In this document: one piece after another, positions 1 through 64,000 of the stretch
How positions within the stretch are numbered: the first letter of the stretch is position 1
How the letters are laid out: every line of letters begins with the position of its first letter
Source: Sphingomonas caseinilytica
GTDB taxonomy: Bacteria; Pseudomonadota; Alphaproteobacteria; Sphingomonadales; Sphingomonadaceae
Assembly (NCBI RefSeq): GCF_023516455.1
Contig: NZ_JAMGBA010000001.1
Span: 186,001-250,000, forward strand
DNA: 64,000 nt
Reading direction: 5' to 3'
Made by a program: the position numbers and the translations under genes
The notes under the pieces: model-generated
What the model was told of the DNA's origin: nothing
What the model saw: the letters and a program-made list of their open reading frames with translations, nothing else
Database searches by the model: none

Positions 1-387
1 CAGCTGGACATCCGCAACGAACATGCGACGCTGTCGGCGATCCGGGGAATCATTCCGAACTCTCATGTGGAATTCATCTCCGGCTTTGGCGATACGCTTC
101 GCTTCGGCGACTATCTGTTCGTTCATGCCGGAATTCGTCCGGGAATCGATCTGGAGCTGCAGAGTCAGTCGGACCTGCGCTGGATCCGATCGCCTTTCCT
201 GGAAGATAAAAGCGATCATGGGATGATCGTCGTGCATGGCCACACGATCAGCAACGACGTCGAAGTGGAACATAATCGGATCGGCATCGATACTGGAGCC
301 TATCGAACCGGTCGCCTTTCCGCACTTGCAGTCGAGGGCGAGGATCGCTGGTTCCTCGACACCGCGGCTGCTGCCGATCAGGGTTAA
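1..387 (+). CDS. Metallophosphoesterase / Ser-Thr protein phosphatase family, C-terminal part (5' end outside window)
   Basis: The frame is open from base 1 and ends at TAA 385-387, so the first half of the gene, with the N-terminal metal motifs, lies upstream of the window. What remains shows the C-terminal half of a calcineurin-like phosphatase: an FVHAGIRPG segment, a WIR stretch, the metal-binding VVHGHT motif and an IDTGAY segment, an order typical of bacterial PPP-family phosphatases. It reads into the exopolysaccharide locus. Regulation of that locus by dephosphorylation would fit the tyrosine kinase downstream, but this is inference. Confidence 0.8.
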   Translation, partial: QLDIRNEHATLSAIRGIIPNSHVEFISGFGDTLRFGDYLFVHAGIRPGIDLELQSQSDLRWIRSPFLEDKSDHGMIVVHGHTISNDVEVEHNRIGIDTGAYRTGRLSALAVEGEDRWFLDTAAAADQG

Positions 388-410
388 TTTACGTGACGTT
401 AAATTAACCC
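381..410. other. 10-bp perfect inverted repeat at the phosphatase stop codon
   Basis: GGGTTAATTT (381-390) and AAATTAACCC (401-410) are perfect arms around a 10-base spacer. The left arm contains the TAA stop of the phosphatase, and ATTTTG follows. It could be a weak terminator or an AT-rich operator ahead of the polysaccharide genes. The spacer region also gives TTTA-N7-TTAA, one mismatch from the CtrA half-site pair TTAA-N7-TTAA, which may be chance. Confidence 0.5.
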
Positions 411-420
411 ATTTTGTCGA

Positions 421-448
421 TTGCACGAAAAGGCGCAGCGGGTATCTA
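421..448 (+). promoter_or_regulatory. Possible sigma70-type promoter of the polysaccharide operon
   Basis: TTGCAC (421-426) and TATCTA (443-448) are separated by 16 bases, about 50 bp upstream of the export lipoprotein gene. The match is reasonable but read by eye only. Confidence 0.3.
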
Positions 449-498
449 AGAGGTTGTCCGTAATCGTGAATCTCAACTTAGCGCAGTTTTAGTCGGCA

Positions 499-1197
499 GT
501 GTCCATGATCAAAAAATTCGTAATGCCGGCGCTTCTTCTTGCAGGATTGGCGCTTGCCAGTTGCGCGGACAGCCCTGGCGGCCCCATTCCCTATAATGTC
601 TCCAGTTTCGGAGTGCCGGACTCGCCGGCGCTGGTTCCACTGGAAGCGGGCTACAAGATCGCCCCGTTGGACACGTTGACGGTCAAGGTTTTCAAAATGC
701 CCGATCTGTCGGGAGATTATGATGTCGACCTCGCCGGCAACATCTCCATGCCTCTGGTGGGAGAGTTGCGGGCTTATGATTTGACGACGGCTGAGCTTGA
801 TGAATCGCTGACGCAGAAACTCGGCGCCAAATATCTCGAGAATCCCGATGTCAGCGTCGGCATCAAATCGTCGACGCGCCGAAGCGTGACGGTCGATGGT
901 GCGGTGAACCGGGCAGGATCCTATCCCGTCAGTGGTCCGACGACCCTGATGCAGGCCGTGGCCGCGGCCGGGGGCGCGCGGGAGGATGCCAATATCCGTC
1001 GCGTCGCGATCTTCCGGACGATCGGCGGGCAGCGCCAGGCCGCGGCATTCGATTTGCAGGGCATTCGGCGGGGCGAAGCCAATGATCCACCGGTCTACGC
1101 CGGCGACATCGTCATTATCGACGGATCGGCGATCAAGGCGGCCCAGAAGCAGATCCTACAGTCCTTTCCGCTACTATCGATTTTCTCTCCACTATGA
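499..1197 (+). CDS. Polysaccharide export outer-membrane lipoprotein (Wza/GumB type)
   Basis: The outer-membrane export channel protein of a capsule or exopolysaccharide system. The product is 232 aa: a hydrophobic signal with lipobox LASC (Cys22), a Poly_export domain (about 50-115, with the LDTLTVKVF segment), then an SLBB domain (about 125-210). It is shorter than E. coli Wza and closer in size to GumB/ExoF-type proteins. The start is GTG 499; an ATG two codons later (505) would also work. It lies 39 bp upstream of the chain-length/kinase gene, its usual partner. Confidence 0.88.
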   Translation: MSMIKKFVMPALLLAGLALASCADSPGGPIPYNVSSFGVPDSPALVPLEAGYKIAPLDTLTVKVFKMPDLSGDYDVDLAGNISMPLVGELRAYDLTTAELDESLTQKLGAKYLENPDVSVGIKSSTRRSVTVDGAVNRAGSYPVSGPTTLMQAVAAAGGAREDANIRRVAIFRTIGGQRQAAAFDLQGIRRGEANDPPVYAGDIVIIDGSAIKAAQKQILQSFPLLSIFSPL

Positions 1198-1236
1198 TGA
1201 CTGCTTCCAGGAAACCGTCGACCTTGGAGTCACTGG

Positions 1237-3438
1237 GTGAACAATAATCTTGCAGTTCCCGACGGCGATGCGTGGCTGATCGATCGTTATGATCCCAGCC
1301 GCGGGCTTCGTCCGGGGACCGCAACACAGCCGGAAAATCCCGGTCTCGATCTCGCGGCGCTGCTCCGCATCGTCAATAACTGGCGCTGGCTGATCCTGGG
1401 CTGTCTCGCGCTCGGCATTTTGGTCGCGATCATCGTCACGCTGCTGACGCCGCCGACCTATCGTTCCTGGGTTACCCTTGAGGTCAATCCGCCCACGGTG
1501 GAGATCATGGACGAGCAATCGCGGGATCGCTCGTCGACCGGGGCGAATAGCTGGGACTTTATCGCTACCCAGGTCGGGCTGCTTTCCAGTCGAAACATAG
1601 CGGAGCGAGCAGCTCAGGATCTCAATCTCCCCAACAACAAGGAATTCGTCGATAGCACGGCCAACGTTCCGACCCGGCTCAGGATGGCAACGTCAAAGGT
1701 TGCAAGCGGCCTCGACGTGGAAGTGCCGGAAGAAGGACAGTTGATCCGGTTTAGCTATGTCGCCGAGTCCCCGCAGCTTTCGGCCACCATTGCGAACCAG
1801 ATTGCCGAAAGCTTTATCAATTCGAACCTGCAGCGCCGCTTCGAAGCGTCCGCCTATGCCCGGAACTTCCTGGAAAAGCAGATCGCCAAGACCCGAACGG
1901 ATCTTGAGCGTTCGGAGCGCCAGCTTGTTGCCTACGCGCAGGCCCAGGGGATCATTGTCACTGGAAGCGGCGAGGCGGGATCCTCACCGAGCGACGCCAA
2001 CTCCATTCAGGGCGAATCCCTGATCGCGCTGAACCGGGCATTGGCTGAGGCGACGGCCAGGAGGGTTGCGGCCGAAGGTGCCTATCGATCGGGCGTGTCG
2101 GTGGGTCCGACAGCTGACGTCACCGCAAGCACCCAGGCGCTTCGGCAGTCCCGGTCCTCTCTGGAGGCGGAATATCAGGACAAGCGAACGCTCATGAAGC
2201 CGGAGCATCCGGATATGTTGAGCCTGCGTTCGCGGATCGACGAGCTGGATCGCCAGATCGCTCGCGAATCTTCCCAGGCATCGTCTGGCCGCAACAATTC
2301 GCTGCTCGCCGAATATCGCGGAGCGCTCGCTGCCGAACGCGCGCTGCAGTCGCGGGTCGGAGGGCTGAAAAGCTCCGTCCTGAACCTGCGCGGACGAAGC
2401 ATCCAGTACACGATCCTGCAGCGTGAAGTGGATACCAACCGAAGCCTCTATGAGGCGCTGCTGCAGCGCTACAAGGAAGTGGGCGTTGCGGGCGGGATCG
2501 GGACCTCGCCGATTTCAATCGTCGACCGGGCGGAAGTTCCGACCGGTCCTTACAAGCCCAATCTGCTGCTCAATCTCCTGATCGGATTCGGGCTGGGACT
2601 GGCTGCCGGGCTGGCCACCGCGATAGCGCTCGAATTCCTGTACGACACGATCAAGACGCGTGACGATGTTCGCAACAAGCTGGGTCTTGGCTGCCTGGGC
2701 GCAATTCCCAAGGCGACCGGACAAGACTCGTTTGTCGAAGCACTGCGGGACCCCAGTTCGCTCGTTTCCGAGGCCTATTCAGCGGTGGTGACTTCGCTGC
2801 GCTTCAGCACGGAAGAAGGGCTCCCGAAGACGCTGGTCGTCACAAGCACCCGGTCGGGAGAGGGGAAGTCCTCGACGGCACTGGCAGTTGCCCAGAATTT
2901 CGCGCGCCGCGGAGCGTCAGTGCTTTTGATCGACGGCGACCTTCGCAAGCCGGCCTTCAAGGCGGCTTCGGACAAGGTCGGCCTTACCCGCCTTCTGACG
3001 AGCGATGACGAGGCGGCGCGCAATCATATCCTTCCGACCCAGTTCGACGATCTTTGGCTGATGCCCAGCGGTCCATTGCCTCCCAATCCCGCCGACCTGC
3101 TTTCCACCGGGCGGTTCCAGGAAATATTGGGAGAGGCCGCCGCGCAGTTCGACATCGTCATTGTCGATGCTCCGCCGGTCATCGGCCTGGCCGATTCATT
3201 GCTGCTGTCTTCCGTCGCCGCCCATGTCCTGTTCGTCATCGAAAGCGGGAAAACCCGAACGAAGGCCGCGGTTGAAGCCTTGCGAATGCTCGGTGGCACG
3301 GGGACTCACCTCCTCGGCGCCGCCTTGACCAAGTCGAAGGAAGACATGGGCGGATATGGCTACAAGGCCTATGGCTATGGCTCGCTCGACCGCAAGCGGA
3401 CGGAAATCCGGATGATCCCGCACGAGGCGGAGCACTGA
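1237..3438 (+). CDS. Polysaccharide chain-length determinant fused to BY-type tyrosine autokinase (Wzc-like)
   Basis: Inner-membrane co-polymerase and tyrosine kinase that controls chain length and export through the outer-membrane lipoprotein. The 733-aa product has a Wzz domain with a first membrane segment at about 51-71, a long periplasmic coiled region, a proline-containing second membrane segment at about 430-460 (PTGPYKPN), and a cytoplasmic kinase with Walker A SGEGKSS (540-546), Walker A' IDGD (565-568), Walker B IVIVDAPP (around 644) and a C-terminal tyrosine cluster (Tyr707, 709, 712, 714) for autophosphorylation. GTG start at 1237. The fused layout is the proteobacterial one. Confidence 0.92.
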   Translation: MNNNLAVPDGDAWLIDRYDPSRGLRPGTATQPENPGLDLAALLRIVNNWRWLILGCLALGILVAIIVTLLTPPTYRSWVTLEVNPPTVEIMDEQSRDRSSTGANSWDFIATQVGLLSSRNIAERAAQDLNLPNNKEFVDSTANVPTRLRMATSKVASGLDVEVPEEGQLIRFSYVAESPQLSATIANQIAESFINSNLQRRFEASAYARNFLEKQIAKTRTDLERSERQLVAYAQAQGIIVTGSGEAGSSPSDANSIQGESLIALNRALAEATARRVAAEGAYRSGVSVGPTADVTASTQALRQSRSSLEAEYQDKRTLMKPEHPDMLSLRSRIDELDRQIARESSQASSGRNNSLLAEYRGALAAERALQSRVGGLKSSVLNLRGRSIQYTILQREVDTNRSLYEALLQRYKEVGVAGGIGTSPISIVDRAEVPTGPYKPNLLLNLLIGFGLGLAAGLATAIALEFLYDTIKTRDDVRNKLGLGCLGAIPKATGQDSFVEALRDPSSLVSEAYSAVVTSLRFSTEEGLPKTLVVTSTRSGEGKSSTALAVAQNFARRGASVLLIDGDLRKPAFKAASDKVGLTRLLTSDDEAARNHILPTQFDDLWLMPSGPLPPNPADLLSTGRFQEILGEAAAQFDIVIVDAPPVIGLADSLLLSSVAAHVLFVIESGKTRTKAAVEALRMLGGTGTHLLGAALTKSKEDMGGYGYKAYGYGSLDRKRTEIRMIPHEAEH

Positions 3439-3455
3439 GGCGCACTCGGCCCTTC

Positions 3456-4631
3456 ATGGCTTGGGGTCGCACGGCACTGGCGCTGGCCGTTGCGCTCTCC
3501 CTTGCGATCCTGATCGTCCTGGTTGCTCTGAGCCAATCGTACTCAGGCGGAAATGCCGCGAAATTGTCGAGGTTTTGGCCAGGCCATCCGGATGCCGTCT
3601 TGCAATCGGGCCTTGCGGAAATCGGTGCCAAGGCCGCAGCGGCAGAACCAATCGATCCGGCGCTGATCGATCACCTGCTGGACGCATCGGCGAAAGCGCC
3701 GCTCGCGCCGGAGCCTTTCCTGGTCCGCGGCGTCGAAGCCCAGTTGGCCGGGGATGAACAGCTCGCGCTGCGCGCCTTTATTGCCGCCCGCGAACGAAGT
3801 CCTCGAACGATCGCCGCTCGTTACTTCCTGGCGGATCATTATTTGAAGGCCGGGCAGACGGGGCAGGGGCTCGCCGAGATTTCCACCCTTGCCCGCCTGG
3901 TGCCGCAGAGCATCCCCGACATGGCTCCCTTTCTCGCTGCCTTCGCGCGTTCGCCGGGCGCTGCGCCGCAGGTCAGGCAAGTGCTTCGCACACATCCGCA
4001 GCTTGAACCTGTGTTGCTCGACGCGCTGTCGACCGATCCTGAAAACGTCGACCTGATCCTTGGGCTGTGGAACGGCCAAGGCGGCGAGCAGGATGCAATT
4101 TGGCAAAGGCGCCTGTTGAACCATCTCGTCGATGCCGGACGGTTCCAAATGGCGCGTGAGACCTGGGCTCGTTTTGCCGGCGTGGTTGCCGAGCCGAGCC
4201 GCCTCTTTGATCCCGAGTTTGGCAAGCCGGCGCCCCCCCCGTTCGGATGGAGCCTGGCGTCCGGTCCGGCGGGTGTCGCGGAATCGGAAGGGGACGGCCG
4301 GCTTCACGCATTGTTCTACGGGCGTGACGACGCGGTGCTTGCGACGCAGCTCCTGGTGCTGGAGCCCGGGCGCTACAGGCTTTCGATGAAGGCCGAGGCG
4401 ACGGCCCCGTCATCAAGCTCCCTAGAATGGACCGTGAAATGCCTCCCCTCGTTGGATCCGGTAGCGGTCATCCCGCTGATCCGCTCCGGCTCGATTTCGC
4501 AATCATTTTCGGTGCCGACTACCGGTTGCCCGGCGCAGCGATTGGAATTGAACGGGACTGCTCAGCAAATGCCGCAACAGGCTGACGTCACGATCAGCCA
4601 ATTCAACCTCCAGCCGGAGGTCGCCCGGTGA
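3456..4631 (+). CDS. Membrane-anchored TPR-like protein of the polysaccharide locus, function unknown
   Basis: 391 aa. An N-terminal membrane anchor (about 5-29) is followed by an alpha-helical region with degenerate tetratricopeptide-like repeats (about 60-240) and a C-terminal beta-rich part (about 255-385) with two Cys that may form a disulfide. No catalytic motif is visible. It starts 17 bp after the kinase gene, and its stop overlaps the next start (GTGA, 4628-4631), so it is probably translated together with the polymerase. A periplasmic scaffold in polymer assembly is a guess from position. Confidence 0.6.
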   Translation: MAWGRTALALAVALSLAILIVLVALSQSYSGGNAAKLSRFWPGHPDAVLQSGLAEIGAKAAAAEPIDPALIDHLLDASAKAPLAPEPFLVRGVEAQLAGDEQLALRAFIAARERSPRTIAARYFLADHYLKAGQTGQGLAEISTLARLVPQSIPDMAPFLAAFARSPGAAPQVRQVLRTHPQLEPVLLDALSTDPENVDLILGLWNGQGGEQDAIWQRRLLNHLVDAGRFQMARETWARFAGVVAEPSRLFDPEFGKPAPPPFGWSLASGPAGVAESEGDGRLHALFYGRDDAVLATQLLVLEPGRYRLSMKAEATAPSSSSLEWTVKCLPSLDPVAVIPLIRSGSISQSFSVPTTGCPAQRLELNGTAQQMPQQADVTISQFNLQPEVAR

Positions 4632-5995
4632 TCGAACGGATAAGGCCCGCGGTTGCGCCCGCATATCTGTTCCTTTGCCTGCTGTTGGGAGGCAGTCCGC
4701 AGGGAGTATTGGGCAATGTCCTGCTCCAGCTGCTCGCCGTGGCGATCATCCTGTGGGCGCTGGTCGAATGGCGTGTCGATAGCCTGACCCGACCCGTGCG
4801 GCAGTTACTGATGATCGTGGCGGCCGCGATCTTGATCCTTGTGGCGCAGCTGTTGCCGCTGCCGGCCAGCGTCTGGAGCGCGCTACCCGGCCGCGACTTC
4901 GTCGTGGACGGGTTCAACCTGCTCGGCATTCCGCTGCCGGCAATGCCGGTATCGCTGGCTCCCTACGACAGCATTGCAATGCTGCCCGCCTTGCTTCCGC
5001 CGCTTGGAATGCTTGCCGCCATGATCGGCCTACGCGGATATTCGGCCCTGTCACTCGCCGTGGCTTTGATCGGGGGTGCGATGGCCGGCGTCCTGCTCGG
5101 AATCCTGCAGGTCAGCAGCCCCATGCCGATGGAATCCCCGTGGTATCTCTATCGGATCAGCAATTTCGGAGTTGCAACGGGCTTCTTCGCCAACAGCAAC
5201 CACATGGCCAGCCTTTTGCTCGTCACAATTCCGTTCGTTGCATCGCTGGGCGCTACCATTCGCCATCGGTCGTCGGACGCGCGGTCGCGTGCCGTGGGCA
5301 CCGCGGTTGTGTCGGGCGGATTGATCCTCGCGATCCTGGGCCTGGCACTCAATCGGTCGCTTGCCGGATACGGCCTTGGCGTTCCGGTCGTGCTGGCCAG
5401 CCTGATGATACTCTTCGGTTTGTCGGCCAAGTGGGTTCGCGGTTCGATCGCGGCGATCGGAATAACCGGGGCGGCGGCGATGGCGATACTTTGGGCTAGC
5501 CCCGTTGGATCGCAAATGGACAAGCTTGGCGTCAGCACGTCGATTGCGTCGCGACATGAGATTGTTTCGAACAGCACTGAACTGGCGCTTCAATTTGCGC
5601 CGTTCGGGTCCGGCATCGGGACCTTCCCGAAGCTCTACGTATTGACGGAAGATGCCGACAGGATCGACCGCTACTACGTCAATCATGCGCACAACGACTA
5701 TCTTGAGCTAGCCGTCGAAACGGGCCTGCCGGGCGTCCTGCTGATCATCCTGTTCATGCTGTGGTGGGGAAGGTCAGTCGTGCAAATGCTGCGTTCTCCG
5801 GCCGCTGACCAGTTCGCGATGGCGGGAGCGATCGCGTCCGCGGCGATCCTCCTTCACAGCCTGGTCGATTATCCGCTGCGAACAGCCGCCATTAGCGCGG
5901 TCTTTGCCATGTCGATCGTGCTGGTCATTCAGTCCCGGCGGACGGCGCAAAAGGATACCGACCTTTGGCCCACCCGCCACATCGTCATCGACTGA
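4628..5995 (+). CDS. O-antigen ligase / Wzy-type polymerase family membrane protein
   Basis: 455 aa with about ten to twelve hydrophobic segments and the large periplasmic loop typical of the Wzy_C/WaaL family. The loop carries a conserved-looking NHAHNDYLE stretch near residue 355, the usual signature of these polymerases/ligases. GTG start in a 4-bp overlap with the preceding gene. It would polymerise the undecaprenyl-linked repeat units or transfer the chain to its acceptor; sequence alone does not separate the two. Confidence 0.85.
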   Translation: MIERIRPAVAPAYLFLCLLLGGSPQGVLGNVLLQLLAVAIILWALVEWRVDSLTRPVRQLLMIVAAAILILVAQLLPLPASVWSALPGRDFVVDGFNLLGIPLPAMPVSLAPYDSIAMLPALLPPLGMLAAMIGLRGYSALSLAVALIGGAMAGVLLGILQVSSPMPMESPWYLYRISNFGVATGFFANSNHMASLLLVTIPFVASLGATIRHRSSDARSRAVGTAVVSGGLILAILGLALNRSLAGYGLGVPVVLASLMILFGLSAKWVRGSIAAIGITGAAAMAILWASPVGSQMDKLGVSTSIASRHEIVSNSTELALQFAPFGSGIGTFPKLYVLTEDADRIDRYYVNHAHNDYLELAVETGLPGVLLIILFMLWWGRSVVQMLRSPAADQFAMAGAIASAAILLHSLVDYPLRTAAISAVFAMSIVLVIQSRRTAQKDTDLWPTRHIVID

Positions 5996-6111
5996 GCCAT
6001 GGACCGGATCACCTGCACAGCAGCCGTGACCGCCGAACTGGCTTGCTGGACGGTGCGCGATTGCCGACTTAGAACGGCCGCGCGGACCTGTTGCGCGAAG
6101 GATAGCATCGC

Positions 6112-7152
6112 TTGCTCGTCTATTGGCTGATGCTTGGATATTTCGCCGCGGGATCATTCTTCTACCGTCCTTCGCCGAACCAAAGAACCGGGTCGCTTCC
6201 GCTCTACTTCGGGACGGTCCTGGTCGCCCTCGCGATCGGCCTTCGATACAAGGTCGGCGCGGACTGGGAGGCGTACAGGTTCCTCTTTTCCTATGCGGGC
6301 TATGCCCCGCTGCATCGAGTTCTGAACATCGGTGATCCGGGCTATCAGCTGGTGAACTGGTCCGTTCAGCGTGCCGGTTTCGAACTTTGGCTGGTCAACC
6401 TCATCTGCGGCGCCATTTTCTCGATTGGCCTGTACCGATTTGCGCGCGCTCAACCGGATCCCTGGCTGACCTTCGTCGTCGCCGTCCCTTATCTCGTGGT
6501 AGTCGTGGCGATGGGCTACACGCGACAGGCAGCTGCCATCGGCATATTGATGGCCGGCCTGGCTTCGCTGCAACGTGGCTCGTCGGTCCTTCGCTTCACC
6601 ATCTATATCGCGGTGGCCGCCCTGTTTCACAAAACCGTCGTAGCGATCTTGCCGCTCGTGGTCTTCGCCAGCCAACGCAGCCGGCTTCTCAACCTGCTGG
6701 CCGGGATCGCCGGTACGATCCTCCTGTACGACATTTTCCTATCGTCTTCGGTCGAAGGCTTCGTTCGCAATTACATCGATGCGGAATATAATTCCCAGGG
6801 AGCATTGATCAGGGTCGTCATGAACCTGGTGCCCGCGGTCGCCCTCCTGATGTTCCGCCGCCGCCTGTCGTTCAGTCCGGTTGAGGGAAGGATGTGGACC
6901 TATTTCGCCTGGGCCGCGGCGGTGATGCCCTTGGCACTGGCGATCCTGCCTTCGACAACGGTGATCGACAGGCTGTCGCTCTATCTGATCCCCCTGCAAC
7001 TCGCCGTGCTGCCGCGACTTGCCCAATTGTTGAAGCAGCCCGGGCGGATGCTGGTGATTTGCTACGCAGTGTCAGTGATGTTCGTCTGGCTGAACTATGC
7101 CGCCCATGCGAAATATTGGGTACCGTATCGGATCCAGCCCGACTTGTTCTAG
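6112..7152 (+). CDS. EpsG-family polysaccharide polymerase-like membrane protein
   Basis: 346 aa, strongly hydrophobic with about nine membrane segments. The N-terminal LRYKVGADWEAYRFLF segment is characteristic of the EpsG family (K-x-G-x-DW-x-x-Y). TTG start at 6112 with Shine-Dalgarno GAAGGA at 6097-6102 and a 9-base spacer. It is separated from the O-antigen ligase gene by 116 bp without a convincing gene, and meets the UbiA-family gene tail to tail with a 4-bp overlap. It is the second polymerase-like protein in the locus. Confidence 0.8.
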   Translation: MLVYWLMLGYFAAGSFFYRPSPNQRTGSLPLYFGTVLVALAIGLRYKVGADWEAYRFLFSYAGYAPLHRVLNIGDPGYQLVNWSVQRAGFELWLVNLICGAIFSIGLYRFARAQPDPWLTFVVAVPYLVVVVAMGYTRQAAAIGILMAGLASLQRGSSVLRFTIYIAVAALFHKTVVAILPLVVFASQRSRLLNLLAGIAGTILLYDIFLSSSVEGFVRNYIDAEYNSQGALIRVVMNLVPAVALLMFRRRLSFSPVEGRMWTYFAWAAAVMPLALAILPSTTVIDRLSLYLIPLQLAVLPRLAQLLKQPGRMLVICYAVSVMFVWLNYAAHAKYWVPYRIQPDLF

Positions 7153-7928
7153 CGCGGGGCCTGCGGCAGCCGAGCCATCGCCCACCAGATTCCATAGATG
7201 ACAAGATAATATGCCGTCAGCTCGACCAATGCCGTCGTTCGGAGCAGGTAAGCTGAAAAGAGCAGCAAGGGCGCCAGTGAAAGGATGAGGAAGAAGCCGA
7301 ACTGCGGCTCCCTCCGCTCAGGCAGGTTCAATATGTCCTTACTGTCCAGATAGCCCAGGAATCGTGGGAAGCTGTATAACAGCAACGCTGTCAGGATCGC
7401 CGCTGGCAGCGAGGCGGCGGGCAAGGCAGCCAAGACTGGCAGTAGAAACCGAAGGGTTGCAAGTTCGTAGAAGGACGCCAGGCGCAGCCCGTTCGACTGG
7501 AATATATTGTGCTGGGCGATGGCCAGGCACAGCGCTGCGTAGCCGGCCAGCCAGAGCGGATTGTCGATCCATCCGGTCAACACGCCGACGACCGCCCAGA
7601 CGGCAAGACGAATTGCAACGAATGCCAGCGCGAATGATGGCGTAATTGGAAAATTCAATCGCTGACGGCCTTGCGGTGATCGGGGTGCGTCCCAGGCATC
7701 GTTGACGAGGTATCCGATCTCGTAAATCGAGATATAGGCGAGATAGCCCGCAGCGAAGGCGAGCGCCGAACCGGCTACACTGAGGTCGGTTAGCCTCCAC
7801 AGCAGCCAAATCGCGGGCAGCCATGATGTCGCGACGAGATAGGTCATTTCGCGCGACGTCCAGGCACGGGAAGTAGCGAAGTAGGCAAAGGGGAACAGGC
7901 AGATCGCCCTAGAGGCTGATATATTCAC
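7149..7928 (-). CDS. UbiA-family prenyltransferase-like membrane protein
   Basis: 259 aa from the chosen GTG 7928, preceded by a GGGGGA ribosome site; a longer frame upstream would overlap the HAD gene by 86 bp. Around eight membrane segments. The cytoplasmic motif NDAWDAPRS matches the first Asp-rich motif of UbiA prenyltransferases (NDxxD), and YLDSKDI resembles the second. Its N-terminus overlaps the 3' end of the HAD gene by 20 bp, so the pair is translationally coupled. The pairing suggests transfer of a phosphosugar to polyprenyl phosphate followed by dephosphorylation, as in the mycobacterial decaprenyl-phosphoribose route, rather than quinone synthesis. This is inference. Confidence 0.72.
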   Translation of the reverse strand: MNISASRAICLFPFAYFATSRAWTSREMTYLVATSWLPAIWLLWRLTDLSVAGSALAFAAGYLAYISIYEIGYLVNDAWDAPRSPQGRQRLNFPITPSFALAFVAIRLAVWAVVGVLTGWIDNPLWLAGYAALCLAIAQHNIFQSNGLRLASFYELATLRFLLPVLAALPAASLPAAILTALLLYSFPRFLGYLDSKDILNLPERREPQFGFFLILSLAPLLLFSAYLLRTTALVELTAYYLVIYGIWWAMARLPQAPR

Positions 7929-8574
7929 AATTATCCCCCGCCCATCGGTCCTGCCGTCTGCCGCGCGGCAGTACGATTGTCGCTCGGCCCACACTTGCTA
8001 CCAGATTCTTGTCGGATCGGTTGTCGGTATAGACCCAGGTTTCGATACCCGGTCCCGCAAGGCCGCGCAGTTGATCCGCTTTTCTACCGGTAAGGTCGGC
8101 GGCCAAGCGCCCCGTGCACAGGTCGTCGTCGAATTCCAGGACGGATGCCCGATATTCGGTGTCCAGGACGGCTGCGATCTGGCTGACGACCAGATCGATG
8201 CTGCTCGACATCAATATGACCCGATCCCCAGCCTCTTGATGCGCTTTCAGCCTGTCGTGAATTGGCTGGTTGGCGGATGCCGGAAGGATGTCGCGCACAT
8301 ATTGAAATGCTGCATCCGTCAATCGGCTCCGGGGTTCGCCGTCCAATGCGGCAATGATCCGCTGTCGTGCGACATCCCAACCGAGCAAATGATGCGCCGC
8401 CGCGCCCGCGTAAAAGAATGGCGACCCTCGATCGAGCCAGCGCGAAAGGGCTTTTGCGAGCGCACCGCTCGCATGGCGGGACTGATAGTAGCGAATGAAT
8501 CCAATGGTCGTATTGGCGTCGTAGAGGGTGTCACAGACGTCGAATATCACCAGGCGGGAGGCGCTGTCGCTCAT
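7909..8574 (-). CDS. HAD-superfamily phosphatase (subfamily IB-like)
   Basis: 221 aa. Motif I FDVCDTLYD holds the nucleophile and acid/base Asp pair (Asp12 and Asp14, DxDT-like with Cys between). Motif II MSSSID and a late motif TDNRSDK follow in the right order, and the helical cap after motif I is that of IB-type HADs such as SerB. It overlaps the GT4 gene upstream by 4 bp (ATGA) and the UbiA-like gene downstream by 20 bp. It probably acts on the product of the UbiA-like enzyme or on a sugar phosphate. Confidence 0.8.
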   Translation of the reverse strand: MSDSASRLVIFDVCDTLYDANTTIGFIRYYQSRHASGALAKALSRWLDRGSPFFYAGAAAHHLLGWDVARQRIIAALDGEPRSRLTDAAFQYVRDILPASANQPIHDRLKAHQEAGDRVILMSSSIDLVVSQIAAVLDTEYRASVLEFDDDLCTGRLAADLTGRKADQLRGLAGPGIETWVYTDNRSDKNLVASVGRATIVLPRGRRQDRWAGDNCEYISL

Positions 8575-9809
8575 CGCAATCCTACATCGACCGCGGTGTG
8601 AAGATCACGATAAATGGCCTGATAAGCGTCGGCTGCCACGTCGAGGTCGAACGGCTGCGCTCGCCTCCGCAATGCCTGACGGTCAACGGTCCGCAACTTG
8701 AAGAATGCATCGACCGCAGCGCCCACATCCTCCGCACCGAAATCGGAAAGGAGGTGCCCCGCGTCGAGCTTCGTCACAATCTCTTCCACGTCCCCGACGC
8801 ATGTGTTGGCGATAACCGGGATGCCGCTCGCCAGATATTCGGCAAGCTTTGTCGGCGATACGCCCTTGCTCGAAGGCCGCGGAATGATGAAGCAGGTACC
8901 TACATCGACGGCGCCAAGCCATTTGGGCAATTCGCTTCGTTCCCCCGCGACGACGATCACATCCTTTTCATCAAGGCTGACCCCCATGTCGGCGGCCAGC
9001 GACAATATCTCCGCCGCCTGGTTGCGCCCGATAAACAACGCCTTCGCCCGCGGGTCGCGGCGCTTGATGGCCTCGAAAAGCTGAAGATGGCGGCCGATCA
9101 TGTAGACCGTTCCAATCGATCCAAGATATCCGAGAACCGGATCTTCCGGGCCGATCCCAAGCCGCAGTCGCGTCTCAAGCGCCGCCGACCGGTCGGCAAC
9201 CTCGAATATGTCGAAATCGGCACAGCATGGGATCACCGAAATGGGTGCCCCCCGATAGGCGGCACAACTCTCGACCTCCCGTTTTGCGGCATGGGTCAGT
9301 ACGATGATGTGGTCCGCTTGCTTTACGAGCCGCGCCTCATGGCCCTTCCAGCGCCGATACAACCAGTTGCCGATCGGGCTACGCCGCGACCAGCGGCCCC
9401 CTTCGCGGCGCTGGTCCGGCCAGAAACCACGCATGTCGAATAGCAACGGCGTGCCGTGGCGGCGCTTGATCGCCAATCCGGCCATCGCGGCAGGGTAGCT
9501 GCGGCAATGAAGAAGATCGAAGCGGGTTTCGCCAATTGCAGCGCTGGCTGCCCGCTGCATGGCCAGCTGATCGATGAATTTGGCGAGATAAGGAGGGCTG
9601 CTTCGGAATCGCTTGGGGCGCCAATCGATTCCGGCATCGCGGCAAGTGCGCTCGACCTCAGCCCCGATGATCGCCTGTCGGTCGGGCTTTTCGAAGCTGA
9701 CAACGGTGAAGCGCGCGCCAGCCGCCGCACTGCCCAATAGATAGGGCAACACTTGTGACTGGCCGATAAAGTCGGTCAGGCCGTCGTAGGTGATGTAGAG
9801 TATCTTCAT
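8571..9809 (-). CDS. Glycosyltransferase family 4
   Basis: 412 aa from ATG 9809, where the first Rossmann strand begins (MKILYITYDG). A longer open frame to 10064 would run through the divergent promoter and the GT2 start, so it is rejected. The C-terminal donor domain has a GYLGSIGTVY segment, a PTKLAEYLASGIPVIAN stretch (the E-x7-E region of GT-B enzymes) and a GD-V acceptor loop. It would add a sugar to the lipid-linked repeat unit in the cytoplasm. First gene of a minus-strand GT4-HAD-UbiA operon; 82 bp separate it from the divergent GT2. Confidence 0.85.
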   Translation of the reverse strand: MKILYITYDGLTDFIGQSQVLPYLLGSAAAGARFTVVSFEKPDRQAIIGAEVERTCRDAGIDWRPKRFRSSPPYLAKFIDQLAMQRAASAAIGETRFDLLHCRSYPAAMAGLAIKRRHGTPLLFDMRGFWPDQRREGGRWSRRSPIGNWLYRRWKGHEARLVKQADHIIVLTHAAKREVESCAAYRGAPISVIPCCADFDIFEVADRSAALETRLRLGIGPEDPVLGYLGSIGTVYMIGRHLQLFEAIKRRDPRAKALFIGRNQAAEILSLAADMGVSLDEKDVIVVAGERSELPKWLGAVDVGTCFIIPRPSSKGVSPTKLAEYLASGIPVIANTCVGDVEEIVTKLDAGHLLSDFGAEDVGAAVDAFFKLRTVDRQALRRRAQPFDLDVAADAYQAIYRDLHTAVDVGLR

Positions 9810-9891
9810 CGGCTTCGCTTGAGACTTAGCCGATCGCCAATGGGCGACAAGATCAGTTCCCGCGAGGCGCCGCCGAGGTGGTGCGACGCCA

Positions 9892-10926
9892 ATGTCCGTG
9901 CCATCACCTGCCGCAATGGCCAGCGTCTCCGTCATCATCACTTGCTTCAACCTGGAACGATACATCGGCAAGGCCATCGAGTCCGTGCTCGCCCAGGATT
10001 GCCCGGTGCCAGTGGAAATCATTGTCGTCGACGACTGCTCCACCGACGCAAGCGCCGCCATCATCCAGTCCCATCCGGAGGTCCGCTACGTCCGCACGCC
10101 AAGCAACAGCGGCGTACTGCTGGCCACGCTGGAAGGGATAAAGTCGTCCAGCGGCGAACTCATTTTCTTTCTAGACGGCGACGACCTGTGGGAACCGGAC
10201 AAGCTGTCGCTTTGCGTCGCTGCATTTGACCAGGATCCAGGCTGCGCACTGGTGACGCATGACCTCGGCTTTATCGACCAGGATGGCGAGTTCGTTGAGA
10301 GGATTTCGCGTCCCAAGCAGGTCCTGGGTCCGCTGTCGGTGGCCAGTCGCGGTCCCGCGGTGATCGACGCTATCCTGCATCACCGCGACTATGTGTGGTT
10401 GGGAAGCGCGCTGGGCATTCGCAGATCGCGGGCCCGCCTGGATGAGTTCGCCGGTTGGGCAACGGCCTTGCCCGACCCCGCCAACACCTATCAGGATTGG
10501 CCGCTTGCCTATTGGGTCGCGTCATTGGGTGGCGCAACTGCTTCCTTCTTGCCGGCGCGATTGTTTCGCTACCGCCTGCATGGGGCAAATCACAGCGGCG
10601 ATGCAGGCACCGCCGATCGCGCCGTCCGGAACTTTACCAGGGCCAAGAATACGCTTCTGGCGATGAAAGACATCGCAGTCAGTCGGGAATTACCTGGCCA
10701 TGTCCAATTCATGCTTGAGAGCCGAGCAAATGCGAACGCCTATCTAGCCTCTCTCCATAATGTTGGGGCCATCCGGGCGTTCTCCGGGTTTGCCGGCAGT
10801 GCCCGCGAATTTCTCAGGAAAGGAGAGTTGGCGAAGGAGGTGGCACGTTTCACAGGTGTCTTGCTTGCCGGGCCCGACCGGTTTGCGCGATGGGCTGCGC
10901 GGCGCTCAGGCGGCAGACCGCAGTAG
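9892..10926 (+). CDS. Glycosyltransferase family 2
   Basis: 344 aa, GT-A fold. The N-terminal VSVIITCFNLERYIGKAIES segment, VVDDCSTD and FLDGDDLWEPD (DxD equivalent) are the classic GT2 motifs. A later TYQDWPLAYW stretch supplies the ED/QDW-like acceptor motif. Start ATG 9892. It is divergent from the GT4 gene and meets the flippase gene tail to tail with a 21-bp overlap. Acceptor and sugar cannot be told from sequence. Confidence 0.87.
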   Translation: MSVPSPAAMASVSVIITCFNLERYIGKAIESVLAQDCPVPVEIIVVDDCSTDASAAIIQSHPEVRYVRTPSNSGVLLATLEGIKSSSGELIFFLDGDDLWEPDKLSLCVAAFDQDPGCALVTHDLGFIDQDGEFVERISRPKQVLGPLSVASRGPAVIDAILHHRDYVWLGSALGIRRSRARLDEFAGWATALPDPANTYQDWPLAYWVASLGGATASFLPARLFRYRLHGANHSGDAGTADRAVRNFTRAKNTLLAMKDIAVSRELPGHVQFMLESRANANAYLASLHNVGAIRAFSGFAGSAREFLRKGELAKEVARFTGVLLAGPDRFARWAARRSGGRPQ

Positions 10927-12240
10927 CGGAAGAAGAGTAGAATCGACGCCAAGCCGGCGTAGCCCCCATCGCCACGACAGGAACCCGGTTGAGCCGTTGG
11001 ACAGGATGATGGCGGCGGCCGCACCGGCCGGGCCGAACTCCATGATCAGCGGGACGGCGGCCAGCATGCCCAGCCCAACGGAAAACAGGTAGATCCGGAT
11101 CAGGTGACGTTCGCCTTCGCACATCGCCAGCAGGATTGGCCCCATTCCGAAGAAGGCGAAGACAAGTTGTGCCACGCACATCAGGAACAATGGCAGCCAT
11201 GCCGACCCATAGGCCGGGCCGAATACCAGCTCGATGAGGTCGCGGCCGATGAGCCATGCAGCAAGGGTAATGGGAACGACCGCGAGGACGAGCGTCATGC
11301 TGGTCCGGCTCAGCAACTGCTGCAGCTCGACCACCCGGCCTGACTTCTGGAGCGGCCCAAGTCGCGGGGCAAGGACGACATGCAGGATCGTGACGGGCAT
11401 CGCGACAACGACGCTGCACGCAACTGCGACACGGAAGATGCCGAGCGCTTCGTCGCTTGCAAGCCATCCCATCATCACCACGCCATAGGCCCCGTCGAGC
11501 TGGCGGAGGATATCGACCGCGCCAAGGGGCAGGGCAGCCGCGGCCCAGGGGATGGCCGGCAAGGTGTCAGTCTGGCCCTCACCGCGCGGGATTGCGCCCC
11601 TGATCCATGCGAAGCTGACAATTGCCGCAATCAATGCAACGAACACCTGTGCCCACAGGGCCAATGTTGCGGTCAGGCCAATGCCAGCCAGCAACAAGGA
11701 CAGCATGACGACAAGCGTGAGGACGGGCCTGGCGAAGATATCCATGACCTGGCCCCTGAACAGCTGTCCGAGGCCTCTAAGCTCAGCAGCCAGTAACGAC
11801 GTGACGCCGATGAGCATCATCAAGGCCGCTCCCGGGAGTAAGAGGCTGATCGTGCTCCCGTCGCCGCTATCGAGTGTCGCGCCGACGAGGATCGCGATCA
11901 CTGCGATCAGTGCTGACGCGGCGGCCGTAGCCAGCCCGAAGCGCTTGAACAGGGATCGAATCCCGGCCCAATCCCCGCGGTCCTTGCGAATGCTGAACTC
12001 CCGCACGGCAAGCTGCGGCGTTCCCAATAGCCCCGCGCTCATTCCCAGCGCCGCAAGCGTCGTCACCAGTCCATAGATGCCGAATTGCGCTGGGCCCAAT
12101 AGTCGAGCGAGCAACACACCGAGCAGGAATGTGGACGCGAGACCAGCGATGCGCAGCGCCAGGCTGGACATGCTCGCATGGATGACCTGCCGGCCCTCCG
12201 CCAACATTTCCGCAACCCGCGAGCGAGACCTACTCATCAT
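10906..12240 (-). CDS. Oligosaccharide flippase family membrane protein (Wzx-like)
   Basis: 444 aa with about twelve to fourteen hydrophobic segments, in the MOP/polysaccharide-synthesis fold (LLGVLLARLLGPAQFGIYGL near the N-terminus is a hallmark of this family). It would flip undecaprenyl-linked repeat units across the inner membrane. It overlaps the GT2 tail by 21 bp and is divergent from the acyltransferase. Start ATG 12240; an alternative ATG one codon in is possible. Confidence 0.87.
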   Translation of the reverse strand: MMSRSRSRVAEMLAEGRQVIHASMSSLALRIAGLASTFLLGVLLARLLGPAQFGIYGLVTTLAALGMSAGLLGTPQLAVREFSIRKDRGDWAGIRSLFKRFGLATAAASALIAVIAILVGATLDSGDGSTISLLLPGAALMMLIGVTSLLAAELRGLGQLFRGQVMDIFARPVLTLVVMLSLLLAGIGLTATLALWAQVFVALIAAIVSFAWIRGAIPRGEGQTDTLPAIPWAAAALPLGAVDILRQLDGAYGVVMMGWLASDEALGIFRVAVACSVVVAMPVTILHVVLAPRLGPLQKSGRVVELQQLLSRTSMTLVLAVVPITLAAWLIGRDLIELVFGPAYGSAWLPLFLMCVAQLVFAFFGMGPILLAMCEGERHLIRIYLFSVGLGMLAAVPLIMEFGPAGAAAAIILSNGSTGFLSWRWGLRRLGVDSTLLPLLRSAA

Positions 12241-12310
12241 GGTTGCGGAGCTAACCGGCCACGCATAGCGATTTCAATTGGCCCCATGGCAGGGGATGCT
12301 GCTTATATGC

Positions 12311-12778
12311 ATGGAGAGATGGGAGGGGCCATTGCTGCAACGGTTAAGGCGCTACTGGCTGGCGCTCAAGGGCTACCGGAAATTTGGCAAGCGGGTGGAA
12401 GTTTTCGGCAACTTCACCGTCATCAATCCGAAGAATGTTCGGATCGGCACTCGGTGCGCGATCAACCATGACGTGTTCATCCTCGGCCGGACCGGCATCA
12501 CGATCGAGGACGATGTCGTTCTTTCGGCTCGCTGCATGTTGCTCGATGGAGGACTTCAGGCGGCCGGTTTCCAGTCGACCGAGACGCGCGGCTACAAGGA
12601 GGAGCCGATAACCATCCAGCGTGGCGCCTGGGTCGGTGCCGGTGCAATCATCCTTCCCGGCGTGACAGTCGGCAGCAGAAGCATTATCGGCGCCGGAAGC
12701 GTCGTGACGAGGGACGTCCCCCCTAATACGATCGTCGCCGGTAACCCCGCGCGGCCAATTGGGTCTATCGATAGCTAG
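12311..12778 (+). CDS. Left-handed beta-helix acyltransferase (hexapeptide repeat)
   Basis: About 155 aa. Hexapeptide repeats (I-G-x-x-x-x pattern) run through most of the protein, including the C-terminal GAWVGAGAIILPGVTVGSRS segment and a terminal AGNPARPIG tail typical of the WbbJ/CysE-like sugar O-acetyltransferases. It would acetylate a sugar of the polysaccharide. The start is uncertain: the frame is open to TTG 12278, with in-frame ATGs at 12296 and 12311, none with a good ribosome site; I chose 12311 because it removes only unlikely N-terminal residues. Confidence 0.78.
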   Translation: MERWEGPLLQRLRRYWLALKGYRKFGKRVEVFGNFTVINPKNVRIGTRCAINHDVFILGRTGITIEDDVVLSARCMLLDGGLQAAGFQSTETRGYKEEPITIQRGAWVGAGAIILPGVTVGSRSIIGAGSVVTRDVPPNTIVAGNPARPIGSIDS

Positions 12779-12895
12779 ATTGAGTGCTCGACGAACTGGG
12801 CGCCGGTTCGCGTCGTGGCTTTCCGGGTTTGCCCAGACGCATGAACGAGAATACTTCCCTTTCACTTCTTTGAGTTCAAGCGAAACGACAAATCC

Positions 12896-14881
12896 ATGTG
12901 CGGAATTGCCGGCCTTTTCACTCTCGACCGCATCGACCCGGCTCTGCTGAGGCGGATGGGCGATGCGATCGCGCACCGTGGGCCGGACGATCAGGGGATT
13001 TGGTCGGACGAAAGCGCCGGGATCGGATTTTCCCATCGACGTCTATCGATCCTCGATCTTTCGGCCGAGGGGCATCAACCGATGCACTCGGCGAACGGGC
13101 GCTTCGTCATCTGCTTCAATGGCGAGATCTATAATCATGCCGAAATTCGCACCGAGCTCGAGCAAGCGGGCCTGACGCCCGAGACCGGCTGGCGCGGCCA
13201 CTCCGACACCGAAATCCTGCTCCAGGCCTTTGTCGCGTGGGGCGTTGAAGTCGCAATATCCAGGACGGTCGGGATGTTCGCCCTGGCACTGTGGGACCGC
13301 CAGGAACGGCTGCTTCACCTCGCCCGCGACCGGTTTGGGGAGAAGCCGCTATTTTATGGCTGGGCGGGTCGCGACCTGGTCTTTGGGTCGGAACTGAAGG
13401 CACTCCGCACCCATCCAAAGTTCGAACCGACTATCGACCGGGCCGCACTGAAAGCCTTCGTGGCGCGGACGTACATTCCCGCTCCACTGTCCATCTATCG
13501 GGGCATTTTCAAACTGCTGCCTGGCACCATCCTCACCGTGTCGCCGGCAGCACTGGAACAGCCCGGATCCGGCCCGGCAGAGGAGGGTAGGGCTGGCCCC
13601 GTGCAGCTCCGCCGCTACTGGAACTATCGCGACGTCGTCCGCGAGGGATTGGCAAATCCGATCGAGGATGAGGCCGAGGCAATCGAACTGCTTGAGCGGG
13701 CGCTCAGCCAGTCAATTGGGGGACAGTCCTTCGCCGACGTCCCTGTCGGCGCCTTCCTTTCCGGCGGCATCGACAGTTCGACGATCGTCGCCCTTTATCA
13801 GAAATATTCGGCGCAGCCGGTTCGAACCTATTCGATCGGGTTCGACGAGGCCGGCTTCAACGAGGCCGAACATGCCAAGGCCGTCGCAGCGCAGCTGGGG
13901 ACGATCCATCACGAGTATTATGTGACGGTCGCCGAGGCGCGTGACGCCATTCCGATGCTGCCGACGATGTTCGATGAGCCTTTCGCGGATTCTTCCCAGA
14001 TCCCGACATTACTGATCAGCCGTTTCGCACGGCACGACGTAAAGGTGGCGCTGACCGGCGATGGCGGGGACGAACTGTTCGGCGGCTACAATCGGCATGT
14101 CATGGCACCCCGGCTGTGGGGTCAGCTCCGGCGGGTTCCACTAGCGCTAAGGTCGATCGCCGCGGGGCCGCTTTCCCGCATTTCGCCGGACGCCTGGGAA
14201 AGAATGGCGCGACTGGTCCATGGTTCAAGCGGGCCGTTTGTCGGTGCCCGTATCCAGAAGGGACTCCGGATCGCGCAATCCGCCTCAACATTCGATGATA
14301 TCTACCTGAGCTTCCTCGACGAATGGGGTCCCGGGGAGAATCCGGTGCTGTCTGCCGACGTTCAAGCAGGCTTCGATCTAGATGTGGGTGATAGCGCCAG
14401 CGACACCGAAAGGATGATGTATTGCGACGCCGTCAGCTATTTGCCCGACGATATTTTGGCGAAGGTCGATCGCGCATCGATGGCGGTCGGCCTGGAAACA
14501 CGAGTTCCCTTCCTGGACCATCGCGTCGCCGCCCTGGCTGCCCGTATTCCTGAGACCATGAAGATCCGCAGCGGGCAGGGGAAACACGTCTTGCGCCAGC
14601 TCCTGTATCGGGAGGCGCCCCGCCACTTGTTCGAACGGCCGAAGGCCGGCTTTGCGATTCCGGTGGGGCAATGGATCAAGGGACCGCTGAGGCCTTGGGC
14701 GGAAGAGTTGCTCGATCCCAGGCATATGGCCGAGGAGGGCTGGTTCAATCCGGCGATCGTTCAGCGCCGCTGGCAGGACCATCTTGCCGGCCGGCGCGAT
14801 GCAACGCCGGCACTGTGGGCGGTGCTGATGTTCCAGGCGTGGATGCGGGAGCAGAAGGGCCGGATGGCCTTGGCCGCCTGA
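12896..14881 (+). CDS. asnB: Asparagine synthase (glutamine-hydrolysing) of the polysaccharide locus
   Basis: 661 aa. Begins MCGIAG, so the catalytic N-terminal Cys2 of the class II glutaminase is present; the glutaminase domain spans about 1-210. The synthetase domain has the ATP-pyrophosphatase loop LSGGIDSS (Ser289 on) and the TGDGGDELFGGY and DRASMAVGLETRVPFLDH segments. Within polysaccharide loci such enzymes often amidate uronic acid residues, so sugar amidation is as likely here as free asparagine synthesis. Its last 137 bp overlap the end of the convergent ABC transporter gene. Confidence 0.88.
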   Translation: MCGIAGLFTLDRIDPALLRRMGDAIAHRGPDDQGIWSDESAGIGFSHRRLSILDLSAEGHQPMHSANGRFVICFNGEIYNHAEIRTELEQAGLTPETGWRGHSDTEILLQAFVAWGVEVAISRTVGMFALALWDRQERLLHLARDRFGEKPLFYGWAGRDLVFGSELKALRTHPKFEPTIDRAALKAFVARTYIPAPLSIYRGIFKLLPGTILTVSPAALEQPGSGPAEEGRAGPVQLRRYWNYRDVVREGLANPIEDEAEAIELLERALSQSIGGQSFADVPVGAFLSGGIDSSTIVALYQKYSAQPVRTYSIGFDEAGFNEAEHAKAVAAQLGTIHHEYYVTVAEARDAIPMLPTMFDEPFADSSQIPTLLISRFARHDVKVALTGDGGDELFGGYNRHVMAPRLWGQLRRVPLALRSIAAGPLSRISPDAWERMARLVHGSSGPFVGARIQKGLRIAQSASTFDDIYLSFLDEWGPGENPVLSADVQAGFDLDVGDSASDTERMMYCDAVSYLPDDILAKVDRASMAVGLETRVPFLDHRVAALAARIPETMKIRSGQGKHVLRQLLYREAPRHLFERPKAGFAIPVGQWIKGPLRPWAEELLDPRHMAEEGWFNPAIVQRRWQDHLAGRRDATPALWAVLMFQAWMREQKGRMALAA

Positions 14882-16628
14882 CAGGCATTTCCTGTGCCGC
14901 GGCGGAGCGCACCAATCTTCCTTCGTCCAACATCAACAACTGGTCGCAGCTTTCCACTGTCGAGGAGCGGTGGGCGATGATGACGATGGTGCAGCCGCGC
15001 TCCTGCAAGCGGTCGAGCGACGCCATCACCGCGGCCTCCGTTTCCTCGTCCAGCGAACTCGTCGCTTCGTCGAGCACCAGCAAAGGCGCCTGCTTGTAAA
15101 TCGCGCGGGCCAAAGCGAGGCGTTGCCGCTGGCCTCCGGACAATCTTGCCCCCCGTTCGCCGATCATCGTGTCATATCCGTGCGGAAGTGAGGCAATGAA
15201 TGCATCGAGGTGCGCTGCGCCTGCGGCCGCCGCGACCCGGGCCACATCCGGTTCCTCGCCGGGGGCCACCAAGGCGATGTTTCTCGCGATCGTCGTGTCC
15301 GCGAGGAAGATGGACTGCGGCACATGGGCGACCGATCTTCGCCAGGCCGCGAGGTCGGCGGCGAGAAGCGGCCTGCCGTCCACCAATATCTGGCCTTCGG
15401 TCGGTTCGATTAGGCCCATCAGCAAGTCGGCCAGCGTACTTTTGCCGGCGCCGGTTTTGCCAACGATCGCAGTGCGAGCACCATGTGGAATGGCAAAGTC
15501 GAGATCGCTAAGGGCGGCTGCTTCTCGATCTGAATAATGAAATCCAACCTGTTGAAATTTAATGTCCTTGTGGAACGAAATTTTGGTGTGATGTTCTTCC
15601 ACCCGATCGACCGGCAGCCTCAGCATGGAGGTGACGTCCCGCAAGATCGGTGCGGATGAAGTGAAGCCGGTCCAGGCAGAGTAGATCTGGCTGCTGAGCG
15701 GCAACAGTCGCTGCGCTCCAAGCGTCAGCGCTCCCAGCACGGGGAGCGCGGCAGGAAGGCCGCCGGGTCGAGTAGCCAGGAACAGACCGAATAGGGCGAT
15801 GAGGCAAAGGCCGATGCCTTCGGCAAGGTATCGCGGCGCTCCGGTAAGGAACATCGCCTCGGCCCGAGCACGCTGGAAGGGTTGGTCTATCGATTTGAAC
15901 GCGGCGAGGTGGGTAGGCTGCGATTGGTCGATAATGACGTCGCGAATGCCGCCAATGCTTTCCTGCACCTGCTGAATCCGTCGCTCATAGGCACGGGCCA
16001 ATATGTCCGTGCTGGCGTTGAGCCGGCGCCGGAACATGATCGATACGAAGCCGTAGAGCATTGCGACTAGCGCCGCCGCCGCGGCTGCGCTGAGCGGGTC
16101 TACCTTGAGCAGCACGGCGATAACCGCCAGCGAAATGATTGCGGCGCTGATGCCTTGGAGGCCGCGCTGCGCCAGATCGAAGGCGAGCTGGTCGACCTTA
16201 TCCAACGATGCGACCGGCTTGCTGCTGTTGGACTCGACATGGAACAGATAGGGCTGGTGAAGCAGCCGGTGCTGGACGGCGAGGTTGAGATCGTGGCCAA
16301 ACCGGGCCGAGAAGCGAAGCGTCGACCAGGACAGAAGCAGCCTTAGCGCGGCGGCCGTGAGAGACGCGGCCACGAACAGGATAGCGGCCGCCGACAGTGG
16401 CGAATCCGGCGAAATCCACTCGATCCAGCCGCGCAGCATCGGCAGAATCGCCATTTCCGGGCCTCTTCCGGTCAGGATCGAGAGCACCGGAACGACCGCG
16501 GCAACCATGAGCATCTCGGCGGCTGCCGCGATCGGCATCAGCAGGCTGAGCCGAACAAGCTCCCGCCGTCTTTCAGACGGCACTGCGCCAAATATCGTTC
16601 GAATCTCGGCCGTGACCGGGATCGTCAC
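14745..16628 (-). CDS. ABC transporter, fused membrane and ATPase domains (MsbA-like exporter)
   Basis: 627 aa. Six-helix transmembrane domain (about 1-340), then an ATPase domain with Walker A GKTGAGKST (around 388), Q-loop VPQSIF, signature LSGGQRQR, Walker B LLVLDEATSSLD and H-loop IIAHR. The start is GTG 16628, overlapping the surE stop as GTGA; the longer open frame upstream is a surE shadow. The last roughly 45 residues, Pro/Ala/Arg-rich, lie antisense to the asparagine synthase 3' end and look like an unselected extension. Probably exports a lipid-linked glycan. Confidence 0.87.
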   Translation of the reverse strand: MTIPVTAEIRTIFGAVPSERRRELVRLSLLMPIAAAAEMLMVAAVVPVLSILTGRGPEMAILPMLRGWIEWISPDSPLSAAAILFVAASLTAAALRLLLSWSTLRFSARFGHDLNLAVQHRLLHQPYLFHVESNSSKPVASLDKVDQLAFDLAQRGLQGISAAIISLAVIAVLLKVDPLSAAAAAALVAMLYGFVSIMFRRRLNASTDILARAYERRIQQVQESIGGIRDVIIDQSQPTHLAAFKSIDQPFQRARAEAMFLTGAPRYLAEGIGLCLIALFGLFLATRPGGLPAALPVLGALTLGAQRLLPLSSQIYSAWTGFTSSAPILRDVTSMLRLPVDRVEEHHTKISFHKDIKFQQVGFHYSDREAAALSDLDFAIPHGARTAIVGKTGAGKSTLADLLMGLIEPTEGQILVDGRPLLAADLAAWRRSVAHVPQSIFLADTTIARNIALVAPGEEPDVARVAAAAGAAHLDAFIASLPHGYDTMIGERGARLSGGQRQRLALARAIYKQAPLLVLDEATSSLDEETEAAVMASLDRLQERGCTIVIIAHRSSTVESCDQLLMLDEGRLVRSAAAQEMPVRRPRPSGPSAPASTPGTSAPPTVPALHRAGRQDGPASGAERSPD

Positions 16629-17401
16629 CGGACATTCTCTCCAAACCGGTCGGCCAAGAGATCGAGACCAGGCTCGTGCGTCAGGTCGAGATAGAGCGGC
16701 GTGACGGCCACATAGCCGTCGGCGACCACTTCGAGGTCGGTGACATGGCCCGGCGTTTCGACGGTCGGGGCAAGACCGAACCAATAATAGCGATAACCCC
16801 GGGGATCGGTCCGTTCGACAATCCTCAGCCGCCCATAGTCGCGGATACCCTGCCGGCAGACTCGGACACCCTTGATCGCGTCGGGTTCCATCGCAGGGAA
16901 ATTCACATTTATCAGCGTGCCCGGCGTGAAGGGCGCCTCCATTAGCGGGCGGAGCACGCGCTCGGCCCAAGCTTCGGCCGCGGCGAACGGTACCTGGTCG
17001 CCAAGTCCTTCGCGAGAGTAGACCTGGCTAAGAGCGATCGAGCGCAGGCCGGCCAGCGCGCCTTCCATCGCGGCCGAGACGGTTCCGGAATAGGTGACGT
17101 CCTCGGCCAAGTTGGCGCCGCGGTTGACGCCGGACAGGATAAGGTCGGGCGGATTGTCCTTCATGACATGGGCCAGAGCCATCATCACGGCGTCGGTCGG
17201 CGTTCCGCTGACCGAATATTTCCGGTCGCCGTGCTTCCGAAGACGGATAGGGCGGCTGAGCGTCAGCGAATGGCCGGCGCCCGATTGCTCTTCGGCGGGA
17301 GCGACCATCCAAATGTCGTCCGACAGCTTCGCGGCGATCGACTCGAGCACCGCAAAACCGGGGGCATGGATGCCGTCGTCATTGGTCAGGAGAATGCGCA
17401 T
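16625..17401 (-). CDS. surE: 5'/3'-nucleotidase SurE
   Basis: 258 aa from ATG 17401, where the family begins (MRILLTNDDG, with the metal-binding DD pair); AGGA sits 8 bases upstream. The SGVNRGANLAEDVTYSGTV stretch holds the Ser/Asn metal ligands and the conserved loop. Manganese- or magnesium-dependent phosphatase acting on nucleoside 5'- and 3'-monophosphates. Overlaps the ABC transporter gene by 4 bp. Normal length. Confidence 0.93.
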   Translation of the reverse strand: MRILLTNDDGIHAPGFAVLESIAAKLSDDIWMVAPAEEQSGAGHSLTLSRPIRLRKHGDRKYSVSGTPTDAVMMALAHVMKDNPPDLILSGVNRGANLAEDVTYSGTVSAAMEGALAGLRSIALSQVYSREGLGDQVPFAAAEAWAERVLRPLMEAPFTPGTLINVNFPAMEPDAIKGVRVCRQGIRDYGRLRIVERTDPRGYRYYWFGLAPTVETPGHVTDLEVVADGYVAVTPLYLDLTHEPGLDLLADRFGENVR

Positions 17402-17499
17402 TTCGGTCATCCTATGCGGATTGTGCGGCGATGGGACAACCACCTGAGGCATCCCCGCAACAATCCACAGTTAATTTGGAAAATGGCCGGTCAGTCCTT

Positions 17500-17520
17500 G
17501 TTAAGGCGGCCAGCCTTAAC
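17500..17520. other. Inverted repeat in the surE/dksA divergent region
   Basis: GTTAAGGC (17500-17507) and GCCTTAAC (17513-17520) are perfect 8-bp arms around 5 bases, placed between two divergent genes. It could be an operator or an mRNA hairpin in the dksA leader. TTGTTA (17498-17503) and TATTAG (17521-17526), 17 bases apart, could form a dksA promoter that overlaps it. Confidence 0.35.
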
Positions 17521-17646
17521 TATTAGCGCGTTGGGGACACTAGCATACCCGGGTTAAGTATCGGGAATGTATAGTGTATTTGCCTCCGGCCGTTACCGGA
17601 GCACCGGTCGCGGCAGCGGCAGGCGCTTGTGTCGGGGAGGGAGTGA

Positions 17647-18111
17647 ATGGCTACCGCTCTAGTGGACCTTTACGGTTCAGGTTCAGAACAATTTGACCAG
17701 ATAGTGTTGCCGGAAGGCTATCGTCCCGCAGAGGACGAAGACTTCATGGGCGTTCAGCAGCGGGCTTATTTCCTGCAGAAGCTCAAGGACTGGAAAGAAT
17801 CCATCATTGAGGAAAGCCGCGCGACCATGGCGCAGCTTCAGGTCGATTCACTGCGCGAGCCGGATATTGCCGACCGCGCATCGAGCGAAACCGATTGGTC
17901 GATCGAGCTTCGCACCCGCGATCGCCAGCGCAAGCTGATCGCCAAGATCGATGCGGCGGTTCGCCGCCTCTACGATGGCGAATATGGCTATTGCGAAGTG
18001 ACCGGCGATCCCATCTCGCTTGCCCGGCTCGAGGCCCGTCCGATCGCGACGATGACCCTTGAAGCCCAGGAAAAGCATGAGCGGATCGAGCGAGTCTCGC
18101 GGGACGATTGA
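17647..18111 (+). CDS. dksA: RNA polymerase-binding transcription factor DksA
   Basis: 154 aa. A coiled-coil N-terminal part (about 35-110) carries the acidic tip, followed by the TraR/DksA zinc-finger region, which here keeps only Cys116 (YGYCEVTG) out of the usual four. That single-Cys pattern is common in alphaproteobacterial DksA, which still folds. It binds the RNA polymerase secondary channel and works with ppGpp. Strong ribosome site (GGGAGGGAG) before ATG 17647, followed by a clear terminator. Confidence 0.92.
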   Translation: MATALVDLYGSGSEQFDQIVLPEGYRPAEDEDFMGVQQRAYFLQKLKDWKESIIEESRATMAQLQVDSLREPDIADRASSETDWSIELRTRDRQRKLIAKIDAAVRRLYDGEYGYCEVTGDPISLARLEARPIATMTLEAQEKHERIERVSRDD

Positions 18112-18162
18112 AGCGCGCAGCCAATCCGGGGGATTGGCGAGCACTTCAATGACGGTTCTCAC

Positions 18163-18202
18163 AAAAAAGGCCGGCTGCTCTTAAGAGTGGCCGGCCTTTT
18201 TT
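18163..18202. terminator. Bidirectional Rho-independent terminator after dksA
   Basis: An almost perfect palindrome: AAAAAAGGCCGGC at the left, GCCGGCCTTTTTT at the right, with CTCTT/AAGAG extending the stem toward the loop. Runs of A and T on both sides let it end transcription of dksA (plus) and of the converging DUF465 gene (minus). Confidence 0.9.
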
Positions 18203-18216
18203 CTGGCCTACGTGCG

Positions 18217-18372
18217 CTAGTGTCCGACTAGCTCATCCTTCAGCCTAAGCTTTTCCTTCTTCAAGCGCGTCAACAAGTCCAGGTCCGGATGCGGGCGATG
18301 CTCTTCTGCGTCGATAACTGCGTGAAGAGCGGCATGTTTAGATGCGATTGCCTCGGCATGGGCCTTGTCCAT
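18217..18372 (-). CDS. DUF465 (YdcH-like) small protein, 51 aa
   Basis: Reading the minus strand from ATG 18372 gives a 51-residue protein, MDKAHAEAIASKHAALHAVI..., ending RLKDELVGH. The H-x-x-L then K-x-x-K-L-x-L-K-D-E pattern is that of the DUF465/YdcH family of short helical hairpins. Ribosome site AAAGGAAA lies about 6 bases upstream. Function is not known. A second DUF465 gene lies 165 bp away on the other strand. Confidence 0.82.
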   Translation of the reverse strand: MDKAHAEAIASKHAALHAVIDAEEHRPHPDLDLLTRLKKEKLRLKDELVGH

Positions 18373-18536
18373 CGGTCAATTTCCTTTCGTTGGCTGACGC
18401 GTGACAACTTCGTGAATAAATCACGAAATGAAGCGTTTGTCGCTAGGCAAAGATCACGGCTCGACGGGCAGAAAATACGTCTTGGCGATGATGGGCCAAA
18501 CGTGACGGCAGGATGTGCTTCCTGTAAGGCAGGGAC

Positions 18537-18734
18537 ATGAACGACGACGATCCGCGAGAAGTTCTCCAGCTTCTCAAAGCCGAGCACCGCCGTCTCGACG
18601 AGGAAATCGAGCTCCTGCGATCATCCGGAAATTGCGATCAGCTGGAGCTGGCGCGGATGAAAAAGAAGAAGCTGGCGCTGAAGGACGAGATTCAGGTCCT
18701 TAGCGACCGCATCATTCCCGACATCATCGCGTGA
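18537..18734 (+). CDS. DUF465 (YdcH-like) small protein, 65 aa
   Basis: 65 aa, highly charged, predicted helical hairpin: L-x-x-EHRRLDEEI followed by a MKKKKLALKDEI segment, the DUF465 signature (H-x-x-LD ... KKxKLxLKDEI). Good ribosome site (AGGCAGGG) before ATG 18537. It is divergent from the 51-aa paralogue, and both belong to a family whose role is unknown. Confidence 0.82.
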   Translation: MNDDDPREVLQLLKAEHRRLDEEIELLRSSGNCDQLELARMKKKKLALKDEIQVLSDRIIPDIIA

Positions 18735-18834
18735 AGATTGATGTCCACGGGCGGGACAGCCGGTTCTGCCGCATTGCCCAATTGCCGAGACGGGCGTTTC
18801 CTATGGTCCTCCTAGATGGCAGAATCAGCGTCGC

Positions 18835-19329
18835 ATGACCGAATCGGACGAAGAATGGCAGGGAATGGAAGCGCGGATCACGCCGCGGCTGATCGATTCC
18901 CTTTATACGGAAGCGATGCTCCTGGCCGATGAGGCGCGTGCCTATTTTGACGAAACCGGGCGCGATGACCGGCAATTGCTGGAGCCTTTTGCCCGCGTTG
19001 GCTTCGCCTGTGAGTCGTTGAAGGTCACGACCCGGATCATGCATATCGTCGCCTGGCTATTGACCCAGAAGGCGGTGGAGAGCGGAGAGATCAGGTCGGT
19101 GGACGGCAGGCGTCCGGAGCGGCGGCTTGGCCATGCCAACGAGAGCGATCCCGCCGTGATCGTCCAGATGCCGGAAGCAGCGCAACGCCTCATCAATTCG
19201 AGCGCGGATCTTTACTCCCGGATCAAGCGACTGGACGAAGGCCAGCTAGTGGATGAGCCCGCGCCGAGCCCGGCGCGCGCCTTGATGGGCAGGCTGGAAC
19301 GAGACTTCATCTGGAATCGCGACGGCTAA
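18835..19329 (+). CDS. rcdA: DUF1465 / RcdA-like protein (regulator of CtrA degradation family)
   Basis: 164 aa, mostly helical. The RLIDSLYTEAMLLADEARAYFD start and the central AWLLTQKAVESGEI segment are typical of DUF1465, the family of Caulobacter RcdA. RcdA is an adaptor that brings substrates such as CtrA to ClpXP during the cell cycle. Whether this homologue does the same in a sphingomonad is not shown. Separate promoter likely, since 100 bp without a gene precede it. Confidence 0.78.
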   Translation: MTESDEEWQGMEARITPRLIDSLYTEAMLLADEARAYFDETGRDDRQLLEPFARVGFACESLKVTTRIMHIVAWLLTQKAVESGEIRSVDGRRPERRLGHANESDPAVIVQMPEAAQRLINSSADLYSRIKRLDEGQLVDEPAPSPARALMGRLERDFIWNRDG

Positions 19330-19348
19330 ATCATTAGCGTCGGCGCCC

Positions 19349-20494
19349 ATGCGCCCCTTCACCTTTAATCGCGGTCCAAGAATCATATCCGGAGATGGCT
19401 GCGCAACGCGGCTCGCCGATATGCTTCCTGACGGGCCATGCCTGTTCGTCACAGACAAGGACGTGCTGCGCCTCGGTCTGACGGACGCGTGCCGGTCTGC
19501 GCTCGAGGCGGGCGGGCGCGAGATCATCCTGTTCGACAGCGTCGAAGCCGATCCTTCGAAGGATACGCTGCTTGCTGCGGTCGAGTTGGGACGGCGTCAT
19601 GACGTCACTCATGTCGTCGGCTTCGGAGGCGGCAGTCCGATGGATGTCGCAAAGCTGGCGGCTTACCTGCTCGGTTCGGGCGATGTGCTCGATGAGGTTT
19701 GGGGCGTTGATATCGCGAGGGGCGCGCGCCTGCCGCTTGCGCTGGTTCCGACGACGGCCGGTACCGGGTCGGAGGCGACGCCGATCTCCGTGATCACCTG
19801 CGAGGGAGGCGTGAAGCTGGCCGTTAATTCGCGGCCGCTGGTGGCCGATTGGGCGGCGCTGGACGCCAGCCTGACGCTGGGCCTTCCGGCTCATGTCACG
19901 GCGGCGACGGGCATCGACGCCATCGTCCATGCGGTCGAGGCCTATACGTCGGTCCGGCTCAAGAACCCGCTGTCCGACGCATTGGCGCGCGAGGCGCTAA
20001 ACCTGCTGTCGGCCAATCTGATCAGGGCGATCGAGGAGCCGCGGAATGTCGAGGCGCGCTCGGCGATGCTCCTGGGCGCGCATCTTGCCGGTCTGGCCTT
20101 CGCCAATGCCCCGGTCGCCGGCGTTCATGCGCTGGCCTATCCGCTCGGCGGAATCCACCATCTGCCGCACGGACTTTCCAATGCGCTGATGCTGCGGGTC
20201 GTGCTGCAGCATAACAGTGAGGCGGCAAGGGAGCTTTATGCCGAACTGGCGCCGATCCTGGTACCGGAATGCGAGGGGCAGGGGAGCCAGGCGCGATGTG
20301 CAGCATTGATCGACCGGCTTGACCGGCTGGTCGCGGAAAGCGGGTTGAAACCCCGGCTTCGCGATCATGGCATTCCGGAGGAGGATATCCCGATGCTGGC
20401 CAAGGAAGCGATGCGGCAGACCCGGCTGCTCGTGAACAACCCATGCCCGATCGAGGAAGAAGATGCGCGGCGCCTATATGAGGCTGCCTGGTGA
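19349..20494 (+). CDS. Iron-containing alcohol dehydrogenase family protein
   Basis: 381 aa. NAD(P)-binding GGGSPMDVAK segment (about 93-101), PTTAGTGSEAT, then the metal-binding region GIDAIVHAVEAY and AGVHALAYPLGGIHHLPHG, with His ligands in place. One His often found in this region (HPLG) is Tyr here, a variant that the family tolerates. Substrate is unknown; maleylacetate reductases and butanol dehydrogenases share this fold. Its stop overlaps the thioesterase start by 4 bp (GTGA), suggesting a joint pathway. Confidence 0.83.
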   Translation: MRPFTFNRGPRIISGDGCATRLADMLPDGPCLFVTDKDVLRLGLTDACRSALEAGGREIILFDSVEADPSKDTLLAAVELGRRHDVTHVVGFGGGSPMDVAKLAAYLLGSGDVLDEVWGVDIARGARLPLALVPTTAGTGSEATPISVITCEGGVKLAVNSRPLVADWAALDASLTLGLPAHVTAATGIDAIVHAVEAYTSVRLKNPLSDALAREALNLLSANLIRAIEEPRNVEARSAMLLGAHLAGLAFANAPVAGVHALAYPLGGIHHLPHGLSNALMLRVVLQHNSEAARELYAELAPILVPECEGQGSQARCAALIDRLDRLVAESGLKPRLRDHGIPEEDIPMLAKEAMRQTRLLVNNPCPIEEEDARRLYEAAW

Positions 20495-20922
20495 CGCGCG
20501 TGGCGCCGCGGGGGCGGGCGGACTATCGCTGGTTCATGACGATTGCGACGCGCTGGGCGGACAATGATGCCTACGGTCACGTCAACAATACCGTCTATTA
20601 CCAATGGTTCGATACGGCGGTGAATGCCTGGCTGGTCGAAGCTGGGTTGCTGGATATCGAAGCTGGCGACCCGATCGGTTTGGTGGTCGAAACCAGCTGC
20701 ACCTATTTTTCGCCGCTCAGCTTTCCGGGTGACGTCGAGGTCGGCATCGCGGTCGAGCGGCTCGGGAGCTCGAGCGTCACTTATCGGATCGGCGTGTTTG
20801 GAGTGGGTTCAAGCGAGGCAAGCGCGCAGGGCCATTTTACTCATGTCTATGTTGGACGCGAGAGCAGGCGGCCGACGGAATTGCCGGGTGAGTGGCGGGA
20901 GAAGTTGGGAACTCTCGTATGA
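20491..20922 (+). CDS. Acyl-CoA thioesterase, 4-hydroxybenzoyl-CoA thioesterase (hotdog) family
   Basis: 143 aa. The hotdog-fold active-site stretch RWADNDAYGHVNNTVYYQWFD is clear, with the catalytic Asp in NDAYGHVNN. GTG start at 20491 overlaps the alcohol dehydrogenase stop; an ATG at 20536 would remove 15 residues and is also possible. It hydrolyses acyl-CoA thioesters in the cytoplasm; chain specificity is unknown. Confidence 0.83.
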   Translation: MTRVAPRGRADYRWFMTIATRWADNDAYGHVNNTVYYQWFDTAVNAWLVEAGLLDIEAGDPIGLVVETSCTYFSPLSFPGDVEVGIAVERLGSSSVTYRIGVFGVGSSEASAQGHFTHVYVGRESRRPTELPGEWREKLGTLV

Positions 20923-20923
20923 T

Positions 20924-20990
20924 CGTCATCCCCGCGAAACCGGGGACCCAGCTACAAAAATCTAGGTTCCCGCTTTCGCGGGAATGACGA
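20924..20990. repeat. Palindromic intergenic repeat, family A (CGTCATCCC...GGGAATGACG)
   Basis: CGTCATCCCCGCGAAA at the left and TTTCGCGGGAATGACG at the right are inverted copies around a short middle. The element fills the space between convergent genes and ends 4 bp before the nitronate monooxygenase stop. A related copy lies inside mutL (36759-36852). Confidence 0.8.
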
Positions 20991-20993
20991 AGT

Positions 20994-21941
20994 CTAAAGT
21001 CGAGCCTTCGCCGCCTCATATTCCCGAGCCAGCCGATTGATCAGCTCCGCCGCCGGGGTAACCTTGTCGATCATCCCGATGCCCTGTCCCGATCCCCAGA
21101 TATCCCGCCATGCCTTGGCGCCCGTCGCGGACTGGAAGTTCATGGCGTCCGGACCCGGCTGGGGCAGGTTTTCAGGATCGAGGCCCGCCGCGACGATCGA
21201 CTTGCGCAGGTAATTGCCGCTGACCCCGGTGAACAAGGCGGAGGTGACAATGTCGGCCGCGCCGCCCTCGATGATCGCTTCCTTATACTCGTCGGTCGCG
21301 CGCGCTTCCGGCGTGGCGATGAAAGGCGAGCCGATATAGGCGAAATCGGCACCCATCGCCTTGGCCGCGAGCACCGCTCCTCCCGTCGCAATCGCTCCGG
21401 ACAGGGCCAGCGGGCCATCGAACCATTTGCGGATTTCCTGGACCAGCGCGAAGGGCGACCAGCGCCCGGCGTGGCCGCCGGCACCCGCCGCGACTGCGAT
21501 CAGCCCGTCCGCGCCCTTCTCGATCGCCTTGCGGGCGAAGCGGTCGTCGATAATGTCGTGGAGCGTAATGCCGCCCCATCCGTGAACCGCCTCGTTGAGC
21601 TCAACCCGTGCGCCGAGCGACGTGATGACGATCGGCACCTTCCACTTGGCGCAAACCATCATGTCATGTTCGAACCGGTCGTTGGACCGGTGGACGATCT
21701 GATTGACGGCGAAGGGCGCAGACGGAGTGTCGGGGTGGTCGCGATCGTAGGCGGCAAGTTCTTCCGTGATCTGGTGGATCCACTCGTCCAGCTGGCTTGC
21801 CGGCCGCGCGTTCAAGGATGGGAAGCTGCCGACGATGCCAGCCTTGCACTGGGCAATGACCAGGTCGGGGTTCGAAACGATGAACAAAGGCGCGCCGATG
21901 ACCGGAATGCGCAGACGGTCGAAAATGGCTGGGACGGGCAT
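20994..21941 (-). CDS. Nitronate monooxygenase family protein (2-nitropropane dioxygenase type)
   Basis: 315 aa, FMN-binding TIM barrel. Begins with the usual IPVIGAPLFIVSNPDLVIAQ and contains the GAGGHAGRWSPF phosphate-binding loop and an ALSGAIATGGAVLAAKAMGADFAYIGS segment, all hallmarks of the class. Oxidises alkyl nitronates, and related members act as enoyl reductases, so the natural substrate is open. Start ATG 21941. It is followed in the same direction by nothing close; upstream lies the epimerase (15 bp gap), probably co-transcribed. Confidence 0.87.
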   Translation of the reverse strand: MPVPAIFDRLRIPVIGAPLFIVSNPDLVIAQCKAGIVGSFPSLNARPASQLDEWIHQITEELAAYDRDHPDTPSAPFAVNQIVHRSNDRFEHDMMVCAKWKVPIVITSLGARVELNEAVHGWGGITLHDIIDDRFARKAIEKGADGLIAVAAGAGGHAGRWSPFALVQEIRKWFDGPLALSGAIATGGAVLAAKAMGADFAYIGSPFIATPEARATDEYKEAIIEGGAADIVTSALFTGVSGNYLRKSIVAAGLDPENLPQPGPDAMNFQSATGAKAWRDIWGSGQGIGMIDKVTPAAELINRLAREYEAAKARL

Positions 21942-21956
21942 TCGAGCTCCTCGGGT

Positions 21957-22958
21957 CTAGTCTATCCGGTGGTACGCCTTGAACCATTCGACGAATTTCG
22001 GAACGCCGTCATCGATGGTGGTACTGGGCTCGAAGCCATGGTCACGCTGGATGGCACTGATGTCGGCGAACGTATCCTTGACGTCGCCCGCCTGCATCGG
22101 TTGGAAATCGATCTCGGCCTTCCTGCCGGTCGCCTGCTCGAGCAGCCCGACCATCCGCATCAACTCTTCCGACCGGTGATTGCCGATATTGTAGATGGCA
22201 TGCGGGCTGCTGCTTCCGCCCGCCTTCGCCTCGCCGTTGTCCGCGGGCGGCCCATCGAGGCAGGCCAGGACTCCGCTGACGATGTCGTCGATGTAGGTGA
22301 AATCGCGCCGCATATCGCCCTGATTGAAGATGGAGAGCGGGCGGCCTTCGTATAGCGCCTTGGTGAAGATCCACATCGCCATGTCGGGCCGGCCCCAGGG
22401 CCCGTAGACGGTGAAGAAGCGCAGGCCCGTCATCGGCATCCGGAAGAGATGGGCGTAGCTTTCGCTCATCAACTCGTCCGACTTCTTCGTCGCTGCGTAG
22501 AGGGAGATGGGATGGTCGACCCGATCCTCGACGCGGAACGGCAGGCTGTCGTTGCCGCCATAGACGGATGAGGAACTGGCATAGACGAAGTGGCTGGCGC
22601 CGCTGTGGCGGGCCAGCTCAAGCATGTTGATCTGCCCCATGAGGTTGGAGCGGACATAGGCCTGGGGATTGACCAGCGAGTAGCGGACACCCGCCTGGGC
22701 GCCCAAGTGGACGATGCGATCGAACCGGTGCGGCCTGGCGAATTGCTCCAGCGCCTGCTGATCGCCAAAATCCACGGTTTCGAACGTGAAAGCATTGCCG
22801 TGCGCTGCCTTCAGCCGTTCGATCCGGGCGAGCTTCAGCGCCGGGTCGTAGTAATCGTTGAGATTGTCGATTCCGACGACCTGCTGGCCGCGATCGAGCA
22901 GCGCCATGGCGACATGCGATCCGATGAAGCCGGCGGCGCCAGTTACGAGCAAAGTCAT
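21957..22958 (-). CDS. NAD-dependent epimerase, UDP-glucuronate 4-epimerase type
   Basis: 333 aa short-chain dehydrogenase fold: TGAAGFIGSHVA (NAD-binding), SSSSVYGG and Y-x-x-x-K (YAATKKSDELM) catalytic residues, and the GIDNLNDYYDPALK segment typical of UDP-glucuronate/galacturonate 4-epimerases (LpsL/Cap1J group). It would supply UDP-galacturonate for surface polysaccharide, which fits the upstream locus and its amidotransferase. Divergent from acs. Confidence 0.85.
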   Translation of the reverse strand: MTLLVTGAAGFIGSHVAMALLDRGQQVVGIDNLNDYYDPALKLARIERLKAAHGNAFTFETVDFGDQQALEQFARPHRFDRIVHLGAQAGVRYSLVNPQAYVRSNLMGQINMLELARHSGASHFVYASSSSVYGGNDSLPFRVEDRVDHPISLYAATKKSDELMSESYAHLFRMPMTGLRFFTVYGPWGRPDMAMWIFTKALYEGRPLSIFNQGDMRRDFTYIDDIVSGVLACLDGPPADNGEAKAGGSSSPHAIYNIGNHRSEELMRMVGLLEQATGRKAEIDFQPMQAGDVKDTFADISAIQRDHGFEPSTTIDDGVPKFVEWFKAYHRID

Positions 22959-23052
22959 GCCGCGTTGCTAGCGCGGCAAGTCGCAGCTTGCGAGGGGCTT
23001 TGCACGGACGCTACGGAAGCTAAGCTGCACGGCAGCAAAAGGAGAGGCTGGG

Positions 23053-25002
23053 ATGACCGACGAGCTTTATCCGGTGCCCGCCGAATGGGCCGAAAAGGCG
23101 ATCATCAACGCCGATCGCTATGCCGCCAAGTATCGCGAGTCGGTCGAGGATCCGGACGGGTTCTGGCGCCGCGAAGCGCAGCGGATCGACTGGATCAAGC
23201 CGTTCACGACGGTCAAGGATACCAGCTTCCACGAGGATGACTTCAACATCAGCTGGTTCGGTGACGGAACGCTCAACCTGTCATCGAATTGCCTCGACCG
23301 GCATCTGGCAACACGGGGAAGCGCGACCGCGATCATCTGGGAAGCTGACGATCCCAACGAGCGCGGCATGACTATCAGCTATCGCGAATTGCACAGCATG
23401 GTCTGCCGCTTCGCCAACGCGCTGAAGGCGCAAGGGGTGAAGCGCGGCGATCGGGTGACGATCTATCTTCCGATGGTGCCCGAAGCGGCGGTCGCGATGC
23501 TCGCCTGCGCCCGGATCGGCGCGATCCATTCGGTCGTGTTCGGCGGCTTCTCGCCCGATGCGCTGGCGGGGCGGATCAAGGATTGCGACAGCAGCCTGGT
23601 GATCACGGCGGACGAGGGACTTCGCGGCGGCAGGGTCGTTCCCTTGAAGCATAATGTCGACGAGGCGCTGGATCAGTGCACGTCCGTCACACGGGTCATC
23701 GTCATGCGTCGCACCGATACCGACGTCCCGATGACGGAGGGCCGCGACATCTGGTGGCTGGATGCGGAAGCCGGAGTTACCGCCGACTGCCCGCCGGAAG
23801 AGATGGGCGCGGAGGACCCGCTGTTCATCCTCTACACGTCCGGATCGACCGGCCAGCCCAAGGGCGTCCTGCACACCACCGGCGGCTATGCGGTCTGGAC
23901 GTCGATGACGCACGAATATGTCTTCGATTACCGCCCCGGTCAGATTTACTGGTGCGCGGCGGACATCGGCTGGGTCACCGGCCACAGCTATATCGTCTAC
24001 GGACCGCTGGCGAATGGCGCGACCATCGTCATGTACGAAGGCGTGCCCAATTGGCCCGATCCCAGCCGGATCTGGCAGGTCGTCGACAAGCACCAGGTCG
24101 AGATCCTCTACACGGCACCGACGGCGATCCGGGCACTGGAGCGTGAAGGCGATGAATGGGTCAAAAAGACATCGCGTAAGTCGTTGAAATTGCTGGGCAC
24201 GGTCGGCGAGCCGATCAACCCGGAAGCCTGGGGCTGGTATCACAGCGTCGTGGGCGAGGGGCGTTGCCCGATCGTCGACACCTATTGGCAGACGGAAACC
24301 GGCGCGACGATGATCTCGCCAATGCCCGGCGCGACCGATTTGAAGCCGGGCAGCGCAAGCAAGCCGATGTTCGGAGTGAAGCCGGCGCTGGTGGATGACA
24401 AGGGCCACATATTGGAGGGTGCCGTAAGCGGCGCCCTGGTGATCACCGATAGCTGGCCCGGCCAGATGCGGAGCGTCTGGGGCGATCCGGCGCGCTTCTT
24501 CAACACCTATTTCACCCACTATCCGGGCTATTATTTTACCGGCGACGGCTGCCGGCGGGACGAAGACGGCTATTACTGGATCACGGGGCGGATCGACGAC
24601 GTCATCAACGTGTCCGGCCACCGGCTGGGTACAGCGGAGATCGAGAGCGCCTTGGTCGCTCACGAAAAAGTGGCAGAGGCTGCGGTCGTGGGCATGCCGC
24701 ACGAGATCAAGGGTCAGGGCATTTACGCCTATGTGACGGTCAACGCCGGCTGCCAGGTAGACGAGAAGTTGCGAACCGAACTGATCCACTGGGTGCGCGC
24801 CGAGATCGGACCGATCGCGACACCGGACGTCATCCAGTTCGCGCCAGCGCTCCCCAAGACCAGGTCGGGGAAGATCATGCGCCGGATCCTGCGGAAGATC
24901 GCGGAAGGGGATATCTCGCATCTCGGCGATACTTCGACTCTGGCGGACCCGGCAGTTGTCGATGACCTTGTGGCGAACCGGCCCTCTAATGCCGGAGGCT
25001 GA
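23053..25002 (+). CDS. acs: Acetate-CoA ligase (acetyl-CoA synthetase)
   Basis: 649 aa, normal length. AMP-forming motif [17 protein letters not shown] (about 258-274), core motifs [14 protein letters not shown] and TYWQTETGA, the hinge [20 protein letters not shown], and the C-terminal [13 protein letters not shown] with the acetylatable Lys. Makes acetyl-CoA from acetate, ATP and CoA. Ribosome site AAAAGGAGAGG before ATG 23053. Its end overlaps the convergent nucleotidyltransferase gene by 17 bp. Confidence 0.95.
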
Positions 25003-26059
25003 GCAGTCCCGCCTGTCGCCTTAGTTCCGAATATTTGAATCCAATGCCTGGCCGAAGCAGGAACTGGGTCCAGTGGATCGGCAAGGTTCCAAGCAGGCGC
25101 TCGGTCGGTTCGCCGATCCTCGTCATCATCCGCAGCGCGGCTTCGCAAAGCAGTTTGGCGGTCCAATCCTCGGAAAGAAGCCCCTTAAGTCTTGGACTTG
25201 GACCAAGCACCTGAAAGAGCGTGTCGGCCAGCAGCAAAGCCTGTCCGAAAGCCCGGGCCGAGCCGAGCTGCTGGGATTGCCGGTACAGACTCTCAACGTC
25301 TTCGCCGCTTTTCCCGGCGAGCCGCGCTGCGAAATCGGAAATCCACTTCAGCCGGAACCAGGCGCTCGAGGCTCCGTGGACGGCGAGGTAGGCGAGTAGT
25401 TCCTCCTCGGCCAACGTCGGCAGTCTGATGTCTGGCGCGACCTCAACCCATTGGTTCGGGGAGTGGACGTCGATTGTCGGGATTAGCAGCGGATTGTCGG
25501 CGAGGCGTGTGTGAAGCTCGACATGAAAGGCGCCGTCCCGGTCCCAGACGGACTCCTTGCTACGGGCGTGCCAAGCCGAAAGTTTGGCCGCATCCGCCGG
25601 AATTTGAAGAGTGTAGCCGAGCGAGGAAATCAAGTCGGATGCTTGTTCCAGGTCCCGCGGGTCGATCAGAAGATCGATGTCCCAGCCCATCTTGAGGAGG
25701 GGGTAACGGTAGGCCAGCGCCCCGACCGTCAGCCCTTTGACGAAGAGCAGGGGGACTCCGGCTCCCTCGAATGCCTGGAGAAGCGCTTGGCTCTCCTTCG
25801 CGATACCGAGGTTCGTGGCTGCAACCGATCGGGCATCCGACGACAGTGCTTCCTTCGCTGGATGAGGGAGGTCTTCGAACTTCGCCAGCGCATTCCACAC
25901 CAGCCCCTGAACCCGGTGCCGCCGCGCAAGCTCAACGAGCAGGTTCCAATCGAGACCAGGCAAAATTTCGGGTCGCGCATGCTCCGGCGCTGATCGGAAA
26001 TTCCATTGGCAGCAGCGGGTCAGCAGCGAGAATTCCGGTCCGATCGCTAATGGCTTCAC
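24986..26059 (-). CDS. Nucleotidyltransferase-family protein of the RiPP locus
   Basis: 357 aa. The central [17 protein letters not shown] stretch (Lys108-Gly109) and GWDIDLLID (Asp127, Asp129) match the uncharacterised nucleotidyltransferase family (NTP_transf_5) that often accompanies lasso peptide genes carrying an HPr-kinase-like protein. The two Asp would bind metal-NTP. It starts in a 4-bp overlap (ATGA) with the cyclase gene and is the last gene of the operon. I infer it modifies the peptide, possibly at a phosphate placed by the kinase. The exact reaction is not established from this sequence. Confidence 0.78.
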
Positions 26060-27987
26060 CGTTCGTTCCGGCCTTCGACATAGTCGATGAAACGCGCGGT
26101 CAGCAGGCCGCGGGGGACTGCGAACTCCCGCGCAAAAAATTGCTGCGGGTCGGTTTCGGTATCCTCAGGCCAATCTTCCAGCGCGGCGCGCAGTCTCGGC
26201 AAATCAAGCATCTCGGCCATTCGCTCATCTTTCGCCAGCCGATCCAGCTCGGCAACGAGGTCGGATCGACGTCGCCCGAGGCGAAGGAGCCAGTCGGCAT
26301 CCCAACGGCCATTCAACCGATTGGTCCGCTGCTCTTCCGGCATGATCCCCTTGGCCATTTCCTTGGCAAGCCAGCGCGTACGGCCATCCCTCATGAACAT
26401 TTCCACCGGAAGGCCGAAGCAAAATTCAACGAAGGGGCGATAGGCCATCGGATCACGCAGCGCGACGCCATACATTTGTTCGAATGCCTGATAGACCTCC
26501 GCCGCGTCGGCATCGCCGTTCATGAAGAGCATCTTCTGTGCGTGCCTGCGGTTGCGGGGCTGATACCGTTCGATGCCGACGCCTGACTGCTTCAAGCGGC
26601 GTTCTGCCCCCGAGATCTTGCGATACTTGCTTCCAAGCGGCTGCATCAGGTCCAGCAGGGACCGATGCCTGGGCTTGGCAACTTTCCTTGCGGCGCTCCA
26701 AACGAAGTCCGGCATCAATGGCATCAGGCAGCGAAGCAGGAATCGTCCAAACACCGAGCGATCGTCATTGTTGATGCAGGTAAGGGCTCGCCACAGCTGC
26801 CGCCACCTGCCAGTCAGGAAGTACTCAACATAGCCCCACTCGCCCTTGTCGCTGAAGGTGTAGTTGCCCCACTCGGCCAGCAGCAGCACGTCACAGCGTT
26901 CGCGCGCGGCCCCCGACAGAAGGCCATGGAAGACATACATGTTGCTCAGCCCTGAGGGAGCCGCGCCCATCAGGTGGAAGAAATCATTCCAGCGGTAATC
27001 GTGCTCATAACCTTCATTTGCGGTGAAATGGGGTTCGAGGCGCGGATGCATGGCGGCGAAAGCCTCGACCATGGGCCGCTCGTTGCCGAGGAAATATTCC
27101 TGGACCCGCTCGTCGTAGCCAGTTTCCGGATGAAAGGTGAAGGTCGGCAGCGCTTCGTCGGCGGCCATGCATTCCAGCGCCCGAAGTGCGACTTGCGGAC
27201 TATCGAGGCCCGCCGAGAGCGTTGCCCCCGGTCGTTGAAAGCCCGCCAAGCAGGTACGGACCCCGTCATCCAGAAGTTCGCTGGCCCGCGCGACATATTC
27301 CGCATCGCCGCCAAGGCGAACCGCCGGCATAGCAAACAGGTCATAATATTGGCGGAGCACTCGTGACCTACCGCGCCGAAGCTCGACGATGTGACCGGTC
27401 GGCACCTTGAACAGCTTCTCGAAATAGGTCGCTTCCAGGTCGCTGAAGTTCAGCAGTGCGCTGTCAGCCAGCCTTTCCTCATTGAGCCTTTGTTCTACGC
27501 CGGCGGCAAAAATGGCCCGCGGAACCGACGATGCAGCGACGAGGCCCTCGTCGTGGAAATAGTGGAGGGGCGGCGCCCTCAACGGACTTCGCGACAGACG
27601 CAACGTTTCGCTGTCCGGGTCGGCGATGATCGCGCAATATTCGCCGATGATCCGCCGGTCGGCATCGTCTCCCCACCGCTCGACAGCCAAGCCGTAGAGC
27701 AGGGCAGGGTTCGACGGATCGGCCCCCATCTCGGCAGCAATCGATGCAGCATTGTCGAAATAGCCGTGAAACGCTGCGATTCGGCCGCTGGGCATGGCCG
27801 ATGGCTTCCAGGAGCGGCTCTTGGCAGCCGAGGAACGCAGCTCCCGATATGCGAAGTGCAAGCCACCGATGCTGGCTGAGCCAGCATGGCCGCCAATGCC
27901 GGCGCACAGTGACGATGCGAGCCGCTGCGAGAGTAGCTGAGGGCCTTCGTCGGCAGGGCGGCCCCAGGGCCATGCGAAAGCGAGCAT
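26056..27987 (-). CDS. Asparagine-synthase-like cyclase of a lasso-type RiPP (protein C)
   Basis: 643 aa. Fold and order are those of class B asparagine synthases, but the protein does not start with Met-Cys, so the glutaminase site is absent, as in lasso cyclases (McjC type). The ATP-pyrophosphatase loop is LSAGLDSPQ (Ser258-Ser263). In lasso systems this enzyme adenylates an Asp or Glu side chain and closes the ring onto the core N-terminus. The nearby precursor has no such acidic core residue. No strong ribosome site is seen at ATG 27987. Confidence 0.82.
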   Translation of the reverse strand: MLAFAWPWGRPADEGPQLLSQRLASSLCAGIGGHAGSASIGGLHFAYRELRSSAAKSRSWKPSAMPSGRIAAFHGYFDNAASIAAEMGADPSNPALLYGLAVERWGDDADRRIIGEYCAIIADPDSETLRLSRSPLRAPPLHYFHDEGLVAASSVPRAIFAAGVEQRLNEERLADSALLNFSDLEATYFEKLFKVPTGHIVELRRGRSRVLRQYYDLFAMPAVRLGGDAEYVARASELLDDGVRTCLAGFQRPGATLSAGLDSPQVALRALECMAADEALPTFTFHPETGYDERVQEYFLGNERPMVEAFAAMHPRLEPHFTANEGYEHDYRWNDFFHLMGAAPSGLSNMYVFHGLLSGAARERCDVLLLAEWGNYTFSDKGEWGYVEYFLTGRWRQLWRALTCINNDDRSVFGRFLLRCLMPLMPDFVWSAARKVAKPRHRSLLDLMQPLGSKYRKISGAERRLKQSGVGIERYQPRNRRHAQKMLFMNGDADAAEVYQAFEQMYGVALRDPMAYRPFVEFCFGLPVEMFMRDGRTRWLAKEMAKGIMPEEQRTNRLNGRWDADWLLRLGRRRSDLVAELDRLAKDERMAEMLDLPRLRAALEDWPEDTETDPQQFFAREFAVPRGLLTARFIDYVEGRNER

Positions 27988-28062
27988 CAGGTGCCCAAAG
28001 TAAATGAGAAGGGCCTAGAGTTCGCCAATCGGAACGCGCCCAGGCATTGGTGTCAGCTAAGC

Positions 28063-28185
28063 TCAACTTTTGTTGTTGGTCGCCTGGGACAATGGCGTCT
28101 GTTTTCCGGCGACGTCCTTGATCTGGCCGAGGCGAACCAGGTTCGGCCTGGTCCATGCGGGCCGCTTGACCGAATTTTCCTTCAT
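28063..28185 (-). CDS. Candidate RiPP precursor peptide with lasso-type leader, 40 aa
   Basis: From ATG 28185 (GAGG about 8 bases upstream) the frame gives 40 residues, beginning MKENSVKRPAW and ending QATNNKS. Trp11, Pro14, Leu16 and Gly20 occupy the positions of the lasso leader motif YxxPxLxxxGxxxxxT; the usual Thr is Ala26. Everything from Gly27 to Ser40 lacks Asp and Glu, so a normal lasso ring at core position 7-9 cannot form. The C-terminal residue is Ser, the site phosphorylated in lasso peptides with an HPr-kinase-like enzyme. Located between the protease and cyclase genes on the same strand. A longer frame to 28251 lacks a ribosome site. Confidence 0.7.
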   Translation of the reverse strand: MKENSVKRPAWTRPNLVRLGQIKDVAGKQTPLSQATNNKS

Positions 28186-28275
28186 GCCGAACCTCGCAGG
28201 TAAAACGCACGCAACGGTGCCTGATCGTGCAAGTTTTGCGTTGATAAGCACGGGTTTGCAAGAGTTTGCCGCGCC

Positions 28276-28707
28276 TTAGTTTCCTTCCGGATTTCCAGCG
28301 CCCAATCGCAGCGTTTCGACCCACGGCCCCGGCAAATCGCCAATGACGATTTCACCCGCCACCTCCACCCATGCATGGAGGGGATCGGCAAAGCGGCGCT
28401 CCGCTTCGGGTCGGACCGCAAAAACAACCGCATGGTCGATCTGGCGGCGTCGCAGCATCCAGCTCAGCGCCATCGCGCGCGGAAGGCATTTGGTCGGAAA
28501 CGGAATTCGCCGAGCCGCCCAATCGACATTGGCAGCGAGCGTTCGGGCGAGGCCCGTATCGGAACCGGGGCCGCTTCCACTGCTCCTGCCAAGCGAATGT
28601 CGCCAGCGCTCGAAGAGGAACGAACCGATCAGCAGGCGAGCAGCGCACAAGGCCATCATCGCCTCTCCGGTACGCAGCTTCGATCGCCAGCGCTCAATCA
28701 ACGTCAA
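28276..28707 (-). CDS. Lasso-type peptide biosynthesis B2 protein (transglutaminase-like leader peptidase)
   Basis: 143 aa. Cys74 (FPTKCLPRA), His111 (PLHAWVEV) and Asp124 (IGDLPG) form the Cys-His-Asp triad of the B2 family, and the segment before Cys74 is a helix rich in Arg/Leu as in other B2 proteins. It removes the leader after the RRE protein has delivered the precursor. Overlaps the PqqD-like gene by 14 bp; 90 bp separate it from the precursor. Normal length. Confidence 0.88.
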   Translation of the reverse strand: MTLIERWRSKLRTGEAMMALCAARLLIGSFLFERWRHSLGRSSGSGPGSDTGLARTLAANVDWAARRIPFPTKCLPRAMALSWMLRRRQIDHAVVFAVRPEAERRFADPLHAWVEVAGEIVIGDLPGPWVETLRLGAGNPEGN

Positions 28708-28960
28708 CGAGGCCTACCGCCGCCAGCTGTCCGAGGAATGCATCGACGTCGAAGCCAATATCCGCGCCCTGGCTTGCGAAATGACCGGAAAGTTCGATCG
28801 CAAGGTCGGACCGGCTCCGCGTTCCGTCGATCAGCCGCCAGATCGTCGCTGCGGTCCCCGCCAGGGAATAGAATTCGCCCGTGCCCAGATGCATGACGAC
28901 GATTTCGTCGTCGATTTCCGTTTCCGTGAACGTCCCGGATCGTTTGACGACGGTGGTCAT
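28694..28960 (-). CDS. PqqD-family RRE protein (lasso B1)
   Basis: 88 aa winged-helix RiPP recognition element. Typical features are the beta-hairpin EIVVMHLGTGEFYSLAGTAATIWRLIDG, where the LGTGEFYSL stretch is the classic PqqD signature, and a final helix. It binds the YxxPxL-type leader and presents the peptide to the protease. ATGA overlap with the kinase gene upstream. Confidence 0.9.
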   Translation of the reverse strand: MTTVVKRSGTFTETEIDDEIVVMHLGTGEFYSLAGTAATIWRLIDGTRSRSDLAIELSGHFASQGADIGFDVDAFLGQLAAVGLVDVD

Positions 28961-29817
28961 GCGCTCAACTGGCCGCGGTTTCGAATATAGTCGGCAACCA
29001 TCGCAATGCCCTCATCGAACCTGCTGGCATCTCGCGGCCTAACGAAACGTGACATGGCCATCTGCCGCGCCAATCGGGCGCGATGGGCGAAAAGTCCGGC
29101 GCGATCGAACCGGCGGGCCGCTTCGAACAAATAGGCGGTCTGATGATCGTCATCCAATCTGACGAACCGCTCGGCCCCGGCAATTCGCGAAACCGCCGGA
29201 TCAGGTCCATCTTCAAGGAAGATCAGTTCGGCGAGCGGCATCACGGTTTCGATCATTCCTCCGGCCGGGCTTGCGTAATATTTGTCGTAGGTCGCGGAGA
29301 CCTTTTCTTCCTGGATGGCCCCGGCGAGCGCGAACGCGTCAGGGCATAGCTTCAACCTCTTGTGCCCTGGCAAACAGACGAGCCGAAGCGGATCCGACAA
29401 ATCCAGGACCAAAGTGTCGTCGCAGAACATCGAAAAGCCGTGGCGTCCAAGTGCCGCCGCCAGTGTGGATTTGCCGGCGCCGGCGGGCCCGGTGAAGGCG
29501 AACACTTCGCCTTCATGGGCAACGGCCGACGCATGGATCGGCACCAGCCCATTCATGCTCGCGATGGCGGCATAGACGCTGCCGTTCAGCCAGAGCGTTT
29601 CCTCGCTGGCGTCAGCAGCGATGCCTTGCTGGATCGTTAGGCCTTCGCCGCGGCGGTAATAGAAATAATGATCGCCCTCGGCGCGCAGGAGAAACGCTTC
29701 CTCGCCCATCTGCCAGCTCATCGGCTGGAGGGCCTCGTCGCACAATCCAATAGGAACCGGACCGTAACGGGCCCGGGTTTCACGCTCCAGCAGCAGTTCG
29801 GCAGGCGATCTTGCCAT
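28957..29817 (-). CDS. HPr-kinase-like protein of the RiPP locus
   Basis: 286 aa from ATG 29817 with AAGGGG just upstream; the longer frame reaches into tRNA-Lys and is rejected. The P-loop GPAGAGKST (about 110-117) is followed by a FCDDTLVLDL segment, as in the C-terminal domain of HPr kinase/phosphorylase. Related kinases in lasso clusters (for example PadeK of paeninodin) phosphorylate the C-terminal Ser of the precursor; the precursor here ends in Ser. First gene of the operon, 67 bp after tRNA-Lys in the same direction. Confidence 0.82.
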   Translation of the reverse strand: MARSPAELLLERETRARYGPVPIGLCDEALQPMSWQMGEEAFLLRAEGDHYFYYRRGEGLTIQQGIAADASEETLWLNGSVYAAIASMNGLVPIHASAVAHEGEVFAFTGPAGAGKSTLAAALGRHGFSMFCDDTLVLDLSDPLRLVCLPGHKRLKLCPDAFALAGAIQEEKVSATYDKYYASPAGGMIETVMPLAELIFLEDGPDPAVSRIAGAERFVRLDDDHQTAYLFEAARRFDRAGLFAHRARLARQMAMSRFVRPRDASRFDEGIAMVADYIRNRGQLSA

Positions 29818-29883
29818 TGGCCCCTTCGACTTGCCGCCAACGAACAGTCCGGGGCGTTCAAGATCAAGTGTAATTTTGGAAGG

Positions 29884-29959
<76 letters not shown>

Positions 29960-30056
29960 ATGCCTGAGGCAAACGCGCGGACCGCATGAAGCGGCGGCGC
30001 GGGCGGGCCTCTAACAAGGTTGGGGCAGGCTGGCAACCGTCTGCCGCGGGGAAATT

Positions 30057-31172
30057 TTATGCAAGCGTCGAACGGGTGCGCGATTGGCGCTCGATCCCCA
30101 TCAGCAGTCCAAGGCAGATCATGACCGTCATGACGGCCGATCCGCCGTAGCTTACGAGGGGCAAGGGGATGCCGACGACGGGGGCAAGACCCATCACCAT
30201 CATCAAATTGACGGTAAAATAGAAGAAGATCGTCATCGAAAGCCCGGCCGCAGCAAGCTGTGAATAGCGGCTTCTGGCCCTCTGGCTGACCTTCATTCCC
30301 CACCTGACCACCATCGCGAAGGCAAAGATCAGCATCACTCCGCCGATAAGACCCCATTCCTCGACGAACGTCGCAAAGACGAAGTCGGTGTGCCCTTCAG
30401 GAAGATAGTCGAGATGGCTCTGGCTGCCGTTCAGATAGCCTTTGCCCCAGATACCGCCGGATCCGATCGCGATCTTGGACTGGCTGATGTGGTAACCGGC
30501 GCCGAGCGGGTCCGCTTCGGGATCGAGGAAGATCAGCACGCGCTTGCGCTGATAGTCGTGCATCATGGCATAGACGACGGGCAGTGCCGCCCCGAGCGCT
30601 GCCGCGGCCGAGACGAAATACCACATGGGGAGGCCGGCAACGAACATGACCGTCACGCCGCCGACGAGGACCATGGTGGCCGTGCCGAGATCGGGCTGGG
30701 TCAGGATCAGCGCGAAGGGTACCAGCACCAGCAACGCAGCCGGCCATAGTCCGCGCCATTGGCGGACGTCTGACGCCGGGATCAGGTCATAGAAGCGGGC
30801 CAACACCAGCACGACGCCAGGCTTCATGAACTCGGAGGGCTGAAGGCGGATGAAGCCGAGATCGATCCAGCGCTGCGCGCCCTTGCCGACGAAGCCGACC
30901 ATATCGACGATGATCAGCAGGACGACGATCACCATATAGGTCGGGAAGGTGACTTGTTTGACGAAGCGTTCGGGGATGTAGCTGATCGCGATCGCGAGGC
31001 CAAAGAAGGCGAGGATGATCAGGCCCTGTTTCAACGCCCAGGGCGACCAGCTGCCCCCGGCCGCCGAGAAAAGCGTGACGATGCCGATGGTGCAGATCAG
31101 CGCGACCAGCCAGATAAGCCGCCAGGGGAGGCGGGCGAGCGGTTGCGGGATGATCGCCGAGGAGATCATCAT
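30057..31172 (-). CDS. rodA: Rod shape-determining protein RodA (SEDS peptidoglycan polymerase)
   Basis: 371 aa with about ten membrane segments of the FtsW/RodA/SpoVE family. The RWIDLGFIRLQPSEFMKP segment carries the conserved Gln-Pro-Ser-Glu, and the C-terminal GIPLPLVSYGGSAVM stretch is the family signature. It polymerises lipid II together with the transpeptidase encoded just upstream, with a 4-bp overlap. Last gene of the shape operon. Confidence 0.95.
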   Translation of the reverse strand: MMISSAIIPQPLARLPWRLIWLVALICTIGIVTLFSAAGGSWSPWALKQGLIILAFFGLAIAISYIPERFVKQVTFPTYMVIVVLLIIVDMVGFVGKGAQRWIDLGFIRLQPSEFMKPGVVLVLARFYDLIPASDVRQWRGLWPAALLVLVPFALILTQPDLGTATMVLVGGVTVMFVAGLPMWYFVSAAAALGAALPVVYAMMHDYQRKRVLIFLDPEADPLGAGYHISQSKIAIGSGGIWGKGYLNGSQSHLDYLPEGHTDFVFATFVEEWGLIGGVMLIFAFAMVVRWGMKVSQRARSRYSQLAAAGLSMTIFFYFTVNLMMVMGLAPVVGIPLPLVSYGGSAVMTVMICLGLLMGIERQSRTRSTLA

Positions 31173-33091
31173 GCGCTTCGCCTCAGATTGGCCTTGGAAA
31201 TCTCCTCGACCTGCGATTGGCGACGCGCCGTCCGTTCAAGAAGCGTACCGCCCCATTGCTGTTCAAGCGCGGTGAGCGAAGCCATCGCCCGTTCCTGGTC
31301 GAACAGAAAGGTGAGTACGTCCTTGGCGACCGGTGCGGCGGCCCGAGCACCGCCAAGGCCGTGCTCGATCACGACCGAGCCAGCGTAACGCGGGTTATCG
31401 TAGGGAGCGAAGAAGACGAACAGGCCGTGGTCGCGATATTTCCAGTCGCCCGACTGGCCGCGCTGGCTCCCGACGATTTTGCGGACCTGAGCCGTACCGG
31501 TCTTGCCGCACATTTCGATGCCGGGCACCTGGAGACGGCTTGCGCCGGCGGTACCGTCGCCGTTCACCACCTCCCACATCCCGCCGCGCGTGGCATCGAG
31601 ATGCTCCTGCGGGATGCCCAGCAGGGGCGCTGGCTGTTTATGGACTCCGAGCAGGTTGGGCTGGACGTTGCGGCCGGACGCGATGCGCGCGGCCATGACC
31701 GCCAGCTGGAGCGGATTGAGGATCAGGAAGCCTTGGCCGATGGAAGCATTGAGCGTATCGGATGCGGTCCAGTCTGGACGCTCCACCACTCGGCGGTTTT
31801 CTTTATATTTCCGTGCTTTCCACGCGCTGTCTGGTACGGTGCCATAACTTTGACTGACCACCGGAAGGTCGAATTTCTGACCCAACCCCGTCCGCCGCGC
31901 CATTTCGGCGATCCGGTCGTAGCCGACGCGATGTCCCATGGCGTAGAAATAGGTGTTGCAGCTCTTGGCGATCGCCCGGCGCATATTCACCGTGCCGTGA
32001 CGCCCGAGGCAGCGGAAGAAGCGGTTTCCGAGCCTGTAGCCGCCCGGACAGAAGATGGTCTCGTCCGGGTCCACACCCGCCGCCTGCAGCGCCAGCGAAT
32101 TCATCGGCTTGATCGTCGAGCCTGGCGGATAGAGCGCGTTCAGCGTCTTGTTGACCAGCGGGCGGCGTTCATCCTGCGACAGCATGCTCCACTCGGTCCG
32201 TCCGATTCCGTCGGAGAAACTGTTGGGGTCGTAAGCCGGCATCGAGGCCATGCAGAGGATGTCGCCGGTCTGGCAGTCCAAGATCGTACATGCGCCGGAT
32301 TCCTCGCCAAGTCGCCGGGCGGCGAAGTCCTGCAGGCCGGCGTCGATCGAGAGCTGGATCGTCTGCCCGGAGCGATCCGGCTTGGGTTCCAGTTCGCGGA
32401 CCAGCTTGCCCCTGGCCGTCAGCTCGACCCGCTGACCGCCAGGTTGGCCCCGGAGGTTCTTCTCCAGTGTCTTCTCAAGACCTTCCTTGCCGATCTTGAA
32501 CCCCGGGGTGACGAGAAGGGGATTTTTCTCCTCCTCATATTCCTTGGCCGAGGCGGCGCCGACATAGCCGATCAGGTGGCCGACCGCCGGGCCGGTCGGG
32601 TAGAAGCGGGAGAAGCCACGCATCGGCTGGACGCCGGGCATTTCGGGAAGCCGGACCGTGACTGCCGCATATTGCTCGTACGGAACATTTTCGGCGACCT
32701 GCACCGGCTGGTAACCGCGAGAAGCCTTGATCTCCTTGATGATCCGATCGACGTCATCGGGGCCGAGCTTGAGCGACTGGGTTAGCGTCCGAAGGGTGTC
32801 GGTCGGGCGCTCAAGCTGCTCCGGAATGATATCGACCCGAAAATCGGAGCGGTTGATGGCAATTGGTTTTCCGGCGCGGTCGACGATCCAGCCGCGGCGG
32901 GGCGGGACGATGATCAGCTGGACTCGATTGCTTTCGGAAAGCAGCTGATAATGTTCGTTCTGGGCGATCGACAGATAGCCGAGGCGGGCGATCAATGCCC
33001 CGCCAAGCGCGGCCTGAGCACCGCCGACCAGCATCATCCGGCGCGAAAAGGTGATCGACTGGTGCGCCGCCGTATAGCGAGAGGCCTTCAT
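31169..33091 (-). CDS. mrdA: Penicillin-binding protein 2 (peptidoglycan transpeptidase)
   Basis: 640 aa from ATG 33091, which overlaps the mreD stop; a much longer frame upstream is an mreD shadow. N-terminal membrane anchor (about 20-42), dimerisation domain, then the transpeptidase: active-site Ser in PGSTIKPM (S-x-x-K), SCN triad in AKSCNTYF and KTGTAQ. Cross-links elongating wall peptidoglycan with RodA and the MreBCD complex. Confidence 0.94.
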   Translation of the reverse strand: MKASRYTAAHQSITFSRRMMLVGGAQAALGGALIARLGYLSIAQNEHYQLLSESNRVQLIIVPPRRGWIVDRAGKPIAINRSDFRVDIIPEQLERPTDTLRTLTQSLKLGPDDVDRIIKEIKASRGYQPVQVAENVPYEQYAAVTVRLPEMPGVQPMRGFSRFYPTGPAVGHLIGYVGAASAKEYEEEKNPLLVTPGFKIGKEGLEKTLEKNLRGQPGGQRVELTARGKLVRELEPKPDRSGQTIQLSIDAGLQDFAARRLGEESGACTILDCQTGDILCMASMPAYDPNSFSDGIGRTEWSMLSQDERRPLVNKTLNALYPPGSTIKPMNSLALQAAGVDPDETIFCPGGYRLGNRFFRCLGRHGTVNMRRAIAKSCNTYFYAMGHRVGYDRIAEMARRTGLGQKFDLPVVSQSYGTVPDSAWKARKYKENRRVVERPDWTASDTLNASIGQGFLILNPLQLAVMAARIASGRNVQPNLLGVHKQPAPLLGIPQEHLDATRGGMWEVVNGDGTAGASRLQVPGIEMCGKTGTAQVRKIVGSQRGQSGDWKYRDHGLFVFFAPYDNPRYAGSVVIEHGLGGARAAAPVAKDVLTFLFDQERAMASLTALEQQWGGTLLERTARRQSQVEEISKANLRRSA

Positions 33092-33615
33092 CGCCCAAGC
33101 CTCCAGCGATCGAGGCGGGTGGCGATGAACGCCGCGATCGGGAAGGTCAGAACGCCGACCAGGATCGCCGGCCCGGCGCTGATGTTGAAGGGGACGTCCG
33201 CGCCCATCAGGCCGGCGGCGCGCCAATGCGCGATTTCCGACAGGGCGATGACGACCGTGGCGATCGCCCATTCGATCCAATAGTCGCGCCACATCGTGCG
33301 ACGGTCGAGGATGTCGAGTGCAATCATGATGGCGGCCCACATGGCGACCGACATTCCGATCGGGTTTCCAACGATGACGTCATTGACGAAGCCGAGCGGT
33401 GCTGCCCACCAGGCGGGCCAGGCGTCGGCCCGGAGCAGCCGCCAGCCGAGCAGCATCAGCAGGCCGAAGTCGGGCCACCAGCCGGTTGCGGATACGATGG
33501 GCAGCAACGCCAGCAAGGACCCGGCGACGACGGTTGCCGCCGGGATATAATCCGCCCCGGCGCGCGGTCCCTTGTTAAGACGCGCGCTTTGGGGCCCCAG
33601 CGCCGAGCGGACCAT
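33088..33615 (-). CDS. mreD: Rod shape-determining protein MreD
   Basis: 175 aa, mainly hydrophobic with about five membrane segments, between mreC and mrdA, the classic position. The central PWWxAPLGFVNDVIVGNPIG-like stretch resembles MreD. The gene starts one base into the mreC stop (TGATG) and ends in a 4-bp overlap with mrdA. Confidence 0.86.
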   Translation of the reverse strand: MVRSALGPQSARLNKGPRAGADYIPAATVVAGSLLALLPIVSATGWWPDFGLLMLLGWRLLRADAWPAWWAAPLGFVNDVIVGNPIGMSVAMWAAIMIALDILDRRTMWRDYWIEWAIATVVIALSEIAHWRAAGLMGADVPFNISAGPAILVGVLTFPIAAFIATRLDRWRLGR

Positions 33616-34499
33616 CAGGGGCCCTCGCTGGCGGGTTCGGCGGCCGCCGCAAGCGCCGTCGGTTCGAACGGCGGCTCGACGATCGCAAAACTCACTCGCG
33701 AAGGGTCGGCTATGGGGATCGCGATGGCGCCATCGTCGTCCAGCCGGATCACTTTGGCGATCGGAACCAATGGCGGATAAAGCCCGCCGGTCCCGGACGT
33801 CACGATGACGTCGCCGCGCTTGAACGGGTTCTTGCCGACTTCGAGCGGGCGGACATCGATGGTTCCGTCGCCGCGCCCGGTCGAAATCACGGGCTGTCCA
33901 CCGCGCAGGATTCGCGCCGGGACGATGTTGGCCCGGTCAGTGACGAGCAACACGCGGCTGGCGATCGAACCGGCATCGATGACTCGGCCGATCAGGCCCT
34001 CGGCGGCACGGACCGGCATTCCGATCTGGACGCCTTCGCTGGATCCGACCGAGATGATCGCGAACCGCCTTGAGCTTTCGAACGACGATCCAACGACCCG
34101 GCCTGCCGCAACGGCGTCCCGGCTATGCTCCCGAAGCTGCAGGGCGGCCCTCAGCTGCTGGTTTTCCTCGAGGATGCCGCGAGCTTCCACCATTCGGCGC
34201 ATCAGCGCCGCACGCTCGCGCTTGAGCTGTGCGTTCTGATTGGCGGCATCCCAATAATTGCCGGCTCCACCGACCAGCCCGGTCACGGTGGTCGTTACTT
34301 CGCGCAGCGCTCCGCTGATCGGCGCAGTCGCATCCAGCGCCGCGCCGCGAACCACCGAATAGCTCTGCGGTGCGACCAACGAGAGGATCAGCAGGATGAG
34401 CCCGACCGCCAACCCGGCGAGCACCGCCAGGAAGCTGAAGAACAGGCCATATTGAGCGCGCCTCGACCAGCCCGGGCGCGGTCCCGCCGAGGCTGCCAC
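33615..34499 (-). CDS. mreC: Rod shape-determining protein MreC
   Basis: 294 aa. Short cytoplasmic start, a membrane segment (about 16-40), a coiled coil with an NAQLKRERAALM stretch (about 80-115) and a beta-rich periplasmic domain holding GSSEGVQIGMPVRAAEGLIGRV and SGTGGLYPP, both MreC hallmarks. Joins MreB, RodA and PBP2 in the elongasome. Starts 13 bp after mreB. Confidence 0.93.
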   Translation of the reverse strand: MAASAGPRPGWSRRAQYGLFFSFLAVLAGLAVGLILLILSLVAPQSYSVVRGAALDATAPISGALREVTTTVTGLVGGAGNYWDAANQNAQLKRERAALMRRMVEARGILEENQQLRAALQLREHSRDAVAAGRVVGSSFESSRRFAIISVGSSEGVQIGMPVRAAEGLIGRVIDAGSIASRVLLVTDRANIVPARILRGGQPVISTGRGDGTIDVRPLEVGKNPFKRGDVIVTSGTGGLYPPLVPIAKVIRLDDDGAIAIPIADPSRVSFAIVEPPFEPTALAAAAEPASEGP

Positions 34500-34512
34500 T
34501 GCTCAGTTACTC

Positions 34513-35559
<1,047 letters not shown>

Positions 35560-35708
35560 TTACCCGTCTCACTCTTGTTGTGGAGATTGGGCCGCTTGCC
35601 GACAGCCCGATTCACCGCCCTTTATCCAAGCCCTTGTGAAAGCAGTCTTAATTCTGGGGGAAATAACACGCTTCAAGGGTGGCATCGGATTGGGCTAGGA
35701 CCGTTAAC

Positions 35709-37493
35709 ATGTCAATAAGAAGGCTGCCTTCCGAAGTCATCAATCGCATCGCCGCGGGCGAGGTCGTGGAGCGTCCGGCCAGCGCGTTGAAAGAGCTGGT
35801 CGAAAACGCGCTCGATGCCGGATCCGGAACGATCTCGATTCGGATTTCCGCGGGTGGGCTGGACCTCGTCGAAGTGACCGACGACGGTCATGGCATGGCG
35901 CCCGCGGAAATGGGCCTGGCACTCGAACGGCACGCCACGTCAAAGCTGCCCGACGATGCGATCGAAGAGGTCACCAGCTTCGGATTTCGCGGCGAAGCGC
36001 TGCCCTCGATCGCCAGCGTGTCCCGCCTGATCCTGGAAAGCCGGCCACGCGGAAGCGACGGCTGGCGGATCGAGATCGACCATGGCGTCAAGGCGGGAGA
36101 GGGGCCGGCGGCACTACCGCCCGGCACGCGAGTTCGAGTCGAGGGCCTGTTCGACAAGGTGCCGGCCCGGCGCAAGTTCCTGCGCTCGCCCCGATCCGAA
36201 TATGCCGCCTGCCTGGACGCGGTGAAGCGCCTGGCGATGGCCCGACCCGACGTCGGCTTTTCGGTAGAGCACGATGGCCGGCGGGTTCTAGCGGTCCAAC
36301 CATCGGATGGCCCTATCCGGGTTGCCGCGCTGCTCAGCCATGAGCTGGATCGCCACGCGATCGGGATCGATTGCGTCCGCCACGACATGCGGCTTTCCGG
36401 GGTCATCAGCCTGCCGACCTTCAATCGCGGCATGGCCGACCAGCAGTTTCTGTTCGTCAACTCGCGCCCCGTGAAGGATCGGCTTCTCGTCGGGGCGCTC
36501 CGGGCGGCCTATCGCGACCTACTGGCGCGCGACCGGCATCCAATCGCCGCCTTGTTCGTCGAGGTTCCGACCGCCGAGGTCGATATCAATGTCCACCCGG
36601 CCAAGACCGAGGTCCGCTTCCGCGATCCCGCTGCCGTTCGGGGACTCATCGTCGGCGGTCTCAAGGCGGCGCTGGACGAGGCCGGACACCGCAGCGCGGC
36701 GAGGGAGCAGTTTGCGCAGCAAGCTGCGTGGCAGGTTGAGCCGGTTAGTCCTTCAGCTCGTCATCCCAGCGAAGGCTGGGATCCAGGCCATGCCGAAATG
36801 GCGAGGGAGCCTGGCACTGAAACATGGATCCCAGCCTTCGCTGGGGTGACGGAGAAGTTGCGGGAATTCGCTCCCGCCGCCCGCGCCGAGCCTGCGGCAG
36901 CGCCGGTTCCTTCCTATCCTCTCGGCGTTGCTCGCGGCCAGGTTGCAGCCACATACATCGTTGCCGAGGCCGAGGACGGTCTCGTCATCGTCGACCAGCA
37001 TGCAGCGCACGAACGGCTGGTGCTGGAGCGGATGCGCAAGGCATCGAACGGCGGCCAGGTGGCACGGCAGGCGCTGTTGATGCCCGACGTCGTTGAGCTG
37101 GACGAGCCCGAATGCGATCGGCTCGAGGCGGTGGTCGGCGAGCTGGCGGATCTCGGGCTGGAGATCGAGCGCTTCGGCCCGACGGCGATGCTCGTCAGGG
37201 CTACACCGGCGCCGCTTGGAAAGACCGACATCCCCGGCCTGCTTGCGGACCTTGCCGCCGAGCTGGCCGAGCTCGGCACAGCGCTAGGCCTCCGCGACCG
37301 GCTCGACCATGTCGCCGCAACCATGGCCTGCCATGGATCGGTCCGAGCAGGTCGGATCCTCTCGGTCGCGGAGATGAATGCGCTGCTCCGCGAGATGGAG
37401 GTCACGCCCCATTCGGGACAGTGCAACCATGGACGCCCCACCTGGGTGAAGCTTGCTCATGCCGATATCGAGAAGCTGTTCGGCCGCCGATAG
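35709..37493 (+). CDS. mutL: DNA mismatch repair protein MutL
   Basis: 594 aa from ATG 35709, where the family begins (MSIRRLPSEVINRIAAGEVVERPA). GHKL ATPase motifs ELVENALDAG, DDGHGM and FGFRGEALPSIASVS are present, with a TGxRV-like transducer and a C-terminal dimerisation domain (about 395-594). Residues 351-382 in the linker are encoded by a palindromic repeat (36759-36852) in frame. The C-terminal HGRPTW motif is present, and I see no clear DQHAxxE(x)4E endonuclease signature beyond DQHAAHERLVLERM, which does match it. Confidence 0.95.
   Translation: MSIRRLPSEVINRIAAGEVVERPASALKELVENALDAGSGTISIRISAGGLDLVEVTDDGHGMAPAEMGLALERHATSKLPDDAIEEVTSFGFRGEALPSIASVSRLILESRPRGSDGWRIEIDHGVKAGEGPAALPPGTRVRVEGLFDKVPARRKFLRSPRSEYAACLDAVKRLAMARPDVGFSVEHDGRRVLAVQPSDGPIRVAALLSHELDRHAIGIDCVRHDMRLSGVISLPTFNRGMADQQFLFVNSRPVKDRLLVGALRAAYRDLLARDRHPIAALFVEVPTAEVDINVHPAKTEVRFRDPAAVRGLIVGGLKAALDEAGHRSAAREQFAQQAAWQVEPVSPSARHPSEGWDPGHAEMAREPGTETWIPAFAGVTEKLREFAPAARAEPAAAPVPSYPLGVARGQVAATYIVAEAEDGLVIVDQHAAHERLVLERMRKASNGGQVARQALLMPDVVELDEPECDRLEAVVGELADLGLEIERFGPTAMLVRATPAPLGKTDIPGLLADLAAELAELGTALGLRDRLDHVAATMACHGSVRAGRILSVAEMNALLREMEVTPHSGQCNHGRPTWVKLAHADIEKLFGRR
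36759..36852. repeat. Palindromic repeat, family A, inside the mutL reading frame
   Basis: The left end CGTCATCCCAGCGAAGGCTG and the right end CAGCCTTCGCTGGGGTGACG are inverted copies over 94 bp. It is the same family as 20924-20990. It is read in frame in MutL as a stretch starting RHPSEGWDP and ending PAFAGVTE, without stop codons. Confidence 0.85.
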
Positions 37494-37754
37494 GCCGATT
37501 GTCATCTCGTCGTAAAAATTTTTCGAGCTACCCAAGCAGTTGGTTTTAAAGCGGAACTGATCGGGCCTGAATGGTTTCGGTCATTTCCGTTCATTGAAGC
37601 GACAAGTGGCGTTCCCAAATGAGCGGACGGGGCTGCCGGTCCACACGGCATCATAGGGAAATTGGCGGATTTCATAGGGTTACCTGTGATTCCGACGACG
37701 ACCTCCCATGTCTTCCCGTCCTGGGAAGGCGGTCAAAAACAATGGAGTATTGTT

Positions 37755-38300
37755 GTGAAAAAGATTCTGCTCGCCACCGCTGCCACGTCGGCATTTCTGG
37801 CTGCTACGCCGGCCTTGGCCCAGAACGTCGCGCCCGCCGGGCCGCGCGTCGAAGCCGTTGTCGGTTACGACAAGGTCAAGGCGCTGGGTGAGAAAGACGG
37901 CGGAGCCCTGTTCGGCATCGGCGCCGGCTACGACTTCGCCGTGGCCCCGAGCGTTTCGCTAGGCGCCGATATCGAAGCCACCGGGTCGACCATGAAGGAA
38001 GGCGATGAGGACATTGCCGAAGTCAAGGCCGGCCGCGACCTCTATGCCGGCGTTCGCGCCAGCGTCGCGGTTGCACCCAACGCCAACCTCTATGTGAAGG
38101 GCGGCTACACCAACGCTCGCTTCAAGGCGACGGTCGCTGATGACAGCTTCTCAGAGAATTTCGACGGTTACCGTCTCGGTGCCGGCGGCCAGCTTGGAAT
38201 TGGCGGCAAGGCCTATGTCGGCAGCGAATATCGCTACTCAAACTATGAGGACGGCCTTTCGCGTCACCAGGTGGCGATGACGGTCGGCACCCGCTTCTAA
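37755..38300 (+). CDS. Outer-membrane beta-barrel (porin/opacity-like) protein
   Basis: 181 aa. The chosen GTG 37755 has GGAG 7 bases upstream and gives a clean signal peptide VKKILLATAATSAFLAATPALAQ; an upstream frame to 37662 lacks these. The mature part alternates polar and hydrophobic residues in strands, with Gly/aromatic turns and a final VGTRF: C-terminal Phe, as in barrel proteins recognised by BamA. Function not known beyond the barrel; a terminator follows. Confidence 0.78.
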   Translation: MKKILLATAATSAFLAATPALAQNVAPAGPRVEAVVGYDKVKALGEKDGGALFGIGAGYDFAVAPSVSLGADIEATGSTMKEGDEDIAEVKAGRDLYAGVRASVAVAPNANLYVKGGYTNARFKATVADDSFSENFDGYRLGAGGQLGIGGKAYVGSEYRYSNYEDGLSRHQVAMTVGTRF

Positions 38301-38316
38301 TCGCGGATGCAAATCG

Positions 38317-38349
38317 TGGGGCGCCCGAGCGATTGGGCGCCCCATTTTG
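38317..38349 (+). terminator. Rho-independent terminator after the barrel protein
   Basis: Stem GGGGCGCCC / GGGCGCCCC around GAGCGATT, followed by ATTTTGCG. Strong GC stem with a short T run. Confidence 0.8.
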
Positions 38350-38416
38350 CGTTTTAAGGACTTTGGCAGGCAAAGCTGTTATACCGCCTGTCGATCCTAT
38401 CGTCGGGAGAACGGCC

Positions 38417-38590
38417 ATGAGCGAATATGACAAGGGCTACTATGCCAGCCGCGCGGCCGAGGAAGCGGAGCTCGCGTTGGCTGCCGACGATCCGGAAGTC
38501 GCCGATGCCCATCGTAAGCTGCAGCGAGCTTATATCGAACGTGCTTCGGTCGGGGATCGGCCAGAAGAGGTCGCACAGATCATCGGCTAG
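38417..38590 (+). CDS. Hypothetical protein, 57 aa
   Basis: Starts at ATG 38417 with GGGAG upstream. 57 aa, acidic and alanine-rich, probably helical, without a recognisable motif; begins MSEYDKGYYASRAAEEAELA. The last 4 bp overlap the convergent ketol-acid reductoisomerase gene. I do not recognise it. Confidence 0.6.
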   Translation: MSEYDKGYYASRAAEEAELALAADDPEVADAHRKLQRAYIERASVGDRPEEVAQIIG

Positions 38591-39552
38591 CCGATCAGTT
38601 TTTTCCGGGCTTGTTCGACGTTGAGTTGCCGCGCTTTATCGCGAGCTACCTTTAGGCGCGGGTAGCCCGACGCCTCTTCGTCGCGCAGCAGGTCGCTGAA
38701 CCGGCCTGCCCGGACCTCGGCCAATATCTCCCGCATTCGGGCCCGCACGCCATCATCGACAATGCGCGGCCCGCCGATCACGGCGCCAAGCTCCGCCGTG
38801 TTGCTGATCGCTTCCCTCATTCCCGCGATCCCGCGCGCTTCGATCAGTTCGGCGATCAGCTTCAGTTCGCCGACGCATTCCATGTAGGCGACTTCTTCGC
38901 TGACTCCGGCTTCGACCAGCGTGTCGAAGCCCGCGATCAATATTTCCGGCACCGCACCCCATACGACCGCTTGCTCGTTGAAAAGGTCCGCCTCGCACTC
39001 TTCCGCGAAGCTGGACGCGAGAATCCCTGCGCGGCCGCAGCCAAGGGCCTGGCCATAGGCAAGCGCGATGGCCTTGGCATTGCCGTTGGCGTCCTGCTCG
39101 ACGGCGTAGAGGGCAACCATGCCCTTACCGTCGAGATACAGGGAACGAAGCGCCGTTCCCGGTCCCTTGGGCGCGACCATGAAGATATCCAGGTCGGACC
39201 GGGGGACAATGAAGCCAAACCGGATCGCAAGGCCATGGCTGAATCCCAGCGCTGCTCCCTCGCGGATGCTGGGTTCGACCTCGCGATAAATGGCCGCCAG
39301 TGCTTCGTCAGGCGCAAGCAACATCACCACGTTCGCCGACGATGCGGCTTCGGCGAGCGAAGCGGTCGCAATGCCGTCCGCTACTGCCCGATCATGGCTA
39401 GGCGATCCATCGCGCAGGCCGACGACGACGTCGATCCCGCTGTCCTTCAGGTTCAGCGCCTGGGCCCGGCCCTGGTTGCCATAGCCAAGGATGGCGATGC
39501 GCTTCCCGGCCAGCACCGCTGGGTCAATGTCGCCGTCTCGAATAGCGTCCAT
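38587..39552 (-). CDS. ilvC: Ketol-acid reductoisomerase family protein (divergent)
   Basis: 321 aa. Rossmann motif LGYGNQGRAQALNLKDSG, cofactor loop GLRDGSPSHDRA, catalytic region GFSHG and APKGPGTALR, metal ligands Asp and Glu in DLFNEQAVVWG, and the C-terminal ECVGELKLI and AISNTAE residues are all kept. Class I length but about 18 residues shorter than usual, and its N-terminus differs from common KARI proteins. It would convert 2-acetolactate to dihydroxyisovalerate in branched-chain amino acid synthesis. No acetolactate synthase genes are beside it. Confidence 0.8.
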   Translation of the reverse strand: MDAIRDGDIDPAVLAGKRIAILGYGNQGRAQALNLKDSGIDVVVGLRDGSPSHDRAVADGIATASLAEAASSANVVMLLAPDEALAAIYREVEPSIREGAALGFSHGLAIRFGFIVPRSDLDIFMVAPKGPGTALRSLYLDGKGMVALYAVEQDANGNAKAIALAYGQALGCGRAGILASSFAEECEADLFNEQAVVWGAVPEILIAGFDTLVEAGVSEEVAYMECVGELKLIAELIEARGIAGMREAISNTAELGAVIGGPRIVDDGVRARMREILAEVRAGRFSDLLRDEEASGYPRLKVARDKARQLNVEQARKKLIG

Positions 39553-39561
39553 GCCGCCTCG

Positions 39562-40494
39562 CTACCCTGCCGGCGCGAACATCGCCAGCGCCCGCTCAAT
39601 CGTCTCCCCTTCAAGCGGTTCGTGGAAACGCGGCCATTCCGGCGGCGGTTGATGCGCGAACCAAGTATATTGGCGCTTGGCATAGCGGCGCGTGGCTTGC
39701 GCGCCCGCCGCAGTGGCGTCCTCCAAAGTCCGCTCACCCCGCAAATAGGTGCCCAGCTCAGCGACGCCGATCGCCCGCATTACCGGCAGGTCCGGGTTGA
39801 GGCCGCGCGCCAGCAGGGTTTCGACCTCCTCTAGCGCTCCTCGCTCCACCATCTGCGCGAACCGCACGTCGCACCGCTCGTAAAGCCAAGGACGGGGAGA
39901 GGTGAGGACGAGCGCCTTGATGTCGATCGTGTCGGCGATACCTCCTTCGCATTCTTCCTGCCACGAATTGAGGGTCTTCCCCGTCGACCGAACGACTTCG
40001 AGCGCGCGGGCAATGCGCGTCGTATCGCCAGGGTTGAGCGTCGCCGCAGCGACAGGATCCAGCGGGGTAAGCGCAGCGAGATTCTCGGCGACGCCGGCTG
40101 CGCGGACATCGGCGCGAATCTGCGGGTCGATCTCGGGAATCGGGGCGATACCGTCGAGCAGGGTACGAAGGTAAAGGCCGGTTCCGCCAACCAGCACTGG
40201 CAATCGGCCTTCGGCATGCAGCCGGGCTATTTCCGACTTCGCCGATTCCGCCCAGTCGGCGGCGGAGCAGGACTCGGCGCCATCCAGCACACCGTAGAGG
40301 CAATGCTCGGCCCTTGCGCGATCCTCTGCGGTTGGTGCCGCCGAGAGTATCGGCAAGTCGCGATAAACTTGCGCGCTGTCGGCGTTGAGGACGGCCCCAC
40401 TGCTGATTTCCGCAAGCCTTAACGCCAGAGCCGACTTGCCGCTTGCGGTCGGACCGGCAATGAGAGCGACAGGAGGCTTTTCGACCTTGGTCAT
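39562..40494 (-). CDS. miaA: tRNA dimethylallyltransferase MiaA
   Basis: 310 aa. P-loop AGPTASGKSALAL (about 13-25) near the start, the NADSAQVYRDL segment with the catalytic Asp, VGGTGLYLRTLLDGIAP, and a C-terminal KRQYTWFAHQ stretch are typical. Prenylates A37 of tRNAs reading UNN codons. The start ATG 40494 overlaps the divergent serB start by 8 bp. Confidence 0.95.
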   Translation of the reverse strand: MTKVEKPPVALIAGPTASGKSALALRLAEISSGAVLNADSAQVYRDLPILSAAPTAEDRARAEHCLYGVLDGAESCSAADWAESAKSEIARLHAEGRLPVLVGGTGLYLRTLLDGIAPIPEIDPQIRADVRAAGVAENLAALTPLDPVAAATLNPGDTTRIARALEVVRSTGKTLNSWQEECEGGIADTIDIKALVLTSPRPWLYERCDVRFAQMVERGALEEVETLLARGLNPDLPVMRAIGVAELGTYLRGERTLEDATAAGAQATRRYAKRQYTWFAHQPPPEWPRFHEPLEGETIERALAMFAPAG

Positions 40495-41353
40495 CGCGAC
40501 GCTGATAGCAGCCGGACGGCTCGACGAAAGACTGCTGACTGCGGCGCTGGGGCGCGTGCAGGGCTCCCGGCTGGTCTGCTGGATCGATCAGGGCGATGCG
40601 GCCGATCTTGAGATTCCGGCCGAGCTTATGGCGGTGCGCTCGGCTTTCCAGGGTTGGGGAGAGGTGGACATCATTCCGCATCCGGCGGGACCGCGCGAAA
40701 AACGCTTGCTGGTCGCCGACATGGATTCGACCATGATCGGTCAGGAATGCATCGACGAACTGGCTGATTATGCGGGTGTAAAGCCCGAGGTAGCCGATAT
40801 TACGGAACGGGCGATGCAGGGCGAGTTGGATTTCGCTGGCGCCCTGAAGGAGCGGGTGGCTTTGCTTCGGGGGCTGGACGCTTCCGTGATCGACCAGTGT
40901 CTTGCCGAACGCATTCGGCCGAATGCGGGCGCCGAGACGCTGGTCCGTACGATGCGCTCCAGGGGCGCCATGACGATGCTGGTCTCTGGAGGATTTACCG
41001 CCTTCGTCGGGCCGATCGCCGAGAAAATCGGCTTCGAACGGTTCGAAGCCAATGTGCTTGGTGTGACGGGCGGTAAACTAAGCGGTGCAACCGAAGGCCG
41101 CATCGTCGATTCCCGGCGGAAGCATGACGTTCTATCGGAGCTGCGCGATCAGCTTGGGCTTGTTGCCAACCAGACGTTGGCCATTGGCGACGGCGCCAAT
41201 GACATCCCGATGATTGAGGAAGCCGGCCTCGGCATTGCCTACCGCGCCAAGCCGGCATTGGCGGCCGTCGCCGATGCGCGGCTGGACCATCATGGGCTGG
41301 ACGCACTGCTATGGGCACAGGGAATACCGAAGTCCGAGTGGGTTGGGGAATAA
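40487..41353 (+). CDS. serB: Phosphoserine phosphatase SerB
   Basis: 288 aa from TTG 40487, with perfect AGGAGG at 40471-40476 and a 10-base spacer. HAD motifs: ADMDSTMIGQECIDELA (nucleophile Asp), SGGFTAF, and GDGANDIPMIEEAGLGIAY. The last step of serine synthesis. The ribosome site lies inside the antisense miaA coding region. A longer frame to 40385 would overlap miaA by more than 100 bp and is rejected. Confidence 0.93.
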   Translation: MVIATLIAAGRLDERLLTAALGRVQGSRLVCWIDQGDAADLEIPAELMAVRSAFQGWGEVDIIPHPAGPREKRLLVADMDSTMIGQECIDELADYAGVKPEVADITERAMQGELDFAGALKERVALLRGLDASVIDQCLAERIRPNAGAETLVRTMRSRGAMTMLVSGGFTAFVGPIAEKIGFERFEANVLGVTGGKLSGATEGRIVDSRRKHDVLSELRDQLGLVANQTLAIGDGANDIPMIEEAGLGIAYRAKPALAAVADARLDHHGLDALLWAQGIPKSEWVGE

Positions 41354-41383
41354 ATCCGCTCAGGACGAACGAATTCTCAGCCC

Positions 41384-42304
41384 TTACTTCGTTTCAACCG
41401 GGAAGCAGGGCTGGGGCGCCAGGCGCGCGCAGGCGGCGGACGCGGCGGCCCGGCTTTCAAACGGCCCAGCCTGCAGACGAACGACCGCACCTGCCGGGAC
41501 ATAATAGGCCGGCTTCCCGCCAAGCTTGCCTGACAGCTTCGCATATAATGTCTCGGCTGACTTGCGTTGGCCGAACGCTCCCAACTGAACACGCCAGCGG
41601 CCGGTGGCTGCCGCAGAAGCCTTCGGCGGAGACGCAGGCGTGGCCTTGGGCGGGGCAGGCGGCTTTGCCTGCGCGACTTTGGGCGGGATTGGCTTTGCGG
41701 CTGGTGGCTTGGACGATGAGGGCGCCTTGGATTCGCTGGCGAGCGTTCGATTCACCATCGACTGCGCAAGCGCGACGCCCTCCTGGCGCTGTTCGAGCGG
41801 CATGACCGAATCCATATCGGCCAAAGTCGCCTTTGCCGGAGCGAGGCCCTGGGCGGCAGCGCGGCTGACATAGGCATAGGCCTTGACCGGATCGCGGGCG
41901 ACCCCGTCTCCGTTGTAAAGAGCGGTTCCCACCATCAGGAGCGCACGGGGCTCTCCCGCCTCGGCCGCACCATTCAACCACCGCATGGCCGCGGTCTGGT
42001 TGCCGTTCTGGAACAGCAACAGTCCGAGCGTCGTCTGGGCGTCGACGTGCCCCTTGCGCGCCGCTCGATCCAGCCAGATCTGGGCCTGCGACAAATCCAG
42101 CTTCACGCCTCGTCCCAGCCGATAGGCCTGGCCGAGGTTGAATGCCGCGTCGGCATCGCCCTTTTCAGCGAGCGGCCGCCAGATCGCGACGGCGGCGGCG
42201 GTATCGCCTTTTTGCCACGCATCGATGCCCGCACGAACGGACTGAGCTTGGGCGGGCAACACTGCCAACGCCCCAATCATCAAGCCAAGCAACAACTTAC
42301 GCAT
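41384..42304 (-). CDS. Sel1-repeat and SPOR-domain periplasmic protein
   Basis: 306 aa with a signal peptide (cut after AQAQS, about residue 21). Sel1-like repeats (ADAAFNLGQAYRLGRGV, HVDAQTTLGLLLFQNG, PRALLMVGTALYNGDGV) cover about 40-150, then a Lys/Pro/Ala-rich linker (about 200-230), then a C-terminal SPOR domain that binds denuded peptidoglycan. Likely cell-wall or division-site protein. Divergent from the ParA operon. Confidence 0.85.
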   Translation of the reverse strand: MRKLLLGLMIGALAVLPAQAQSVRAGIDAWQKGDTAAAVAIWRPLAEKGDADAAFNLGQAYRLGRGVKLDLSQAQIWLDRAARKGHVDAQTTLGLLLFQNGNQTAAMRWLNGAAEAGEPRALLMVGTALYNGDGVARDPVKAYAYVSRAAAQGLAPAKATLADMDSVMPLEQRQEGVALAQSMVNRTLASESKAPSSSKPPAAKPIPPKVAQAKPPAPPKATPASPPKASAAATGRWRVQLGAFGQRKSAETLYAKLSGKLGGKPAYYVPAGAVVRLQAGPFESRAAASAACARLAPQPCFPVETK

Positions 42305-42445
42305 TTTTTGAACACCCTGATCGGTCGCCGCTTAACCCTAGCCTGCCTCGCGAAGACTGAACAAGGTCGGGCCGACATTAACCAGTTTTTAGGGCCTTTG
42401 CTGTCAGGTGGCTGCAGATCAATGGTCTCGGCCAAGGGGAAATTC

Positions 42446-43168
42446 ATGCGCGTTTTGGCAATGGCATCGCAGAAGGGCGGGTCTGGAAAGACGACCCTGT
42501 CCGGACATCTTGCGGTGCAAGCGCAGTTGGCGGGCGCCGGTCCCGTCTGTCTCATCGACATCGATCCGCAAGGTTCGCTGGCCGACTGGTGGAACGAACG
42601 GCAGGAAGACATGCCGGCCTTCGCCCAGACGACGGTTGCGCGACTCGCCTCGGATCTTGAAGTGCTTCGCCAGCAGGGCTTCCGCCTCGCTGTCATCGAT
42701 ACGCCGCCTGCGATCACCATGGCCATCCAGTCAGTCATCGCGGTTGCCGAGCTGATCGTCATTCCGACCCGTCCCAGTCCGCACGACCTTCGCGCTGTCG
42801 GCGCCACGGTCGATCTGTGCGATCGCGCCGGCAAGCCGCTGATCTTTGTCGTCAACGCGGCAACCCCGAAAGCCAAGATCACTTACGAGGCCGCCGTGGC
42901 TCTGTCGCAGCATGGCACGGTCGCCCCGGTCACGCTTCACCACCGCACGGACTTCGCGGCGTCGATGATCGACGGCCGTACCGTCATGGAAGTCGATCCG
43001 CAGGGCCGCTCGGCCCGTGAAGTCACCGAGCTTTGGGATTATATCTCCGATCGCCTCGAAAAGAATTTCCGCCGCACCGTTTTCGCCGCGCCGAACCAGG
43101 CGCCAGGTATTGGTGCAGCCAGCCCGCGTCCAGTCGGCGGCTTCGGTCGTCGGGTGATGGGCCAGTAA
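42446..43168 (+). CDS. ParA-family ATPase
   Basis: 240 aa from ATG 42446, with AAGGGG 6 bases upstream; the longer frame to 42047 is not coding. Deviant Walker A QKGGSGKTT (about 9-17), LIDIDPQGSLADWW (Walker A' with the catalytic Asp), and VIDTPPA (Walker B). In front of a ribbon-helix-helix gene and a TPR/SPOR lipoprotein gene, so a partner in positioning rather than chromosome ParA, which normally lies with parB. This is inference. Confidence 0.87.
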   Translation: MRVLAMASQKGGSGKTTLSGHLAVQAQLAGAGPVCLIDIDPQGSLADWWNERQEDMPAFAQTTVARLASDLEVLRQQGFRLAVIDTPPAITMAIQSVIAVAELIVIPTRPSPHDLRAVGATVDLCDRAGKPLIFVVNAATPKAKITYEAAVALSQHGTVAPVTLHHRTDFAASMIDGRTVMEVDPQGRSAREVTELWDYISDRLEKNFRRTVFAAPNQAPGIGAASPRPVGGFGRRVMGQ

Positions 43169-43180
43169 GGAGTGAGCGCG

Positions 43181-43891
43181 ATGGGTGAACCCAAGGCATT
43201 CGCGTCGCTCTCGTCGGGCCTTCTGGCTCGCAAGGGTGCCGCCCGTCCGGCGATGAGGCCGCAAGGCTTCGGCGCCCAGAGCGGGGCAGGACTGGAAGAT
43301 CTCGGCTGGAACGACATGGGCTTCGAGCCGCCCAAGCCGGTCATCGCACCCGTTCTTGACGAAGATCATGACGCGTTCGGCGAGGAATTGCCGGACCAGC
43401 CGTTGCGCAATCCGCTGTCGGCGCTGACTCCGATCGCTTCGCCGGTTCACGACCAGCAAGCCGAAATCCAGAGCCGCTTCGCCAACCATGACGAAGATGG
43501 CGAGGATGAAGACGGCGAATATGTCGACGAGACGGCCGAGCTGTACGATCCGGAAGCTGACGATACCGCGCCGGTCCTGGCCGAGCCTGAACCTGTCGCC
43601 TTCAAACCGGAGCCGATCGCCTCTTTCGATCCGGAACCGATCGCTTCGTTCGAACCGGCTCCGGCACCGGCTCCTGTCCGTGCACGCCGGCCGCGCGCTC
43701 AGCCCGGAGCGAAGGGGAAGGCCGCGTTCACGCTGCGCCTGGATCCGTCGCGCCACCTGAAGCTTCGTCTGGCATGTGCCGTCAACGGCCGCTCTGCCCA
43801 GCAGCTCGTGACCGACGCTTTGGACCAACTGCTCAAAGATATGCCGGAACTTGAATCGATGGCCGAACGGGCGCCGCGAAAGAGCGCCTGA
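43181..43891 (+). CDS. Acidic/proline-rich protein with C-terminal ribbon-helix-helix-like domain
   Basis: 236 aa from ATG 43181 (AGGAG 8 bases upstream); GTG 43172 is the alternative. The first 170 residues are disordered-looking, with an acidic DEDGEDEDGEY patch and PEPIASF repeats. The C-terminal AFTLRLDPSRHLKLRLACAVNGRSAQQLVTDAL segment resembles a MetJ/Arc/CopG-type DNA-binding fold, with strand residues FTLRL. Immediately follows parA; it may be its DNA- or partner-binding adaptor. Confidence 0.68.
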   Translation: MGEPKAFASLSSGLLARKGAARPAMRPQGFGAQSGAGLEDLGWNDMGFEPPKPVIAPVLDEDHDAFGEELPDQPLRNPLSALTPIASPVHDQQAEIQSRFANHDEDGEDEDGEYVDETAELYDPEADDTAPVLAEPEPVAFKPEPIASFDPEPIASFEPAPAPAPVRARRPRAQPGAKGKAAFTLRLDPSRHLKLRLACAVNGRSAQQLVTDALDQLLKDMPELESMAERAPRKSA

Positions 43892-43919
43892 CGCATCAGA
43901 CCCTGGGGAAGGAAGTGCA

Positions 43920-45239
43920 ATGACCAAGAACCGTCTGGGAACCGCACTCACTGCCGTTTCACTGATCGCAATCACCGCGGGTTGTACGACGCCCGGACAG
44001 AAGTTCGGCAGTGCGTCCGGCTTCGGAGGGCCGGTCAACTCCGGCGAGCTCGGACTTGCGACGAAAGCGCAGCTTGCGCTCGCCGCCAACGATATTGTTT
44101 CGGCCATTTCACTCGCGGAGCGCGCTGTTGAGCGCAGCCCGCAGGATGCCGGCTTTCGTGCTCTCCTCGGCAACAGCTATCTCGCTGGCGGCCGCTTCGC
44201 TTCGGCTGAAGCCGCCTACCGCGATTCGCTCAGCATCTACGCTGCCCAGCCCCAGGTCGTGCTGAAGCTTGCCCTGGTGCAGATCGCGCTCGGCAAGAAT
44301 GACGAAGCCAAGCTGTTGCTGGCGGAATCGCAGGGGCTGGTCGATCCATCCGACGCAGGTCTGGCGCTCGCCCTTGCCGGCGATCCGCAGGCTGCGATCG
44401 CAGTGCTCGAACCGGTTGCCCGCGCAGTCGGCGCCGATGCCCGTACTCGCCAAAACCTGGCGCTGGCCCATGCCTTCGCCGGCAATTGGGAACAAGCCAA
44501 GATCGTTGCCGCCCAGGACGTTCCGGGCGACCAGCTCGATGCCCGCATCCAGCAGTGGATGGCCCTGTCGACGCCGGCGCGCGCTTCCGACCAGGTCGCT
44601 GCGCTGATCGGCATCCAGCCTGCCGCCGCCGATCCGGGCCAGCCGGTCCGTCTGGCCCTGAACAAGAATGAGGCCGTCCGCGAAGCCGCGGCTCAGCCGG
44701 TCGTTCAGCCCTATGTCGAACCGTCTGCTCCGGTTGAGCTCAGCTCGTCGGCAACCGTCGAGCTTCCGCCGGCGGTCGAAGCGCCGGTCGCTGCTCCGCC
44801 GGTCGTGCTTGCAAGCGCTCCGGCTCCGGAAGCTGTGCCGCAGGCCGAGATCCAGACCGCGTCGCTGCACGAAGCACGTCCGGCACTTTCGCCGGCCGCC
44901 GCCCGCCTGTCCGACCCACTGCCGATCCGCAAGGCATCGGCGCCCCGCGTCGCCACCGGCAAGAGCAAGGCCGTTGTACAGCTCGGCGCCTATTCGTCGC
45001 GTGAACGGGTTGCCGCTGCCTGGGCCAAGGTTTCGGGCAAGCATGGCTCGTTGAAGAATTATGTGCCGGTCACGGCGCGCTTCACCGGTGCTCATGGAAC
45101 GGTCTATCGCCTTTCCGTGAAGGGCTTCGACAACAGCAAGGAAGCCAACGGCCTCTGCGCCTCGCTGAAGCGCAACGGCCGCGAATGCTTCGTCCGTGCT
45201 GCCTCGGGCGACGCGCCCGTCCAGTTCGCTTCGCGCTAA
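43920..45239 (+). CDS. TPR and SPOR-domain lipoprotein
   Basis: 439 aa from ATG 43920. Signal with lipobox AGC (Cys22 or close), TPR repeats (about 45-180, e.g. LALAANDIVSAISLAERAVERSPQDAGFRALLGNSY), a Pro/Ala-rich linker, and a C-terminal SPOR domain (KAVVQLGAYSSRERVAAAWAKVSGKHG). Third gene of the ParA operon. The SPOR domain points to septal or polar peptidoglycan. Followed by a hairpin. Confidence 0.83.
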   Translation: MTKNRLGTALTAVSLIAITAGCTTPGQKFGSASGFGGPVNSGELGLATKAQLALAANDIVSAISLAERAVERSPQDAGFRALLGNSYLAGGRFASAEAAYRDSLSIYAAQPQVVLKLALVQIALGKNDEAKLLLAESQGLVDPSDAGLALALAGDPQAAIAVLEPVARAVGADARTRQNLALAHAFAGNWEQAKIVAAQDVPGDQLDARIQQWMALSTPARASDQVAALIGIQPAAADPGQPVRLALNKNEAVREAAAQPVVQPYVEPSAPVELSSSATVELPPAVEAPVAAPPVVLASAPAPEAVPQAEIQTASLHEARPALSPAAARLSDPLPIRKASAPRVATGKSKAVVQLGAYSSRERVAAAWAKVSGKHGSLKNYVPVTARFTGAHGTVYRLSVKGFDNSKEANGLCASLKRNGRECFVRAASGDAPVQFASR

Positions 45240-45242
45240 TAA

Positions 45243-45275
45243 GGACCCAGCACTGTCCGGGGGACAGTGCGGTCC
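45243..45275. terminator. Hairpin between the SPOR lipoprotein and pyrB genes
   Basis: GCACTGTCC-GGG-GGACAGTGC (45250-45270), extended outward by GGACC/GGTCC. No long T run, so its terminator role is uncertain. It shares the CTGTCCGGGGGACAG core with the hairpin at 61309-61327. Confidence 0.55.
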
Positions 45276-45277
45276 AC

Positions 45278-46177
45278 TTATCTGGGCAAACGTTCGGCTG
45301 TCAGGAGGTCCAGGCAGGCCATCCTGACGGCCACGCCCATTTCCACCTGCCGCACGATTAGCGACCGCGTCGGATGATCGGCCAGTGAGCCGTCGATCTC
45401 CACGCCGCGATTGATCGGGCCGGGATGCATGATCACGGCGCCGGGGGCTGCGGTTGCAAATCGCTCCTCGGTCAGCCCGAATCGCTCAAAATACTCACCG
45501 GGAGCATCGCCCAGCTCTTCCTCCAGCCGTTCCCGCTGCACCCGAAGCATCATCACGACGTCCGCGCCCTCGACAGCTTTGTCCAGCGCTCCGCCGGGCA
45601 AATCGTCGGGCATCAGTGAGGGCGGGGCGGCAAAGCGCAATTCCGCGCCGAGACGGCCAAGCAGCTTGGCGTTGGAGCGCGCGACGCGGCTATGCTTGAG
45701 GTCCCCGCAAATCGCGATCTTCAGTCCTTCGACCCTGCCGAAATGCTGGCGGATCGTCGCGGCGTCGAGCAGCGCCTGGGTCGGATGCTCGCCGGTCCCG
45801 TCGCCGGCATTGATCACCGGGCAGTCCATGATCGCCGCGACGCTCGCCGGAGCGCCGCTGGTGCGATGCCGGATGACCAGCGCATCGGGCCGCATGGCGT
45901 TCAGCGTTCGCGCCGTGTCATCCAGCGTCTCGCCCTTCTTGATCGAGCTATGCTCGACCTGCATCGTAACCACCTGCGCGCCGAGGCGATTGGCCGCGAT
46001 CTCGAAGCTCAAAAGTGTCCGCGTGGAATTTTCGAAGAAGGCATTGACGACCGTCAGGCCGTCCAGCCGATGGTCGTTCCGCCGGGGCTGGCGATTATAG
46101 GAGAACCATCGCTCGCCCTCGTCGAGGATGGTGGCGATCTGATCGTCGGAGAGATCGTCGATGGATAAGAGGTGCAT
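45278..46177 (-). CDS. pyrB: Aspartate carbamoyltransferase catalytic subunit
   Basis: 299 aa, normal length. Carbamoyl phosphate loop NSTRTLLSFEIA, GEHPTQALLD and the HPGPINRGVEI segment are the family signatures. Condenses aspartate and carbamoyl phosphate in pyrimidine synthesis. Upstream in the same direction, ruvX lies 12 bp away, suggesting one operon. Confidence 0.95.
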   Translation of the reverse strand: MHLLSIDDLSDDQIATILDEGERWFSYNRQPRRNDHRLDGLTVVNAFFENSTRTLLSFEIAANRLGAQVVTMQVEHSSIKKGETLDDTARTLNAMRPDALVIRHRTSGAPASVAAIMDCPVINAGDGTGEHPTQALLDAATIRQHFGRVEGLKIAICGDLKHSRVARSNAKLLGRLGAELRFAAPPSLMPDDLPGGALDKAVEGADVVMMLRVQRERLEEELGDAPGEYFERFGLTEERFATAAPGAVIMHPGPINRGVEIDGSLADHPTRSLIVRQVEMGVAVRMACLDLLTAERLPR

Positions 46178-46189
46178 TAAAGCCGCGCC

Positions 46190-46678
46190 CTAGCGCGAAG
46201 CCGGCAAATTGACCAGCGCATCGATTGCCCCCTGCAGGATATGTGCAGCAGCGTGCGCATCGACCTTCGTCGCGCGCTTCGCCCGGCTCATGTCTGCTTC
46301 GATCATCGCCCGCTCGACCGCCACGGTCGACCAGCGCTCGTCCCATATCAGGATGGGAAGGGCGAGGGGGGCAAGATTGCGGGCGAAGGCCCGCACAGAC
46401 TGGGTGCGTGGACTATCAGTGCCATCGAGGTTGAGCGGCAGTCCGACCACCAGTCCGACGATGCCGTGCTTGGCCGCGAACGCCCTCAATGCCTCGAGAT
46501 CGGCGGTGAACTTGGTCCGCTTCAGCGTTTCGGCAGGTGTTGCATAGCTCCAACCAGCGTCACAGGTCGCGAGACCGACTGTTTTGGTCCCGACGTCGAG
46601 CCCGGCGAGCCGCCCGCCCTGACCTGGAAGGGCGGCCAGATAGTCCGCCGCATTCGTAGCGATCAGCGCGCCTGCCAT
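46190..46678 (-). CDS. ruvX: Holliday junction resolvase-like RuvX (YqgF)
   Basis: 162 aa, RNase H fold. [14 protein letters not shown] (metal-binding Asp), [19 protein letters not shown] and [15 protein letters not shown] segments are typical. Required for 16S rRNA 5'-end maturation in other bacteria. The gene overlaps the DUF3089 hydrolase by 16 bp. Confidence 0.92.
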
Positions 46679-47772
46679 GCCGTCAGCCGCCTTTCTGCAT
46701 CCGCGCGAACCGAGCCCCAGAACAGCGCATAATCGTAAACATGATAATTGTTACCCGGCAGCACGTAGGTGCCGAGGTTCGGGATGTCTCCCTCGATCAT
46801 CAGGAAGCCATTGTCGCATCGCGCGCCCACCCGGCCCGGCTGCAACGTCGCATTGGTCAGGCTGCTATCGGGAACGAGCGTGCCCTGGTTGGAAGCGGGC
46901 GGTGCGGTTGCTCCCGCCGTACCGGTCAGCGGGTTGGTGCACAGCATGTCGTCGCGCGCACGATCTGCGCCGGTCAGGCCCTTTGTTCCGACCCACGCTT
47001 CGGTCACCAGTTGGGGGTTAGCCGGATCCTTGAAGCTTTGCCAGCTGGTGACGCAACCTAGCTGGCCTGAGCTTGTGCAAGGCGAAAGTCCGGTTGCCGG
47101 CAAGTCCGATTGAACCCCGACAGGCCAGCCGACGACATAAGCAGCAACCAGCCGGCCGTTGATCGCTGCCTTCCGTTCCTTGAGCAATCGAAGCAGGTGC
47201 ATCGACCCTTGGCTGTGCCCGGCAAGAATGATCGGCTTGTCGGCTGCCTGCTCCTTCAGGAACGCATCGAAGGCCGCCAGGACATCGCGATAGGCCAGGT
47301 TCAAAGCCTTATGGGCATCCTCGCTCTTCAGGAGGAAAGCGCCGAACGCCGCCTGGCGATATTTGGGCGCCCACACGTCCGAAACGTCATCGAACGCGCT
47401 GGCCTGGCTCTCGACGAAGAGCTCGGCCCGCCGATCGGGCTCGCCCGCGGCATCGATCGGCGCATTCCAGCGGTCGCGCTCCAGATAAGTCGTTGGATGG
47501 ACGAAGAACGTCGCGGCGCGATTGTCCTTATGCAGGTGAACCACGCCTTGGGGTGCCCAATGCGACGGATCCTTCGGAAGGCCGGGTTTCGCAATCCAGC
47601 TGGCCATCTTTGAATAATCGGGAGAGCTGCTTTTCGGTGGCTCCCGGAAATGTCCGGTGGGCGTCGCCATCCGGACCAGCACCCGGTCACCGAATTGATA
47701 GAGCGCGAACGCCCCGCCGACGAAAATCAGCGTCAGGATGAAGATGAGCATGAGGAAGCGACGGGCACACAT
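46663..47772 (-). CDS. DUF3089 alpha/beta-hydrolase-like protein
   Basis: 369 aa. N-terminal membrane anchor (about 5-27). The nucleophile elbow [12 protein letters not shown] and the preceding FVHPTTYL segment identify the DUF3089 family. Probable membrane-bound esterase; substrate unknown. Begins 86 bp before the divergent DUF4239-like gene region. Confidence 0.8.
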
Positions 47773-47950
47773 AGGGCGGAGCGGTTAGGGGAGGGCGCTG
47801 TCGCGGGCAAGCTGCCTACTGGTTAACCCGAAATCGGGTGATCGGGGGAACGCCCGATTGCGGCCGCCAGCCATTCTCGCAACAGGCTCTTGTTTGACGT
47901 GTGGCTTCGGGCGCCATCGCCTTGAGCAGTTGCCACGGGGGGACGCCGCA

Positions 47951-48763
47951 ATGGACTGGTTTGCGGAGCTGATCGACCGAATGAACTTTTGGGTCGTTAC
48001 GCTGGTGCTTCTGGTTTCGCTGGTCGCTGCACGCGAATTCGGAGGCTGGCTTCATCGCCGGTTGGAAGGGAACAAGGACGACTGCGCCGAGGACGGCGTC
48101 GATAAGCAGTTCGTGATCACCGGGACGCTCGGTCTGCTCGCGTTATTGATCGCGTTCACCTTCAGCCTATCGCTCCACCGCTACGAGGAACGCCGCATGA
48201 CCGTCGTTGCCGAAGCGAATGCGATCGGCACTGCGGAAATGCGCGTCCGACTCCTCAATCCCCCGGACAATGCGCGAATGGCGGCTTTGCTGCAGGCCTA
48301 CGCGCGCGCCCGGCTCGCCTACGGGCTTGCGGACTCTGCCGAGAAGCGTGCCCTGGCGGCGAAATCTGCTTCGCTTCGATCGGAAATCCAGGCCGCGGCA
48401 CTTGCGGCTCTTGCGCCGGAATCCCGCACGCCGCTGGGGATCACTGTCACGCCTTCTATCAACGCCGTGCTCGACATTGGTGCTGAGCGCGAGGCCCTCA
48501 ACACGGCCCGAGTGCCTGGGGCGATCCTGTTTTGCCTGTTCTCCTTCAACCTGCTTTCCGCGGCGATGCTCGGCTACGCGCTTACCGGTACTCGGGCACG
48601 GCAGCGGCCGGCGACGATCGCATTGTTCCTGTTGCTGACGATGGCGCTCATGCTGATCCTCGATCTCGATGCTCCGCAGCGCGGGATGATCAAGGTAGAC
48701 CAATCGCCGATGTTGCAGCTGGTCGACGGCTTTGCGCCGCTTCCCCAAGCCAACTTGCAGTAG
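47951..48763 (+). CDS. Membrane protein of the bestrophin-like / DUF4239 type
   Basis: 270 aa from ATG 47951; the frame upstream to 47858 lacks a ribosome site. Two N-terminal membrane segments (about 13-31 and 55-75), a soluble helical part and two at the end (about 195-240). The layout resembles DUF4239 proteins. Function unknown. Confidence 0.62.
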   Translation: MDWFAELIDRMNFWVVTLVLLVSLVAAREFGGWLHRRLEGNKDDCAEDGVDKQFVITGTLGLLALLIAFTFSLSLHRYEERRMTVVAEANAIGTAEMRVRLLNPPDNARMAALLQAYARARLAYGLADSAEKRALAAKSASLRSEIQAAALAALAPESRTPLGITVTPSINAVLDIGAEREALNTARVPGAILFCLFSFNLLSAAMLGYALTGTRARQRPATIALFLLLTMALMLILDLDAPQRGMIKVDQSPMLQLVDGFAPLPQANLQ

Positions 48764-48901
48764 AAAACCCCGATGGGAGTTTTCCCGTAGCGAACACTCG
48801 GGGCAGGCCTGATTGCTGTGAGCAGCCATAACCGCAACAGCTCCACTTGGAGCGCGGCATATGCTGATCAGAAACTGTAAATCGAGCCTCTGCGGTTCGG
48901 C

Positions 48902-50368
48902 ATGACCTCCGCGGCGGACAGCATCAACAGTCGCATCGGCGATCCTCCAGCGAGACTTGATCAAATATTCGGTCCGGCGGCCAGCCAGCATCCGGGCCTG
49001 TCCGGCTTCAGCCTGCTGAGCCATGGGCGGGAGGCCTTCATCATCCGCCTTGCGGCCATCGACCTCGCCGAGCGAACCCTCGACATGCAATATTACATCT
49101 GGGAAGGGGATACGACTGGGCGGATCATCCTTGACCGCGTCATGTCGGCCGCCGACCGCGGAGTAAGAGTGCGGCTCCTCGTTGATGATCCTTATTACAA
49201 GGCAAACGACGAAGTTAAGGGCTCCCTCGACGCCCATCCCAACATCGAAATTCGACTGTTCAATCCCTTCAAGAGGCGGCGCTTGAAGTATCTCGAATTT
49301 CTAGCCGACTATGGCCGCGTCAATCGCCGCATGCACAACAAGTTGACCGTTGCCGATCATGCGACGGCAATCGTCGGCGGCCGCAATATCGCGGACATCT
49401 ACTACGGCGTGAACACGACACATAATTATCGCGATCTGGACGTGCTGGCAGTTGGGCCAATCGTCCATGAACTATCGAAGAAGTTCGAGCGGTACTGGAA
49501 CAGCCCGACGACCGTCCCGATCAAGAAGATTGTCGATCGGGAATATGGTCCGGCCGATTTGCAGGCCATCCGCAATCGACTGGCGAGGGAAATTGCCGCA
49601 TCTGAACATCCTTATCCCAGCGACCAGAATAGGGAAGAGCGGGCGCTCATGCAGTCCGAGCTTCTCGACGACCTCGTCTGGGCCAGCGCCAGGGTCATCG
49701 CCGATGATCCCGACGAGATCTTCCATGGCAACGACAGCAACAACGTCGTCGAATTCGTTCGCTGGAAGATCGCCCAGCTCAAGAGCCATTTGTTGCTGGA
49801 GTCGCCCTATTTCGTCCTTCCTGCCCGCGCGCAGGCAATCGTGAAGGTACTTACCGACCGCAAAATCCGGGTGCGCGTTCTAACCAACTCGCTCGCTTCG
49901 AATGACATGCTCCCGGCGCATTCAGGTTATGCCAAGACCCGCAGGACATTGCTTCTGAACGGGATGGAGATTTACGAGCTGCGCCCTGACACTGACGCCT
50001 TCCGGCCAGGGTGGTCGCTCCTTGCAGGCCGGTCGCAAGCGGCCTTGCATACCAAGGCCATGGTCTTCGACGGCGATGCTGTGTTTATCGGCAGCCTCAA
50101 CCTGGATTCCCGTTCCGCGGTGATCAATACCGAAGCCGGGCTCTACATCGAGAGCAAGGAGTTCGCCCAAAAGCTGACCGCCTATATGGAGTCCGGTGTC
50201 GTCCCTCCGAATTGTTATCGCGTCTTCCTAGATCGGAACGGCAGGATGATGTGGGAAACGGAGCAGGATGGCAGGACCGTGCGCTACGATAACGAGCCCC
50301 AAACCGACTTCCGCCGGCGTCTGGTTGCACGCTTGCTGAAGCTCCTGCCGATCGACTCCCAACTCTGA
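48902..50368 (+). CDS. Phospholipase D-family protein, cardiolipin synthase type (ClsC-like)
   Basis: 488 aa with two HKD motifs: HNKLTVADHATAIVGGRN (about 146-162) and HTKAMVFDGDAVFIGSLNLDSRS (about 384-405). LDMQYYIWEGDTTG near the N-terminus is a family hallmark. Forms cardiolipin by transphosphatidylation. Placed before the phosphatidylcholine synthase gene, so a membrane-lipid unit. Confidence 0.86.
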   Translation: MTSAADSINSRIGDPPARLDQIFGPAASQHPGLSGFSLLSHGREAFIIRLAAIDLAERTLDMQYYIWEGDTTGRIILDRVMSAADRGVRVRLLVDDPYYKANDEVKGSLDAHPNIEIRLFNPFKRRRLKYLEFLADYGRVNRRMHNKLTVADHATAIVGGRNIADIYYGVNTTHNYRDLDVLAVGPIVHELSKKFERYWNSPTTVPIKKIVDREYGPADLQAIRNRLAREIAASEHPYPSDQNREERALMQSELLDDLVWASARVIADDPDEIFHGNDSNNVVEFVRWKIAQLKSHLLLESPYFVLPARAQAIVKVLTDRKIRVRVLTNSLASNDMLPAHSGYAKTRRTLLLNGMEIYELRPDTDAFRPGWSLLAGRSQAALHTKAMVFDGDAVFIGSLNLDSRSAVINTEAGLYIESKEFAQKLTAYMESGVVPPNCYRVFLDRNGRMMWETEQDGRTVRYDNEPQTDFRRRLVARLLKLLPIDSQL

Positions 50369-50397
50369 TCTGAACCCGTGCAGGAAGGAGGGCCGCG

Positions 50398-51123
50398 ATG
50401 GACGAGCAACAGCGCGCAACTCCAGCAACTGCACGCGTCGCCGCATGGGCAGTCCATCTCTTTTCAGCGACCGGCGCCGTCCTTGCCTTGCTCGCCCTGG
50501 CGGCAATCTCGAAGCACGAGTGGACCGAGGCCATGTACTGGCTTTTCGCTGCTCTCGTGGTCGACGGAGTGGATGGAAGTTTTGCGCGGGCGGCGAGGGT
50601 CAAAGAGGTGGTTCCGAGGATCGACGGCGAGGCCCTCGACCTGGTGATCGACTATCTGAACTATGTGTTCGTCCCGACGCTGTTCATGTGGGAGGCCGGG
50701 CTGTTGCCGAATCCGCTGTTTCTCGGAGCGCTGATCCAGGTCTCGTCGCTCTATGTTTTCGCGCGCCGCGACATGAAGACCGAGGACGGCTATTTTCGCG
50801 GCTTCCCGGCCCTATGGAACATCGTCGCGCTTTATCTTTTCGCCGCCGGATTGCCCCGCGACACTGCCGGGTTGATCGTCGCCGCGCTTGTCCTGCTGAC
50901 CTTCGCGCCGATCCATTTTGCGCACCCGTTCAGGGTCCGGGATTATGGCATCTGGCTTCCGGCGCTTGCTGTGGTGTGGAGTGCGGCAACGGTCGCGATG
51001 TTGCTCCCTGGCATCTCTGACGCAGTGCGTTCACCGCTCTTGATGTTGTCGAGTGGGGCGGCCCTCATCATCGTTGGACTTGGACTGTTTCGAAGCATGC
51101 GCGGGCCCTTGCCGGCAAGCTAG
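50398..51123 (+). CDS. pcs: Phosphatidylcholine synthase
   Basis: 241 aa, membrane protein. Begins AWAVHLFSATGAVLALLAL, and the CDP-alcohol motif is VDGVDGSFARAARVKEVVPRIDGEALDLVID (D-G-x2-A-R then G-x3-D-x3-D). Pcs condenses CDP-diacylglycerol with choline directly. Eight membrane segments expected. Ribosome site AGGAAGGAGG before ATG 50398. Confidence 0.9.
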   Translation: MDEQQRATPATARVAAWAVHLFSATGAVLALLALAAISKHEWTEAMYWLFAALVVDGVDGSFARAARVKEVVPRIDGEALDLVIDYLNYVFVPTLFMWEAGLLPNPLFLGALIQVSSLYVFARRDMKTEDGYFRGFPALWNIVALYLFAAGLPRDTAGLIVAALVLLTFAPIHFAHPFRVRDYGIWLPALAVVWSAATVAMLLPGISDAVRSPLLMLSSGAALIIVGLGLFRSMRGPLPAS

Positions 51124-51247
51124 CCGCCTGGGGCGCTTTTCAGTAAAAGCTCAGACTTTGCTCATGCGCGTCACCGATGCGTGCCCCTATGTCGTTGCAG
51201 GCAGGCAAGTAGCCGCTAACCTGCGGCGGCAAGAAGGGGAGAGGCTT

Positions 51248-52936
51248 GTGGCCCAACGTTTTGATGACGAGGACCGGGATTGGCCGCAGCGGCCGTGGAT
51301 CATGGCCGCGGTCGGCGCCGTGGGCGGCCTCATCGTTCACCTGCTGACCGACGGGCACACCGGGTACGACCAGACATTTCCGGTGTTGAAGCAGGCGGCA
51401 ACGGCCTTCACCGTGGTCGCCACCATCGCCTTCCTTCTGACGGTCGAGCTGCGCCGCTGGACCTGGGCGATCGGCTTCGCGCTCGGCTGGGGCGCGGTGA
51501 TCGCGATGATCGGCTGGTTCACCGCCCAGTACAACCGGATGCCGGAGATCATGGAATTCCCGTTCCTGTCGGGAATAGTTGCCGTGCTCATCGCCGCTCC
51601 CCTCTTCCAGACCGCCCGCGACGAGGGCGCCTGGCGCTTCCCCTACGAAAGATTGCATCGTCACGCCTGGACAGACGCGGTAATCGGTGCGGCGAGCCTT
51701 TTCTTCACCGGCATCACCTTCCTCCTCGCCTGGCTGATCGCCACGCTTTTCGATGTGATCGGCATCGATGCGATCAAGGATTTGCTTCAGGCGGAATGGT
51801 TCGGCTGGATGCTGGGGGGCCTCGCCTTTGGCGGCGCGGTCGGGATCCTAAGGGAACGGGACGCGCTGGTCGCGACATTGCAAAAGCTGGTGATGGTCGT
51901 GCTGGCGGTGCTGGCACCAGTACTGGCGGTTGCTCTTGCGGCATTCCTCCTGTCGCTGCCCTTCACCGGTCTTGGCGGGCTGTGGGACTCTGACATTCCC
52001 GCGACCCCGATGCTGCTCCTGTCCGGCGCCGGCGCGATCCTGCTGGTCAATGCCGTGATCGGCGACGGGCGCGACGAGCGCAGTCCCAACAGCTGGCTCC
52101 AGCGGTCGGCGATGCTGCTGCTGGTCTGCATCCTTCCGCTGGCAATCCTTGCGGCACTATCGATGGGCGAGCGGATCAATCAATATGGCTGGACGCCGGA
52201 GCGCATATGGGGCGTCGTCGCGGTCGGAATTGCGATTGCTTATGGCGCTGCAGCCTGGTGGGCCGTGTTCAAGGGCCGCGCGGACTTCGACGAGCCACTT
52301 CGGCCAACGCAGACGAAGCTCGCGATCGGACTATGCGGGTTGGCGCTGTTCCTTGCGCTGCCGATCCTCGATTTCGGAGCCATCAGCGCCCGTTCGCAGC
52401 TTGCTCGCCTTCATTCGGGAAAGGTGACGCCCGAACAGTTCGACTGGCGCGCGATGGCGTTTGATTTTGGTCCCGAAGGCCGGGAACGGCTGAAAGCCAT
52501 TGCACAGAGAGGCGGGCCTGACGAACGCAAGCTGGCCGACGAGGCATTGAAGGCCGACAATCGTTACGACGTTAAGGTGGTTGAGCAGGTTAAGACCGAG
52601 CAGGAACTCGACCGTTACCTGCGCAAGATTCCGTCCGATCTTCAGCTGCCAGCGAACCTTCGCATCATGATCGCCAACGCCAACTTCTGCCGGGAGAGAC
52701 CGTGCGTGCTTGTGCAGGCCAACCCGAACAGCATGGTGCTGGCCGGGCGCTATCATGACAATGGGCCAGTTGAGGCGATTCATTACTCCTTGGCCGACGG
52801 GCAGTGGGTGACGGCGCGCCCAGTCGCCGATGCGGTAGCGGATATCAATCTTGCTACTGCCCGTGTTGAAATCCGGACGGTCGAGCGCAAGCAGCTCTAC
52901 GTCGACGGCAAGCCGGTCGGTGAGAATATGGAATAG
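51248..52936 (+). CDS. DUF4153-like polytopic membrane protein
   Basis: 562 aa from GTG 51248 (GGGGAGAGG upstream). About eleven membrane segments in the first 400 residues and a soluble C-terminal domain with charged helices (about 425-562). The N-terminal WPQRPWIMAAVGAVGGLIVHLL start and WAIGFALGWG stretch suit DUF4153. Function not known. Confidence 0.7.
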   Translation: MAQRFDDEDRDWPQRPWIMAAVGAVGGLIVHLLTDGHTGYDQTFPVLKQAATAFTVVATIAFLLTVELRRWTWAIGFALGWGAVIAMIGWFTAQYNRMPEIMEFPFLSGIVAVLIAAPLFQTARDEGAWRFPYERLHRHAWTDAVIGAASLFFTGITFLLAWLIATLFDVIGIDAIKDLLQAEWFGWMLGGLAFGGAVGILRERDALVATLQKLVMVVLAVLAPVLAVALAAFLLSLPFTGLGGLWDSDIPATPMLLLSGAGAILLVNAVIGDGRDERSPNSWLQRSAMLLLVCILPLAILAALSMGERINQYGWTPERIWGVVAVGIAIAYGAAAWWAVFKGRADFDEPLRPTQTKLAIGLCGLALFLALPILDFGAISARSQLARLHSGKVTPEQFDWRAMAFDFGPEGRERLKAIAQRGGPDERKLADEALKADNRYDVKVVEQVKTEQELDRYLRKIPSDLQLPANLRIMIANANFCRERPCVLVQANPNSMVLAGRYHDNGPVEAIHYSLADGQWVTARPVADAVADINLATARVEIRTVERKQLYVDGKPVGENME

Positions 52937-52974
52937 GCGTTGAAGGGGCGGGGGCGTCCTGCTAGCCGCCCCTC

Positions 52975-53262
52975 ATGTCCGTAAACGCAGATCAGGTGCG
53001 CCACGTCGCGCGTCTCGCCCGGCTGGCGCTCGGCAATGACGAAATCGACCGCATGGTGCCGGAATTGAATAATATCCTCGGCTGGGTCGAACAGCTTGGC
53101 GAGGTCGATACCGACGGCGTCGAGCCGTTGACTGCGGTGATCGAAAATCACCTTCGTCTCCGCGACGATGTCGTCAACGACGGGAATGTCCGCGACGACA
53201 TCCTGGAGAACGCACCCGATGCGCAGCATGGCTTCTTCGCCGTGCCTAAGGTGATCGAATAA
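52975..53262 (+). CDS. gatC: Asp-tRNA(Asn)/Glu-tRNA(Gln) amidotransferase subunit C
   Basis: 95 aa with the usual [17 protein letters not shown] start and VEPLTAVIE segment. Chaperone subunit of GatCAB. Its stop overlaps gatA by one base (TAATG). Confidence 0.95.
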
Positions 53263-54743
53263 TGTCCGAACTGACCCTCAAGACGATCACCGAGCTTCGC
53301 GAAGGCTTTCGCGGCGGCGATTTCTCGGCCCGCGAGATTGCGGAGGCATTCAACGCCGCTGTCGTCGCCGGACGCCAGCTAAACGCCTACACGGTCGAGA
53401 CGCCGGAGCTGGCGCTGGAAGCCGCCGATGCGGCGGATCGCGACCGGACGACCAATTCGCTGAAGCCGTTGTCGGGCATTCCGCTGGGCATCAAGGACCT
53501 GTTCGCAACTGTTGGCGTCGACAGCACTTCGGGATCGAACATACTGAAGGGCTTCAAGCCGACTTACGAGAGCACCGTTTCGGGCAATCTCAAGGCGGCT
53601 GGCGCGGGCATGCTGGGCAAGCTCAACATGGATGAATTCGCCATGGGCTCGTCCAACGAAACCAGCGCCTATGGCCCCGTCATGAGCCCATGGAAGCGCA
53701 ACGACGGCGGCAATGCCGCGCTGACCCCGGGCGGTTCTTCGGGCGGTTCGGCGGCGGCGGTTTCCGCCGGTCTGGCCCCGGGCGTCACCGGAACCGACAC
53801 CGGCGGCTCGATCCGCCAGCCGGCGGCCTTCACCGGAATCTCGGGCATCAAGCCGACCTATGGCCGCTGCTCGCGCTGGGGCATCGTCGCATTCGCCAGC
53901 TCGCTCGACCAGGCCGGGCCGATGGCTCGCACGGTGCGCGATTGCGCTATCATGCTGGAAGCAATGGCGGGCTTTGATCCGAAGGATGCGACTTCGCTCA
54001 ACCTGCCGGTGCCGCAGTGGGAGGCGGGGCTGACCACCGACCTTCGCGGCAAGAAGGTTGGCATTCCCAAGGAATATCGCATCGACGGCGTTCCGGATGA
54101 GATCAACGCGATCTGGGACCAGGGCATCGAGTGGCTGAAGGATGCCGGCGCGGAAGTCGTCCAGATCAGCCTTCCGCACACCAAATATGCGCTGCCGACC
54201 TATTACATTATCGCACCAGCAGAGGCTTCGTCGAACCTAGCCCGCTATGACGGCGTTCGGTACGGACTTCGCGACACGCCGGAGGGCGGCAATCTCGACG
54301 CCATGTACGCCGCAACCCGCGCTGCGGGCTTCGGCGCGGAGGTGAAGCGCCGCATCATGATCGGCACCTATGTGCTGTCGGCGGGCTTCTACGACGCCTA
54401 TTTCACCAAGGCGCAGAAGGTCCGCACCCTGATCAAGCGCGACTTCGCCGAAGCCTTCAAGCAGTGCGACCTGATCCTGACCCCGACGGCTCCATCGGCG
54501 GCGTTCGGGCTCAATGAGAAGATGGCGGATCCGCTGGCCATGTATCTGAACGACGTGTTCGCCGTTCCAGCGAGTCTCGCTGGCCTCCCGGCCATGTCGG
54601 TGCCCGGCGGGCTCGACAGCCAGGGCCTGCCGCTCGGCATCCACCTGATCGGCCGCGAACTGGACGAGCAGGGCGTGCTCAATGCCGGCCTCGCCATCGA
54701 GGAGCGCGCCGGCTTCACGCATCGTCCCAAGAGGTGGTGGTGA
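53262..54743 (+). CDS. gatA: Asp-tRNA(Asn)/Glu-tRNA(Gln) amidotransferase subunit A
   Basis: 493 aa amidase. Gly/Ser-rich signature [34 protein letters not shown] holds the catalytic cis-Ser and Ser, with the Lys in [11 protein letters not shown]. Frees ammonia from glutamine for GatB. Full length. A repeat separates it from gatB. Confidence 0.97.
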
Positions 54744-54764
54744 GCAGTTACGTCGCAATAGTTT

Positions 54765-54862
54765 CCGTTCGTCCTGAGCGGAGTGCGAAGCGCGCAGTCG
54801 AAGGGCGGTTGCGCCAACGCCCTTCGACTTCGGCCCTGTCGGGCCTTCGCTCAGGACGAACG
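54765..54862. repeat. Palindromic repeat, family B (CGTTCGTCCTGAGC...GCTCAGGACGAACG)
   Basis: CGTTCGTCCTGAGC and GCTCAGGACGAACG are inverted outer arms; GTCGAAGGGC and GCCCTTCGAC are inverted inner arms. It lies between gatA and gatB. A second copy is at 62986-63073. Confidence 0.85.
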
Positions 54863-54884
54863 ATAATAGTTAGGATTGCCTAGA

Positions 54885-56360
54885 ATGGCTGATGCAACCG
54901 CACCCTACCGCATCAAGGGCGAAACTGGCGATTGGGAGGTCGTGATCGGCCTCGAAGTCCATGCCCAGGTCACCTCAAATGCCAAGCTTTTCTCGGGCGC
55001 CGCGACGGCGTTCGGAGCAGAGCCTAACACCCAGGTCAGCCTGGTCGATGCGGCCATGCCCGGCATGCTGCCTGTGCCCAACCGCGAGTGCATCCGTCAG
55101 GCGGTGCGCACCGGCATGGCGCTGGACGCGGTGATCAACCGTTGGAGCCGTTTCGACCGCAAGAACTACTTCTACGCCGACCTGCCGCAGGGCTATCAGA
55201 TCTCGCAGCTCTACCACCCGCTCGTCGGGCCGGGCGAGGTCGAGATCCTGCTCGACGAGAAGGATGAGAATAGCGTCAAGCAGATCGGCATCGAGCGCAT
55301 CCACGTCGAGCAGGACGCGGGCAAGCTGATGCACGATCAGCATCCGACCATGTCCTATGTCGACCTCAACCGGTCGGGCGTCGCGCTGATGGAAATCGTG
55401 TCACGACCTGACATGCGTTCTCCTGCCGAAGCAGGGGCTTACCTTCGGAAATTGAGGGCAATTCTCCGCTATGTCGGTTCATGCGACGGCAATATGGAGG
55501 AAGGCTCCATGCGCGCCGACGTCAACGTCAGTGTGCGCAAGGTCGGCGGCGAACTGGGCACCCGAACGGAAACCAAGAACGTCAACTCAGTCCGCTTCGT
55601 CATGGCCGTCATCGAGCATGAAGCCCGCCGCCAGGTAGAGCTGATCGAGGAAGGCGGCGAAGTCGCGCAGGAAACACGCCTCTACGACCCGGACAAGAAT
55701 GTCACGCGGACCCTTCGTTCGAAGGAAGACGCGCACGACTATCGCTACTTCCCCGACCCGGACCTGCTGCCGCTGGAACTGGACGAAGCTTTCCTCGAAG
55801 AGTGTCGCTCGTCACTGCCGGAACTGCCGGATGCCAAGCGCAAGCGTTTCGAAGGGCTGGGGATCAGCGCCTATGGCGCGTCGGTGCTGACGGCCGAAGT
55901 CGAGACGGCGCGCTGGTTCGATGGACTCCTTTCTGCGGGCGCGGAGCCCAAACAGGCTGCCAACTGGACCGTTGCCGAGCTGTTCGGAGCGTTGAACCGC
56001 ACCGGCAAGAGCATCGACGAATGCCCGATCTCGCCTGAGGAAGCTGCAGAGCTGCTGAAGCTGGTCGCCGACGGAACGATCAGTGGCACCATCGCCAAGC
56101 AGGTGTTCGAGATCATGCTCGAAACCGGCGATGCGCCGTCGAAGATCGTCGAGGAACGCGGCCTCAAGCAGACCAGCGACACCGGTGCGATCGATGCGGA
56201 GATCGACAAGATCCTCGCTGCCAACGCCGATAAGGTCGAGCAGTATAAGGCGGGCAAGGAAGCCCTGTTCGGCTTCTTCGTTGGCCAGACGATGAAGGCG
56301 ATGGCCGGCAAGGCCAACCCCGGCGTGGTCAACGAGCGGCTGCGGGCGAAGCTGGGCTAA
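54885..56360 (+). CDS. gatB: Asp-tRNA(Asn)/Glu-tRNA(Gln) amidotransferase subunit B
   Basis: 491 aa from ATG 54885; a start 9 bases upstream is not likely. [38 protein letters not shown] and the [14 protein letters not shown] stretch are typical, with a C-terminal helical YqeY tail ([16 protein letters not shown]). Phosphorylates and amidates misacylated tRNA. Confidence 0.96.
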
Positions 56361-56371
56361 GTTGTCACGAA

Positions 56372-56455
56372 GTCGTCATTGCGAGGAGCGAAGCGACGCG
56401 GCAATCCAGGGTTGGGCGAGCGAAACTGGATTGCTTCGCTTCGCTCGTAATGACG
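56372..56455. repeat. Palindromic repeat, family C (CGTCATTGCGAGGAGCGAAG...)
   Basis: CGTCATTGCGAG-GAGCGAAGC with GCAATCCAG at the left (56374-56408) pairs with CTGGATTGC-TTCGCTTCGCTC and TAATGACG at the right. Lies between gatB and the alkaline phosphatase gene. Confidence 0.85.
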
Positions 56456-56467
56456 GGGAGATGAGGT

Positions 56468-58111
56468 TTGCGTAAGGTTTTGTTGGCAGCTGCAGCTGCG
56501 ATCGCGGTCACTCCCGCCTGTGCCCAGCCAGCAGTCCAGGCCACCGCCGTGCCCGGTGCCCCCAAGCTGATCGTCGCCCTATCGATCGACCAATTCTCTG
56601 CCGACCTGTACGACGAATATCGCCCCGTGCTTCTCGGCGGGATCGGGCGGCTGTCGCAGGGCACGGTATTCCGCAACGGCTACCAGTCGCACAATGCGAC
56701 CGAGACCTGCCCGGGCCATTCGACGATCATGACAGGATCCAGGCCGTCGCGGACCGGGATCATCGCCAATTACTGGTACGACCAGTCGCAAACGCGCAGC
56801 GACAAGGGCGTATATTGCTCAGAGGACGAACGCGTCGCGGGGAGCTCGTCCACTGCCTATTCGGTGTCGCCCTATCACCTGCGCGTGCCGACGCTCGGCG
56901 ACCTGTTGAAGAATGCCCAATCCGGCAGCCGGAACGTCGCGGTGGCGGGCAAGGACCGCTCGGCAGTGATGATGTCGGGACACCACGCGGACCAGCGCTG
57001 GTATTGGGACGGCAAGACCTTCGTCACCGACATGACGGGCGTTGTCATGCCGCGCTCAGTGGCTGCGGCGAAGCAGGCTGTTTCCAATGCCGTCGCCCAG
57101 GATCGTCCGGCGCTCGAGCTTCCGGCGCTTTGCCAGCCCAAGGCAACCGCCATCCCGATCGAAGGCGGCGGAGCTCCGGTCGGCGCCAACAGGTTCGGCC
57201 GCAAGGCAGGTGACCTGAAGAATTTCCGCGCCAGCCCCGAATTCGACGGCGCGACCTTGGCGCTCGCCGCGTCACTTATCGAGGAGATGCAGCTCGGCCG
57301 AGGTGCTTCGACGGACGTCATTTCGATCGGCCTTTCGGGCACTGACGTCATCGGCCACACCTATGGCACTGAGGGCGCGGAAATGTGCCTCCAGCTATTC
57401 TCGATCGACCGCGACTTAGGCGATTTCTTCCGCCTGCTCGACAGCAAGGGCATCGATTATATGGTCGTGCTGACCGCCGATCATGGCGGCCAGGATATAC
57501 CCGAGCGCAAGCGGTTGCACGGCACACCCGGTGCCGCGCGTGTCGATGCGAAGCTCACGGCCAAGGACGTCGGCGCTGCTGTGGCTGCCCAGTTGGGACT
57601 CAAAGGACCCGTCCTCTACGGCGACGGATCATTCGGCGACATGTATGTGGATCGCGCCCTTTCGCCGGCCGACCAGGCCAGGGCCAAGGCGGCGGCCATC
57701 GCCGCTTTCAAGGCGCACCCGCAGGTCGAAACGGTGTTCACAAGGGAGCAGTTGGCCGCTGCGGCTTCGCCAACATCGCCACCGAACGAGTGGAGCCTGA
57801 TCGACAAGGCGCGGGCCAGCTTCGATCCCGAACGCTCGGGGGATTTCATCGTGCTGTTGAAGCGCGACGTGAATCCGGTGGCGGTCACCACTTCCTACGT
57901 CGCGACGCACGGCAGCCCCTGGGATTATGATCGCCGGGTGCCGATCCTGTTCTGGCGGCGCGGGATGAGCCAGAATTTGCGGAACGATTCGATCGAGACC
58001 GTCGACATCATGCCGACGCTCGCAGCCGCGATTGGCCTTGCCGTGGACCAGAAGTCGATCGACGGCGAATGCCTTACTGGTGTTCAAGGCGTTAACTGTC
58101 CTGCACGCTAA
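56468..58111 (+). CDS. Secreted alkaline phosphatase superfamily protein (PafA-like)
   Basis: 547 aa with signal peptide (TTG start, cut near AQPAVQ). Metal-binding LSIDQFSADL, the Thr nucleophile in the TETCPGHST stretch, GLSGTDVIGHTYG, and the TADHGGQDIPE metal site all match calcium-independent bacterial phosphatases and nucleotide pyrophosphatases. Periplasmic release of phosphate. Preceded by repeat family C. Confidence 0.85.
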   Translation: MRKVLLAAAAAIAVTPACAQPAVQATAVPGAPKLIVALSIDQFSADLYDEYRPVLLGGIGRLSQGTVFRNGYQSHNATETCPGHSTIMTGSRPSRTGIIANYWYDQSQTRSDKGVYCSEDERVAGSSSTAYSVSPYHLRVPTLGDLLKNAQSGSRNVAVAGKDRSAVMMSGHHADQRWYWDGKTFVTDMTGVVMPRSVAAAKQAVSNAVAQDRPALELPALCQPKATAIPIEGGGAPVGANRFGRKAGDLKNFRASPEFDGATLALAASLIEEMQLGRGASTDVISIGLSGTDVIGHTYGTEGAEMCLQLFSIDRDLGDFFRLLDSKGIDYMVVLTADHGGQDIPERKRLHGTPGAARVDAKLTAKDVGAAVAAQLGLKGPVLYGDGSFGDMYVDRALSPADQARAKAAAIAAFKAHPQVETVFTREQLAAAASPTSPPNEWSLIDKARASFDPERSGDFIVLLKRDVNPVAVTTSYVATHGSPWDYDRRVPILFWRRGMSQNLRNDSIETVDIMPTLAAAIGLAVDQKSIDGECLTGVQGVNCPAR

Positions 58112-58189
58112 GCCACTTTAAAGGCTTGCCTTTTTCGATGGACTAAGCAACCTTCGAAACCGGAGCCCAGTCTTCGGGGAGAGGGATGT

Positions 58190-58960
58190 ATGCGCCGTGT
58201 AGTGTTGGCGCTGATGGCGTCGGTCATGCTCGCCGGGTGCGTTCAGCAACGCCAATATGCTGACGTGGAATTCACTCCGCCTTCCGGGGATTACAAGCTG
58301 TTGGTCATGCGGCCCGACGTCAGTGTCGGATCGGTAACGACCGGCGGAATGGTCGAGCCTCGAGCCGACTGGACCGAACAGGCCAGGGCCAATTTCCTGA
58401 CCGCGCTCAAGGCTCAACAGGCAGCGCGCGGCGGCAATGCATTCATCATGGAAAAGCGCGACTCCCTGGCCGGCGTCGATCCTGACACGATCGCGGAACT
58501 CGATCGCCTTCACTACGCCGTCGCCAGTTCAATCGCGCTGCATCGTTATTCCGGCGACTATCTGCCGACCAAACGCAACAAGGGCCTCGACTGGACACTC
58601 GGCGAAGACGCCGTCGCATTGGGGCAAAAGACCGGCTACGACTATGCCTTGTTCCTCTACGCCGAAGACAGTTTCGCATCGACCGGTCGGGTTGCGCTGC
58701 AGGTACTTGGCGTCGCAGGCTGCTTTGTCGGATTTTGCGCACCGAATGTCGGCGGCGGAGGCCAGTTCGGCTATGCCAGCCTGGTGGACCTGCATACCGG
58801 CGAGGTGGTCTGGTTCAATGTGTCCCAAGCCAGCAGCCAGATCGCCGGGATCAAGTTCGGCGACATCCGAACACCCGAGGGCGCGGCGGAAATGGTCGAT
58901 CGCCTGCTCGACCGGATGAAGCCTGGCCGCAATGTTCGCCGCCGGGAGAGCGCGCGATGA
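58190..58960 (+). CDS. Lipoprotein of unknown function
   Basis: 256 aa; signal peptide with lipobox LAGC (Cys17). Mixed alpha/beta body with a central KTGYDYALFLYAEDSFASTGR segment and a Gly-rich PNVGGGGQFGYASLVDLHTGEVVW stretch. No known family seen. Overlaps the M48 protease start (ATGA) and likely forms an operon with it and a second lipoprotein. Confidence 0.68.
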   Translation: MRRVVLALMASVMLAGCVQQRQYADVEFTPPSGDYKLLVMRPDVSVGSVTTGGMVEPRADWTEQARANFLTALKAQQAARGGNAFIMEKRDSLAGVDPDTIAELDRLHYAVASSIALHRYSGDYLPTKRNKGLDWTLGEDAVALGQKTGYDYALFLYAEDSFASTGRVALQVLGVAGCFVGFCAPNVGGGGQFGYASLVDLHTGEVVWFNVSQASSQIAGIKFGDIRTPEGAAEMVDRLLDRMKPGRNVRRRESAR

Positions 58961-60183
58961 TGCCGCAGCTCAGCCGCCGTGCCTTGTTGGGCGGCGCGGG
59001 CACGTTGGCAGCGGCGCTCAGCACCGGAGCAGCGAACGCCCGAATTTTGCCGAAGGACATGGATCCGCTGATCGGCCCGGGCTACCGCGCGGTTGACCAG
59101 GACGAAAAAGGCCTGTGGCAGTTGATGGAGCGGGTCGAGGAGGAGGTTTCCGGCTCGAACCTGATGATCCAGGACGACGGGCTCAAGCGCTATCTCGGCG
59201 ACCTCATCGGCAATGTCGGCGGGCCGGCAGCCAGGGACATGCGCATCTATCTGGCGCGCATTCCAGAATTCAACGCGATGATGTTTCCGACCGGTTTCAC
59301 GGTCGTCTTTTCTGGCCTTCTGCTGCGGATGCGGAATGAGGCGCAATTGGCGGGCGTCATCGCCCACGAAAGCGCCCACTTCCTGAGGAAGCACCAGATC
59401 CGCCAGTGGCGCGATATGCGCCGGAAGACGGACATCTTCTCTTTCCTGGCGATGGGTGCGGGCGTGGCCGGTGGTGCCGCTGGCATTTACGCCGGCGACC
59501 TCATTCAGCTCGCACAGTTCGGAACGATTCTGTCGCTCCTGAAATATAACCGCACGCTGGAAGCGGAGGCTGACGCCATGGGCGTCCGCCTTCTGGCCGA
59601 GGCCGGTTACGACCCGATGGCCATGAGCGAGACATGGGAGCAATTGATCGGCGAGCTGGACCTCAGCGCCAAATATCGTCGCAAACGGCGCGACCGCGAT
59701 TTCTCGCTCTTTTCCACTCACCCATCGCCGGATTCGCGGATGGCCGATCTCAAGATTTCGGCGGCGGAGGTCAGGCAGCCGGGCAAAACCTACGATGCCT
59801 ATCGGGAACGCTATCTGGGGGCATTGAAGGAACTTAGGCCGACGCTGCTCGACGACCAGGTCAAGCTGAACGACCCCGGTGCCAGCCAATATATCATCGA
59901 TACGCTGGCCAAGGACGGTTGGAATGGACTGCTCCGCTTCCACGAAGGTGAAATCTGGCGGCTTCGGAACAGCCAGAGCAAGGGTGACGAGACACGCGCC
60001 GCTCAGGGATATGCCGCCGCTGTCATGTATCCCGATGCACCGCCCGACGCCTGGCGCTGGCATGGCGTGATGCTGATGAAGCAGGGAAGGGCGGGTGAGG
60101 CCCGTGCCGCCTTTACGCGATATCTGCAGATGTCCCCCAATGCGCCCGATGCGGCGCTCGTCCGGCAAATGGTCGCGGGTTGA
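58957..60183 (+). CDS. M48-family metalloprotease, probably Tat-exported
   Basis: 408 aa from ATG 58957. The N-terminus LSRRALLGGAGTLAAAL looks like a twin-arginine signal. Zinc motif HESAH (HExxH) is in GVIAHESAHFLRKHQI, with a second zinc ligand Glu in EAEADAMG. C-terminal TPR-like tail (about 350-400). BepA-like periplasmic quality-control protease is a reasonable guess. Confidence 0.85.
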   Translation: MMPQLSRRALLGGAGTLAAALSTGAANARILPKDMDPLIGPGYRAVDQDEKGLWQLMERVEEEVSGSNLMIQDDGLKRYLGDLIGNVGGPAARDMRIYLARIPEFNAMMFPTGFTVVFSGLLLRMRNEAQLAGVIAHESAHFLRKHQIRQWRDMRRKTDIFSFLAMGAGVAGGAAGIYAGDLIQLAQFGTILSLLKYNRTLEAEADAMGVRLLAEAGYDPMAMSETWEQLIGELDLSAKYRRKRRDRDFSLFSTHPSPDSRMADLKISAAEVRQPGKTYDAYRERYLGALKELRPTLLDDQVKLNDPGASQYIIDTLAKDGWNGLLRFHEGEIWRLRNSQSKGDETRAAQGYAAAVMYPDAPPDAWRWHGVMLMKQGRAGEARAAFTRYLQMSPNAPDAALVRQMVAG

Positions 60184-60194
60184 GGAGTAAGGTC

Positions 60195-60818
60195 ATGCGT
60201 CCCACCAGAAATTTGGCGTTGCTCCTGTCCGCCGCTGCGCTCTCAGCCTGCGCTTCGGTTGGCGGCGACGGCTTCGGGTCCGGCCGCTACACGCTGGTGC
60301 GGGTCCAGGAAGTCAGGGTCGGCAACGACAGCATGGCGGTCACGCCGCCGCGCGAATGGAACAAGATTTCGTCGAGCCTGTTCGTCGACATCCATGCGGT
60401 CGAGGACTGGACCCAGAATGGCCCCTATCTCGACGGCATCAGCTTCGTGACGGGGCTGAAGGACGGCAAGGCGCTGGTTTATCAGCGGAGCCGCGACGAC
60501 CGTCAGGTTCCCAAGTTTCGATCCAACATGACGCCGCTTGAGATCACCTCCATGATCGAAAGCTTGTTCCGCGTCCGCGCCGGAGCCGTCGATTTCAAGA
60601 CGGTTGGCCTCAGCCCGCGAACCTTCATGGGCTATAGCGGCTTTCAGTATGACTATGAGCATCTGGATGGCGACGAGGTTCGCCGGAAGGGGCGTGCGGT
60701 CGGCGCCGTGATCGACGGGCGGCTATATCTCATCCTGTTCGATGCGGCCCGCTCCCACTATTACGGCGCTCTACTTCCGGACTTCGAAGCGGTCGTCAAT
60801 TCCGCGCGGTTGATCTAG
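60195..60818 (+). CDS. Lipoprotein of unknown function
   Basis: 207 aa from ATG 60195 (GAGGAG upstream); lipobox LSAC (Cys19). Beta-rich, with a final LYLILFDAARSHYYGALLPDFEAV stretch. No motif recognised. Third gene after lipoprotein 58190 and the M48 protease, so probably part of the same periplasmic unit. Confidence 0.68.
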   Translation: MRPTRNLALLLSAAALSACASVGGDGFGSGRYTLVRVQEVRVGNDSMAVTPPREWNKISSSLFVDIHAVEDWTQNGPYLDGISFVTGLKDGKALVYQRSRDDRQVPKFRSNMTPLEITSMIESLFRVRAGAVDFKTVGLSPRTFMGYSGFQYDYEHLDGDEVRRKGRAVGAVIDGRLYLILFDAARSHYYGALLPDFEAVVNSARLI

Positions 60819-60934
60819 CGCAAAACCGGATCGGGCGGCGGCGGAGGCTCCGGCTCTCCAGGAAGCGGCGGAACCTTCCCCGGCTCTTCGTCCGGGGGCG
60901 GGGCATCGGGTCTCGGCGGGCGGCTAGCCATCAT
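60815..60934 (-). CDS. Tiny proline-rich protein, 39 aa
   Basis: The minus-strand frame gives MMASRPPRPDAPPPDEEPGK..., 39 residues, about 40% proline. Its start overlaps the end of the next upstream small gene (60924-60934), so it may be read by coupling. Stop overlaps the convergent lipoprotein stop. No known function; could be an unselected frame. Confidence 0.4.
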   Translation of the reverse strand: MMASRPPRPDAPPPDEEPGKVPPLPGEPEPPPPPDPVLR

Positions 60935-61100
60935 TGGCTCCTGTACGCGTGGTTCCAGGGGCTGGAATATCAACATCCGGGGCGATTGGCGGAGCTTCGG
61001 CGGGCGGCACCGTCGGCTGGGCCGGTTGTCCCGGCTGGGCGGGCTCCGACGGCTGGGCAGGCGTTTCGGGCGGCGCGGTATTTGGGGTTTCCTGCATCAT
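60924..61100 (-). CDS. Small proline-rich protein, 58 aa
   Basis: From ATG 61100 (AGGAG 8 bases upstream on the minus strand) the frame gives MMQETPNTAPPETPAQPSEP..., with several PAQP-type repeats. Good ribosome site supports translation. No domain seen. Followed by the 39-aa frame. Confidence 0.5.
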   Translation of the reverse strand: MMQETPNTAPPETPAQPSEPAQPGQPAQPTVPPAEAPPIAPDVDIPAPGTTRTGANDG

Positions 61101-61211
61101 GAAATGCTCCTTTACCTCAATAACCCCGTCGCGGCCTCCAAGTTGCCTGTCCCGTTGCTCTTGCCCCCGTGCCGAACCTTGCTATAGGCCGCGCACCTTT
61201 AAGGCGTCCGC

Positions 61212-61296
<85 letters not shown>

Positions 61297-61308
61297 ATTC
61301 CGAGCACA

Positions 61309-61327
61309 GTCTGTCCGGGGGACAGAC
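61309..61327. repeat. Short hairpin repeat between tRNA-Leu and tig
   Basis: GTCTGTCC-GGG-GGACAGAC is a perfect 8-bp stem. CGAGCAC occurs directly on both sides (61301-61307 and 61327-61333). Same core as the hairpin at 45250-45270. Confidence 0.6.
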
Positions 61328-61391
61328 GAGCACGGAATTCGCGGTCGCAGGGCGCAACAGTTTTAGACGATTTAGGAAATTCGCCGTGACC

Positions 61392-62984
61392 ATGAAGACC
61401 GTTGAGACGGAAAACGAAGGCCTGAAGCGGGCCTACAAGCTCACCATTCCGGCCAAGGACATCGACGCCCGCGTCGAAGGCGAGGTCAAGCGGATCGCGC
61501 CGACCGTGCGCATGCCCGGCTTCCGTCCCGGCAAGGTTCCGCCCAACCTCATCCGCAAGATGCACGGCGAGGCGCTGATGCGCGATGCGCTCAACACGGC
61601 CGTCCAGGATTGCGTCCAGAAGCTTCTCAATGAGAAGAAGCTGCGCCCCGCGATGCAACCGGAAGTCGAACTCGACGAAAAATATGAAACCGGCGGCGAC
61701 GCCGAGGTTCATGTCCGCCTCGAGACGCTCCCGGAGGTTCCGGCACCGAAGATCGACGGCCTGAAGCTCGAGCGTTTGACGGTCGAGGCCGATGAAAAGG
61801 CGCTCGAAGAGCAGCTGAAGCAGCTTGCCTCGTCGCAGACCCGTTTCGAGGATTCGAAGAAGGGCCACAAGGCTGCCAACGGCGACCAGGTCACGATCGA
61901 CTTCGTCGGCAAGGTTGATGGCGTTGCCTTCGATGGCGGCACCGGCACAGACATGCCGGTCGTGCTCGGTTCGGGCCAGCTGATCCCGGGCTTCGAGGAC
62001 CAGCTCGTCGGCATCAAGGCCGGCGACGAGAAGCAGATCAACGTCACCTTCCCGGAAGATTACCCCTCCGAGAACCTCAAGGGTGCGGCCGCAACCTTCG
62101 ACATCAGCGCCAAGGCGGTGAAGGTTGCCGGAGAGACCAAGCTGGACGATGATTTCGCCAAGCAGCTCGGCCTCAACGACATCGACCAGCTCAAGGGCCT
62201 GCTTCGCGATCAGCAGCAGCAGGAACTGAACGGCCTTACGCGCACACACATGAAGCGCCGCCTGCTCGACCAGTTGGCCGCGGATCATGACTTCGACGTT
62301 CCGCCGTCGATGGTCGAAGCGGAATATCAGAACATCATGGCCCAGCTTCGCCACGAAGCGAGCCATGAGGCCGATCCGGAAGCGGCGCTGAAGGAAATCG
62401 AAGGCGACGCCGAAGAATATCGCGGTATCGCCGTTCGCCGCGTCCGCCTCGGCCTGCTGCTGAGCGAGATCGGCGGCGCCAACAACATCGACGTGACGCA
62501 GCAGGAAATGAACCGGCTGATCGGCCAGGCTGCTGCGCAATATCAGCCGAAGGACCGCGAGGCTTTCGTCCGCTACATCCAGCAAAATGCGATGGCGGCA
62601 GCTCAGCTGCGCGCTCCGCTTTACGAGGACAAGGTCGTCGACTTCCTCTTCTCGAAGGCGGAAATCTCCGAGCGTTCGGTCAAGCGGGCGGAGCTCGAGG
62701 CAGACCTCGAAAGCGAAGAGATGCATGTTCATGGCCCCGGCTGTGGCCATGACCATCACGACGAAGTGAAGCCGAAGAAGGCCGCAGCCAAGAAGCCAGC
62801 AGCCAAGAAGGAAGCTGCTCCGGCCAAGACCGAAAAGGCTCCGGCCAAGAAGGAAGCGGCCCCCGCCAAGGCCGAAGCCAAGAAGCCGGCAGCCAAGAAG
62901 GAAGCAGCTCCCGCCAAGGCTGAGAAGGCTCCGGCCAAGGCCGAAAAGGCTCCAGCGAAGAAGGCTCCGCCGAAGAAAAAATAA
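61392..62984 (+). CDS. tig: Trigger factor, with a long Lys/Ala/Pro tail
   Basis: 530 aa from ATG 61392. Ribosome-binding segment MPGFRPGKVPPNLIRKMHG (about 38-56), PPIase domain DQVTIDFVGKVDGVAFDGGTGTDMP (about 160-260), and a helical C-domain. After residue 445 a His-rich stretch HVHGPGCGHDHHDE is followed by about 70 residues of KKPAAKKEAAPAK-type repeats that standard trigger factors lack. Nascent-chain chaperone. A repeat follows the stop. Confidence 0.94.
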   Translation: MKTVETENEGLKRAYKLTIPAKDIDARVEGEVKRIAPTVRMPGFRPGKVPPNLIRKMHGEALMRDALNTAVQDCVQKLLNEKKLRPAMQPEVELDEKYETGGDAEVHVRLETLPEVPAPKIDGLKLERLTVEADEKALEEQLKQLASSQTRFEDSKKGHKAANGDQVTIDFVGKVDGVAFDGGTGTDMPVVLGSGQLIPGFEDQLVGIKAGDEKQINVTFPEDYPSENLKGAAATFDISAKAVKVAGETKLDDDFAKQLGLNDIDQLKGLLRDQQQQELNGLTRTHMKRRLLDQLAADHDFDVPPSMVEAEYQNIMAQLRHEASHEADPEAALKEIEGDAEEYRGIAVRRVRLGLLLSEIGGANNIDVTQQEMNRLIGQAAAQYQPKDREAFVRYIQQNAMAAAQLRAPLYEDKVVDFLFSKAEISERSVKRAELEADLESEEMHVHGPGCGHDHHDEVKPKKAAAKKPAAKKEAAPAKTEKAPAKKEAAPAKAEAKKPAAKKEAAPAKAEKAPAKAEKAPAKKAPPKKK

Positions 62985-62985
62985 T

Positions 62986-63073
62986 CCGTTCGTCCTGAGC
63001 TTGTCGAAGGACTGTCCTTTTCTCTACTCTCGTGGGAAGAAGGGCAGGGCTTCGACTTCGCTCAGCCCGAACG
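62986..63073. repeat. Palindromic repeat, family B, second copy
   Basis: CCGTTCGTCCTGAGCTTGTCGAAGG at the left, then CTTCGACTTCGCTCAGCCCGAACG at the right, inverted with some mismatches. It separates tig from the glycosyltransferase gene. Confidence 0.8.
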
Positions 63074-63089
63074 TGGTTGGGGGGTAAGT

Positions 63090-64000
63090 TTGGACAGCCT
63101 GCGGATTGCCGTCATCCTGCCCTGCTACAATGAGGAAGCGGCGATCGCGGAGACGGTCGCCGGTTTTCGTGCCGCGCTTCCTGAAGCCGACATCTACGTT
63201 TACGACAACAACAGCAAGGACCGCACCGCCGAGATAGCTCGCGCGTCCGGTGCGGTCGTCAGGACCGAGCGACAGCAGGGCAAGGGCCATGTCGTCCGTC
63301 GAATGTTCGCGGATGTGGATGCCGACATCTACGTCATGGCGGATGGCGACCTGACCTATGACCCGGCTTCGGCACCCGAAATGGTCCGGATGCTCATCGA
63401 CGATCAGCTCGATATGGTCGTGGGGACCCGGCAGCATGAGGTGGCCGAGGCCTATCGCGGCGGCCATGTCATCGGGAACCGCCTGTTCACGGGGCTGTTA
63501 GCCGGTCTCTTCGGCCGCAGCTTCACCGATATATTCTCCGGCTATCGCGTCTTTTCGCGGCGTTTCGTCAAAAGCTTTCCGGCACTCTCGCAGGGTTTCG
63601 AAATCGAAACGGAGATCAGCGTCCATGCGCTGGAACTCCGAATGCCGGTCGGCGAGCTCGCTACAGCCTATGGCGCGCGGCCTGAGGGATCGGCTTCGAA
63701 ACTTTCCACCTATCGTGATGGCTGGCGGATCCTGACCACGATCGGAACCTTGTACCGCATTGAGCGACCCGTGCTTTTCTACGGCTTGATCGCCGCCATT
63801 CTGATGCTGGTCGCGGTCGTCATCTCGGTACCGCTGTTGCTCACTTACCTCGAAACCGGACTGGTGCCGCGTTTCCCCACGGCCATCCTGGCGACAGGCC
63901 TGGCGATTGTCGCAGTGCTGAGCTTCTTTGCGGGATTGATCCTCGACACGGTGACTCGGGGCCGGAGGGAGATGCGGCGATTGGCCTACCTCTCCCAACC
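63090..64000 (+). CDS. Glycosyltransferase family 2 with membrane segments (3' end outside window)
   Basis: 303 residues are visible. TTG start at 63090 after GGGG. GT2 motifs AVILPCYNEEAAI, YDNNSKDRTAE and MADGDLTYD (DxD); a RRMFADVD stretch and two membrane segments (about 230-255 and 263-290), as in dolichol-phosphate-mannose-synthase-like proteins. Probably transfers sugar from a nucleotide to polyprenyl phosphate. Confidence 0.82.
   Translation, partial: MDSLRIAVILPCYNEEAAIAETVAGFRAALPEADIYVYDNNSKDRTAEIARASGAVVRTERQQGKGHVVRRMFADVDADIYVMADGDLTYDPASAPEMVRMLIDDQLDMVVGTRQHEVAEAYRGGHVIGNRLFTGLLAGLFGRSFTDIFSGYRVFSRRFVKSFPALSQGFEIETEISVHALELRMPVGELATAYGARPEGSASKLSTYRDGWRILTTIGTLYRIERPVLFYGLIAAILMLVAVVISVPLLLTYLETGLVPRFPTAILATGLAIVAVLSFFAGLILDTVTRGRREMRRLAYLSQ

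Follow-up and report, generated by a model that had tools for sequence, protein, structure and literature searches.

A conserved glutamine in the place of the ring-closing acid of lasso-type precursors from Sphingomonas caseinilytica and its relatives suggests an undescribed ring bond

Introduction

In a family of lasso-type RiPP precursors from Sphingomonas caseinilytica and its relatives, sequence comparison places a carboxamide where the ring acceptor is expected, which suggests a ring bond that has not been described. The family is named here after a 64,000-nucleotide stretch of the S. caseinilytica genome (NCBI RefSeq GCF_023516455.1, contig NZ_JAMGBA010000001.1, positions 186,001 to 250,000), hereafter the window. 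Lasso peptides are defined by a ring that joins the core N-terminus to an Asp or Glu at core position 7-9. The window core has neither residue at these positions, and its residue 8 is Gln34 of the precursor. On balance, the cluster probably specifies a lasso-type RiPP pathway with a carboxamide as ring closer, namely Gln8, whose part is taken in a few relatives by Asn9 or Gln9.

The cluster in the window

The K-B1-B2-A-C-N cluster is intact, with all parts on the minus strand and their reading frames open (Table 1), and comprises the lasso gene complement of an RRE protein (B1), a B2 peptidase with Cys-His-Asp and an asparagine-synthetase-like C. A preliminary description of this DNA had reported a lasso-type locus with a 40-aa precursor whose core, residues 27-40, contains no Asp or Glu, and the open genes and domain matches confirm it. 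The parts that it listed, an RRE (PqqD), B2 with Cys74/His111/Asp124, a cyclase without a glutaminase Cys and an HPr-kinase-like protein, are likewise borne out by profiles and motifs. The N gene is a part of the cluster that lies beyond the limits first drawn for it (26056-29817).

Table 1. Features of the lasso-type cluster, in window coordinates
Feature	Position	Strand	Evidence or remark
N, NTP_transf_5 nucleotidyltransferase, overlaps end of C	24986-26059	-	PF14907, 1e-42
C, asparagine-synthetase-like cyclase, 643 aa	26056-27987	-	PP-loop SAGLDS 258-263
Precursor A, 40 aa	28063-28185	-	ATG 28185, stop 28063; family alignment
Leader of A, residues 1-26	28108-28185	-	
Core of A, residues 27-40, GKQTPLSQATNNKS	28066-28107	-	No Asp or Glu
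Gln34 codon (CAG), core Gln8, proposed ring acceptor	28084-28086	-	Trp11 +23
C-terminal Ser40 of A, likely phosphorylation site	28066-28068	-	Ser conservation; role inferred from paeninodin-type kinases (PMC9266682)
B2, leader peptidase, Cys74/His111/Asp124	28276-28707	-	NF033537
B1, PqqD-like precursor recognition protein (RRE)	28694-28960	-	PF05402, 1.5e-14
K, HPr-kinase-like protein	28957-29817	-	From ATG 29817; HprK-related kinase A

The N-terminal domain of C lacks the glutaminase Cys, position 2 not being Cys (N-terminus MLAF). C matches PF00733 (9.8e-18), and its best NCBIfam match is to 'lasso peptide isopeptide bond-forming cyclase' (1.7e-30), yet under the cut-off of that model (106.2 vs 525 bits). 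Its predicted structure (pLDDT 94.5) has TsnB9, beta-lactam synthetase and AsnB as best PDB matches. B2 scores above the cut-off of NF033537 (1.4e-18; 67.5 vs 33 bits), and K falls under that of HprK-related kinase A (3.2e-10; 39.6 vs 200), with a P-loop, GPAGAGKST, and a CDD motif. The open frame of K extends to GTG 29895, which falls within a tRNA-Lys gene (29884-29959), so the in-frame ATG 29817, the boundary originally given, is the likelier start.

Kinase-type lasso peptides have their rings on Asp or Glu by the definition of the class, whereas the window family presents Gln8 (or Asn9/Gln9). Otherwise the cluster has the paeninodin-type genes and motifs, an HPr-like kinase with H, GxxGxGKS and DD, residues invariant across 11 aligned kinases, and a C-terminal Ser. 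The clusters of paeninodin, pseudomycoidin and SyanA/SyanK likewise combine B1, B2, C, an HPr-like kinase and a C-terminal Ser kinase site, and that of pseudomycoidin also has a nucleotidyltransferase, like N of the window (PMC9266682).

The precursor family

A search for homologous precursors with alignment of their cores, as the preliminary description had proposed, gave 62 distinct precursors of window type in 59 genomes, a majority of them, including that of the window, with Gln8. Cores were numbered from the residue after Val/Ile(-2)-x(-1). A full-length profile (A1) contributed 33 new precursors, a set biased towards Q8 since the core columns were included in the search; it matched 80 of 396 genomes at E <= 0.1, and only places with E <= 1.2e-4 were taken further. 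The core was not used in the C-anchored and leader-anchored searches: 10 of the 11 precursors found through the C protein have Q8 and one D9, and the leader-only profile added 17, of which 13 have Q8, one E8, one D8 and two D9. One scan of genome contigs gave a single relative, a plasmid search with K three distant matches, and a class-level leader search (289 genomes) the window genome and two partial matches (E about 0.008). The Gln8 precursors span 15 genus groups within one family, plus a Novosphingobium MAG.

For the weak C matches L018-L023, precursors were sought in their short loci only, and no counted precursor comes from loci L029, L037-L042 or L154-L156. In L154-L156, C was not found by tblastn; L155 has a short leader-like ORF, outside the precursor count. 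The tblastn search for B2 and K near C used only the proteins of the window as queries and may miss divergent ones. The broken C and K of L030 were left out of the alignments, as were L079 and the C of L094, shifted near its end, from alignment A3.

The window precursor, MKENSVKRPAWTRPNLVRLGQIKDVAGKQTPLSQATNNKS, has W11, P14 and L16 in its leader. Across 38 aligned leaders W, P, G and Ala(-1) do not vary, a conservation beyond chance. Residue -2 is Val in the window and Val or Ile in 62/62 precursors, against the Thr of the usual lasso leader; this is a described leader variant, and the Val/Ile(-2) precursors reported from Sphingomonadales (PMC10368454) probably belong to the window family. 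One of the reported systems, BsfA, shares with it both Ile/Val at -2 and a kinase cluster, but its cyclisation was assigned to Asp8, where the window family has Gln8, and its mature product was not detected; the available part of the text of PMC10368454 has no mention of an amide in the acceptor place.

Two explanations offered at the outset for the acid-free core gain no support. That a mutation removed the acid from the window gene in a decaying cluster is very improbable. Decay does occur in the same genus, where L029 has a C but lacks B1, B2 and K in its vicinity and L030 has a broken C and a stop in K, and L027 has no B2 beside the cluster, its genome having one elsewhere; against this, the window genes are open, their motifs are intact, and 51 of the 62 homologues carry the same Gln. 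Rated lower still is a true substrate encoded by another precursor elsewhere in the genome. Clusters of this family can be split, B2 being located away from the cluster in many relatives, but the full-length profile and the leader-only profile, which other precursor types would escape, both recover a single precursor from the window genome and no second one. The preliminary description had also envisaged homologues with an acid and a frameshift in the window gene. Acids do occur, in seven precursors in place of the amide and in 14 more beside Gln8, but the window frame stays in step with its homologues through the C-terminal residues (N.KS) and gives no sign of a frameshift.

A conserved carboxamide at core position 8

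Gln, Asn, Glu or Asp is found at core position 8 or 9 in all 62 precursors, and Gln34 of the window, overlooked at first, corresponds to the one core residue that the family as a whole conserves. Asp and Glu are absent from positions 7-9 in 41/62, the majority state, and all 41 have Gln or Asn at 8 or 9; 35 cores have no D/E at all. E8, D8 or D9 replaces the amide in seven, and 14 of the 51 Q8 cores also have Asp at 7 and/or 9, where it could close an ordinary ring. In 2000 within-core shuffles, no column held more than 15 Gln (mean 8.7), compared with the 51 observed at position 8. Outside this position the core is variable, and position 8 stays fixed while core length ranges from 12 to 26. 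The Gln8 codons (38 CAG, 13 CAA) retain the residue although CAG to GAG is a single step. The C-terminal residue is Ser in 61 precursors and Thr in one.

Measured from the leader Trp/Tyr, the Gln lies at +23 in 51/62 family precursors, and in 14 control lasso precursors from outside the family, chosen by eye and non-exhaustively (5/6 named records, L191-L196, and 10/30 class loci, L197-L226, with L197 the same gene as in L196 and no control precursor seen in L195), the predicted ring-closing acid lies at +23 in seven and at +22 or +25 in the rest. The Priestia and L208 controls have a further acid closer to the leader.

It is improbable, though less so than decay, that residue 8 forms no bond, and that the product is a linear phosphorylated peptide or the C-terminal carboxylate is the target of C, giving an amide, a nitrile or a head-to-tail ring. 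The C terminus is the sole carboxylate of the window core and ends in the near-invariant Ser, and RiPP pathways are known to include asparagine-synthetase-like enzymes whose target is a C terminus (PMC13060819). This would leave unexplained why the single conserved core residue has the offset of a ring acceptor, why acids replace it at 8 or 9, and why it stays in place as core length varies.

Cyclases and gene maps

On a cyclase tree without the C of L094, L037-L042, A. oryzae and Thalassobaculum, three rows with an acid at position 8 adjoin or fall among Q8 rows, and branches with SH-aLRT >=95 require at least four amide/acid changes; this quick tree includes a long row (Priestia), in which case the makers of the tool advise less trust in starred branches. 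Since Gln8 is conserved, lies at the offset shared with the controls and exchanges with acids along the cyclase tree, a carboxamide is placed by comparison in the acceptor position of window-type precursors, and Gln8 is supported as the ring acceptor. Of the explanations first listed, a cyclase that makes a different bond is thus the best supported.

C evolves under purifying selection in L072/L074 (dN/dS about 0.2) and L082/L086 (about 0.1), two pairs whose cores contain no acid. Amide- and acid-form C proteins have the same motifs, and comparison of alignment columns found no residue of C that tracks amide versus acid. Trp352 was rejected as determinant because the cyclases of some E8 precursors lack it, and His/Gly438 because L082/L086 combine Gly with Q8 and the window clade is variable. 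Asn375/Ser379 also occur in the Priestia paeninodin-type cyclase, and so are a more general lasso-cyclase feature.

An ordinary lasso lactam would result if B2 or a host enzyme converted Gln8 to Glu by deamidation, or if Gln8 underwent direct transamidation; this alternative is unlikely. The transglutaminase fold is known for glutamine chemistry, and B2 has this fold with a transglutaminase-type Cys-His-Asp site; moreover, E8 and D8 replace Q8 at three nested places of the tree. On the other hand, a Glu lactam would give Gln no advantage over Glu, yet Gln is kept in 51/62 precursors with both CAG and CAA. Gene maps, drawn by codon usage for six inspected loci after all-against-all ORF clustering was swamped by shadow ORFs, have K-B1-B2-A-C-exporter in common in the E8 locus L103 and the Q8 locus L032, so in this single pair no extra deamidase gene is seen in the Q8 locus.

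Proposed mechanism

For ring closure on the carboxamide, B1 would bind the leader and, by analogy with paeninodin- and pseudomycoidin-type clusters, K would phosphorylate the C-terminal Ser, which N may then decorate. B2 would cleave after Val(-2)-Ala(-1), exposing the alpha-amine of core residue 1. C, as a PP-loop ATP pyrophosphatase, would hold the folded core so that Gln8 occupies the Asp/Glu site of an ordinary cyclase, and would adenylate the carboxamide oxygen to an AMP-imidate, which the alpha-amine would attack. Departure of AMP would leave a ring-closing amidine (-18.01 Da); alternatively, ammonia would leave to give an ordinary lactam (-17.03 Da). For the unphosphorylated window core, the computed masses are 1472.7583 (linear), 1454.7478 (amidine, and equally a nitrile) and 1455.7318 (lactam); phosphorylation would add 79.9663 to each. 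We infer the amidine in preference to the lactam, and a threaded shape.

In YcaO macroamidine RiPPs such as bottromycin, an amine attacks an ATP-activated amide to form an amidine ring; there a YcaO enzyme acts on a backbone amide, whereas an asparagine-synthetase-like enzyme would here act on a side-chain amide. PesC, asparagine-synthetase-like and with a RiPP substrate as is C of the window, converts a peptide amide to a nitrile with ATP through a proposed AMP-imidate (PMC13060819, a 2026 preprint). PesC (PMC13060819) and QueC/ToyM share the ATP-dependent activation of a primary amide proposed for C, but they yield nitriles, either at the C-terminal end of a peptide or on a base, and no macrocycle. 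Glu8 of microcin J25 is essential for production (PMC8498205), and therefore at least that cyclase accepts no substitute. No lasso peptide with an amide or Gln8 acceptor, nor an E8Q variant, was found in the open-licence PMC literature. More tentatively than the carboxamide ring closer itself, it is proposed that a family of sphingomonad lasso cyclases, and possibly an independent one in Thalassobaculum, may adenylate the side-chain amide of Gln or Asn and close the ring as a cationic amidine that replaces the isopeptide bond.

Significance

Searches for lasso peptides that demand Asp/Glu at core 7-9 would overlook clusters of the window type. Should Gln or Asn prove to be the acceptor, the versatility of lasso cyclases has been underestimated, and the natural E8 and Q8 relatives offer a ready system for studying how an enzyme of the asparagine-synthetase fold selects between carboxylate and carboxamide.

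The cluster and its precursor

The six genes, encoding an HPr-like kinase (K), a PqqD/RRE protein (B1), a leader peptidase (B2), the precursor (A), a cyclase (C) and a nucleotidyltransferase (N), run on the minus strand in the order K-B1-B2-A-C-N, from a tRNA-Lys gene to an acetyl-CoA-synthetase-like gene. Profile searches bore out the RRE and lasso B2 assignments of the preliminary description, B1 matching the PqqD/RRE family and B2 scoring above its curated cut-off with Cys74, His111 and Asp124 present. The cyclase indeed lacks a glutaminase cysteine, its N-terminus reading MLAF, and the 40-residue precursor carries no acid in residues 27–40, as had been claimed; for the HPr-kinase-like protein an HprK-related kinase match was recovered, but below the model cut-off. 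C contains an asparagine synthase C domain, its best NCBIfam match being the lasso cyclase model, below cut-off, and N matches the NTP_transf_5 family. The longest open frame of K, from GTG 29895, is overlapped by the tRNA-Lys gene, which makes ATG 29817 the probable start codon. No second precursor was found in the window genome by full-length or leader-only profile, each returning just the known gene.

Coordinates of cluster boundaries, precursors and split loci
Feature	Location	Remark
tRNA-Lys gene	29884-29959	bounds cluster
Acetyl-CoA-synthetase-like gene	23053-25002	bounds cluster; name suggested by its own sequence
Window precursor (A)	28063-28185	40 aa
Thalassobaculum precursor locus	L196:6765-7135	plasmid; ordinary Thr(-2); absent from the record's (incomplete) gene table
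Split clusters, no B2/K beside C (tblastn, window proteins)	L031, L034, L035, L072-L081, L083, L085, L087-L089, L091, L093	
Split clusters, continued (same search)	L099-L102, L137, L140, L143, L147, L153	

A conserved glutamine at core position 8

A search with C across 197 genomes gave matches in 22, including the window's own (12 at E <= 1e-71, 10 weaker), and an assembled-contig search added one further relative, a Novosphingobium MAG. Precursors were read from relatives' loci of 5–20 kb, an 11-seed precursor profile was run on 396 genomes of the order, and a leader-only profile (38 leaders) on 397 genomes of the family. Together, 62 distinct precursors were obtained from 59 genomes, 58 across 17 genus groups plus the Novosphingobium MAG, from which the family name Sphingomonadaceae is taken.

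The spacing from leader proline to core start is identical in 61 of the 62, and the leader ends in Val/Ile(-2)-Ala(-1) in 58, with -1 occupied by Gly or Lys in the remaining four. One study describes Val/Ile(-2) in Sphingomonadales lasso precursors and demonstrates B2 cleavage with Ile at -2 for BsfA (PMC10368454). Counted after this Val/Ile(-2)-x(-1) pair, core 8 is Gln in 51/62 precursors, from 15 genus groups and the Novosphingobium MAG; the remaining 11 have E8 (three), D8 (one), D9 (three), N9 (two), Q9 (one) or Asn8-Gln9 (one), and therefore an acid or its amide stands at position 8 or 9 in all 62. Across 2000 within-core shuffles the maximum was 15 Gln per column (mean 8.7). Acid is absent from 35 entire cores and from positions 7–9 of 41, and Asp accompanies Gln8 at 7 and/or 9 in 14. 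Gln8 is encoded by CAG 38 times and CAA 13 times. Proline at core 1 occurs only in L094 and L103, both E8 rather than Q8 loci.

The count was checked for search bias. Where relatives were anchored on C, with the core unused in the search, 10/11 precursors were Q8 and one D9, no precursor being recognised at L029, L037 or the loci of weaker C matches. Among 17 new leader-anchored precursors, the core again unused, 13 were Q8, with E8 (one), D8 (one) and D9 (two); since most leaders that went into the profile belong to Q8 members, it is biased to clade, not residue.

Several loci depart from the common arrangement. At L035, tandem precursors (8602 and 8805, plus strand) precede a single C, with cores GKPVPFRQAHNNRKS (acid-free) and GKPVPVLQDAGNRKS (D9 beside Q8). 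L150 and L152 are a second lasso-type locus in the Q8-bearing genomes G533 and G582, with a D9 core of pattern [AS]IV..PGFDT.NNHGS and 'DVG' replacing 'DVA'. Two loci from the window's genus are decayed: in L030 (G069) the Q8 precursor is open, next to a broken C and a K interrupted by a stop; at L029 (G029), C is present, and neither a precursor nor B1, B2 or K was found in its vicinity.

Precursors outside the family

Control precursors came from lasso-type clusters of Azospirillum (two), Tistrella and Priestia, and from a class-wide search with the Thalassobaculum cyclase that matched 17/385 genomes. Asp or Glu lies at +22 to +25 from the leader Trp/Tyr in 14 of 15 recognised control precursors, and exactly at +23, also the place of the window family's Gln, in seven of the 14. 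The fifteenth, the Thalassobaculum precursor, reads GPSTFSSGQAAHVS after Thr-Leu, is acid-free and has Gln at +23; it may be an independent instance of this exchange between acid and amide. A sulfotransferase gene lies downstream of its C.

Evolution of the cyclase and its neighbourhood

A quick tree computed with IQ-TREE from 62 cyclases (52 amide, nine acid, one without precursor) places acid outgroups before an amide-rich clade containing L103, L141 and L138. L103 (E8) adjoins the window clade, L141 (D8) adjoins two Q8 rows, and L138 (E8) is nested in another Q8 group. The labels require at least four changes even when starred branches alone are trusted, a trust reduced, by the tool's own warning, by the long Priestia row. 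FastTree placed these three loci alike and grouped L094 (E8) with L103. In five close pairs, dN for C was 0.077–0.154 versus dS of 0.48–1.55.

The predicted model of window C (pLDDT 94.5, pTM 0.94) structurally matches TsnB9, beta-lactam synthetase and AsnB. SxGLDS is conserved in nearly all cyclase rows, and no alignment column was found that cleanly tracks amide versus acid. The E8 locus L103 and the Q8 locus L032 both run K-B1-B2-A-C and then an ABC-exporter-like gene, so named from its own sequence; beyond it they differ.

With window B2 and K as tblastn queries, neither was found beside C in many relatives. A PF13471 (B2-family) protein is present in 28/28 split-cluster genomes searched, distant from C in 27 and ~8 kb off in G504; at L180, L182 and L190 it adjoins other K- or B1-like genes, and such proteins may serve another cluster. 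HprK-like matches occur in 24/24 genomes searched, with best E of ~1e-23 to 1e-30 in 22 (all but G000 and G050). These proteins are candidate partners of the precursors.

A proposed amide acceptor

The lasso ring is defined through an Asp/Glu side chain (PMC10368454, PMC8498205), and no lasso peptide with Gln or Asn at the acceptor place was recognised in the consulted parts of the open-licence literature. The unusual Asn of metanodin is at ring position 1 and is not the acceptor (PMC12670498).

In the proposed chemistry, the PP-loop enzyme C would adenylate the carboxamide to an AMP-imidate, which the core amine would attack, with loss of AMP giving an amidine; alternatively, loss of ammonia would give an ordinary lactam. 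TilS, ArgG and GuaA are broader precedents. ATP-dependent amide activation is described for PesC, an asparagine-synthetase-like RiPP enzyme (PMC13060819). Prior deamidation of Gln would also lead to an ordinary lactam, and the computed masses of amidine and lactam differ by 0.984 Da. An amide occupies the acceptor position, amides and acids have been exchanged in evolution, and Gln has been retained though Glu is one base away. Read most simply, the amide would react directly.
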